A stretch of DNA of 40,249 nucleotides from Oscillospiraceae bacterium (GTDB taxonomy: Bacteria > Bacillota > Clostridia > Oscillospirales > Ruminococcaceae): assembly GCA_024404875.1 (NCBI GenBank), contig JAKSPK010000022.1, forward strand, positions 1 through 40,249. Direction: 5' to 3'. This document shows positions 1-40,249 of the stretch, piece by piece. How positions within the stretch are numbered: the first letter of the stretch is position 1; each line of letters starts with the position of its first letter. The notes beneath the pieces are model-generated. The model ran no database searches, had not been told where the DNA came from, and was given only the letters and a program-made list of their open reading frames with translations. Both the position numbers and the translations under genes were made by a program.

Positions 1-14
1 AAACGGTAACGAAC

Positions 15-43
15 AAAGACCGCAGTTTCATACTGCGGTCTTT
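15..43. terminator. Hairpin, probable terminator of a gene left of the window
   Basis: A perfect 12-bp stem (AAAGACCGCAGT pairing with ACTGCGGTCTTT) closes a 5-nt loop. The A and T ends make it usable from either strand. The gene it would serve lies outside the window on the left. Confidence 0.6.
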
Positions 44-170
44 GCTGTATATTATCATATGTTCAGCCGAGTACAGAATGCGGCGAAATGCATGTTTGTC
101 TGTGAAATAACACAAAGGTTGGCAGCGGCATAAGCCTTGTGTATATCACATGATGTCGAAAGCGCATACA

Positions 171-210
171 AAAAAAGCAGCGTATCCAATATGCGATACG
201 CTGCTTTTTT
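171..210. terminator. Intrinsic terminator after the SGNH-like gene
   Basis: A 15-bp stem (AAAAAAGCAGCGTAT with its complement) surrounds a short loop and ends in a T-run on both strands. It lies just past the stop codon of the minus-strand gene at 219-1226, so that gene is the likely user; it could also stop transcription coming from the left. Confidence 0.85.
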
Positions 211-218
211 TGATTCAA

Positions 219-1226
219 TTATTCGGCTGGCGGAACATGATTCAGAACATATTCCAGCAGCAGTCTGCCGCCGTCAGCATTGAGATGAATGCCGTCTTCC
301 TCGGCAAGTGTCGGGTCAAGCTTGCCGTCATTGTTCTTCAGGGCTGTATTTGTATCAATGAAGTAGATATTCTCTTCGTTGCAAAGGTCAAGCAGTCTTG
401 AGTTATAATCGTCGATCGTGCTGTTCAGAAGCGGTGTTTCGGAAAACTCCGCCATATAGGTGACCGGGGGTATCGCCATAACATAGACCGGAGCCTCCGG
501 TGCTTGTGCCATAACGGATTTCATCAGAATCTTGAACTGCTCAGCCGTCTGATCAGTCGGTTGTGTAAATAGACTCTCTGTACCGAACATCAGATAGATT
601 GGACAGCTTGCCGCATTAATCGCGCTCAGAATGCGGATAGTCGTGCCGTTCAGCATGATATATTCTCGTGTGTAATTTGTCAGCCGCAGGTTTTCACTTG
701 CATACACATTCAGCGGGGCAAGCCATCCGTTTTGTCCAAGCAGATAAACATTCGTCTCACCGAGAAACGCGCATTTTTTCAGGTAATCGCCTTCATGCAT
801 CTCGGATTCCGGAACCGGATTGGTTTTTTTCGGTCCTTCCGGAACAAGCGGTTCACTTTCACTGTCTGCACCCTCTTCATTTGCTTCGTCAGGCGTTTCA
901 GGTGCCGTCGATTCATCGTCAGAGAGCTGTGAATTTTCGGCCTCAATGACAGAGGATTCAACCGCTGCTTTCGAGGAGGATTGAGATGAAGAGTCCTCTG
1001 CGGTCGATGTCGATTTCACAAATACATCTTTGTCCGGATTCATATTACGATCATATACGTATTTTCCGAAGCAAGCGATCAAGCTCAGGATCCAGATCAT
1101 GATCAGGTGTCCGAACTTAAACCGCATGACCGGACCGCGGCGCGGCTGTTTTGTCTTTGCTTTCCGGCTCTTGGTGCGGGCACGCACAGCAGATTTGTTA
1201 CCGGAACGGGGCTTGCGGGTTGCCAT
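219..1226 (-). CDS. Membrane-anchored SGNH/GDSL-hydrolase-like protein with degenerate catalytic blocks
   Basis: The 335-residue protein has a basic, Lys/Arg-rich N-terminus (residues 1-38), one membrane segment (about 39-54), a Ser/Glu/Asp-rich linker (about 70-145) and an extracytoplasmic SGNH-like domain (about 150-335). Block I, normally GDS with the nucleophile serine, reads FLGET at 154-158. Block III, normally GxND, reads GTES at 215-218. Block V is kept as DGIHL from 311. The fold is therefore recognisable, but the nucleophile position is threonine, so hydrolase activity is doubtful. I chose the ATG at 1226, 22 codons inside the longest frame, because AAAGGAGAC precedes it at good spacing. 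A sigma-A promoter sits at 1264-1292. Family members commonly deacylate cell-wall glycans; a scaffold or binding role is the alternative. Confidence 0.72.
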   Translation of the reverse strand: MATRKPRSGNKSAVRARTKSRKAKTKQPRRGPVMRFKFGHLIMIWILSLIACFGKYVYDRNMNPDKDVFVKSTSTAEDSSSQSSSKAAVESSVIEAENSQLSDDESTAPETPDEANEEGADSESEPLVPEGPKKTNPVPESEMHEGDYLKKCAFLGETNVYLLGQNGWLAPLNVYASENLRLTNYTREYIMLNGTTIRILSAINAASCPIYLMFGTESLFTQPTDQTAEQFKILMKSVMAQAPEAPVYVMAIPPVTYMAEFSETPLLNSTIDDYNSRLLDLCNEENIYFIDTNTALKNNDGKLDPTLAEEDGIHLNADGGRLLLEYVLNHVPPAE

Positions 1227-1263
1227 AGCTAGTGTCTCCTTTCCGCATATCACACTATTCTTT

Positions 1264-1292
1264 ATTATACCGGATTTCGCGAAAATTTGCAA
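1264..1292 (-). promoter_or_regulatory. Sigma-A promoter for the SGNH-like gene
   Basis: Read on the minus strand, TTGCAA (1292-1287) is separated by 17 bp from TATAAT (1269-1264). It lies 38 bp before the chosen ATG at 1226. It also argues against the longer reading frame, whose start would lie on the -35 element. Confidence 0.75.
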
Positions 1293-1357
1293 GAGGTTTG
1301 CGCGGTTTTTTGCAGAAATTAAGAAAAATAATTGATTTCAGGTGATGAAGAAGCTCC

Positions 1358-2707
1358 TTACTCGGAATCGGAGATATCCTGAGTGGAGAAGCGGGCAACC
1401 ACCTCGGCGGATTTGCCGCAGGATAGGCGTCCTTCCGGGCAGCCTCCACTGACAAAGCAGCTCGGTCCGAAGTACCCGTAGACCTCCGGACAATCTGCGC
1501 GCAGCGTACGCAGCAACTCGACGGTGCAGGCGCGGATTTCCCATTGTGCACGATTACAGGTGCGCAGTTTCATGAAGTGCAGCAGCTCGCGGCCATTCAT
1601 ATCGCAGCGGACATCTAACTGATTGCCTGCCAATGCAAAATACTGCACTGCCTCCGCCGGAAGACCGGCGCTGCACAGCTTACGCAATACGACGGCAGTT
1701 TCAGTGAACGCCTTCTGATAGATTGCGGCAGCGGAGGGATTTGCGCGGATCGTTTCAGGCAGGACATAATGCTGTCGAAGCGCTGCCTGTGTGACCTGCG
1801 GAACGAGTACTGTCTGAATACGATGACGAACAAGATGCGTGATTGCTGCAAGCGAAAGATCCTTGAGCGTGAATTGAACATGGAGCATTTCCAGCTCACG
1901 CGCTCTGCCGCTGCGGATGATCGCCGGAATATCTACAGCCTCCGGCAGAACCGTCCAGTTGAATTGAGCCGCTTCGCGCAGGATCTCTGCGGCATTTTGT
2001 GAAGGAGTATCTGTCTTTATGGCAGCCTGAAATACGGACGGGTCACCGATCTCCGGCACATCCGGCAGCACCGGTGCTGCGGTTTTCGGCAGACGCCTGC
2101 TAAGGATATCCGGCAGATTCGGGAAGGATCGGCGTATCTGCTCCAGAAGCGATTCACCGAGCTGTTTCAGCTCCGGAAAGGCCGCTCCGCGCCCCTGCGT
2201 CATGACATGGATCATATACAGCAGCTCGCGGGCATTCATTGTGCAGAAGAAATTGCTGCGGAAACAATAGGGCAGCAGGTACCGCGCGTCTTCTTTCGGG
2301 ATATCGAGAGAAAGCAATTCGGAATAAGCATCAAAGAGCGACTGCATATGCGCCTTGTATTCCGGCAGCAGCTCTTCCGGCATCGGCGGGATGCAGAAAC
2401 CGGCGTGTGCAAAGTCGACATAACGGCGCGACTGTACCGTATAGGAGCCGAGACGGAATTCGATCACGAATTCCTCGGTGCAGACGGAGACGTTGTCGAA
2501 AGCGACTGTGAAGAACTGATGCTCCAGTGTCGAGGTGTGGCCAGAGGCGCAGACCTTTTCGATCAGTGAGCTGTTGTTTTCTTTTTCACGGGAGCGCTCG
2601 TAGATTTCCAGTGCTGTTCCCTGTGTTGTAGAGATGCGGCCGGCGGCGGCACAAATCGTGTCACCGGCGGTCGAAGAAGCGATAATTTTGACGGATGCCT
2701 GATTCAT
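1358..2707 (-). CDS. Tandem (two-domain) FAD-dependent thymidylate synthase family protein
   Basis: At 449 residues this is about twice the usual ThyX length and holds two ThyX-like halves. The first (about 1-210) has GHTSTLEH at 56-63 and a signature stretch EFRLGSYTVQSRRY at 83-96. It keeps the later S-x4-S-x-R-Y part but has lost the first two residues of RHR. The second (about 240-405) keeps RHR at 294-296 and the C-terminal NRAQWEIR at 385-392, but has lost the Ser/Arg part of the signature. A cysteine-rich tail follows (C406, C417, C423, C430). ThyX makes dTMP from dUMP using methylene-THF, NADPH and FAD, as a homotetramer with active sites shared between subunits, so the halves may complement each other. 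folD lies two genes upstream. AAAGGATCATGCC precedes the ATG. Activity is not certain. Confidence 0.8.
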   Translation of the reverse strand: MNQASVKIIASSTAGDTICAAAGRISTTQGTALEIYERSREKENNSSLIEKVCASGHTSTLEHQFFTVAFDNVSVCTEEFVIEFRLGSYTVQSRRYVDFAHAGFCIPPMPEELLPEYKAHMQSLFDAYSELLSLDIPKEDARYLLPYCFRSNFFCTMNARELLYMIHVMTQGRGAAFPELKQLGESLLEQIRRSFPNLPDILSRRLPKTAAPVLPDVPEIGDPSVFQAAIKTDTPSQNAAEILREAAQFNWTVLPEAVDIPAIIRSGRARELEMLHVQFTLKDLSLAAITHLVRHRIQTVLVPQVTQAALRQHYVLPETIRANPSAAAIYQKAFTETAVVLRKLCSAGLPAEAVQYFALAGNQLDVRCDMNGRELLHFMKLRTCNRAQWEIRACTVELLRTLRADCPEVYGYFGPSCFVSGGCPEGRLSCGKSAEVVARFSTQDISDSE

Positions 2708-2841
2708 GGCATGATCCTTTCAGGGAATTTGTGATTCCCGTGAGATATTTGATGAGGACATTGCAGACAGCTCCTGTTCATCCGGATATTCGGAACAGCA
2801 TATTCAGAAAACGGTATGTCCGAAAGAGCAGAATGTGCAGG

Positions 2842-3354
2842 TTAATGTTTGCTGTCGATGATGATGCCGGTGATACCGTTATAGATCAGGATGCAGCCGA
2901 TTACACGGACAAGCGTTGATGCCGCAGAAAACGGATTGAAGAACAGCACTGCGCCGAGAATGATTGTGATGATCGGCATGACCAGGACAGCACCCGAAAC
3001 AGAAGCGTCGATGCGCCTGCATTCCAGCGCATTCATCAAATTGATGATGCCGAAGATCAGAACAAGCAGTCCTGCCAGCATCGGGAAGATCGAAACGACC
3101 GCCGCCGGTCTGAAAAGCAGGAAAATGCCTGCGATGACGCCGATCAGACCGTTGCCGATCAGAACGCGGGAGTCGAATTCTGAACGGCGGTCTCGATAGG
3201 CACCGATCAGCTTGGCGGCCGCAGCCAGCAGCAGAAATGCGCCGATGATCTGTACAACGGTCGTGAGCGCTGTGCCGGGCATCAGAAGCAGGATGACGCC
3301 AAGCACGGCCATGACAAGCGATGCGCCGGACTGGCTGAATTGCAGTTTTTTCAT
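2842..3354 (-). CDS. DUF308 (HdeD-like) membrane protein
   Basis: The 170-residue protein is almost entirely hydrophobic. It has about six predicted membrane segments arranged as three hairpin pairs, the layout of the DUF308/HdeD family. Short charged loops (for example RDRRSEFDSR near 55-64) separate them. HdeD in enterobacteria is linked to acid resistance, but the role in Firmicutes is not established and I do not transfer it. The gene starts 39 bp after folD ends and is probably cotranscribed with it; 134 bp separate it from the ThyX-like gene downstream. Confidence 0.75.
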   Translation of the reverse strand: MKKLQFSQSGASLVMAVLGVILLLMPGTALTTVVQIIGAFLLLAAAAKLIGAYRDRRSEFDSRVLIGNGLIGVIAGIFLLFRPAAVVSIFPMLAGLLVLIFGIINLMNALECRRIDASVSGAVLVMPIITIILGAVLFFNPFSAASTLVRVIGCILIYNGITGIIIDSKH

Positions 3355-3393
3355 TGATGAGGCTTCCTTTCCTCTGACTTACGGAGAAGATCG

Positions 3394-4245
3394 TTATTTG
3401 CTGAGCTGTTCCTTTGCAGCAGTCAGCGTATTGCGCATCAGGATTGCGCGTGTCATCGGCCCGACACCGCCTGGTACCGGCGTGATTGCAGAAGCCTTCT
3501 CAAATGCTTCCTCATAGCAGACATCGCCGACGAGCTTTCCCTCTGCATTGCGGTTCATGCCGACATCAATGACAACAGCACCTTCTTTGATCATATCTGC
3601 CGTGACAAAGCCCGCTATGCCGACTGCGGAAACGAGGATATCCGCCTGCCGGGTGATCTCTGCGAGATTCTTTGTGCGGGAATGACAGACCGAGACCGTT
3701 CCGCTGCGGTGCAGCAGGAGCATGGCCATCGGCTTGCCGACGATATTACTTCTGCCGATCACGACACAGTGCTTTCCGCTGATCTCGATTTGCATGGCAT
3801 CAAGCATTTCGATAACGCCTGCAGGTGTGCAGGGCAGGAAGCTGAAATCGCCGATCATAATCCGGCCGACATTCTCCGGATGAAATGCGTCAACATCTTT
3901 TTTCGGTGAGATCGCGTGCAGGATGGTCTGCTCGCAAATCTGCTTCGGGAGCGGGAGCTGCACGAGGATGCCGTTGACGGAATCGTCTGCGTTCAGCTTT
4001 GCGACAAGCTCCAGCAGCTCTGCTTCGGTGGTCTCCTCCGGCAGTGCATACTCATAGGATGCGAAGCCGCATTCTGCGCAGTCCTTCTCTTTATTGGAGA
4101 CATAGACGCGGGATGCGGGATTGTTGCCGACCAGGACAACAGCGAGACCGGGCTTTGCGCCGGCTGCCTTGAGCTTTTCGACCTCTGCGCGAACCTCTGC
4201 TTTGACATTCGCAGCAATCTTTTTGCCGTCAATGATTTGAGCCAT
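3394..4245 (-). CDS. folD: Bifunctional methylenetetrahydrofolate dehydrogenase / methenyltetrahydrofolate cyclohydrolase FolD
   Basis: FolD interconverts 5,10-methylene-, methenyl- and 10-formyl-tetrahydrofolate in the cytosol and so feeds purine and formyl-Met synthesis. The 283-residue length is standard. Signatures seen are GILVQLPLPKQI, the PCTPAGVI segment, the Rossmann stretch VVIGRSNIVGKPMA (dinucleotide binding), and VPGGVGPMTRA near the C-terminus. The ATG at 4245 follows AGGAGGAAATTATC. The 162-bp spacer upstream holds a small hairpin (4299-4315, TGTCGG/CCGACA) but no riboswitch I recognise. Its one-carbon product is the cofactor of the ThyX-type protein two genes downstream. Confidence 0.97.
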   Translation of the reverse strand: MAQIIDGKKIAANVKAEVRAEVEKLKAAGAKPGLAVVLVGNNPASRVYVSNKEKDCAECGFASYEYALPEETTEAELLELVAKLNADDSVNGILVQLPLPKQICEQTILHAISPKKDVDAFHPENVGRIMIGDFSFLPCTPAGVIEMLDAMQIEISGKHCVVIGRSNIVGKPMAMLLLHRSGTVSVCHSRTKNLAEITRQADILVSAVGIAGFVTADMIKEGAVVIDVGMNRNAEGKLVGDVCYEEAFEKASAITPVPGGVGPMTRAILMRNTLTAAKEQLSK

Positions 4246-4407
4246 GATAATTTCCTCCTGAAATTGATTGATATACAGATATTAACCGAAATTTGTTGTG
4301 TCGGCAGGACCGACAGTTGTTTTCCTTGCGGCGGCATTGGCGCCTATTGGATGATCTGTGAAAATATTATTTTGCTTCCGGCGATGTCATCTGAAGTTTT
4401 ACGGTTG

Positions 4408-5088
4408 TTATTGCAGATGCGTCAGAGATGCTGCGCAGGAGATGATGAAATCATACAGTCCGTGCGCGATGATGACCGAAAGCAGCGTGCAGTTTTTGAT
4501 CTTCTGCCGGCAGACAGCCAGAACTGCACCAATGAACGCCGTCAGGATGATCTGCACGATGCTGCCGCCGAACAGATGGAATAGTCCGAACAGCAGCGAT
4601 GAAAGTGCGATTGCCGGAACATCCGCTTTGAAGATGCGCCGGAGCTTGGTCAGGCAGAATCCTCGGAATACAAATTCTTCTGCCGCGCCGATCGCCAGCG
4701 TCTTGTAGCAAAGCTCATAGAGATAGCGCCAGAGATCATGCCCGAAGCGGCAGCCGTTGTCCCAAAGTTCGCCAAGACCGAGCGAATAGGGGGGCATCAC
4801 AAGCAGCAGCGCAAGTGCCCCGCCAATCACAATGCCGATGAGAATCTGCTGCGGAAGTCTGCGGCGGCGAAGGCCGTAGGTATGGAGGCTGTCATGCCGA
4901 TATCGTATAATGATCAGCGGAGCGAGCGCAGTCAGCCAGTAGGTGACGAGCAGCAGAAGCATTCGCAGTATCAGAGGCATCGGCAGTACCAAGGGGATTA
5001 CCGCCGTAATGAGTACCGTCAGTCCAATGAATGAACCGATCATGCCGATGCAAAGGTCAAGCGTTTCTCTTTTGGCAGCGGGTTTCAC
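4408..5088 (-). CDS. CPBP (CAAX/Abi) family intramembrane glutamic protease
   Basis: This 226-residue polytopic protein carries the CPBP family motifs in order: EEFVFRG (the EExxxR motif with the catalytic glutamates), FGLFH (FxxxH), and a late HGLYDF (HxxxD-like). Several hydrophobic segments precede motif 1. Bacterial homologues act in bacteriocin immunity, protein maturation or surface-protein processing; the substrate here is unknown. Its ATG overlaps the stop codon of lgt by four bases (5085-5088, ATGA), so translation is likely coupled to Lgt. Both proteins sit in the same membrane. Confidence 0.85.
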   Translation of the reverse strand: MKPAAKRETLDLCIGMIGSFIGLTVLITAVIPLVLPMPLILRMLLLLVTYWLTALAPLIIIRYRHDSLHTYGLRRRRLPQQILIGIVIGGALALLLVMPPYSLGLGELWDNGCRFGHDLWRYLYELCYKTLAIGAAEEFVFRGFCLTKLRRIFKADVPAIALSSLLFGLFHLFGGSIVQIILTAFIGAVLAVCRQKIKNCTLLSVIIAHGLYDFIISCAASLTHLQ

Positions 5089-6308
5089 TTTTTGTCAGTC
5101 CCCTGCCCTGCTTCAGATTCCGCCTTCGTCTTGGAGATGATCTCATTCAGCAGAGCTTCAATGCGGGCATCCTTTTCTGCGTTGATCTCCTCTTCGGTCT
5201 TCTTCGGTTTGGCTTCTGCAGATTCCTTTGCATTTGTGTCAGATGCGGAGACCTCCGCAGAACCGTCCTCCGGAATATCAATGTCGATTGAAATAGATTT
5301 GCGGTCAGCCGCATCGTCTCCGAGAATCGAAGGTGCGGATTCTTCCTCAGCGTCATCCTTTTCGATGCCTTTGCTGTTGCGTTCATCGGCTTCTGCCAGG
5401 AGGCGTCTGGATTCATCGGTATTGACATAGAGCTGATAGTCCGAGCCGAGCCGCTTTGTCCGTGCAAAGCCGATGATGAGCAGGATCAGCGCGGCGGAGA
5501 CCGAGATGACTGCGACAATCTGTGAGGCTTTGAGCGTTCCGGCATAGAGACTGTCCGTGCGGAGCGATTCGATGAAGAAGCGGCCTGTGCCGTACCAGAT
5601 CACATACATGAGGAAGATCTGACCATCGAATTTTCGCACCTTCTTCGAGACGATATGCAGAATGATGAAGCCGAGCAGACACCACATGGATTCATAGAAG
5701 AAGCAGGGATGAACAGGCAAATCCGGATTGACAGAGCCGTCCGGATAATTCGAGCTGATCCATGCAGCGATCTTGCCGCTCGTCATGCCGAAAAGGCCGT
5801 CGGTATTTGAACCGAATGCTTCATGATTCATGAAATTTCCCCATCTGCCGATGCATTGGCCGATCAGAAAGCCGAGCGAGACCAGATCGAACATCGGGAA
5901 CAGGCGTACCTTTCGCAGCTTGCAAATAATCGAGCCGATCAGCAGTGCGCCGATGATGCCGCCGTAGATTGCGAGACCGCCGCTGCGGATATTGAAGATC
6001 GCCTTCCAGTCGCCGGCGTAGCTTTCCCAGTGAAAGAGGACATAATAGGCGCGGGCACCGATGATGCCGCCGATGATACCTCCGATAATGCCGTCGATTG
6101 CTCGGTCAGAATCCAGACCGAATTTTCGCATCCGCGAGAAAGCATAGATCATTGCGATCATCATGCCGACTGTGATCAGAACGCCGTACCATGTGACGGA
6201 AAAACCGAAAACAGTAAAGGCTGTGCTGTCAACGGTCAGTTCAATGCCTAACTTCGGGAAGCTGATGCGGTTCGGATCAACCGCTGTGAGCAAAGCTGAA
6301 AGTGCCAT
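5085..6308 (-). CDS. lgt: Prolipoprotein diacylglyceryl transferase Lgt with a long charged C-terminal tail
   Basis: Lgt moves diacylglycerol from phosphatidylglycerol to the lipobox cysteine of prolipoproteins, in the cytoplasmic membrane. The catalytic core (about 1-285) has the usual seven-helix pattern with SGGLAIYGG at 109-117, the signature GRWGNFMNHEAFG at 154-166 (invariant Arg154), HPCFFYE at 200-206 and RFFIESLRTDSL from 243. Unlike typical Lgt of roughly 270-300 residues, it is 407 residues long. The extra 120 or so form a Glu/Asp/Lys/Ser-rich, probably disordered cytoplasmic tail with a helical stretch near the end. The gene follows the M16 pair by 27 bp and overlaps the CPBP protease gene. 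Confidence 0.96.
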   Translation of the reverse strand: MALSALLTAVDPNRISFPKLGIELTVDSTAFTVFGFSVTWYGVLITVGMMIAMIYAFSRMRKFGLDSDRAIDGIIGGIIGGIIGARAYYVLFHWESYAGDWKAIFNIRSGGLAIYGGIIGALLIGSIICKLRKVRLFPMFDLVSLGFLIGQCIGRWGNFMNHEAFGSNTDGLFGMTSGKIAAWISSNYPDGSVNPDLPVHPCFFYESMWCLLGFIILHIVSKKVRKFDGQIFLMYVIWYGTGRFFIESLRTDSLYAGTLKASQIVAVISVSAALILLIIGFARTKRLGSDYQLYVNTDESRRLLAEADERNSKGIEKDDAEEESAPSILGDDAADRKSISIDIDIPEDGSAEVSASDTNAKESAEAKPKKTEEEINAEKDARIEALLNEIISKTKAESEAGQGTDKK

Positions 6309-6335
6309 ATCAAAAGATCATCCTTTCCTGTGAGA

Positions 6336-7625
6336 TCAGAATTGCAGGGGCTCAGGCGCGATGACGGAAAGACAGGTGCGGTCTCTGCGGAAACGTTCGT
6401 GCAGACAGCGGCGGACATCTTCCGGCGTGAGCGAGACAAGAAGCTGTGTCCGCAGATAGGGCGATTCGCAGTCCCACATAAACGCATCGGTCAGTGCAGT
6501 GCAAACGGATTCGGGATCGTTCATGCCGAGAATGCTGTCGCCGTAGGCGCCTTTTTTCAGCACGGAAAAGAGCGTTTCATCGACCCCCTCCCGCAGTACG
6601 CGTTCGGCCTCCGTGCAGATCGCATCCAGCACGGCCTGCGGATCATCAGATTCGCCCTCTGCGAGCAAAGCAAACCAGCCGTCTCCGGCAAAGCATTCGG
6701 TATCGAATGTGTCATTGATCAGCCCGTCATGCAGCATTTTCCGGCAGAGCGGCGATGCGCTGCCGGTCAGCAGATCGAGCGTCAGCGAGCAGAGCAGCGA
6801 TTCGCGGAGACGCTCCGTACCGCTGAGCGGCTGGCTTTTGAATCCGATCATGAATTGCTGCTTGCCGACGGCCATGCGTCGGCTGACGAAATTCTGCACC
6901 GGTGTTTCCGGTTCGGGCAGAAAAATCGTCTCCGCATCGGACGGGGGAGCGGCCTTTACAAAGCGGTCGGCGACTGCAAGGATCTGTTTTATATTGACAT
7001 TGCCGGCGCAGCAGAGAACCATGTTCTGCGGGTGGTAGAAGATCCGGTGGCATTGTCTGAGAAGCTCCGGCGTGATCTGCGTGATGCTCTCAGGCGTTCC
7101 GAGGACATCCGGATGCAGAGGCAATGTATGATACATTTTGCTGAGAAGCCGGTTAAATACCAGACTTGAGGGGTCATCGAGCGTCTCCATGATTTCCTGC
7201 AGAATAATGCCGCGTTCACGCGCAACAGTCTGCTCCGTGAAATAGGGCGTCATGACGAAATGCAGCAGGATTTGGAGACATTGGTCAAAGCTGTGCTGCG
7301 TGTGAAAATGATAGACCGTGCGGTCGAAGTCGGTGAATGCATTGCAGGAGGCGCCGAGATCATCGAAGCGAACTGCGACATCGCCGTCCTCTTTATCAAA
7401 GAGCTTATGCTCCATATAATGCGCAGTTCCGGCAGGAAGAAAAAAGGTCTTGCCGTTTTCACGGAAGCAGCGGTGGATCGAACCGAAGCGCGTGCTGAAC
7501 TGTGCATAGGCGGTGCTGAATTCCGGCATCTCCGCGACACGAATTTCCAGGCCGGATGCGTGGCGGATGCGGCAGCAGATATCGCCGGTGCAGGGATCGG
7601 TGAGATAGTGAAGCTCATTCTGCAT
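6336..7625 (-). CDS. ymfH: M16 family zinc metallopeptidase, YmfH type (catalytic subunit)
   Basis: The 429-residue protein has the inverted zinc motif HxxEH (HYMEH at 69-73) and a downstream glutamate in RGIILQEIMETLDDP, as in active M16 (pitrilysin/insulinase) peptidases. Two M16 half-domains fit the length. The ATG at 7625 is preferred over the upstream frame start at 7709 because AGGAGG precedes it; it then overlaps the preceding gene by 11 bp, suggesting coupled translation. YmfF/YmfH pairs occur widely in Firmicutes. They have been linked by name to EF-P modification in Bacillus, but the substrate here is unknown. Together with the upstream gene it should form a heterodimer of one active and one inactive subunit. 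Confidence 0.88.
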   Translation of the reverse strand: MQNELHYLTDPCTGDICCRIRHASGLEIRVAEMPEFSTAYAQFSTRFGSIHRCFRENGKTFFLPAGTAHYMEHKLFDKEDGDVAVRFDDLGASCNAFTDFDRTVYHFHTQHSFDQCLQILLHFVMTPYFTEQTVARERGIILQEIMETLDDPSSLVFNRLLSKMYHTLPLHPDVLGTPESITQITPELLRQCHRIFYHPQNMVLCCAGNVNIKQILAVADRFVKAAPPSDAETIFLPEPETPVQNFVSRRMAVGKQQFMIGFKSQPLSGTERLRESLLCSLTLDLLTGSASPLCRKMLHDGLINDTFDTECFAGDGWFALLAEGESDDPQAVLDAICTEAERVLREGVDETLFSVLKKGAYGDSILGMNDPESVCTALTDAFMWDCESPYLRTQLLVSLTPEDVRRCLHERFRRDRTCLSVIAPEPLQF

Positions 7626-8889
7626 CGAAAGCCGCCTCCTCTCTCTCTGCCAGCAATACAAAAACTGAATCGAGCCGAAGCTGCTTTGCGGCATCTGCGA
7701 TCTGTTCACGGGTAACGGTCTGCATCGCAGCAGTCAGCTCCGCAGCGGAGCGGGGATCATCATGCTGAAGGCGACTGATCTCCTCTGCGGCGAGGTCATA
7801 AGGCGAATCCGACGCCGCTGCTGCACGGCAGGCATAGCGCAGGATCGCTTTTTGCATCATCTTATCCGAAAAACGGCCGTTCCGGATTGCTTCGATCTGC
7901 GCATCAATGCCGATGCGGAGCGCATTGAGATCAGCGGAATCGGTGCCGCTGTCAATGATGACTGAATGCTTCCCGGAACTCCACTCCAGACAGCAGTAAT
8001 AGCAGAGACCGCGCTTTTCGCGCAGCTCGGTAAAGAGCAGTGCATCGGAATTCCAGCCGAGAATGCTGCAAAGCATCAGCAGAACTTCGCGCGGGATGTT
8101 ATCATATTTATATGTGACAGCGAGCTTGGTCTGACCGACCGGGAGCAGCTCTTTTTCAAAAGCCGGCTGCTGTTTCATTGGACTGGGCGCATGAAAGCAG
8201 AATGTTTCCGGTGTGCGTGGGAGCGCAGCAAAGCATTCCCGGAGCTTCTCTGCGATCTGCGGATTGGGCTTCGGCAGAACGCACACAATCTCGATTTGTG
8301 ATGTCCGCAGGATTTCCTGCCAGAGCCGGAAGGCATCCTCCGGCGTGACAGCCTCAGCATCACTGCGCAGACCGGTCGGCGGAATGGCAGCAGGTTCACC
8401 GATATAGGCAAGAGCTGATGCGGAGCGGAGTGTATAAATGCGTTTGTCGTTGCGCGTACAGTCGATATCGTCAAGAAGATTTTGCTTACAGATGCGGAAT
8501 TCCGGATCGCGGAATCCGTTGTCTGCTGCATTCGGATGCAGGAGCGCATCCGTTACAAGCGAGAGCATTGCATCCGTGACGGATTCACCGCTGAGCGCAA
8601 GATCGTCGCGCATCCATGAGGCGGTGAGGTCGAGCGCTGCATCGTCTCCGCAGAGAGAGAGCTTTCCGCAGAATTCGGCGGCATAGAGCGATTCAAGCGC
8701 GAGCGTCATTTCTGCTGCCGAAGGGTATGCAGCCGAAGATGCTGTCAGCAGGTCCGGCAGCAGCGCATGGATCGGTGCCGTCTGCCGGCTGCGGTGAACA
8801 TAGAACAGAATGTTCAGCAGGCAGCTTCGGAATTTCGGATCATGGATCTCAGTATATCGGATGCCGCTTCCGAGCATCATTTCCGGCAT
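7615..8889 (-). CDS. ymfF: M16 family protein, YmfF type (non-catalytic partner)
   Basis: The 424-residue protein has the overall M16 layout, including the C-terminal half-domain feature RGLCYYC followed by 'EWSSGKHSVIIDSGTD' (compare the R/Y motif in M16 C-domains). The N-terminal half has no HxxEH: the equivalent region (about 45-75) lacks the zinc ligands. This is expected for the inactive partner of YmfH, encoded immediately downstream with an 11-bp overlap. It is the first gene of the operon ymfF-ymfH-lgt-CPBP, with its own promoter at 8930-8958. The ATG at 8889 follows GGAAGGAGCAACC. Confidence 0.85.
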   Translation of the reverse strand: MPEMMLGSGIRYTEIHDPKFRSCLLNILFYVHRSRQTAPIHALLPDLLTASSAAYPSAAEMTLALESLYAAEFCGKLSLCGDDAALDLTASWMRDDLALSGESVTDAMLSLVTDALLHPNAADNGFRDPEFRICKQNLLDDIDCTRNDKRIYTLRSASALAYIGEPAAIPPTGLRSDAEAVTPEDAFRLWQEILRTSQIEIVCVLPKPNPQIAEKLRECFAALPRTPETFCFHAPSPMKQQPAFEKELLPVGQTKLAVTYKYDNIPREVLLMLCSILGWNSDALLFTELREKRGLCYYCCLEWSSGKHSVIIDSGTDSADLNALRIGIDAQIEAIRNGRFSDKMMQKAILRYACRAAAASDSPYDLAAEEISRLQHDDPRSAAELTAAMQTVTREQIADAAKQLRLDSVFVLLAEREEAAFDAE

Positions 8890-8929
8890 GGCGGTTGCTC
8901 CTTCCTCTATTTATGGTATATACATATTT

Positions 8930-8958
8930 ATTATATCACATTCTTGCGAAAAAAGCAA
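8930..8958 (-). promoter_or_regulatory. Sigma-A promoter for the ymfF-ymfH-lgt operon
   Basis: On the minus strand, TTGCTT (8958-8953), a 17-bp spacer and TATAAT (8935-8930) lie about 40 bp before the ymfF start. It is divergent from the pgk promoter about 55 bp away. Confidence 0.75.
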
Positions 8959-9012
8959 GTCGATACTGACGGCGCGAAAATGAGAATCAGCTCATTTTAT
9001 TTTTTGTACCCA

Positions 9013-9041
9013 TTGCACTTTTCGTAATAATATGGTATAAT
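9013..9041 (+). promoter_or_regulatory. Sigma-A promoter for pgk, followed by a leader hairpin
   Basis: TTGCAC (9013-9018), 17 bp and TATAAT (9036-9041) precede pgk. Just downstream, at about 9047-9076, GGCGG and CCGCC close an imperfect hairpin at the presumed 5' end of the transcript. No T-run follows, so it looks like an mRNA-stabilising or protein-binding leader rather than a terminator. Confidence 0.75.
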
Positions 9042-9105
9042 ATAAGGCGGAATGCGGCATCGCTGCATCCCGCCTTAAAACTTATATCGAAAGGATGTAT
9101 TTATC

Positions 9106-10335
9106 ATGGCTGGACTGAACAAAGTTACAGTAGACGACATTCAGGCAAAGGGCAAGAAGATCCTTGTCCGCTGCGATTTCAATGTTCCGCTGAAGGACGG
9201 AGAGATCACAAACGACAACCGCATCACTGCGGCTCTCCCGACAATCAAAAAGCTGCTCGCTGACGGCGGCAAGGTTGTTCTTTGCTCGCACCTCGGTAAG
9301 CCGAAGAACGGCCCGGAGGCAAAGTTCTCCCTCGCACCGGTTGCAAAGCGCCTCGCTGAGCTGCTGCCGGATACCAAGGTCGTTTTTGCTGCTGATGATG
9401 CAGTTGTCGGCGAGAACGCCAAGGCTGCTGTCGCTGCAATGCAGGACGGCGAGATCGTTCTCCTCGAAAACACTCGTTTCCGCGGCGCAGAGGAGACCAA
9501 GGAAGCACAGTATGACGGCTTCTCCAAGGAGCTTGCCGATCTCGTTGATGGTCAGGTCTTTGTCATGGATGCTTTCGGTTCTTCCCACCGTGCTCACGCT
9601 TCCACTGTTGGCGTTGCACGCTTCGTCAAGGAGACCGCTGTCGGCTATCTGATGCAGAAGGAGATCCAGTATCTCGGCAATGCAGTTGAGGATCCGCAGC
9701 GTCCGTTCGTCGCAATCCTCGGCGGTGCTAAGGTTGCTGACAAGCTGAATGTTATTTCCAACCTGCTGGAAAAGTGCGATACGCTCATCATCGGCGGCGG
9801 CATGGCATATACCTTCATCAAGGCACAGGGCGGCTCGATCGGTATGTCCCTCGTGGATGACGAGAAGCTCGACTACTGCAAGGAAATGCTCGCAAAGGCG
9901 GAGCAGCTCGGCAAGAAGATCCTCCTGCCAGTCGATACTGCGATCGCTGCTGCATTCCCGGATCCGATCGATGCAGAAATCTCGGTCGAATTCGTTGAGT
10001 CCGACAAGATTCCGGCTGACAAGATGGGTCTGGATATCGGCCCGAAGACTGCCGCACTCTTCGCAGATGCTGCAAAGACCGCAAAGACTGTTGTCTGGAA
10101 CGGCCCGATGGGCGTCTTTGAGAACCCGACACTGAAGAAGGGCACTGTCGCTGTCTGTGAAGCACTGGCAGCAGCAGATGCAACGACGATCATCGGCGGC
10201 GGTGACTCCGCAACGGCAGCAATCCAGCTCGGCTTCGCTGACAAGATGAGCCACATCTCCACCGGCGGCGGCGCTTCCCTCGAATACCTCGAAGGCAAGG
10301 TGCTTCCGGGCGTTGCTGCAATCGCTGAAAAATAA
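9106..10335 (+). CDS. pgk: Phosphoglycerate kinase
   Basis: Pgk transfers the acyl phosphate of 1,3-bisphosphoglycerate to ADP in glycolysis. The 409-residue length and signatures are standard: [10 protein letters not shown] near the N-terminus, SHLGKP, the hinge/N-domain stretch [18 protein letters not shown], and the nucleotide-binding [10 protein letters not shown] and GGGDSA in the C-domain. AAAGGATG precedes the ATG, with a promoter at 9013-9041. gapA is not adjacent. tpiA follows after one unknown gene, so this is a partial triose-phosphate cluster. The codon use is strongly biased, as expected for high expression. Confidence 0.98.
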
Positions 10336-10360
10336 TCTGATTTACAATGTTTACGGTTTT

Positions 10361-10382
10361 AGGCGGATAGCACTATCCGCCT
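10361..10382 (+). terminator. Strong hairpin after pgk
   Basis: AGGCGGATA and TATCCGCCT pair perfectly around a GCAC loop, extended by GTTT/AAAC outside. No run of T follows, so it may be a partial terminator, an mRNA-stabilising hairpin or the left end of the repeat that begins at about 10396. Confidence 0.5.
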
Positions 10383-10395
10383 GAAACTGTATTCT

Positions 10396-10475
10396 GCGGC
10401 GGTGTATAGGCAACACCGCACAAGCCCGCCTGACGGCTTGACGGCACATCTGTCTGCATAACTGAAAACAGACGG
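10396..10475. repeat. Dispersed palindromic repeat, copy A
   Basis: The spacer folds into successive small hairpins: GCGGTGT/ACACCGC, CAAGCC/GGCTTG and GTCTG/CAGAC. The core 10421-10457 aligns without gaps to 13732-13768 (26 of 37 positions). The first 19 bases of that core also match 35057-35075 at 17 of 19, so this is one copy of a dispersed family. It sits directly before the ribosome site of the next gene. Confidence 0.6.
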
Positions 10476-10489
10476 GAGGTATCCGCACC

Positions 10490-11464
10490 ATGAAACTTGC
10501 AGATTTCGATCCGCGCAAACAGCCGAAATTTGTTCGTGTGATCGTTATTGTCACAATGGCGTTTTTCACCTTCATCGGACTTTGCCTCAGTCTCAGTCTT
10601 ATCCTGGAATCGGTTTCGCGATTTTTTCTGAACTGGCTGTTCATGATCTTTTGCGGTGCGATTTCCTCGGCGGCACTGATCTTTGCGGTTGTGTTGTTTG
10701 TGGAGATTGCGAGAAAGAATAACGATATAAAGCTGAAGCAGATTCTCTCTGCGAAAGGTTTTTGCAGCGAAGCAGCTGACATCATAAAGGCTGTTATGCC
10801 CGCACCCACAGAGGCCGATCTTGCACTGCGCTGTTTTCTGCTCGTTATGGCGGAGGACTATGATACTGCCGAGATCTGCATTTCGCATATTAATGAGCCA
10901 ACGCTTTCGATGCGCAATTTCGCAATGGTTATGACATCGAAGATCCGGCTCTATATGATGACGGGACGCTTTGAAAAGGCCGAGCGTCTGCTTCAGGCCT
11001 ATCGTACAAAGCTTGACATGGCATATGAGGTGCACCCGTATTTCTTTGAAGACTACCGCAGCTATGCCGATGACGCATTGGAATACTATATGCTTTCGGC
11101 GGCGTATTATGATCTGATGCGGGACACGGAAACGGCGGATGGCTGCCGGCAGAAGGCAATGTTTTCATCCTCGAACCGCAGTCCGGCGGAGGCGGATTTC
11201 TTTGGCCGACTGCTGGAGCTGAACCGGCTGTATTCGACCGGACAGTTTGAGCAGGCTTATGCGCTCGAAAACGATCTGCGCGGTATGGCGGCGAATATGC
11301 CGCAGCCTGCGACGCAGGGAACACGCTATGATTTGCAGCGCTATGTTGAGCAGGCAAAGGTGCTTTCATTCCGCAACCTTAATATCAATCCTGCGCTGAT
11401 GCAGAGCCGCGCACTGCCGGAGGATGCTGGTATACAGGTCCCGGCGGATCTGACCAGTATGTGA
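10490..11464 (+). CDS. Unknown membrane protein with helical-repeat-like cytoplasmic domain
   Basis: I do not recognise this 324-residue protein. The N-terminus has a short basic tail, then two membrane segments (about 18-40 and 48-75). The remainder is soluble, rich in paired amphipathic helices with a Leu/Ala/Tyr pattern suggestive of tetratricopeptide-like repeats (for example FEKAERLLQAYRTKL near 160 and FEQAYALENDLRGMA near 255). GGGAGGTATCCGCACC precedes the ATG. It sits between pgk and tpiA on the same strand, with 154 and 143 bp either side, each spacer holding hairpins. The position suggests cotranscription with the glycolytic genes, but no metabolic role can be inferred. Confidence 0.6.
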   Translation: MKLADFDPRKQPKFVRVIVIVTMAFFTFIGLCLSLSLILESVSRFFLNWLFMIFCGAISSAALIFAVVLFVEIARKNNDIKLKQILSAKGFCSEAADIIKAVMPAPTEADLALRCFLLVMAEDYDTAEICISHINEPTLSMRNFAMVMTSKIRLYMMTGRFEKAERLLQAYRTKLDMAYEVHPYFFEDYRSYADDALEYYMLSAAYYDLMRDTETADGCRQKAMFSSSNRSPAEADFFGRLLELNRLYSTGQFEQAYALENDLRGMAANMPQPATQGTRYDLQRYVEQAKVLSFRNLNINPALMQSRALPEDAGIQVPADLTSM

Positions 11465-11497
11465 CCTCGCGGGCGCAGCTATGAAGCGACCGGACCC

Positions 11498-11528
11498 CGA
11501 TCTGCTGCGTCAGCATGAAACTGCAGAT
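11498..11528 (+). promoter_or_regulatory. Leader hairpin upstream of tpiA
   Basis: GATCTGC and GCAGATC pair around an inner TGC-GTCA-GCA stem. A direct repeat of ATCCGG follows near 11562-11575. No clear sigma-A promoter was seen, so tpiA may depend on read-through from pgk. The function of the hairpin is unknown. Confidence 0.3.
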
Positions 11529-11607
11529 CACAACAGGGCTGTCCGAATTACAACAAATCATCCGGCAGCATCCGGATAGTATAACGATTTGAAAAGGAGT
11601 AATTACC

Positions 11608-12384
11608 ATGAACAAAAATCTGAGAAAGGCAATCATCGCCGGAAACTGGAAGATGAACAAGACTCGTCCGGAGGCAAAGGCACTTTTGGAGGAAATCAAT
11701 CCGCTCGTCGCAAATGCAGAGGGCAAGATTGAGGTCATTGCCTGCGTACCGTTCACGAATCTGGAAACTGCTGTCAATGCGACCGCTGGCTCCAATGTTA
11801 AGATCGGTGCAGAAAATGTCCACTTTGAGAAGTCCGGCGCATTCACCGGCGAGATCTCCGCAGATATGCTGACTGAGATCGGCGTTGAGTATGTCGTTAT
11901 TGGTCACTCCGAGCGCCGTCAGTATTTCGGCGAGACTGACGAGACCGTCAATAAGCGCACCAAAGCTGCTCTCGCAGCAGGCCTCAAGCCGATCGTCTGC
12001 GTTGGCGAGCTGCTCTGGGAGCGCGAGTGCAATATCACTGAGGAAGTCATTGCAAGACAGATCAAGCTCGACCTCTGGGAGGTCACTGCTGAGCAGATGA
12101 AAAATGTTGTCATCGCATACGAGCCGGTTTGGGCGATCGGTACCGGCAAAGTCGCGACCGATGAGCAGGCGCAGGAGGTCTGCGCATTCATCCGCGCTCA
12201 GCTTGCAAAGATCTACGGTCAGGCAACTGCAGATGCTGTCACCATTCAGTACGGCGGCTCGATGAACGCAAAGAACTGCGCTGGTCTGCTCGCACAGCCT
12301 GATATCGACGGCGGTCTGATCGGCGGCGCATCGCTCAAGGCTGCTGATTTCAATGTCATCGTACAGGCAGCGGTTGAGGGTTGA
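11608..12384 (+). CDS. tpiA: Triosephosphate isomerase
   Basis: TpiA interconverts dihydroxyacetone phosphate and glyceraldehyde 3-phosphate. The 258-residue TIM barrel shows GNWKMNK near the N-terminus, IGHSERRQYF with the electrophilic histidine, the catalytic-glutamate loop AYEPVWAIGTGK, and the phosphate loops YGGSM and GLIGGASL. AAAAGGAGTAATTACC precedes the ATG. A strong terminator begins 27 bp after the stop, closing the pgk-unknown-tpiA unit. Confidence 0.98.
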   Translation: MNKNLRKAIIAGNWKMNKTRPEAKALLEEINPLVANAEGKIEVIACVPFTNLETAVNATAGSNVKIGAENVHFEKSGAFTGEISADMLTEIGVEYVVIGHSERRQYFGETDETVNKRTKAALAAGLKPIVCVGELLWERECNITEEVIARQIKLDLWEVTAEQMKNVVIAYEPVWAIGTGKVATDEQAQEVCAFIRAQLAKIYGQATADAVTIQYGGSMNAKNCAGLLAQPDIDGGLIGGASLKAADFNVIVQAAVEG

Positions 12385-12410
12385 TCGAAAAGCAACTTCA
12401 CGAAACAGCA

Positions 12411-12446
12411 AAAGGCCGCGTCCCGCTAAAACGGGACGCGGCTTTT
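12411..12446 (+). terminator. Intrinsic terminator after tpiA
   Basis: An 11-bp GC-rich stem (GCCGCGTCCCG with CGGGACGCGGC) with flanking A/T pairs and a TTTT tail follows tpiA. The ribosome site of the next gene starts right behind it (GAAAGGA at 12447), so that gene is either expressed from read-through or from a promoter hidden inside tpiA. Confidence 0.9.
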
Positions 12447-12460
12447 GAAAGGAATCTGTC

Positions 12461-12964
12461 ATGGAAGAACAAAACAAGCCGATTCGATTAATGGCTCTGA
12501 TCGGGCTTATCCTGCGGGCAGTCTGCACAGGCATCACGCTTCTGAGCCGGCTGTTTCCGCAGCCGTTTCTTGCGGTCATGCGGCAGCAGAACTCCGCAGA
12601 GGACGCTGTAAAAGCCCTGCGGCATCCGCTGCTGCTGCTGACACCGTTCGTCGGTATCGTTGTCTATATTCTGCTGTACTGTCTGCTTCAGGGACAGCTC
12701 CGGAATCCGAACGATTCTGCCGGAACCATCTTCGGGCTGACACTCGGCGCAATTCCTGCATTGGGTATCATCAATCTGCTGCTGACATTCGTTACGCAGC
12801 GTTTCGTTCTTATGTATTATAATGCGGCAGCGGTTGGCGCGCTCGCAGCCGTCGACAGCAGCCTGAGTTTTATCAGGCTCATTGATGCACTCGCGTTCCC
12901 GCTTCTTGCGGCGGCCGCGGCGATGCATTGGCAGCGCGTCCGCGATCTCAGCCTGCCGCGCTGA
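12461..12964 (+). CDS. Unknown small polytopic membrane protein
   Basis: The 167-residue protein is not recognised. It has four probable membrane segments (about 10-32, 53-75, 85-115 and 135-155) joined by short polar loops. The topology is loosely like Yip1-type proteins, which is a guess from shape alone. GAAAGGAATCTGTC precedes the ATG. Its start lies 14 bp behind the tpiA terminator, and its last 17 bp overlap the tail of the convergent GNAT gene. Confidence 0.6.
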   Translation: MEEQNKPIRLMALIGLILRAVCTGITLLSRLFPQPFLAVMRQQNSAEDAVKALRHPLLLLTPFVGIVVYILLYCLLQGQLRNPNDSAGTIFGLTLGAIPALGIINLLLTFVTQRFVLMYYNAAAVGALAAVDSSLSFIRLIDALAFPLLAAAAAMHWQRVRDLSLPR

Positions 12965-13694
12965 ATGCCACGCAGATTTTCACCTGCGAAAATCCGAGTG
13001 CCTGTGCGGTTTTCATGCTGCCGATATTGGCAGCGTGATGTGCCCAGACAGCGGCTTTTCCGCGCTGCTGTGCCTCCCGTATGACGGCCGCCGCAGCGAT
13101 CTTCGCGAGCCCTCGTCTGCGGTATGCCTCCGCAGTTTCTACACCGATATCCACAGCATCAGCCGCCGCAGCCGCCGTGAAAGCCGCTGCGGCGGCTGCA
13201 TTTTTGTACATGATGCAATATCCGAAGCCGTGCGTAAAAAACTGCTCCGGTGATTCCCATGACCATGCGGGAATGATTCGCCCGTGAATGAGCGGAAGCA
13301 GCTTTGGCGTGATGCGGCAGAGCGTCATCCCATCCGGCAGAGAGAATTCAGGCAGTGCCTGCGATGTCTGGTAATAGATACGCTCGGAACGCATCACGCC
13401 GTCAAGCGAGGAAAGCCTGCTGCATATCGCCGGGTCATCTGAGATGAGCATAAATCGTCGGTTCGGAACCGGGTGCAGCAGCTTCTCCGCAATATATTCC
13501 GTAAATGCATCGTCCGGTGAACCGGAAAGAAACGCAAATCCGCAGTAATGGTGGAACAATACGGCATTCCCGTCTGTGATGATATTGCCGCTCTGTGTGC
13601 CCTCAGCGATCGCACAGGGATAGAGAATATCGCCGGATGCTGCCCTTGCCTGCGGCAGATATGCAGCGAAATCCGACTTTGCTGCTTCTGTCAT
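12948..13694 (-). CDS. GNAT family N-acetyltransferase
   Basis: The 248-residue protein carries the acetyl-CoA-binding signature YRRRGLAKIAAAAVI (R/Q-x-x-G-x-G/A type), preceded by DIGVETAEA and followed by NIGSMKTAQALGFSQV, the usual GNAT alpha4-beta7 region. Together with the upstream HGFGYCIMY this matches the layout of the GNAT_acetyltran (PF12746-like) subgroup; the substrate is unknown. The strand before the signature is an unusually long run of alanines (about 183-199). AAAGGAGATGCGCA precedes the ATG. The C-terminal codons overlap the convergent small membrane protein gene. A MITE-like element separates it from guaB. Confidence 0.8.
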   Translation of the reverse strand: MTEAAKSDFAAYLPQARAASGDILYPCAIAEGTQSGNIITDGNAVLFHHYCGFAFLSGSPDDAFTEYIAEKLLHPVPNRRFMLISDDPAICSRLSSLDGVMRSERIYYQTSQALPEFSLPDGMTLCRITPKLLPLIHGRIIPAWSWESPEQFFTHGFGYCIMYKNAAAAAAFTAAAAADAVDIGVETAEAYRRRGLAKIAAAAVIREAQQRGKAAVWAHHAANIGSMKTAQALGFSQVKICVAFSAAG

Positions 13695-13716
13695 TGCGCA
13701 TCTCCTTTATATTGAT

Positions 13717-13860
13717 AAGGAACCGCTGATTCAATCCCGCCGGGCGGATTGACACACAGTCTGCCTGCTTGCTTTTCGTCATGATGTACGAAAAACTGAA
13801 TGTTCAAGTTTTCTTGAACGCAAGCATTCCTGCGTATCAGATTGAATCAGCGATTCCCTT
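13717..13860. repeat. MITE-like palindromic element, copy C of the dispersed family
   Basis: This 144-bp segment is bounded by a near-perfect terminal inverted repeat of about 20 bp. The left end is AAGGAACCGCTGATTCAATC; the right end is its complement with one extra base and one change (13840-13860). Inside are GTTCAAG/CTTGAAC around a TTTT loop (13802-13819) and TTTTCGT/ACGAAAA. Residues 13732-13768 match copy A. No coding capacity is seen. It lies in the spacer downstream of guaB and upstream of the GNAT gene. Confidence 0.65.
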
Positions 13861-13893
13861 ACACTTTGAAGTTCGGAGACCGATACTGTCTGC

Positions 13894-15384
<1,491 letters not shown>

Positions 15385-16242
15385 TCATTCGGTTTCCTTT
15401 GTCAGAAGCTGACAAAGTGTCTGCAGGTCTTCCTTGTTATAAAATTCCAAAGTAAGGGTACCCTTTTTCTTACTGCCGGATACCTTCACTTTTCTGCCTA
15501 AATAGGAACCGAGACTGATCTCCATTTCCTCATAGTAGATCTGATCTGGCGTTTTCGGCTTTTCCGCTGGCTTTTCTGCCGTTTGCTTCTGGACGAGCGA
15601 TTCAATCTCACGAACCGTGATATTATCTTCAGCGGCGCGCTGCGCGCAGCGGATCAGCAGGGTTTCGTCCTTGATACCGGCGAGCGCCTTGGCATGACCG
15701 GCCGTGATCTTGCCCTTTTCCAAGTAATCCTGCACCAGAACGGGCAGATTCAGCAGGCGCAGGCTGTTTGCGACCGACGAGCGCGATCTGCCAACGGTCT
15801 TTGCGACCTCCTCCTGTGTCATGCCGAACTGCTGCATCAATGCCTGATAGCCAAGAGCCTCTTCGATCGGGTTGAGGTTTTCACGCTGCAGATTTTCGAT
15901 CAGTGCGATCTGGCTTGCTTCGTGATCACTCAGTTCACGGATGATGACCGGCACCTCCGAAAGACCGATGCGCTTGGCAGCACGCCAGCGGCGTTCACCC
16001 GCAACGATCTGATAGCGCCTTTCCCCGATCGGTCTGACGACAATCGGCTGGAGCATACCGTGTGCCTGAATGGATTCCGCCAGCTCGGTCAGTGCTTCAT
16101 CATCGAAGCGTTTGCGCGGCTGGCTGCGGTTCTGTTCGATTTCAGAGATCCGGACGGACTGTACGCCGCTTGTCGGATCTGCTGCATTCTGCTCGAACAG
16201 CGAGCTAAGGCCGCTGCCGAGTCCGAGTCCTCCCTTTGCCAT
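15385..16242 (-). CDS. parB: Chromosome-partitioning protein ParB (Spo0J)
   Basis: ParB is the CTP-dependent clamp that loads at parS and spreads to organise the origin region. The 285-residue protein has an N-terminal segment GLGSGLSSLF typical of the ParA-interacting end, the ParB/sulfiredoxin CTPase domain with GERRWRAAK and the ENLQRENLNPIEEA box, a helix-turn-helix (about residues 135-165, TQEEVAKTVGRSRSSVANSLR) and a C-terminal dimerisation region. The ATG at 16242 is preferred to the frame start at 16293 because MAKGGLGLGSGL is the usual N-terminus. It follows parA by 102 bp and precedes guaB by 21 bp. Confidence 0.95.
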   Translation of the reverse strand: MAKGGLGLGSGLSSLFEQNAADPTSGVQSVRISEIEQNRSQPRKRFDDEALTELAESIQAHGMLQPIVVRPIGERRYQIVAGERRWRAAKRIGLSEVPVIIRELSDHEASQIALIENLQRENLNPIEEALGYQALMQQFGMTQEEVAKTVGRSRSSVANSLRLLNLPVLVQDYLEKGKITAGHAKALAGIKDETLLIRCAQRAAEDNITVREIESLVQKQTAEKPAEKPKTPDQIYYEEMEISLGSYLGRKVKVSGSKKKGTLTLEFYNKEDLQTLCQLLTKETE

Positions 16243-16344
16243 AATCCTGTCTGCCTTTCTCTGTATTTGGCGTGCTGACACTAGGCCTGACACGCGCCTT
16301 TTGGGCTGTTTCTGCCCCGTTCGCCGTTAATTATCCTTCCAAGA

Positions 16345-17151
16345 TCAGCGTCTGCGGAAGATGAAATGCCGCGGTTTCTTGTCGGGCACCAGCGGTTCAC
16401 CGAGCATTTCGTGTGCGAGCATTTCATAAGCCTCGGCGCCCTTGGAAGCACGGTCATACGCAAAGACCGGTTTGCCGTGGCTCGGTGCTTCGGAGAGCCG
16501 CACATTGCGCGGGATTTTGGTCTCATAGACCTGATTCGGGAAAAACTTTTTGACTTCCTCTACGACCTGAAGTGAAAGATTCAGGCGGTTATCGTACATC
16601 GTAAAGAGAATACCTTCGATGTCGAGTCCGGAGTTATATTTACTCTTGACGATCTTGATCGTCTCATAGAGCTGGGAAAGACCTTCCAGTGAAAGGAATT
16701 CCGCTGTCATCGGGATCAGAACGGTATCTGCGGCTGTCAGCGCATTGAGCGTTACAAGGCCGAGCGCCGGCGGGCAGTCGATGAGGATGTAGTCATAGGA
16801 GAGCCGGCAGGTCATGAGCGCCGCCTTCAGGCGCTGGAGGCGGTTATCCAGATCGACAAGATTGATCTCCGCATTTGCGAGTGCGGAGGTTGCCGGCAGG
16901 ATACTGACATTTTCGGTCTCAGTCTCGATGATCGCATCCTGGATGCGGCACTGACCGGTCAGAACCTCATAGGTGGAAAAAAGCAGTCCTTTTTTGGAGA
17001 TGCCGAAGCCGGTCGTGGTGTTGCCCTGTGCATCGGCATCAACGCAGAGGACTTTCTTGCCGCGCGAGCCCAAATATGCACCGAGGCTGACGACGGTTGT
17101 CGATTTTCCGACACCGCCTTTTTGATTCGCAAATGCGATGATTTTGCCCAT
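16345..17151 (-). CDS. parA: Chromosome-partitioning ATPase ParA (Soj)
   Basis: This 268-residue deviant Walker ATPase has KGGVGKSTT (residues 11-19, with the signature lysine), the Walker A' aspartate in CVDADAQGN and the Walker B-like DYILIDCPPALG. Length and motifs fit chromosomal Soj rather than larger plasmid ParA proteins with an N-terminal HTH. It partners with ParB encoded next. A sigma-A promoter lies at 17219-17247 and a parS-like site just beyond it. Neighbours usual for an origin region (rpmH, rnpA, mnmG, noc) are absent here. Confidence 0.95.
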   Translation of the reverse strand: MGKIIAFANQKGGVGKSTTVVSLGAYLGSRGKKVLCVDADAQGNTTTGFGISKKGLLFSTYEVLTGQCRIQDAIIETETENVSILPATSALANAEINLVDLDNRLQRLKAALMTCRLSYDYILIDCPPALGLVTLNALTAADTVLIPMTAEFLSLEGLSQLYETIKIVKSKYNSGLDIEGILFTMYDNRLNLSLQVVEEVKKFFPNQVYETKIPRNVRLSEAPSHGKPVFAYDRASKGAEAYEMLAHEMLGEPLVPDKKPRHFIFRRR

Positions 17152-17218
17152 TTTGCGGGCCTCCTTTTCTTGTTCCGGCAGACGCCGGATTCCTGTTTGC
17201 CCCTATCTGTTTCTTATC

Positions 17219-17247
17219 ATTATACCATATCCAAATAGAATTGTAAA
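17219..17247 (-). promoter_or_regulatory. Sigma-A promoter for parA-parB-guaB
   Basis: On the minus strand, TTTACA (17247-17242), a 17-bp spacer and TATAAT (17224-17219) precede parA by about 68 bp. Confidence 0.75.
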
Positions 17248-17268
17248 GGGGTAGAAGCGGCGAAAACC

Positions 17269-17286
17269 GTTTCATACCGTGAAACA
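17269..17286. promoter_or_regulatory. parS-like inverted repeat with a 3-bp central insertion
   Basis: The plus strand reads GTTTCA-TACCG-TGAAACA. The well-known parS 16-mer TGTTTCACGTGAAACA differs only by its first base and by the absence of TAC (17275-17277). Both half-sites are therefore intact but three bases too far apart. It lies 21 bp upstream of the parA -35, where an autoregulatory ParB site would make sense. Whether ParB binds it is unknown. Confidence 0.45.
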
Positions 17287-17566
17287 GAGCCGGAGAAAAA
17301 TCATGTTTTTTTTGCCCGAATCTCGTGCATTTTGCCGGAACGGTTTCTGGCTGTCTGTTCTGAAAAAGATTTTGGTGATTCTGCCTCAACTCGGAGGCTG
17401 CTATTTGTAACGATTGCCAAAAATACAGCAAATGTGCAGAAAATTCACACAATCTTCACAAGTTTGTGGTAGCGTATTCATGACAGCAATAGTGTTTGCT
17501 GTGTGCGATTATAAGGGAAGCCGGTGTATGCCGATTGCCGGTTCCCGAAAGGAAGGGGTAATATTT

Positions 17567-19483
17567 ATGCGCATTTCTACACGAGTTCGGAAGCTATTTT
17601 CCGCAGCAGTCAGCGCGGTCATGACGGCTGTACTGATCATTCCGAATGTGCCTGCGACCGCAGCGACAGTCACCGTCGGCAAAACGCTGACCACCAAGGA
17701 GGGCTCAAATGCCTACCGCGGCGAGACTGCGGATCTTGCAGCATCGGGGCTTAAAACGATTTCCGTCTATGTGACGGTCGATGATGTTTCCGGCAGCACG
17801 GTGAATGTCTCCTACGGCTTTGGCATCGGTCTGGACGCATCGCCGTGGTGGATCGAGCTCGACCACGGCAAATTTACGCAGACACCGGCCGATGAAGCGG
17901 ATACCGGCACCTCCGTCGAGATCCCGGCCGGCAAATCGACACCGATCACTGTCGATGTCTCAAAGCTCAACATCAAGTACGAAACCGGGCAGTACGCAGG
18001 CGAATATGAATTCCGCAACTACTACTGCGGCGGCGGCACGCTGACCGTTGACAAGATCGTGCCGAACGATACCGCAAAGCCTGACACGCCCGCCAGCCCC
18101 TCAGGTACGGCTGCCAAGAGCGGCGCATGGTCGCTGACCGACAACAAGGACGGCACCGCGACGATTAAAACGACACTCACTGCGACGATTGACGACATCG
18201 GCGCGACGCTGACAGCAGGCACGGACGAGGAATACTATGAGGATGAGAACGGCGCCTCAACATGGGAGGAGGGAATGCCGATCAACAGCCGCAAACTGCT
18301 CTACGGCGATTTCGGCATTCCGGCATCCAGTGAAGATACCAAGGTCACGCTCGAATCCTTCCAGTTCAGTGTTTCTTCCAAGACCAATCTGGATACCTTT
18401 ATGTACGGCTGTGGCCTGAATGTTGAGTATATGTCTCCGGCAGATACCGAATACTGGCTCAGTGTTGAGGATAATCCGACGACCAGAAAGGGCTACTGGT
18501 ACAATGATCACGGCGACGATGAGGACGGCAATCCGACCGTTCCGGACGGCGTGCTGGATATCGAAGTCGGCAAAGGCGCCCGCCTTGAGGACTGCGGCAA
18601 GTGGGTAGAGGCAGTCTGGGAGGTTCCGGCAGATGTGCAGCCCTATGCGACCACGAAGGCTACTGATTCTGTTTCGTTCCAGTACTGGTACGGCGACAAC
18701 AATGAAAAGACATATATGGCGGTGGAGGAAGTGACGCTTGAATCGGCGGCCTGCACCTACACGATCGAAAAAACGGTCCCCTACAGCGGAGAGGCAGATG
18801 TTGCGATCGGTGAAAAGCTGACACAGGGTGACGATACATCCAATACTGTAAGTATGCTGTTCTCAGAGATGGATGGCATCGGTGAAAACGATTCACTGCA
18901 GGCTGTTGTGTTCAGCCTCACCTGCCCGTCCGCGATCAAGAAGCTTGTTTTCGGCGTGACAGTCTCCGATACTGCCTCCGCGGATCAGTACACGCAGATG
19001 CAGTACGCAGTCCTTGAAGCAGGCAAGACGCAGGAGATCTGTGTGCTGATTCCGGATGGCGTTAAGCCCGATCTCAAATACGGCAACCTTGGCTTCGGCT
19101 ACTACTACGGTGCGGATGCAAATGATAAGCTCGTCAGCTCGGTCACGCTGAACAGCGTGAAGCTGATCTATGACGAGGCACCGGCGGTTACGACAACGAC
19201 AACCGTCACGACCACGACCACTACGACCACCACGACTACGACCACCACCACGACTGCTTCGGTCAAGGCTTTGTGGGGTGATGCGGATCTCAGCGACGAT
19301 GTCGATGTTTCGGATTCCGTTCTGATCTGCCGCTATTCCGCAGAGGATCAGACCGCAGTTATCAGCACGCAGGGAAAGATCAATGCGGATGTCACACACG
19401 ACAGCATTGTCAATACTGCTGATGCAGCGAAGATCCTGCAAGCAGTTGCAAAGATCATCTCTATGGATGATCTTGCTCCGTGA
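17567..19483 (+). CDS. Secreted dockerin protein with beta-rich modules, no recognised catalytic domain
   Basis: The 638-residue protein has a signal peptide (basic start, hydrophobic core, cleavage likely after ATAAT near 34). Three beta-rich modules follow. Each ends in a similar aromatic stretch: FRNYYCGGGTLTVDKI, FQYWYGDNNE with VEEVTLESA, and FGYYYGADAN with VTLNSVKLIY. A threonine-rich linker (19187-19260 at DNA level) leads to a C-terminal type I dockerin: DADLSDDVDVSDS and NADVTHDSIVNTADA give the two Ca-binding loops. Dockerins bind scaffoldin cohesins, so this should be a cellulosome component, perhaps a carbohydrate-binding or structural subunit. The ATG at 17567 is chosen for GAAAGGAAGGGG before it and for the signal peptide; the open frame extends 51 codons upstream. 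The gene lies divergent from parA. Confidence 0.82.
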   Translation: MRISTRVRKLFSAAVSAVMTAVLIIPNVPATAATVTVGKTLTTKEGSNAYRGETADLAASGLKTISVYVTVDDVSGSTVNVSYGFGIGLDASPWWIELDHGKFTQTPADEADTGTSVEIPAGKSTPITVDVSKLNIKYETGQYAGEYEFRNYYCGGGTLTVDKIVPNDTAKPDTPASPSGTAAKSGAWSLTDNKDGTATIKTTLTATIDDIGATLTAGTDEEYYEDENGASTWEEGMPINSRKLLYGDFGIPASSEDTKVTLESFQFSVSSKTNLDTFMYGCGLNVEYMSPADTEYWLSVEDNPTTRKGYWYNDHGDDEDGNPTVPDGVLDIEVGKGARLEDCGKWVEAVWEVPADVQPYATTKATDSVSFQYWYGDNNEKTYMAVEEVTLESAACTYTIEKTVPYSGEADVAIGEKLTQGDDTSNTVSMLFSEMDGIGENDSLQAVVFSLTCPSAIKKLVFGVTVSDTASADQYTQMQYAVLEAGKTQEICVLIPDGVKPDLKYGNLGFGYYYGADANDKLVSSVTLNSVKLIYDEAPAVTTTTTVTTTTTTTTTTTTTTTTASVKALWGDADLSDDVDVSDSVLICRYSAEDQTAVISTQGKINADVTHDSIVNTADAAKILQAVAKIISMDDLAP

Positions 19484-19519
19484 TTTCTGGTCCCGCTGAA
19501 CTTTTTGCACAGATGCACA

Positions 19520-19555
19520 TACAGCACCTCTGATCTTCGGATCGGGGGTGCTGTA
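19520..19555 (+). terminator. Terminator hairpin after the dockerin gene
   Basis: TACAGCACC and GGTGCTGTA enclose an inner GATC-TTCG-GATC stem with a stable UUCG-type tetraloop. It lies 36 bp after the stop. The tail (CTTCTGTATATG) is not T-rich, so termination may be partial. Confidence 0.65.
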
Positions 19556-19568
19556 CTTCTGTATATGA

Positions 19569-19597
19569 TTGACAAACAGACGGTTTTCGTGTATAAT
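19569..19597 (+). promoter_or_regulatory. Consensus sigma-A promoter for the miaB-mutSL operon
   Basis: TTGACA (19569-19574), 17 bp and TATAAT (19592-19597) match consensus in every position of both boxes and lie 38 bp before the miaB ATG. It is the only strong promoter seen before the 10-kb gene run to 29546. Confidence 0.88.
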
Positions 19598-19635
19598 CGT
19601 AGCAGAAGAATGCAGATATGGAAAGGAAGATCGTC

Positions 19636-21036
19636 ATGTCAGATTCCCGTTCCTGTGCACAGATCCGAGAAGAGATCCGTGCCGTTCTTGAAACATTTTC
19701 ACATTCCCCGAAGGCGCACGTCCAGAGCTTTGGCTGCCAGCTCAATTTCTGTGACGGCGAAAAGTATAAAGGCATTTTGCAGGATCTCGGCTATGAGCTG
19801 ACCGATACGCCGGAGGAGGCCGATGTGATCCTCTTTAATGCCTGCGCCGTCCGCGCCCATGCCGAATCCCGCGTGATCGGACGGCTTGGGGCGCTCAAAT
19901 CCATCAAGGAAAAGAATCCGCGCCTGATCGTCGGACTCTGCGGCTGTATGGCCGAGGAAGAGGAAGTTCGTGCGCTGCTGCGGAAATCTTACCCCTTTGT
20001 CCGGCTGGTGCTGGGTGCAGGTGCAATGGAGCGTTTGCCGGGTGCACTGCTTTCAGTCTACCGCGGCGAGAAGCACCATGAGACACTGCAATTCGCCGGC
20101 CTGCCGGATGAATCGCTTCCGACCGTCCGTGAAAGTACATTTCAGGCGAGCGTGCCGGTTATGTACGGGTGCAATAATTTTTGCACATACTGTATCGTCC
20201 CGTATGTGCGCGGAAGAGAGCGCAGCCGTACGCCGGATGCGATCGAGCAGGAGGTGCGCGGCCTGATCGCGCAGGGCTGTAAGGAGATCCTGCTGCTGGG
20301 GCAGAATGTCAATTCCTACGGCAGGGGGCTGGAGACGGAGATCAGCTTTCCGGAACTGCTCCGGCGGCTGGATGCGATTGAGGGCGACTATTTCATCCGG
20401 TTCATGAGCTCGCACCCGAAGGATGCTACACCGGAACTGATCGACACGATGCTCAGCTCACAGCATATCGAGCATCATCTGCATCTGCCGGTTCAGTGCG
20501 GCAGCGACCGCGTCCTCAAAGAGATGAACCGGCATTATACGCTGGAAACCTATCTGAAGATCGTGGATTATGCGCGGAGCAAATCGCCGGATTTCGGATT
20601 CTCCAGTGATCTGATCGTCGGCTTTCCGACCGAGACTGACGAGGATTTCGAGGGCACGATGCGCATCATCGAATATGTGAAATATGATAATCTTTATACC
20701 TTCATCTACAGTCCGCGCACCGGTACGAAGGCTGCACAGATGGAATTTGTTTCCACACAGGAGCAGATTGCTGCGCGGATGAGTCGCCTGCTCGCAAGGC
20801 AGCGCGAGATCTCTGAGGGCTTCAATGGCAGATTCCTCGGCAAGCAGGTGCGCTTCCTCGCGGAAAAGCGCGATCCGGAAACCGGTTTGCTGCTCGGCAA
20901 GACCCGCGAGGGACTGGTGCTGGAGGCTCCAGGCACGGGGAACGATATCGGCCGGCTGCTCGATGTGAAGGTCACCGGTGTGAAGAATTGGGCACTCGGC
21001 GGCGAGATTCTGAGAGGTACGGGTGATGCAGGTTGA
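19636..21036 (+). CDS. miaB: tRNA-2-methylthio-N6-dimethylallyladenosine synthase MiaB
   Basis: MiaB is a radical SAM methylthiotransferase acting on i6A37 of tRNAs that read UNN codons. The 466-residue protein shows the N-terminal UPF0004 domain with cysteines in FGCQLNFCD, NACAVR and GLCGCMAEEE. The radical SAM signature CNNFCTYC sits in YGCNNFCTYCIVPYVRGRE, and a C-terminal TRAM domain (about 395-466) follows. The ATG at 19636 is preferred over 19618 because GAAAGGAAGATCGTC precedes it. It heads the operon with ricF-like, mutS and mutL genes; this neighbourhood is common in Clostridia. Confidence 0.96.
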   Translation: MSDSRSCAQIREEIRAVLETFSHSPKAHVQSFGCQLNFCDGEKYKGILQDLGYELTDTPEEADVILFNACAVRAHAESRVIGRLGALKSIKEKNPRLIVGLCGCMAEEEEVRALLRKSYPFVRLVLGAGAMERLPGALLSVYRGEKHHETLQFAGLPDESLPTVRESTFQASVPVMYGCNNFCTYCIVPYVRGRERSRTPDAIEQEVRGLIAQGCKEILLLGQNVNSYGRGLETEISFPELLRRLDAIEGDYFIRFMSSHPKDATPELIDTMLSSQHIEHHLHLPVQCGSDRVLKEMNRHYTLETYLKIVDYARSKSPDFGFSSDLIVGFPTETDEDFEGTMRIIEYVKYDNLYTFIYSPRTGTKAAQMEFVSTQEQIAARMSRLLARQREISEGFNGRFLGKQVRFLAEKRDPETGLLLGKTREGLVLEAPGTGNDIGRLLDVKVTGVKNWALGGEILRGTGDAG

Positions 21037-21127
21037 ACTAAGGCCTGAAAGACAACAGATATTTGCAGAGCAACAGTCCTGTGAATCATAAATGGTTAAA
21101 CTATCAATGAAATAAAGGAGAATTATC

Positions 21128-21541
21128 ATGGCAGATCTTATGGAAATGGCAAAGCAGCTCGGCAGAGAGCTGCAAAAGGACGAGCGCTATCTGGCGTTCC
21201 GCGCGGCATCCGAGGAGAATGACAAGAACGAGGAGCTGCAAAACCTGATCGGTGAATTTAACCTCAAGCGTCTCGACCTCGGCAATGAGGAGGACAAGGC
21301 GGAGCATGACGAAGCTCGCGTCAAGGCACTCGGCGAAGAGGTGCGCACAATCTATTCACAGATCATGGCGCACAAATCCATGCAGAAATATCAGGCGGCA
21401 CGCGCCGAATTTGAGCAGCTGCTCGACGGCATCAACCGCGTCATCGCATACAGCGCCGCCGGTCAGGATCCGGATGATTTCGATCCTTCCGCTGCCGCTT
21501 CATGCAGCGGAAACTGCGCAGGCTGCGCAGGCTGTCACTGA
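21128..21541 (+). CDS. YlbF/RicF family regulator with C-terminal cysteine cluster
   Basis: The 137-residue, highly charged helical protein matches the YlbF/YmcA (DUF964) family: a long N-terminal helix pair with DERYLAFRAASEEND and a central LIGEFNLKR. In Bacillus, YlbF (RicF), YmcA and YaaT form a complex that promotes mRNA maturation by RNase Y and binds iron-sulfur clusters. The tail here, ASCSGNCAGCAGCH, gives four closely spaced cysteines, suitable for cluster ligation and pointing to RicF rather than RicA. AAAGGAGAATTATC precedes the ATG. Its TGA overlaps the mutS ATG by one base. Confidence 0.85.
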   Translation: MADLMEMAKQLGRELQKDERYLAFRAASEENDKNEELQNLIGEFNLKRLDLGNEEDKAEHDEARVKALGEEVRTIYSQIMAHKSMQKYQAARAEFEQLLDGINRVIAYSAAGQDPDDFDPSAAASCSGNCAGCAGCH

Positions 21542-24168
21542 TGGGCATGGAGATCGACCGCTCCAAGCTCTCACCGATGATGCAGCAATATCTTGCTGTC
21601 AAGGATGCATCCGGCGATGCGATCGTATTTTTCCGCCTGGGCGACTTCTATGAGATGTTCTTCGACGATGCGATCCTTGTCTCGAAGCTGCTGGAGCTGA
21701 CACTGACGGGCAGAGACTGCGGTCTGCCGACGCGGGCGCCGATGTGCGGCGTTCCCTATCATTCCGCAGAGCAATATCTGAAGCGGCTCGTCAATCTCGG
21801 CTATCGCGTTGCGATCTGTGAGCAGATGGAAGATCCGTCACTCGCAAAGGGGCTGGTTGAGCGCGGTGTAATCCGTGTTGTCACGCCGGGCACGCTGATC
21901 GAATCCAGTATGCTCGATGAATCAAACTGCAATTATCTTGCAGCGGTTTGGAGTAAGGATGAAGAGATCGCATTCTGCGCCGCCGATATCTCGACCGGCG
22001 CTGTCAATCTGCACAGGCTGGAGGGAAAAACGCGCACTGATGAGCTGATCGGTCTGATCGACCGCTATCATCCATCGGAGCTGCTGATTGCCAAGGATTT
22101 TCTCGATTACAAGGCTGTTGCGGATTTTCTGAAAACAAGGACGAACTGCATGGTCACGCTGCGCGACGATGGTTGTTTTTCTGTGGGAAAGCAGCGTGAC
22201 CTCGTGTTAAAGCAGTGCGCGGCGGATTCGCTGCAGACGCTCGGACTTTCCGAAAACGGAGCGGATGCGTGTGTCTGCTGCGGCCTGTTTCAGTATATCG
22301 CCGAAACGCAGCGCGCACTGGTCGGCCGCTTTACCGAGATCACGATCCACGGCAAGGACGGCGTTATGGGGCTGGATTCCAATGCACGGCGCAATCTGGA
22401 GCTGACCGAAACGCTGCGCAGTCACGAGAAAAAAGGTTCGCTGCTCGGCGTGCTTGATCAGACTGAGACAGCGATGGGGCGGCGTATGCTGCGTACATGG
22501 ATGGAGCAGCCGCTGACGGCACCTGTCCGCATCATGGACAGGCTGAATGCCGTTGAGCTGCTGATGAAGAACAGCGTTGCGATGACGGAACTGCGCTCGC
22601 TGCTCGATCAGGTTTTTGATCTGGAGCGCCTGATGTCCCGCGTGATGTTCCAGAAGGCGACACCGCGTGATATGAAGGCACTTTCGCAGACGGCGCTGCA
22701 GCTGCCCGCGATCAAGGAGCAGCTTCGTGTGCTGCCGCAGTCCAAGCTGCTCAGCAGGCTTGAAGCCGAAATCTCTCCGCTGAACGAGATCTCCGATCTG
22801 ATCGAACGCGCGATCATTGACGAGCCGCCGCTGGTCATCAAGGACGGCGGCGTGATCCGCGAGGGCTTTCATCAGGAGCTGGATACGCTGCGCCATGCGA
22901 TGAACAGCGGTACGGAACTTATCAGTGAGATTGTTGAAAGAGAACGCGAGCGAACCGGCATCAAGAATCTGAAAACCGGTTATAACCGTGTGTTCGGCTA
23001 TTATCTGGAGGTCTCGCGCTCTTACTATGAGCAGGTGCCGCCGGAGTGGATCCGCAAGCAGACACTTGCCAACAATGAACGCTTTATTACACAGGAGCTG
23101 CGCGATGCGGAGAATATGATCGTCGGTGCAAAGGATAAAGCGATCGCACTGGAAGGCGTGATCTTCTCAGAGCTGCGCGAATTCCTCGCGCAGCAGCTCA
23201 AGGCGGTGCAGGCAACGGCCGCTGCCGTTGCGCAGGTTGATGTGCTCTGCTCGCTTGCATTAACCGCGCTTGAAAACGAGTACTGCAAGCCGGAGATCGC
23301 CGTTGACGGCCGCATTGAGATTCATGACGGACGGCATCCGGTTGTAGAGCAAATGCTGACCGATACGGTCTTTGTGCCGAATGATGTGCTGCTCGATCAG
23401 AAATCGAATCGGCTGGCGATCATCACCGGCCCGAATATGAGCGGTAAATCGACTTATATGCGGCAGACGGCGCTGATTGTGCTGATGGCGCAGATGGGCA
23501 GCTTTGTACCGGCTTCCTATGCAAAAATTTCCGTTGTAGATCAGATTTTCACGCGTGTCGGCGCATCGGATGATTTGACTGCGGGCGAATCGACATTCAT
23601 GGTCGAAATGCACGAAGTCTCGACGATCCTGAAGCGCGCCACTGCAAACAGCCTGGTCATTCTCGATGAGGTCGGAAGAGGTACCTCGACCTTTGACGGC
23701 ATCAGCATTGCACGGGCGGTCGCGGAATTCATCTCCGGCAAAAAGATCGGCTGCAAGACGCTTTTTGCAACGCATTATCATGAACTGACGATGCTGGAAG
23801 GACAGTGCGACGGTGTGCGGAATCTCAGCATCGCTGTGAAGAAGCACGGCGATACGATCCGATTCCTGCGCAAGATTGTGGAAGGCGCTGCCGATGACAG
23901 CTACGGCATTGAGGTCGCGAAGCTCGCCGGACTGCCTTCACAGGTGACGAACCGTGCACGGGCACTGCTGACTGAAATGGAAGCACAGTCAAAGGCGGAG
24001 AAGGAATCCTATGCGGAGAAGCTCGCGTCAGACTCTGCGGGGCAGATGAGCTTTTCTGCAGATGCGGATGCGCAGGTGATCTCGCAGCTTTCCAAGACGA
24101 ATGTCAATGAACTGACCGATGCAGAATGCCGCGAGCTGCTGCTCGACCTGACGGCAATGCTGCATTAA
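21541..24168 (+). CDS. mutS: DNA mismatch repair protein MutS
   Basis: MutS recognises mismatches and recruits MutL. The 875-residue protein has the mismatch-reading FxE motif in RLGDFYEMF near the N-terminus, connector, lever and clamp domains, and the ABC-type ATPase with Walker A GPNMSGKST at 630-638, Walker B VILDEVGRGTSTFDG and the signature histidine region THYHELT. The ATG at 21541 overlaps the previous stop (TGATG); the next in-frame ATG at 21547 is possible. There is little ribosome site of its own, so initiation is probably coupled. It is MutS1, not MutS2: no Smr domain is present. Confidence 0.97.
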   Translation: MGMEIDRSKLSPMMQQYLAVKDASGDAIVFFRLGDFYEMFFDDAILVSKLLELTLTGRDCGLPTRAPMCGVPYHSAEQYLKRLVNLGYRVAICEQMEDPSLAKGLVERGVIRVVTPGTLIESSMLDESNCNYLAAVWSKDEEIAFCAADISTGAVNLHRLEGKTRTDELIGLIDRYHPSELLIAKDFLDYKAVADFLKTRTNCMVTLRDDGCFSVGKQRDLVLKQCAADSLQTLGLSENGADACVCCGLFQYIAETQRALVGRFTEITIHGKDGVMGLDSNARRNLELTETLRSHEKKGSLLGVLDQTETAMGRRMLRTWMEQPLTAPVRIMDRLNAVELLMKNSVAMTELRSLLDQVFDLERLMSRVMFQKATPRDMKALSQTALQLPAIKEQLRVLPQSKLLSRLEAEISPLNEISDLIERAIIDEPPLVIKDGGVIREGFHQELDTLRHAMNSGTELISEIVERERERTGIKNLKTGYNRVFGYYLEVSRSYYEQVPPEWIRKQTLANNERFITQELRDAENMIVGAKDKAIALEGVIFSELREFLAQQLKAVQATAAAVAQVDVLCSLALTALENEYCKPEIAVDGRIEIHDGRHPVVEQMLTDTVFVPNDVLLDQKSNRLAIITGPNMSGKSTYMRQTALIVLMAQMGSFVPASYAKISVVDQIFTRVGASDDLTAGESTFMVEMHEVSTILKRATANSLVILDEVGRGTSTFDGISIARAVAEFISGKKIGCKTLFATHYHELTMLEGQCDGVRNLSIAVKKHGDTIRFLRKIVEGAADDSYGIEVAKLAGLPSQVTNRARALLTEMEAQSKAEKESYAEKLASDSAGQMSFSADADAQVISQLSKTNVNELTDAECRELLLDLTAMLH

Positions 24169-24201
24169 GGCGATACCGCAAATGCGCTGAAGGCAGTCAT
24201 A
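24169..24201. repeat. Possible degenerate copy (D) of the dispersed palindromic family
   Basis: The start of the mutS-mutL spacer contains AGGCGATACCGCAAA, close to AGGCAATACCGCAAA on the minus strand of copy B (35075-35089). GGCAGTC near 24192 could pair with GACTGCC near 24240. The rest of the 238-bp spacer shows no gene; the upstream in-frame extension of MutL covers part of it. Confidence 0.3.
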
Positions 24202-24406
24202 GACGATCCTTCCCTGTCCTGCTGAAAAATCTGAAAAAGGACTGCCCCGATCCGGAAACGGATATGTATCGGACAAAGGATTATCTCTGAACGGATCCTT
24301 GTCTGTGATGACCGAAAGTACGGACTCCGGCGGAGAGCACAGTATCCCTGCACCTGGAATTGCAGGAAGCCGGCGAACGGAAGGTTCACTCAGAAAGGAA
24401 AAATCA

Positions 24407-26434
24407 GTGCCTGAAATTCATGTTTTACCGAAGGATATCTCCGAGCTGATCGCGGCGGGCGAGGTCATCGAACGCCCCGCATCAGTGCTGAAGGAGTTGA
24501 CAGAAAATGCCGTGGACGCCGGTGCAAAGCGCATTACGGCGGAGATCAAGCGCGGCGGTGTGCTGTATATGCGCGTCACCGATGACGGCTGCGGCATCGC
24601 ACCGGAGCAGGTGCGGACGGCGTTTCTGCGCCATGCGACCAGCAAGATACAGGCAGCAGAGGATCTTGAAACGATTTTTACGCTCGGTTTCCGCGGTGAG
24701 GCGCTCGCGTCGATCTGTGCCGTTTCGCGTATGGAGATCCTGACGCGGCAGCCGGGTGCGGAATACGGAACGCATTTTGCAATGGAGGGCGGCGAGGAGA
24801 CTGCCTTTGAGCAGAGCGGCTGTCCGGAGGGAACAACGGTCGTTGTCCGCGACCTGTTCTACAATGTCCCTGTGCGTGCCGGATTTCTCAAGAAGGATAC
24901 TGCGGAGGGCAATGCCGCTGCGAATATCTTTCAGAAGCTTGCGATCTCACACCCGGAGATCTCGTTCCGGCTGATTCGCGAGAATAAGACCGAATTTGTC
25001 ACTCCCGGCGATGGGCAGCTTTATTCGGCAATTTACGCGATCTTCGGTAAAGATTTCGCGTGTGATCTTCTGCCGGTGCAGTATGCCGAGGAGACGCAGG
25101 GCGGCATCCGCGTCGAGGGCTACATTATGAAGCCGCTTTACGCGAGGCCGAACCGTTCACATCAGCTTTTCTTTATCAATGGCAGATCGGTGCGCTCCTT
25201 TACGCTCATCAATGCGATTGAGGATGCCTATAAAACGCTCATCATGACCGGCAAATATCCGGCCTGCGTGCTGACAGTTACGGTCTCGCCGCGCATTGTC
25301 GATGTCAATATGCATCCGACAAAGGCGGAGGTGCGTTTCTCCGATGAAAAGCGCATTTACAACGCTGTGTATTTTGCGGTGCTGGGCGCATTGGAACAGA
25401 ATCATCTGATTTATGAATTCCGCATCCCGCAGTCGGAGCCGCCTGCCGGTCATCCCCCGCAGTCTCCGCAGATCCGGCCGCAGATTGTACAGCCGCAGCG
25501 TCCGCAGCGCGACTGGTTCGCACCGGTCGCCGGAACGGATGACAATACACCTGCGCCGCTGATTCCGAAGGAACAGCCTGCAGCGCCGCCGCAGCCGCCG
25601 GTCATGCATAACTCTGCGGTTACGGATATTCCGCAGACAGCGCCCTCACCCGCTGAGTCTGGCGCACCCGTACAGGCGAAGCCTTTGCCGCCAATGTCCG
25701 CTCCGCCCCACTCAGAGCCGCCCGTCATTTCGGCGGCACTGCGTGCATTTCCGGCATTGACCGCGCAACCCGCACCAGTACAGCCGTCGGTGCCGTCTTC
25801 CGCTGCATCAGAGCTGCCGGAGAAACCGGAAGCGCGAAACGCGAAACTCTCTGCGATCTCGCGGGAGCCGATCCGCGTGATCGGTGAACTGTTTGACAAT
25901 TATGTACTCGCTGAGGCCGGAGAGCAGTTTGTCATGATTGACAAGCACGCTGCCCATGAGCGCATCCTCTTTGAGCGCTTCCGCACCCGGGAATGCCGTG
26001 ACCGCCAGACCTTACTCACACCGGTGCGTGTTCTGCTGACAGCGGACGAGATCTCCGCACTCAAGGAAGCCGAGGAGAATCTCGTCGGCTGCGGATTTAC
26101 ATTCGATTTCAGTGAAGCGCCGGTGGTACAGCTGACTGGTGTGCCGCTCTCCTGTGCGGAGCTGGACCTCGACCGCATCGCCGCCGATCTTGCGGCAAAC
26201 TGCTCCAAGCAGCAGGCACAGCCTGACCTGCATTTGCTCGATGATATGTTTCACGACCTTGCATGCAAAGCCGCAATCCGCGCCGGTACGCACAATACCG
26301 TTGAGGAATTGCAGTCGCTGGCAGTGCAGGTCTGGGAGAATGAACAGATTCGGCATTGTCCGCACGGCCGTCCGGTGATGTTCCTGCTCTCGAAATATCA
26401 GATTGAGAAGCAGTTCAAGCGCATTCAGGACTGA
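24407..26434 (+). CDS. mutL: DNA mismatch repair protein MutL with endonuclease motif
   Basis: The 675-residue protein has the GHKL ATPase domain: IAAGEVIERPASVLKEL, ENAVDAGA, the DDGCGI motif, and GFRGEALASI. A Pro/Ala/Gln-rich linker (about 340-475) leads to the C-terminal domain with the nicking-endonuclease motif DKHAAHERILFE (512-523), ACKAAIRAG, and CPHGRP (the zinc/metal site). This is the nicking type of MutL found where MutH and Dam are absent. I chose the GTG at 24407 because AAAGGAAAAATCA precedes it and it gives the usual N-terminus VPEIHVLP; a longer frame opens at 24299 but its first 36 residues look non-homologous. Confidence 0.95.
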   Translation: MPEIHVLPKDISELIAAGEVIERPASVLKELTENAVDAGAKRITAEIKRGGVLYMRVTDDGCGIAPEQVRTAFLRHATSKIQAAEDLETIFTLGFRGEALASICAVSRMEILTRQPGAEYGTHFAMEGGEETAFEQSGCPEGTTVVVRDLFYNVPVRAGFLKKDTAEGNAAANIFQKLAISHPEISFRLIRENKTEFVTPGDGQLYSAIYAIFGKDFACDLLPVQYAEETQGGIRVEGYIMKPLYARPNRSHQLFFINGRSVRSFTLINAIEDAYKTLIMTGKYPACVLTVTVSPRIVDVNMHPTKAEVRFSDEKRIYNAVYFAVLGALEQNHLIYEFRIPQSEPPAGHPPQSPQIRPQIVQPQRPQRDWFAPVAGTDDNTPAPLIPKEQPAAPPQPPVMHNSAVTDIPQTAPSPAESGAPVQAKPLPPMSAPPHSEPPVISAALRAFPALTAQPAPVQPSVPSSAASELPEKPEARNAKLSAISREPIRVIGELFDNYVLAEAGEQFVMIDKHAAHERILFERFRTRECRDRQTLLTPVRVLLTADEISALKEAEENLVGCGFTFDFSEAPVVQLTGVPLSCAELDLDRIAADLAANCSKQQAQPDLHLLDDMFHDLACKAAIRAGTHNTVEELQSLAVQVWENEQIRHCPHGRPVMFLLSKYQIEKQFKRIQD

Positions 26435-26437
26435 ACC

Positions 26438-26845
26438 ATGACCGAGCTGCACGCATGGATGACGGTCATTGAGACCGCCGCAGACGAGGATACGATCCCG
26501 CCGGAAATTCTCCGGCAGCGCACGGAGCGCGTCCGCAGCATCATTGCACAGAATGCCTGCGGCATCGTGCCGGAATACCGGAACGGGCAGATGTTTCTGC
26601 AAACGCTTTGCTGCGCGAATCACCGGACGCCGGAGTTCGGTGAGATCATCCGCATATACCGGCAGATCGCGGAGACCGCGGACGGCAGCTACGGCATGAT
26701 CTGGCTGCGCGATGACGATGATCCGCAGTATCAGAATGCCATGCAGGCATTTATCATCAAACGCGGCCGGCTTGTGCAGACCGCCGATCCCTTTTTCTCC
26801 CCCTGCATTCCGGAGATCGAGGACGGCTGCACCGCGCCGCAATGA
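26438..26845 (+). CDS. Imm7-like immunity family protein (orphan)
   Basis: The 135-residue protein resembles the Imm7 family of polymorphic-toxin immunity proteins: an N-terminal HAWMTV (family HGW-type), SYGMIWLRDDDDP in the middle, and RGRLVQTADPFFSPCIPEIED near the end, which looks like the family's DPFxSPCIPxxED signature. I recall these patterns from memory and could not search. The gene starts three bases after the mutL stop with no strong ribosome site, so translation is probably coupled. No toxin (long YD/RHS, LXG or WXG protein) is in the window, so it would be an orphan antidote or a domesticated copy. Confidence 0.55.
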   Translation: MTELHAWMTVIETAADEDTIPPEILRQRTERVRSIIAQNACGIVPEYRNGQMFLQTLCCANHRTPEFGEIIRIYRQIAETADGSYGMIWLRDDDDPQYQNAMQAFIIKRGRLVQTADPFFSPCIPEIEDGCTAPQ

Positions 26846-26860
26846 AAAGGAGACATAGTT

Positions 26861-27283
26861 ATGAAGATTCGATTTCAGATCGACCTTGACCGCGCAGACG
26901 GCGAGCTGTTGGCCGGCGGTACCGACCTCGCAGGCGCGCTCTGCGTGCTGCTGGAATCTTCCGGCGCACTGCGCTCCGGAACCGGTTCGCTGGAGACCGA
27001 TGCTGCAGCTGGTTCAAGACTGGTCTTTGCCGCGCATCCGGAGCTGGGCGTCTCTCTTTGCATGGAGGACGGCGGGGAGATCCGGCTCACCTGCGGCAGC
27101 CGCGATGCACTGGAAAAAACGGTCGAGGTACGGGCGGAGAAGTCTGTCTCTGCCGGGCTGTTCCTGCCGCTTGCGGAGGCGCTTGATGCGATCCGTTATT
27201 TTGCCGAGACCGGTACATCGGATCCGTTCGTGACATGGATCACGCCGGAGGAGCTGCCGGAGGGTGGCTGCTATTTCTTCTGA
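26861..27283 (+). CDS. Unknown small protein, possibly Imm1-like
   Basis: This 140-residue acidic protein has alternating beta-strand-like segments and ends in LPLAEALDAIRYFAETGTSD and a VTW motif. An amphipathic helix followed by 'FxxTG...VxW' resembles the end of Imm1-type immunity proteins, but the match is by eye and weak. AAAAGGAGACATAGTT precedes the ATG. It lies 15 bp after the Imm7-like gene and 18 bp before queA, so it is in the same operon. If neither family holds, it should be called hypothetical. Confidence 0.5.
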   Translation: MKIRFQIDLDRADGELLAGGTDLAGALCVLLESSGALRSGTGSLETDAAAGSRLVFAAHPELGVSLCMEDGGEIRLTCGSRDALEKTVEVRAEKSVSAGLFLPLAEALDAIRYFAETGTSDPFVTWITPEELPEGGCYFF

Positions 27284-27301
27284 CAGATGGGAAGGAGCAA
27301 T

Positions 27302-28339
27302 ATGGAAACTGATTTCACAAAACGCAGTACTTATTATTATGATCTGCCGCAGGAACTGATTGCGCAGACGCCGGCTGAGCCGCGCAGCGCATCCAGACTG
27401 CTCTGTGTGGACCGCAGCAACGGTGCGCTCTCACATCATCATTTCTATGAACTGGGACAATTTCTCCGCAAAGGCGACCTGCTGGTCATGAATGATTCCC
27501 GTGTCCTTCCTGCGCGGCTTTACGGCGAGCGCGAGGATACAGGTTCGCCGATTGAATTTCTGCTGCTGAAGCCCGTTGGTGAGAAAGTCTGGGAGATCAT
27601 CTGTAAGCCCGGCAAAAAGGCAAAGCCCGGCAGAAGATTTCGCTTCGGGCGTGGACTTACGGCGGAGATTCTTGATCATGCAGAGGACGGCGGCCGCATT
27701 GTGCGGTTTGAGTGTGAAGGCAGTCTCTATGCTGTCCTGGACGAGATCGGACAGATGCCCCTGCCGCCGTACATCACAGAAAAGCTGACGGACAAGGAAC
27801 GCTATCAGACGGTTTATGCGCGGGAGGTTGGTTCCTCCGCCGCGCCGACGGCCGGCCTGCATTTTACGCCGGAGCTGCTCAGCGACTTGAAAGCGCAGGG
27901 TATCGAAGAGGCATTCGTGACGCTTCATGTCGGACTCGGAACCTTCCGCCCTGTCAAGGAGGACGATATCCGCAAGCACCATATGCACATTGAGCATTAC
28001 ACGATCCCGCAGGAGACTGCCGAGAAAATCCGGCAGACGAAGGCCGCTGGCGGAAGAGTGATTGCCGTCGGTACGACATCCTGCCGGACTTTGGAGGGCG
28101 CCGCAGCAGAATTCGGTGAGATCTGCGCCTGCGAAGGCGATACCGGCATCTTCATCTATCCGCCCTATAATTTCAAGGTCATCGACGGGCTCATCACGAA
28201 TTTCCATCTGCCGGAATCGACGCTCATCATGCTCGTTTCGGCATTCGCCGGCTATGATAATATCATGAACACCTACAAAACAGCCGTGCAGGAACGCTAT
28301 CGCTTTTTCTCATTCGGTGATGCAATGGCCATTCTCTGA
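27302..28339 (+). CDS. queA: S-adenosylmethionine:tRNA ribosyltransferase-isomerase QueA
   Basis: QueA moves the ribosyl group of AdoMet to preQ1 in tRNA, giving epoxyqueuosine at position 34. The 345-residue protein shows the N-terminal YDLPQELIAQTP, MNDSRVLPARL, the SSAAPTAGLHFT signature, HVGLGTFRPV, GTTSCRTLE and C-terminal NFHLPESTLIMLVSAFAG. The ATG at 27302 follows GAAGGAGCAAT and is preferred to the frame start at 27287. Queuosine synthesis genes (tgt, queG) are not in the window. It is the second tRNA-modification gene in this operon after miaB. Confidence 0.97.
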   Translation: METDFTKRSTYYYDLPQELIAQTPAEPRSASRLLCVDRSNGALSHHHFYELGQFLRKGDLLVMNDSRVLPARLYGEREDTGSPIEFLLLKPVGEKVWEIICKPGKKAKPGRRFRFGRGLTAEILDHAEDGGRIVRFECEGSLYAVLDEIGQMPLPPYITEKLTDKERYQTVYAREVGSSAAPTAGLHFTPELLSDLKAQGIEEAFVTLHVGLGTFRPVKEDDIRKHHMHIEHYTIPQETAEKIRQTKAAGGRVIAVGTTSCRTLEGAAAEFGEICACEGDTGIFIYPPYNFKVIDGLITNFHLPESTLIMLVSAFAGYDNIMNTYKTAVQERYRFFSFGDAMAIL

Positions 28340-28350
28340 GGGACTGTGGA

Positions 28351-29085
28351 ATGATCATTCTGATAATCTTGCTGCTTCTGCTGCTGGCGAACGCGGCAGG
28401 ACTGCTCCTGACCGGAAGTCGGCGCTTTCTGATCGGTACGGCGGTCTGCGCGGGATTTCTCGCAGCATGGCTTTATTGCAGGCGCAAAAAGCCGCAGGAG
28501 AAGCCGAATGCTCTGATCCTGCTGACGCCTCTCTGCATCTGTGGATGCATGATGCTGTTTGCGCCGATCTATAAAGAATCACGGCAGCTTTGGCGCTATC
28601 CGTTTCAGCGGAAACTGCACAGCATTTACAACAGTACGCCGAAATGGTTGCCGGATTTTTCCGGCGATGTGCAGTCGGATTATGTATTTGATACGATTCC
28701 GTCCATTATGCAGGGATCCGGTCATTACAGCGTGCGCTTTGTGACCTCGCCGGAACGCGCTGCGGAGATCGAAAAGCAATTTGCGGAGCGGGCGCAGTTC
28801 ATTGCTGATCTGCCGGATACGAGCCATGATTCGATATCTGTGCCGGAGCCGGAATGGAAGAATATTCCGGATAAACAAGAAGACTGGGACGGTATTGTGC
28901 CTTTGCTTTGCGATGAAGCATTCTGGTATCCGGAAGGAGAACCGCTCGAAGGGACGAAAATCTGCTTTCTTGATCTCCACGGCAACTGGAATCATCCGGG
29001 CAGCTCTGCTGTGATCGTCAACAGCCGGACGGGCGCGGTGCAGTATTTGCAGTTCGGCTGGACATCGCTTGCATACGGAGGATGA
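28351..29085 (+). CDS. Unknown membrane protein with extracytoplasmic or cytoplasmic C-terminal domain
   Basis: Not recognised. The 244-residue protein begins with closely packed hydrophobic segments (about 1-20, 25-45 and 55-75), then a soluble domain rich in Trp, Pro and Tyr (about 80-244), ending in aromatic strands (VIVNSRTGAVQYLQFGW). It starts 11 bp after queA and its stop overlaps the next gene region, so it belongs to the operon. The soluble part has no motif I can name. Confidence 0.55.
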   Translation: MIILIILLLLLLANAAGLLLTGSRRFLIGTAVCAGFLAAWLYCRRKKPQEKPNALILLTPLCICGCMMLFAPIYKESRQLWRYPFQRKLHSIYNSTPKWLPDFSGDVQSDYVFDTIPSIMQGSGHYSVRFVTSPERAAEIEKQFAERAQFIADLPDTSHDSISVPEPEWKNIPDKQEDWDGIVPLLCDEAFWYPEGEPLEGTKICFLDLHGNWNHPGSSAVIVNSRTGAVQYLQFGWTSLAYGG

Positions 29086-29087
29086 AT

Positions 29088-29546
29088 ATGATCTATACGG
29101 AACTGACGCTGCGCGCCGCACGGATCGCAGAGCAGGCGCACCATGGACAGTATGACAAAGGCGGAATGCCCTATATCCTGCATCCGCTGACCGTTGCCGC
29201 AGAGATGGAGGACGAGATCACGACCGCCGCCGCACTGCTGCACGATGTGGTCGAGGATACGACAGTGACGATCGGGATGCTCGAAGCGGAGTTTCCGCCG
29301 GAGGTGACGGAAACGCTCCGGCTGCTGACGCATGATCCCGAAGAGGATTATTTTGACTATGTACGCCGGATCCGCAGCAATCCGCGGGCGCGGGCAGTCA
29401 AGCTCGCAGACCTGCGGCATAATATGGATATCCGGCGGCTCCCGCCCGAAGCGGCGGCATCCGAAAGGACGGCGGCGCGGCTGGGAAAATACCGCAGAGC
29501 CGTCGAGCTCCTGACAGAGAATACGAACGAACAAACCAGAGTTTAG
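29088..29546 (+). CDS. Small HD-domain phosphohydrolase (SpoT/MESH1-like HD)
   Basis: The 152-residue protein is a stand-alone HD domain of the RelA/SpoT type: AHHGQYDKGGMPYILHPL, the metal-binding HDVVEDT and KLADLRHNMD occur in the family order. Such single-domain proteins can be (p)ppGpp or other nucleotide hydrolases; the synthetase domain is absent. GGAGG lies six bases before the ATG at 29088, while the ATG at 29082 would leave no spacing, so the shorter start is preferred. The last codons run into a GC-rich palindrome (29531-29624), which may have altered the C-terminus. Confidence 0.8.
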   Translation: MIYTELTLRAARIAEQAHHGQYDKGGMPYILHPLTVAAEMEDEITTAAALLHDVVEDTTVTIGMLEAEFPPEVTETLRLLTHDPEEDYFDYVRRIRSNPRARAVKLADLRHNMDIRRLPPEAAASERTAARLGKYRRAVELLTENTNEQTRV

Positions 29547-29624
29547 TGGTGTCTCCGACGGATTTATATTGGGGCTCCGCCCCCACATAGCTTCGTTAGA
29601 AGCACCGCCAAATCCCGGTTTGTT
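29531..29624. repeat. GC-rich nested palindrome at the 3' end of the HD gene
   Basis: ACAAACC (29531-29537) pairs with GGTTTGT (29618-29624), GGATTT with AAATCC inside it, and GGGGC-TCC-GCCCC (29571-29583) forms the tip. A T-run follows on the plus strand (GATTTTTCC). It could be a mobile palindromic element inserted at the gene end that now serves as terminator of the long operon. It overlaps the final codons of the HD gene. Confidence 0.5.
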
Positions 29625-29740
29625 TGTCTGATTTTTCCTGAAAAAGCGCGCATAATCGCATCCCGCGGTGATATAATACAAAGGCAGACGCGGTGCCGCA
29701 AAGCGGTCTGCGCTGCAAATTCCGCGAAATGAGGAAATCA

Positions 29741-29953
29741 ATGATGTGGGATAAGCTTGCTTTGATTCTGCTGGTCATCGGCGGGATCAACTGGGGGCTT
29801 GTCGGTATTTTTGAGCTGGATCTTGTCGCATGGATGTTCGGCGGTGCCGCATCCGTCGTGAGCAGACTGATCTACATTCTGGTGGCGCTTTCCGCCGTCT
29901 GGTGTATTTCGTTCCTGTTCCGCGACCGCTCTCCGGCACGGCTGGAGGCCTGA
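29741..29953 (+). CDS. DUF378 family small membrane protein
   Basis: The 70-residue protein has two membrane helices with GGINWGLVG in the first and a short Arg-rich tail, which is the DUF378 pattern. The function is unknown. I take the ATG at 29741 (or 29744) with GAGGAAATCA before it; the longer frame from 29693 adds a non-hydrophobic stretch with no ribosome site. TATAAT at about 29670 may be its -10 box, though no good -35 was found. A terminator follows. Confidence 0.8.
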   Translation: MMWDKLALILLVIGGINWGLVGIFELDLVAWMFGGAASVVSRLIYILVALSAVWCISFLFRDRSPARLEA

Positions 29954-29973
29954 TCCCTCAGCCCCCTCAGATC

Positions 29974-30011
29974 AAACCCCTGTGTGCGGTACCGCCGGAT
30001 GCAGGGGTTTT
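29974..30011 (+). terminator. Intrinsic terminator after the DUF378 gene
   Basis: AAACCCCTG pairs with CAGGGGTTT, with an inner GCGGTACCGC palindrome and a T-run at the end. It lies 20 bp after the stop codon. Confidence 0.85.
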
Positions 30012-30101
30012 CTCTGCGGCTTGATTCGACAGATTTCCCTTCGCGATATGCCCAAATTTTGAGAAAAGATTCGTACAGATTGACAAAAAGTTCTTTGAGA
30101 C

Positions 30102-30130
30102 TTGCGTTTTTAAGCAAAATATGATATACT
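30102..30130 (+). promoter_or_regulatory. Sigma-A promoter for the aldose epimerase gene
   Basis: TTGCGT (30102-30107), 17 bp and TATACT (30125-30130) precede the AGGAGG-led ATG at 30194 by about 63 bp. A separate TTGACA at 30080-30085 has no matching -10 box. Confidence 0.6.
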
Positions 30131-30193
30131 GAAATGAATGGAATATTTTGTGCTGAAACAGACAGTTTTATACAGAAGGAGGATACCTGTATC

Positions 30194-31198
30194 ATGAATA
30201 CAACTCAGCAAACTACCCTCAACGGTACGCCCTGCATTATGCTCTCCTCCGGCGGGTATGAGGCATATATCGCCTATGAGCTCGGCTCCAATGTCATCCG
30301 TCTGCGCGACACCGTAAACGGGATTGATGTGTTTCGCTTTTCACCGGACAACACGCCCGAGATCCTGCGTCAGTCCGCGGAGGTCTGGGGACTGCCCTCG
30401 CTCTATCTGCCGAACCGCTTTGCAGACGGTGTTCTGAAAACCTCCGATGCAGTCTATCATCTTCCTGTCAACGAGGCCGCACCCTACAATAACCATATCC
30501 ACGGCTTCCTGCATAAGCGCGTCTATGAGGTCGTGTCACATCACGCAGACGAGAACTGCGCTGTCGTCAAGACTGCATACAACTATGATGAGAACGATCC
30601 TTTCTTCGTGTATCTCCCGCTCCGCTTCCGCGTCGAGCTGACCTTTACTCTCAGTGAATACGGTCTGGAGCATAAGTTTGCTATCTTCAATCTGTCTGAT
30701 AAGGCGCTGCCGATTTCTTTTGCAACGCATACGACCATCCAGGCTCCGTTCCTTGATGGCGCAAAGCCGGAAAATATGCGGCTGACCGTTCCGATCGGAA
30801 AACGCTGCGAGCTGAATGAGCGTTGCCTGCCGACCGAGCGCCTGCTGGATCTCAAGCTCTCCGATCTCGAATACAAAAACGGAACGAAATGCCCGGTGCT
30901 CCAGAATCTCGACAACGATATGTATCAGGCAGAATCCGGCAAGCTTGGCGATCAGGCTTTCTATGGCGTGATCGTTGAGGATGAGCCGAGCGGCAGGAAG
31001 ATCTGCTATGAGGTTTCGCCGGAGTATAAATTCTGGATCATCTGGAATGACAAGGGCTTCAACGGCTATTTCTGCCCGGAGCCGATGACAGCTATGATCG
31101 ATGCGCCGAATCTCGATCTGCCGTCCGAGGTGACAGGCTATCAGGAATTGAAGCCGCATGGTGTCTTTGAGGCAAATCAGAGATTCTTTACAGTCTGA
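30194..31198 (+). CDS. Aldose 1-epimerase family protein
   Basis: The 334-residue beta-sandwich protein matches the galactose-mutarotase family: HIHGFLHKRVYEV (compare NHIHGF with the substrate-contacting histidine), THTTIQAPF in the middle, and KFWIIWNDKGFNGYFCPEP near the C-terminus. Family members convert alpha and beta anomers of hexoses in the cytosol. It is not close enough by eye to call GalM itself; it could be an aldose 1-epimerase-like sugar-phosphate mutarotase. AGGAGG precedes the ATG at 30194, 20 codons inside the longest frame. It stands alone between terminators. Confidence 0.8.
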   Translation: MNTTQQTTLNGTPCIMLSSGGYEAYIAYELGSNVIRLRDTVNGIDVFRFSPDNTPEILRQSAEVWGLPSLYLPNRFADGVLKTSDAVYHLPVNEAAPYNNHIHGFLHKRVYEVVSHHADENCAVVKTAYNYDENDPFFVYLPLRFRVELTFTLSEYGLEHKFAIFNLSDKALPISFATHTTIQAPFLDGAKPENMRLTVPIGKRCELNERCLPTERLLDLKLSDLEYKNGTKCPVLQNLDNDMYQAESGKLGDQAFYGVIVEDEPSGRKICYEVSPEYKFWIIWNDKGFNGYFCPEPMTAMIDAPNLDLPSEVTGYQELKPHGVFEANQRFFTV

Positions 31199-31218
31199 GA
31201 ATTATACATAAAAAGAAT

Positions 31219-31252
31219 AATGTCCGGAGATCTTGATCGGTCTCCGGACATT
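31219..31252 (+). terminator. Intrinsic terminator after the epimerase gene
   Basis: AATGTCCGGAGA and TCTCCGGACATT pair perfectly (12 bp) around a 10-nt loop and are followed by TT and a T-rich tail. Confidence 0.9.
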
Positions 31253-31352
31253 TTGTATTTTAGATTGCACGCGCACAAACACTTCTGCTTTGAGCCTGAT
31301 TCAACATCTTGTTATAGTATATACGCAGAAAGCGATTTTTGACCGGCGCAGA

Positions 31353-31382
31353 AAAGCCCCGAAGCGCAGACTTCGGAGCTTT
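31353..31382 (-). terminator. Intrinsic terminator after upp
   Basis: On the minus strand AAAGCTCCGAAG and CTTCGGGGCTTT form a stem with one mismatch, ending in TTTT. It lies 69 bp past the upp stop. The remaining bases of the 252-bp gap between the epimerase and upp show nothing else. Confidence 0.75.
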
Positions 31383-31450
31383 CATGAGTATGATATATTC
31401 CGCACTGTTGTAAAATGTTCGCATGACATTTTGCGGCAGATATGCGTGTA

Positions 31451-32080
31451 TCAGTCCGTGCCGAAAATGCGGTCGCCGGCATCGCCGAGACCGGGCACGA
31501 TATAAGCGTTCTCATTCAGATGATCGTCGAGACAGCCAATGTAAATGTCAATATCCGGATGTGCTTCCTGCAGGGCCTTGAGTCCCTCCGGCGCAGCGAT
31601 GACACACATGAACTTGATCTGTGAGCAACCCTTCGATTTCAGGAAATCGACAGCCTGAATCGCGGAGCCGCCCGTCGCAAGCATCGGATCCGGGACGATG
31701 ACGAGCCGTTCTTCAATGCCGGCCGGCAGCTTACTGTAATATTCATGCGGCATATGGGTTTCCTCATCGCGGTAAAGTCCGATGTGGCCGATCTTCGCGG
31801 CTGGGATCAGGCGGAGAACACCGTCTGTCATGCCGAGACCAGCGCGCAGGATCGGAACGACTGCGGGCTTCTTTCCGGTCAGCACAGGCTCTTCTGCTGT
31901 TGCGATCGGTGTTTTGACAGTGATGCGGTCCATCGGCAGGTCACGCAGCGCTTCATAGGTCATAAGCATTGCGACCTCCTCAACAAGAATGCGGAAATCC
32001 CTTGTGCCAGTGCGCTCATCGCGCATCAGCGTGATCTTATGACGGATCAGCGGATGATCCAGAATGATAGTCTTGCCCAT
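31451..32080 (-). CDS. upp: Uracil phosphoribosyltransferase
   Basis: Upp salvages uracil with PRPP to UMP. The 209-residue length is standard. Motifs include [19 protein letters not shown], the PRPP loop [14 protein letters not shown], and the C-terminal uracil-binding [13 protein letters not shown]. The ATG at 32080 ([11 protein letters not shown]) follows AAAGGACAGGCGAAAT. It has its own promoter (32130-32158), so it is transcribed independently of the candidate RNA gene upstream. Confidence 0.97.
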
Positions 32081-32129
32081 ATTTCGCCTGTCCTTTCGCA
32101 TTTTTCGGATTGCTCAGCGCTCCGTCATT

Positions 32130-32158
32130 ATTATAGCACAGATCAGTTCTGAATGCAA
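32130..32158 (-). promoter_or_regulatory. Sigma-A promoter for upp
   Basis: On the minus strand TTGCAT (32158-32153), 17 bp and TATAAT (32135-32130) lie 50 bp before the upp ATG. It lies downstream of the candidate RNA's terminator. Confidence 0.8.
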
Positions 32159-32185
32159 GTGCTGAAAAGAATCATATCCGCTGAA

Positions 32186-32387
32186 AAAAAGAAAAATCAC
32201 TGCCGAAGCAGTGATAAAACTATTTTGCTTTCGCACTAGTTTTTCAGAGAAGCAAATGTGTACCGGCATTTGCTTCAGATACACCGAATTAACAGTACGG
32301 AGAGGGATTTCAGCGAGAGGGGTGGCTGAAAATGACTGTGCTTCCGGTGCCGGATGTTTTTGCAGGGATGAGGTTCATCTCAACTAT
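32186..32387 (-). ncRNA. Candidate structured noncoding RNA, about 200 nt
   Basis: The minus strand has a promoter (32394-32422), about 200 nt of sequence without a plausible gene, and an intrinsic terminator (ATCACTGC-TTCG-GCAGTGAT at 32215-32196, then a T-rich tail). Between them, in transcript order, lie the hairpins GATGA/TCATC (32379-32367), TTTCAGC/GCTGAAA (32331-32308), GAAGCAAATG/CATTTGCTTC (32276-32249) and AAAACTA/TAGTTTT (32243-32216). upp downstream has its own promoter, so this is probably not just a upp leader. The longest start-to-stop frame inside is only 22 codons and lacks a ribosome site. It matches no riboswitch, tmRNA or RNase P pattern I recognise; 6S RNA and the raiA RNA class are the alternatives of similar size. 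Confidence 0.6.
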
Positions 32388-32393
32388 GGCTAT

Positions 32394-32422
32394 ATTATAA
32401 CATACCCGACTAAACAATTCAA
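32394..32422 (-). promoter_or_regulatory. Promoter of the candidate noncoding RNA, with an overlapping palindrome
   Basis: On the minus strand TTGAAT (32422-32417), 17 bp and TATAAT (32399-32394). The -35 box falls within a perfect inverted repeat, ACAATTCA-ATGA-TGAATTGT (32414-32433), which could be an operator. Confidence 0.65.
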
Positions 32423-32433
32423 TGATGAATTGT
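32414..32433. promoter_or_regulatory. Operator-like perfect inverted repeat
   Basis: ACAATTCA and TGAATTGT are separated by ATGA and cover the -35 region of the RNA promoter. A related half-site GAATTGT recurs near 32484, upstream of spoVAC. The rest of the spacer between 32434 and 32549 is AT-rich leader of spoVAC with TATAAT-like boxes but no firm promoter. Confidence 0.4.
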
Positions 32434-32549
32434 ACTGTAACACTGTTATTTCATCTCCGCTTTGAAATATCTGGATGAATTATCACGAATTGTATAATGT
32501 ATAATTGTAAATAATACGGGGAATATAGCGACAGATAGGAGATGAGATC

Positions 32550-33023
32550 ATGACAAAGATCATTCATTCGCAAGGTATCCGTGAACCGGCACCGCAGGCC
32601 TATGCTGCAATGGTGGCGCGCGCCTCCCGCCGGACTGATGTTATCATGACGGGACTGAAAGCATTTCTGATTGGCGGGAGCATCTGCACAGTCGGTGAAG
32701 TGGTGCGGCAGATTTTGCTGCAAAACGGACTGGAGCAGGATACCGCTTCCGCGTGGACATCTGTGATCCTCGTATTCATTGCAGCGCTGCTGACCGGCAC
32801 GGGGCTTTATCAGAAGCTCGCAAAGCATGGCGGCGCGGGTACGCTTGTGCCGGTCACGGGCTTCGCGAACGCGGTCGCGGCAGCTGCTGTCGAGGCAAAG
32901 ACTGAGGGGTATGTTACGGGCATTGGTACAAAAATCTTTACGATCGCGGGGCCGGTCATTCTCTACGGGACAGCAGCATCTGTTGTCTACGGCCTGCTCT
33001 ATTATCTCTGGCTGCGCTTCTGA
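32550..33023 (+). CDS. spoVAC: Stage V sporulation protein AC (SpoVAC) homologue, isolated
   Basis: The 157-residue membrane protein carries the family stretch GGAGTLVPVTGFANAVAAAAVE followed by GYVTGIGTKIFTIAGPVILYG, and four or five hydrophobic segments. In Bacillus SpoVAC belongs to the SpoVA complex that moves dipicolinic acid across the spore inner membrane and can act as a mechanosensitive channel. SpoVAD and SpoVAE genes, normally downstream, are absent here: recQ converges 64 bp later. AGGAGATGAGATC precedes the ATG. SpoVAEb is a less likely reading. Confidence 0.8.
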   Translation: MTKIIHSQGIREPAPQAYAAMVARASRRTDVIMTGLKAFLIGGSICTVGEVVRQILLQNGLEQDTASAWTSVILVFIAALLTGTGLYQKLAKHGGAGTLVPVTGFANAVAAAAVEAKTEGYVTGIGTKIFTIAGPVILYGTAASVVYGLLYYLWLRF

Positions 33024-33046
33024 TTTTTGACGGTCATACGCGCCCC

Positions 33047-33099
33047 CCTCAAAAATCCATGGACAGCCGGCGGCTTGAATGATCTGGTTATTTTTGAGG
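33047..33099. repeat. Inverted repeat between spoVAC and recQ
   Basis: CCTCAAAAAT (33047-33056) and ATTTTTGAGG (33090-33099) are perfect complements. AGCC-GGC-GGCT forms a small stem between them. The right arm overlaps the last codons of recQ. It may act as a two-way transcription stop for the convergent genes, though the loop is long. Confidence 0.4.
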
Positions 33100-34962
33100 A
33101 TCCGTATCGGATGACTGCCGGCTGACATATTCGGCGATTGCCTGCAAGAATGCTTCGCCGTATTTGTCCATTTTATATTTGCCGACGCCGGGGACCGCCA
33201 GCATTTGTTCTTCATTCGACGGCCGTTTATTGCACATTTCCCGCAGCGATGCGTCCGAGAACACAATATACGCCGGAACATATTCCTTCGCTGCGAGCCG
33301 TTCGCGCACGCGCCGCAGCTTCTGAAACAATTCTTCGTCCACGCCGTAATCCGGCATGGCCGCAAGCTGTTGCTCTCTGCGTGTCTGTCTGAGGTCACGC
33401 ATCGGCAGCGACATCTGCACCTGCTCTTGTCCGCGCAGAACCGGATTTGCCTTTGCTGTCAGCGAAAGGACACTGTACTGACTTGCATCAATGCTCAGAT
33501 AGCCGCGGGAAATCAGGATATTGACCATATGTTCCAGCTGAATGCGCGAAACATCACCGAGCAGACCATAGGTTGAAAGCGTCTGATATCCCGCTTCGGT
33601 GATTTGCTTTGTTTTTTTGCCCTGCAAGATGTCGCAGAGCATCCTGCTGCCGCAGCGGTGTCCGCGCTGACCGATACGGAATACACAGGAGAGGATCTTC
33701 TGTGCCGGAATCGTTGCATCGACCGTCTCCGAATCTGCGAGACAGCAGCCGCAGTTGCCGCAGTGCGTTGGAGAGAATTCCCCAAAATAGCTGAGAATAT
33801 AGTGCCGCAGGCAGTCTGTCAGGCTGCAATAGCACACCATTGCATTCAGCCGCTCGAAATCCTTCTTCCGGATTATATCACGCTGCTCCGGTGTCAGGCG
33901 GTCATTTTCCGAATCGGAATGCTCGATGAGAAAGCTGTTCGACCGGATATCCTGCGGACTGTAAAGCAGCGTGCATTCCGCCGCAGAGCCGTCGCGTCCG
34001 GCTCTGCCGGCCTCCTGATAATAAGCCTCCATGCTTTTCGGCATTTGATAATGCACAACGAATGAGACATTGGATTTATCAATTCCCATACCGAACGCGT
34101 TGGTTGCGGTGATGATCTGTGCTTCGTCACGGAGAAAGGCTTCCTGATTCGCGGTCCGCTCCTCTGCGGAAAGCCCTGCATGATATCGCACAGCGTGGAA
34201 TCCGTCTGCACAGAGCTTTGAACATATTTCCTCTGTCGATTTACGGGAGATGCAGTATATGATACCGCTTCGCCCTTGATTGCGGCGGAGAATGTTCAGC
34301 AGGGCTTCGTATTTATGCTGCGGCCGCTCGACGATCCAGCGGAGATTTTTTCTGTCGAAGCCTGTGACCAGCTCCAGCGGTTCGCGCAGTTTCAGCAGCC
34401 GCCGGATATCGGCACGGACGCTTTCGGTTGCTGTCGCTGTAAATGCCGCGACGACCGGCCGCGCCGGCAGCTCATTGAGAAATTCTGTGATCCGCAGATA
34501 ACCCGGACGAAAATCCTGACCCCACTGAGAAAGGCAGTGTGCTTCATCGACAGCGACCATTGCAACTGCAACGGACTCAGTCAGCGAGAGAAAGGATTCT
34601 GTCAGCAGGCGCTCCGGCGCAGCATAGATCAGCCGGATTTCGCCTGCGCGAATGGCATCCAGTGTATAAAAATATTCCTGCTGTGTGAGGTTGCTGTGCA
34701 GACAGGCGGCGGGAATTCCGGCATCGCGCAGCGCCGTGACCTGATCCTGCATCAGCGAAATCAGCGGCGAGACAACGATCGTTACGCCGTGCAGCAGCAT
34801 CGCCGGAACCTGATAGCAGATTGATTTTCCGGCGCCGGTCGGCATGATGCCGAGGACATCGCCGCCCGCGAGGATCCGCGAGATCAGCTTTTCCTGTCCG
34901 CCGCGGAAGCGGTCATATCCGAAATATTCTTTGAGGATCGTGTGCGGAGTTTGTATATGCAT
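33088..34962 (-). CDS. recQ: ATP-dependent DNA helicase RecQ
   Basis: RecQ is a 3'-5' superfamily 2 helicase acting in recombination and fork repair. The 624-residue protein has Walker A TGAGKS (42-47) after the Q-motif FRGGQE, the DEAH-box VDEAHCLSQWGQDFRP, helicase motifs V-VI (NAFGMGIDKSNVSFVVHY, QEAGRAGRDG), the zinc-binding cysteines of the RQC region (CYCSLTDC and HCGNCGCC), a winged helix and a C-terminal HRDC domain (about 530-605). The ATG at 34962 follows AAAAGGAAGAACATCT and is preferred over 35004. It is transcribed alone. Confidence 0.97.
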   Translation of the reverse strand: MHIQTPHTILKEYFGYDRFRGGQEKLISRILAGGDVLGIMPTGAGKSICYQVPAMLLHGVTIVVSPLISLMQDQVTALRDAGIPAACLHSNLTQQEYFYTLDAIRAGEIRLIYAAPERLLTESFLSLTESVAVAMVAVDEAHCLSQWGQDFRPGYLRITEFLNELPARPVVAAFTATATESVRADIRRLLKLREPLELVTGFDRKNLRWIVERPQHKYEALLNILRRNQGRSGIIYCISRKSTEEICSKLCADGFHAVRYHAGLSAEERTANQEAFLRDEAQIITATNAFGMGIDKSNVSFVVHYQMPKSMEAYYQEAGRAGRDGSAAECTLLYSPQDIRSNSFLIEHSDSENDRLTPEQRDIIRKKDFERLNAMVCYCSLTDCLRHYILSYFGEFSPTHCGNCGCCLADSETVDATIPAQKILSCVFRIGQRGHRCGSRMLCDILQGKKTKQITEAGYQTLSTYGLLGDVSRIQLEHMVNILISRGYLSIDASQYSVLSLTAKANPVLRGQEQVQMSLPMRDLRQTRREQQLAAMPDYGVDEELFQKLRRVRERLAAKEYVPAYIVFSDASLREMCNKRPSNEEQMLAVPGVGKYKMDKYGEAFLQAIAEYVSRQSSDTDPQK

Positions 34963-35002
34963 AGATGTTCTTCCTTTTGAAGGGATTTGTGCAGCGCACA
35001 GC

Positions 35003-35037
35003 AAAAACGCCTGACGCAGCCTGCGCCAGGCGTTTTT
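35003..35037 (-). terminator. Intrinsic terminator after the CHAP-dockerin gene
   Basis: AAAAACGCCTG and CAGGCGTTTTT pair perfectly, with an inner GCGCAGGCTGCGT stem, and end in T5 on either strand. It lies downstream of the minus-strand gene ending at 35096 and just before recQ. Confidence 0.9.
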
Positions 35038-35039
35038 GT

Positions 35040-35092
35040 GAAAGGCAGCATCGCGCCAAGCTTGCCTGACGGCTTTGCGGTATTGCCTGAAT
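35040..35092. repeat. Dispersed palindromic repeat, copy B
   Basis: AGGCAGCATCGC and GCGGTATTGCCT form an imperfect outer stem, with AAGC/GCTT inside. The core CAAGCTTGCCTGACGGCTT (35057-35075) matches copy A (10421-10439) at 17 of 19 positions. The right end CTGAATCA resembles the TGATTCA arms of copy C in inverse orientation. Confidence 0.55.
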
Positions 35093-35095
35093 CAA

Positions 35096-36517
35096 TTATT
35101 GTTCGAGCAGCATTTTCCAGCAGTCTTCTGCGGAAATGGTATGCTCGGCAACGATCTTTTCTGTGTAGAAGCGCAGGATCAGCTGCGCATCCGACAGGCC
35201 GACCGTGCCGTCACGGTCGATATCCGCTGCGAGGCTCTGACGGTTGTTCAGCGGTGCTAAATCATTGCCGCCCGTCACGCTGCGGACATATTCATTCAGC
35301 GCGAGGATCGCATCAAAGGAATCCACGATACCGTCCATATTGATATCACCGAGATCATCCCAGCCAATGCTGTCAACAGTCACGGTAAACTCATAGCGGC
35401 TGCTGCCGTTCTCTGCGGTGATGACCGCTTTTCCGGCTTGTCCGGCTGCCACAATGCCGTCCCAGATGACAGCGGCGACGGAATCATCGCTGCTGCTCCA
35501 GATATACCGCTCCGGATTGTCGAGCTGGAGATAAATGATCTCGCCCTCAGAAGCATTGTATCTGGTAATGGTTTCTGTCTCTGTGGAGACAGGCTGCTGC
35601 GGACGTGTGCTGGAATAGAGCGGCTGTTCCGGCTCGGTACCCGGTGAAGTGGTTGTTGTAGTGGTAGTAGTGGTAGTAGTGGTGGTCGTCGTCGTTGTAG
35701 TGGTTGTAGTTGTAGTGGTTGTTGTGGTGGTCGTTGTTGTAGTTGTAGTAGTTGGTGTTGTCGGTGTTGTAGTCGGAGCGGTCGTCACTGGTGCGGAACT
35801 GTTGTCCCATGTGATGCCATAAAGCTGCTCATAAACGGATGCGGACGGCTGAACGATATTGCTGACACCGCGTCCCTGACCGCTGGTAAAGCGCTGATTG
35901 AACTGCTCATAGGTAAAGGTATTTTTTTCGATCAGTCCCCAGCCGTCGGAGTTGCCTTCAATGACGGTGATGGTATTGGCATCATAGCCGAGAATGATGA
36001 TAGAGTGACCGCCGCTCGAATTGTGGCTGAGATCGGGGTTAACGGTTGTGCGGAGATACGCGCCCGGCATGACACGATTTGCGCAAAGGAGCTCCGGCGT
36101 GACCGTCCAGGCGCCGCATACTACAGATGTGCAGCGCTCGGTATTCATTGCGCAGTTGCCCGGCATTTCGCCGAAAAGCTTCCAGTAGACGCCCTGCGCG
36201 TAGATGTAGCATTGCATTCCGCTCCAGCCCTTGCCGTAGATGGTCGGAACATAATAAAGCTGCCTGATATTGAGACGGGAGCCGATCGGCAGTGGGACCG
36301 GTGTGGTGAGATCATAATCTGCAAAGACGCCGCAGCTTCCGGCGACGATCTCGTTGACCTTCGCATCGAAGCTGTAAGACTGGGCGTACTGTTCGGCTGC
36401 GACAGCATCAACGCTGACGGCGGATGCGGTCAGGCCCGCAGCAGTGGCTGAGAACAGCCCCGGCAGCAGGCTCAGCGCCGCAGCTGCCGCAATGATTCGA
36501 GTGAACATCTTTCTCAT
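35096..36517 (-). CDS. Secreted CHAP/NlpC-like cysteine hydrolase with Ig-like domain and dockerin
   Basis: The 473-residue protein has a signal peptide (about 1-38) and a papain-fold-like N-domain (about 50-235). GMQCYIYAQ (Cys103), GGHSIIILGYD (His171) and VIEGNSDGWG (Asn189) make a plausible C-H-N triad, as in CHAP amidases or peptidases. A threonine-rich linker of about 45 residues (DNA 35643-35790) leads to a BIG2-like Ig domain (WSSSDDSVAAV...GKAVITA) and a type I dockerin with two Ca-loops, DINMDGIVDSFDA and DIDRDGTVGLSDA. It would be an enzyme carried on the cellulosome or cell surface, acting on peptidoglycan or peptides. A consensus promoter lies about 200 bp upstream (36716-36744). 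AGGAGGTCACCCAACCC precedes the ATG. Confidence 0.82.
   Translation of the reverse strand: MRKMFTRIIAAAAALSLLPGLFSATAAGLTASAVSVDAVAAEQYAQSYSFDAKVNEIVAGSCGVFADYDLTTPVPLPIGSRLNIRQLYYVPTIYGKGWSGMQCYIYAQGVYWKLFGEMPGNCAMNTERCTSVVCGAWTVTPELLCANRVMPGAYLRTTVNPDLSHNSSGGHSIIILGYDANTITVIEGNSDGWGLIEKNTFTYEQFNQRFTSGQGRGVSNIVQPSASVYEQLYGITWDNSSAPVTTAPTTTPTTPTTTTTTTTTTTTTTTTTTTTTTTTTTTTTTTTTTTSPGTEPEQPLYSSTRPQQPVSTETETITRYNASEGEIIYLQLDNPERYIWSSSDDSVAAVIWDGIVAAGQAGKAVITAENGSSRYEFTVTVDSIGWDDLGDINMDGIVDSFDAILALNEYVRSVTGGNDLAPLNNRQSLAADIDRDGTVGLSDAQLILRFYTEKIVAEHTISAEDCWKMLLEQ
35643..35790. repeat. Low-complexity ACN/GTN triplet tract (threonine linker)
   Basis: The DNA is an imperfect array of threonine triplets with varied third bases (GTA, GTT, GTC and GTG complements). 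It encodes the Thr linker of the CHAP-dockerin protein. The shorter tract at 19187-19260 does the same in the other dockerin gene. Such tracts are prone to length change and to misassembly. Confidence 0.85.
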
Positions 36518-36715
36518 GGGTTGGGTGACCTCCTCTTTCCTGTTTGTATTTTTGGTGAGTGCAGGTTTTCCCGATTTTCCCTTTTTCTGCTTTCTTTATT
36601 GTTCTGATTTTGTTTGCTTATTTGAAATTGTTCATGTTGCTAAGTTGACAAAAGATATATTTTACGGAATTCAAATCAGGTTATGATACGCCCTTCTGAT
36701 TCTGGACGTAAGGTT

Positions 36716-36744
36716 ATTATACCAGATTATTACAAAAATGTCAA
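36716..36744 (-). promoter_or_regulatory. Consensus sigma-A promoter for the CHAP-dockerin gene
   Basis: On the minus strand TTGACA (36744-36739), 17 bp and TATAAT (36721-36716) match consensus exactly. The leader to the ATG at 36517 is about 190 nt, long and pyrimidine/purine-biased; no riboswitch fold was recognised in it. Confidence 0.85.
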
Positions 36745-36761
36745 GTGCTCGTTCCACTTGA
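36741..36761. promoter_or_regulatory. Operator-like inverted repeat on the -35 of the CHAP-dockerin promoter
   Basis: TCAAGTG-CTCGTTC-CACTTGA is a perfect 7-bp inverted repeat overlapping the -35 box; TTCCACTT recurs as a direct repeat at 36770-36777. A regulator bound here would block or tune the promoter. The spacer from 36778 to 37054 is AT-rich and shows no convincing gene; the 106-codon minus-strand frame at 36777-37097 has no ribosome site and no recognised features. Confidence 0.45.
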
Positions 36762-37054
36762 TATGGTCATTCCACTTCAGTCGAATTGTGGAGAATTGAT
36801 TGCAATTACAGCCATAATCGCAGGGTTTGTTGTAGACTCTGTATAAAATCGAGAACGAAAACTGTCGAACAACAACAAGATCTGCAAGCATTCATTGTAA
36901 CTAATATTACGAATTGGTAACAGCGTAAAAGCGAAAAAGGAGACAATCAGACAGTCTGTGTCTGGATATGACAGTTTCATATATATTCCGAAAAGGCAGG
37001 GGCGGCGGTAAAACGGATTTGCTTCGAGAAATGATATCGCCGGAGGACGCATGC

Positions 37055-37083
37055 TTGACGAAATAGACGGAGTGTGATATAAT
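37055..37083 (+). promoter_or_regulatory. Sigma-A promoter for cysS
   Basis: TTGACG (37055-37060), 17 bp and TATAAT (37078-37083) lie 35 bp before the cysS ATG. The leader is too short for a T-box, so cysS appears not to be T-box controlled here. Confidence 0.85.
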
Positions 37084-37118
37084 AAGGTATATTGCAAAAC
37101 TGGAAGGAGCCAAGCAAG

Positions 37119-38528
37119 ATGCAGCTATATAATTCGATGACGCGTCAAAAGGAAGAATTGAAAACCGTCGAGCCCGGAAAGGTAAAAATGTATACCTGCG
37201 GCCCGACCGTTTATCACTTTGCGCATATCGGCAATCTGCGCACCTATATGATGGAGGATGTGCTGGAGAAATATCTCACATATTCCGGCTATGATGTCAT
37301 GCGCATCATGAACATTACCGATGTCGGACACCTTACCTCTGACGGCGATACCGGCGATGACAAAATGCTCAAGGGCGCAAAGCGCGAGCATAAGACCGTC
37401 ATGGAGATTGCAAAGTTCTATACTGACGCTTTCTTCTCCGACTGCGAAAAGCTCTGCATCAAAAAACCGGAATACATCCAGCCTGCGACCGGATGCATCC
37501 CGGAATATATCAATATGATCTCCGTTCTGCTTGAGAAAGGCTATGCATATGAAGCCGGCGGTAATGTGTATTTCGATACCTCGAAGCTTGATCAGTATTA
37601 CCGCTTCCATGATTTCCGTGAGGAGGATCTTGAAGTCGGCGTGCGCGAAGGTGTCGAGGGCGATGCGAATAAGCGGAACAAGGCCGATTTTGTGCTTTGG
37701 TTCACGAAGTCAAAATTCGACGATCAGGAGCTGAAATGGGAAAGTCCGTGGGGCTACGGTTATCCGGGCTGGCATATCGAATGCTCCTGCATCAGTATGA
37801 AATTTGCAGGTGAAACGCTCGATCTGCACTGCGGCGGCATTGACAATGTCTTCCCGCATCATACCAACGAGATCGCGCAGAGTGAAGCTTATCTTGGCCA
37901 CGCGTGGTGCCCGCATTGGTTCCATGTTCTGCATCTCAACGATGAAACGGGCAAGATGAGCAAATCCAAGGGCGAATTCCTGACTGTCTCGCTGCTGGAG
38001 GAAAAGGGCTTCTCGCCGCTTGCTTACCGCTTCTTCTGCCTGCAGTCACATTATCGCAAAACGCTTGTATTTTCATGGGAAAATATGAAAAATGCGCAGA
38101 CCGCATATGATAAGCTGCTTTCAAAAATCGCGGCAATGCTTGACAATAACGATACGGTTGACGATGCGAAAAAGAGCGAACTGCTTGCGGCCTTCAAGGC
38201 GGCAATGGACAACGACCTCAATACCGCGCAGGCCGTTACGGTGCTGTATGATATTCTGAAATCGGATGCGAATGCTGCAACAAAGCTCGCCTGCATCGCG
38301 GATATTGACAAAGTGCTTTCGCTCCGCCTGATTGAGAATGCAAAGGCGCTTGCGGATAACAACACTGCGTCAGAGATCCCTGCTGAGGTGCTGGAGTTGG
38401 TTGAGCAGCGCAAGGAAGCCCGTAAAGCGAAGGACTTCGCGCAGGCAGATGCGCTTCGTGACCGGATCACCGCGCTCGGCTGGCAGATTCGGGAGACAAG
38501 ACAGGGTACCGAGATCACAAAGCTGTAA
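37119..38528 (+). CDS. cysS: Cysteinyl-tRNA synthetase
   Basis: CysRS charges tRNA-Cys in the cytosol. The 469-residue class I enzyme has YTCGPTVYHFAHIGNLRTY with the HIGN signature and the zinc-ligand cysteine, the zinc-site segments GWHIECSC and DNVFPHHTNEIAQSEA, the KMSKSKG loop, and a C-terminal helical DALR-type region. The ATG at 37119 follows GGAAGGAGCCAAGCAAG. It is a single-gene unit: its own promoter at 37055-37083 and a terminator at 38534. Confidence 0.98.
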   Translation: MQLYNSMTRQKEELKTVEPGKVKMYTCGPTVYHFAHIGNLRTYMMEDVLEKYLTYSGYDVMRIMNITDVGHLTSDGDTGDDKMLKGAKREHKTVMEIAKFYTDAFFSDCEKLCIKKPEYIQPATGCIPEYINMISVLLEKGYAYEAGGNVYFDTSKLDQYYRFHDFREEDLEVGVREGVEGDANKRNKADFVLWFTKSKFDDQELKWESPWGYGYPGWHIECSCISMKFAGETLDLHCGGIDNVFPHHTNEIAQSEAYLGHAWCPHWFHVLHLNDETGKMSKSKGEFLTVSLLEEKGFSPLAYRFFCLQSHYRKTLVFSWENMKNAQTAYDKLLSKIAAMLDNNDTVDDAKKSELLAAFKAAMDNDLNTAQAVTVLYDILKSDANAATKLACIADIDKVLSLRLIENAKALADNNTASEIPAEVLELVEQRKEARKAKDFAQADALRDRITALGWQIRETRQGTEITKL

Positions 38529-38533
38529 ACTAC

Positions 38534-38568
38534 AAAAGACCTGCGAGGATTATCCCCGCAGGTCTTTT
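38534..38568. terminator. Bidirectional terminator between cysS and hpf
   Basis: AAAAGACCTGCG and CGCAGGTCTTTT pair perfectly (12 bp) with an 11-nt loop. It lies between the convergent stop codons of cysS and hpf and has T-runs on both strands. Confidence 0.9.
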
Positions 38569-38588
38569 CATATTTGATGGATCAGTGC

Positions 38589-39119
38589 TTAGTCGGTGGA
38601 TGGCTCCAGCAGTGCGTAGTTACCGTCAACGCGGCGATAGACAATGTTGATCGTCCCGTTATCCGCATTCTGGAAGACGAAGAACGAATGTCCCAGCATA
38701 TTCATCTGAAGGATCGCTTCCTCTACGCCCATCGGCTGCACACGGAATGCCTTGGTGCGGATGACATTATATTCAGTCTGATCCTCAATGGTATCCGTAA
38801 AGGCCTCCTGTGAAAGAGCACTTGCCTTGATGCGCTTTCCGAGCTTGGTCTTGTTGCGGCGGATCTTGCGAATGATCTTGTCGATCGCAGCATCGAGCGC
38901 ATCGTTCTTATCTACGGCGTTCTGCTCTGCGCGGTAGATCATGTTGTCTGCATGGACAGTCAGTTCGCAGACGATCTGCCCCTTGACTTCATTCAAGGTG
39001 ATCTTGGCCTCTGCTTCGTTCTCAAAGAATTTGTCGAGCTTCTGGTTCAGTTTCTTTTCTGCGTAGTCCGAAAAGCTCGGACCGATCTGGAGCTTTTTTG
39101 CCATAATGTGCAGCTTCAT
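38589..39119 (-). CDS. hpf: Ribosome hibernation-promoting factor, long form
   Basis: The 176-residue protein has the N-terminal RaiA/YfiA domain (about 1-95: a beta-alpha-beta fold with a highly charged KKLNQKLDKFF helix and basic residues for rRNA contact) and the C-terminal dimerisation domain of long HPF (about 118-170, ending in FVFQNADNGTINIVYRR). Long HPF pairs 70S ribosomes into inactive 100S dimers in stationary phase. AAAAGGAGGAACCGAACAC precedes the ATG. A sigma-A promoter lies at 39177-39206. Confidence 0.95.
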   Translation of the reverse strand: MKLHIMAKKLQIGPSFSDYAEKKLNQKLDKFFENEAEAKITLNEVKGQIVCELTVHADNMIYRAEQNAVDKNDALDAAIDKIIRKIRRNKTKLGKRIKASALSQEAFTDTIEDQTEYNVIRTKAFRVQPMGVEEAILQMNMLGHSFFVFQNADNGTINIVYRRVDGNYALLEPSTD

Positions 39120-39176
39120 GTGTTCGGTTCCTCCTTTTGCCCGGCATTTTTGTGTACTGCCGGTTTATGTATCTAT

Positions 39177-39206
39177 ATTATAGCACATCTGCACAAAAGT
39201 TGTCAA
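39177..39206 (-). promoter_or_regulatory. Sigma-A promoter for hpf
   Basis: On the minus strand TTGACA (39206-39201), 18 bp and TATAAT (39182-39177) lie about 58 bp before the hpf start. The remainder of the spacer up to 39374 holds a GCATCC/GGATGC inverted repeat (about 39281-39324) and no gene I can support. Confidence 0.8.
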
Positions 39207-39374
39207 GAGGTTCCTGAAAAATAATCCATGTTTCTGTTCTTCCGATTAATGTTCTTGGTGTAGAATGATACAATAAAAGGCATCCTGAGGATTCGCGACT
39301 TCACACGGATGCTTGCGGCAATTCCGTATCCTGTGCCCTCTGTTGAAAGGTGAATATCATGAACCGGCATGAAA

Positions 39375-39413
39375 AACAGCTTCCCGACCGAAGAGAGCGG
39401 TCGGGAAGCTGTT
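39375..39413 (-). terminator. Intrinsic terminator after the Cof-type phosphatase gene
   Basis: AACAGCTTCCCGACCG and CGGTCGGGAAGCTGTT form a perfect 16-bp stem with a 7-nt loop. On the minus strand it is followed by TTT, six bases past the stop codon of the gene at 39420. Confidence 0.92.
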
Positions 39414-39419
39414 CGATTA

Positions 39420-40247
39420 TTATTCAAAATGTGCAGCAACATTCTCTACCCATGCAGCAAAGAATCCGTTCGCACAGGTCTTCGGCGAAATATAGCCGCC
39501 GCGCTGCCGGACGGCCTCCAGCACCGCCGGCTGCGAATCTGCCGGACAGCCGCAATAGTCCGCAGTCAGCAGCATAGCCGTATCATTGTCAAAGTCGCCG
39601 GTTGCACAGAGCTTTATGCCGTCCGGCAACATTGTGCGGATCTTTTTCAGCGCAGTTCCCTTGTTTGTATTCGCGGGCAGGATTTCCAGAAAGCATTCAT
39701 GTGAGCGCGTAAAATTGATCTGCGTGAAATTTGCTCTTTTGACATATTCATGCATCTCAGCAATGCGTTCCGGTGTTCCGGCAAAGAGCGCCTTATAGCA
39801 ATCCGCAGGGTTCGCTTCGTCGAGTGTCCGCATAACAAACGGCACATTCGTCACGCGCAGATGTCTTCGTTCGACCTCACTATCCTGAAAGACGAATACG
39901 CCATCCGGATTCAGAACCTCCGCACCGACATCCGGAAACGCCGCTGCCAGCTCCTCCAGCAATGCGCGTGCATCTGCCGGCAGATATTCCGCGCCTGCGC
40001 TCTGACCGGTCTGTGGATCAATGAGCAGTGCTCCGTTATACATCACCGCAGGAAAATCCGGCTGAAACAGTTCCAGATAGTGCTGCGATGCCTGCTGACC
40101 GCGGCCGGTCGCAAAGCTGAAAAGCCCGCCTTTTGCGCGAAAATCGGCGATTGCAGCCATATCCTCCGGGGCGAGGGATTTATCCGGACGCAGCAGGGTG
40201 CCGTCCAGATCAGTGAGCAGGGCAAGCCCTGCATAGGCTTGTTTCAT
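39420..40247 (-). CDS. Cof-type HAD-IIB family phosphatase
   Basis: The 275-residue protein has HAD motif I LLTDLDGTLL near the N-terminus, motif II FATGRG, a cap domain of the IIB type (about 75-190), the motif III lysine in NTNKGTALK, and a motif IV aspartate in TGDFDNDTAML. Family members dephosphorylate sugar phosphates, FMN or pyridoxal phosphate; the substrate cannot be told. The final residues are unusual in having CANGFFAAWVENVA in place of the common 'NDGVA' ending. The ATG at 40247 lies two bases from the window edge, so its ribosome site is not visible and a longer start outside cannot be excluded. Confidence 0.88.
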   Translation of the reverse strand: MKQAYAGLALLTDLDGTLLRPDKSLAPEDMAAIADFRAKGGLFSFATGRGQQASQHYLELFQPDFPAVMYNGALLIDPQTGQSAGAEYLPADARALLEELAAAFPDVGAEVLNPDGVFVFQDSEVERRHLRVTNVPFVMRTLDEANPADCYKALFAGTPERIAEMHEYVKRANFTQINFTRSHECFLEILPANTNKGTALKKIRTMLPDGIKLCATGDFDNDTAMLLTADYCGCPADSQPAVLEAVRQRGGYISPKTCANGFFAAWVENVAAHFE

Positions 40248-40249
40248 TG

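Follow-up and report, generated by a model that had tools for sequence, protein, structure and literature searches.

A conserved structured small RNA with a promoter element common to cellulosomal genes in relatives of Ruminococcus

The spacer between upp and spoVAC, in the 40,249-nucleotide stretch of DNA that we analysed (the window), raises the question of whether its minus strand holds a structured RNA gene, to which class such an RNA would belong and on what it might act. A preliminary description of this DNA had proposed such a gene and had named 6S RNA, raiA RNA or something new as its possible identity.

The RNA gene and its structure

Analysis of the sequence confirmed a predicted structured RNA gene on the minus strand from about 32387 to 32183; it is free-standing and has a promoter and a terminator of its own. 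Its parts are given by window coordinate.

32183..32387, minus strand: small RNA gene, from fold, alignment, covariance model and covariation; putative transcription start near 32387
32394..32422, minus strand: promoter, with -35 box TTGAAT at 32422-32417, 17-nt spacer and extended -10 box TATAAT at 32399-32394, from an alignment of 18 sequences
32367..32384, minus strand: P1, 5' hairpin GUUGAG/CUCAUC with one mismatch in the window, from covariation (85.6% of cells paired)
32281..32350, minus strand: P2, long-range helix of 32350-32343 with 32288-32281, plus an inner helix of 32339-32335 with 32296-32292, from fold, RNAalifold and covariation
32308..32331, minus strand: P3, hairpin UUUCAGC/GCUGAAA with the C-rich loop CACCCCUCUC at 32324-32315, from fold and covariation
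32300..32306, minus strand: second C-rich motif, CCCUCUC, single-stranded (unpaired probability 0.99-1.0) and unchanged in all 27 aligned sequences
32249..32276, minus strand: P4, hairpin GAAGCAAAUG/CAUUUGCUUC with the conserved loop CCGGUACA, from alignment and covariation
32216..32243, minus strand: extra hairpin before the terminator, from alignment rows L001-L003
32183..32215, minus strand: intrinsic terminator, UUCG-capped stem at 32215-32196 (AUCACUGCUUCGGCAGUGAU) and U-rich tail

The 17-nt spacing of the promoter and the UUCG-capped terminator with its T-rich tail were as the preliminary description had them. The -10 box is preceded by TG. The promoter is unremarkable by itself, since the promoter scan found one promoter-like site in the RNA-gene region against a mean of 1.7 in shuffles, and the case rests on conservation. 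The 212-nt stretch folded at -57.2 kcal/mol (z = -4.18), and 0 of 200 shuffles were equally stable. Behind the terminator, upp appears to have a separate minus-strand promoter, as had also been proposed: by eye, TTGCAT at 32158-32153, 17 nt and TATAAT at 32135-32130. It was absent from the promoter-scan output owing to its poor -35 box.

From 5' to 3' the RNA is a chain of helices: P1; P2, which encloses the inner helix and P3; CCCUCUC; P4; and the terminator. Its 5' and 3' ends do not pair with each other. P2, P4 and the terminator were recovered independently by RNAalifold, and the terminator stem sequence is nearly invariant across the genus. In the fold ensemble of the window RNA, the P4 loop and both C-rich motifs were unpaired, with a probability of 0.84-1.0 for the P3-loop motif CCCCUCUC. 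The P4 loop CCGGUACA carries A or C at its first position, and a different loop takes its place in a second genus. Among 19 aligned sequences, the extra hairpin was limited to the window species and its two nearest relatives; these are the same three species in which the RNA gene has other neighbours.

Conservation and comparison with known RNA classes

When 61 genomes were searched at the DNA level, 20 of the 30 from the window's genus matched and none of the 31 from outside it. A covariance model built from 19 loci found the RNA in 28 of the 30 genus genomes, once in each, and in 13 of the 13 with at least 90% completeness and at most 5% contamination; this search of the 30 did not find it in G007 and G029. 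Elsewhere in the bacterial family, G169 and G244, which belong together to one other genus, each carry a diverged relative that has the same P2, the same P3 and the C-rich core. Its neighbours in G169 (L062, G169:C1) are an aldose epimerase gene on one side and, on the other, a gene whose protein product has no Pfam match. Members of this RNA family are about 170-210 nt long. A weak covariance-model match outside the genus (L051, in G081) was rejected for want of the core motifs, and other weak matches outside the genus were attributed to chance, as the CCCTC...CCCTCTC core occurred in L217 alone of the 29 loci compared; eight further weak matches, without a locus, lie outside those 29. The P4-terminator pattern occurred in 16 metagenome-assembled genome records titled Ruminococcus, Oscillospiraceae or Clostridia, several of them named for herbivore rumen, omasum, rectum or faeces and one for pig. 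Viral contigs gave 0 matches to this pattern, and carriage by viruses was rejected on that ground.

In the 27-sequence alignment to the model, which was fitted to the structure, 92.1% of cells pair and 33 of 41 pairs show two-sided changes. The covariation score was 0.447, sliding the partners gave no more than 0.097, and 0 of 500 shuffles reached any measure. Two-sided changes occurred in all 8 P2 pairs and all 3 inner-helix pairs of the model. A plain MAFFT alignment of 19 sequences, on which the structure was drawn partly by hand, gave two-sided changes in 21 of 42 pairs and a score of 0.281 against at most 0.082 when slid, with one of five measures reached by 2 of 500 shuffles. L048 and L049, misaligned in the fourth alignment, were excluded from the 27 sequences together with L051, and L006 was excluded from the 18-sequence promoter alignment because its contig begins too close. 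The check for covariation among homologues that the preliminary description had called for thus gave a strong result, and the fold, the occurrence in 28 of 30 genomes and the covariation bear out its discrete minus-strand gene. These results show that the RNA gene is discrete, structured, under selection and apparently non-coding.

The neighbourhood of the gene is not constant. Among the first 20 loci, upp and spoVAC lie beside the RNA only in L001-L003, so that the suggested tie to upp or to spore genes was not supported, and a link to spoVAC was rejected. Judged from coordinates, a gene for a protein with a sugar-binding domain and GGDEF is divergent from the RNA or one to two genes away in 24 of 28 genomes. 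The exceptions are the window species with its two closest relatives, where this gene lies on a different contig, and G012, whose contig starts at the RNA. The RNA-less G007 and G029 hold only distant relatives of the protein (43-44% identity), and so does G012, in which the RNA is present (41%). Paralogues with the sugar-binding domain and GGDEF gave 8-28 matches per genome in the genus, among them G000:C1:57453-59393 (L070, L122) and its relatives.

We considered whether the locus could be a upp leader or riboswitch, an RNA antisense to a gene, or a gene for a small protein. The RNA is upstream of upp on the same strand, and the locus holds two reading frames, a plus-strand one of 84 codons and a minus-strand one of 22 codons. 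Against these readings, and in line with the preliminary description's view that this is not a upp leader, the RNA has its own terminator and adjoins upp at only three of 20 loci. The minus-strand frames differ between homologues with none shared, the spacing of conserved motifs, taken modulo 3, leaves 2 in 14, 1 in 8 and 0 in 4 of 26 homologues, and the 84-codon frame has no Pfam match. These results agree with the earlier statement that the region lacks a supported reading frame, and a small protein on either strand was rejected. We regard this group of explanations as very improbable. Equally improbable is a 6S-like RNA (a second paralogue) or another known class, even with a length of about 200 nt, a free-standing gene and a strong fold. 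No Rfam family matched at gathering score in the window, and the 32 further loci scanned (19 + 13, with overlapping genomes and with L020, which holds no homologue, among them) gave only one tRNA, beside a homologue. Permissive scans gave just weak scores, far below gathering. The absence of a gathering-score match applies to any Rfam family, among which RoxS/RsaE may or may not be modelled, and agrees with the earlier view that the RNA belongs to no recognised class. 6S RNA has a closing rod and a central bubble. The RNA described here resembles it in length and in being free-standing, but it is at a separate locus, its ends are unpaired and its helix chain has neither rod nor bubble. No RF00013 match was obtained at the RNA gene in gathering or permissive scans; the genome's own match, its sole one, is at G000:C25:28255-28468 (L021; 52.6 bits). 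raiA RNA is likewise structured and about 200 nt long (RF03072 model length 209), but RF03072 had no match in the window or, in a search for which no control genome matched and which therefore had no positive control, in the window's own genome. Both identities offered by the preliminary description, 6S and raiA, were rejected, and its third branch, something new, is the one supported. No prior report of this RNA was found by title or abstract opening in papers available without subscription. We consider it a new small RNA family, of an ordinary kind (C-rich and trans-acting) and novel in its identity and its link to cellulosomal genes.

A promoter element common to the RNA and dockerin genes

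The alignment of 18 promoters revealed one further feature.

32420..32446, minus strand: upstream element ACAGT-N8-ACAAT-N4-CATTG, a putative operator overlapping the -35 box

Relatives carry it upstream of and over the -35 box as ACAGT-N7/8-ACAAT-N4-CATTG. We searched the 30 genus genomes, in any gene class, with two whole-genome patterns, the second loosened after three matches of the first had been inspected. The exact pattern was found in 25 of 30 genomes and at the RNA in 24 of these, with 0 control matches; in G009 it is at another gene instead of the RNA. Read backwards, the patterns gave 0 sites in the same 30 genomes. Beyond the RNA promoters there were 11 strict sites, and 10 of them precede dockerin (cellulosomal) genes, which include three orthologues and so are not independent. 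Nine of these genes were confirmed by Pfam, and the tenth (in G026) shares 95% identity with a tested orthologue. They comprise rhamnogalacturonan lyases (2), GH43, GH53 (2), GH74-type (3), GDSL lipase-like and peptidase-like genes; the three that we take to be GH74 show BNR/Sortilin-like repeats and dockerin in Pfam. The eleventh site, in G016:C15, is unannotated and a poor match by eye. Dockerin matches numbered 60-149 per genome in five genomes, which at 900 genes per Mb would be about 3-5% of genes. The window itself encodes two secreted proteins of the dockerin type that carry long threonine linkers, at 17567-19483 (plus strand) and 35096-36517 (minus strand), and the gene of the former has GGGG in its ribosome-binding region.

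Promoters and ribosome-binding sites were compared in 666 genes (126 dockerin, 540 other) called from dockerin-rich stretches, chosen for their dockerin genes, in three genomes (G000, G028 and G003). The dockerin class was assigned with a profile built on 65 regex-found repeats, and the gene caller, a home-made one, prefers start codons that follow G-rich purine runs, in all genes alike. An element weight-matrix score of at least 16, one of six thresholds tried, was reached by 13/126 dockerin and 4/540 other genes; at 10 the counts were 21/126 and 35/540. Five column-permuted matrices each found at most one gene in either class, and one of the five gave p = 0.02. When anchored to a promoter, the element with at least 4/7 letters was present in 21/126 dockerin genes versus 15/540 others, or 21/72 versus 15/199 among genes with such a promoter, and with 5/7 letters in 8/126 versus 3/540. 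Five shifted controls at 5/7 letters gave no significant difference between the classes. When up to one mismatch was allowed and no promoter anchor was required, the element was not significantly enriched (4/126 dockerin versus 9/540 other). Most dockerin genes in the sample have no recognisable element, and only 3 of 28 GH74-type orthologues carry it (in G005, G021 and G026). These results suggest that the RNA is co-regulated with dockerin genes, a reading that the shared promoter sequences support well.

C-rich motifs, possible targets and role

The two unpaired C-rich motifs, CCCCUCU in the P3 loop and CCCUCUC, are both complementary in sense to G-rich ribosome-binding sites. Motif 1 varies among genomes (CCCCUCUC, CCCCCUCU, CCCCUCC) and keeps its complementarity to G-runs. 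GGGG preceded the start codon in 44/126 dockerin genes versus 56/540 others (p = 3e-10). By genome, the counts were 21/58 versus 16/174 in G028 and 18/47 versus 25/219 in G003; in the window genome G000 alone the enrichment was not significant (5/21 versus 15/147). Whatever the cause, G-run Shine-Dalgarno sequences are far commoner in cellulosomal genes (L165-L216) in two of the three genomes and overall. GGGG was also present in 8 of the 10 element-bearing genes and in 24 of 28 GH74-type orthologues, which are not independent of one another.

Direct pairing was examined in the start regions of these genes. In 26 genomes, GH74 start regions had perfect-complement runs to their own RNA core with a mean of 6.23, against 4.92 for shuffled seeds (0/200), counts that include G022 and G014, whose chosen start codon looks wrong. 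The run was 10 nt in G021; in the window genome, where the GH74-type gene has the G-rich ribosome-binding site GAGAGGGG, it was 8 nt with a duplex of -17.5 kcal/mol. Runs of at least 8 nt occurred in 7/26 GH74, 8/126 dockerin-class and 13/540 background genes, and runs were longer in dockerin genes than in others (p = 0.005). Several controls were negative. Composition-shuffled RNA segments did as well as the RNA in 70, 29 and 59 of 100 cases for dockerin duplex energies in the three genomes (this energy test used the regex alone, with 65 genes), and in 33, 20 and 14 of 100 cases for complement runs. In a swap test, GH74 mRNAs paired no better with the RNA of their own genome than with those of others (p = 0.18). 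GH74 was unexceptional in energy rank, with 9/168 sampled genes of the window genome pairing as strongly, and 74/232 and 83/266 in two others. Some pairing with Shine-Dalgarno sequences is to be expected of any C-rich RNA. Because several pairing controls were negative, direct pairing with dockerin mRNAs is only suggestive.

A close parallel is found among the C-rich small RNAs of Firmicutes, FsrA being of the same type as RsaE/RoxS. These RNAs are shorter than the one described here and have a redox or iron link. Like them, the RNA is free-standing, with its own promoter and terminator as read from the DNA, and has conserved unpaired C-rich motifs. Unlike them, it has several conserved helices, including the long-range P2, bears the motif CCCUCUC, matches no Rfam family at gathering score and has a promoter element in common with dockerin genes. 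RoxS/RsaE is reported to be trans-encoded, with several unpaired C-rich regions able to pair with G-rich Shine-Dalgarno sequences (PMC4409812).

We hold with about even confidence that the RNA belongs to a new family of small regulatory RNAs that act in trans by pairing with cellulosomal ribosome-binding sites in cellulosome-producing relatives of Ruminococcus. In such a mechanism, a regulator reading fibre availability would activate the RNA alongside some cellulosomal genes. The two unpaired C-rich motifs would pair with the G-rich ribosome-binding sites of cellulosomal mRNAs, such as that of the GH74-type gene, and the pairing would lower their translation. The sign of the regulation, repression by blocking of the ribosome, is suggested by analogy with C-rich RNAs of the RsaE/RoxS type (PMC4409812). 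The result would be a feed-forward brake that sets the timing or composition of the cellulosome. A bolder version, which we put forward tentatively, is that of a cellulosome-regulon RNA: one regulator acting via ACAGT/ACAAT/CATTG would drive both dockerin enzymes and the RNA, the C-rich motifs would ration dozens of cellulosomal mRNAs whose G-run ribosome-binding sites evolved for the RNA, and the CCGGUACA hairpin would recruit a partner protein. We know of no small RNA of a cellulosome regulon.

Two other readings leave the RNA gene as it is and change what it acts on. The duplicated CCCUCU and the CCGGUACA loop may titrate a protein, for example a KH-domain RNA-binding protein, in the manner of Csr-type sponges and not by mRNA pairing. 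CsrB/RsmZ-type sponge RNAs carry repeated short single-stranded GGA motifs. The RNA resembles them in repeating a short single-stranded motif, but the motif is CCCUCU, not GGA, it has two copies only, and protein binding is a candidate property. The two near-identical motifs, one in a hairpin loop and the other invariant in 27 of 27 sequences, would suit such a decoy, as would the second strongly conserved loop, in P4, which has no anti-Shine-Dalgarno character, and the negative results from shuffled segments, swap test and energy rank. Yet motif 1 drifts among its three forms while remaining complementary to G-runs, and G-runs are over-represented in the ribosome-binding sites of dockerin and element-bearing mRNAs; we consider a decoy doubtful. 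Somewhat unlikelier is a trans-acting pairing RNA with mainly non-cellulosomal targets in general metabolism, which the element would make a metabolic switch under the fibre regulon. The promoter link is strong and the target link weak, and strong complementarity also exists in non-dockerin genes, as such an RNA would lead one to expect, but the G-rich sites of element-bearing genes, the GH74-type among them, are unusual.

To our knowledge, it is poorly known how Ruminococcus of the rumen and hindgut select which dockerin-bearing proteins to deploy. The element common to the RNA and cellulosomal genes may define a regulon, and the motifs of the RNA may set the enzyme composition during fibre digestion. 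A conserved RNA with a promoter element common to cellulosomal genes offers a specific, testable entry point to this selection.
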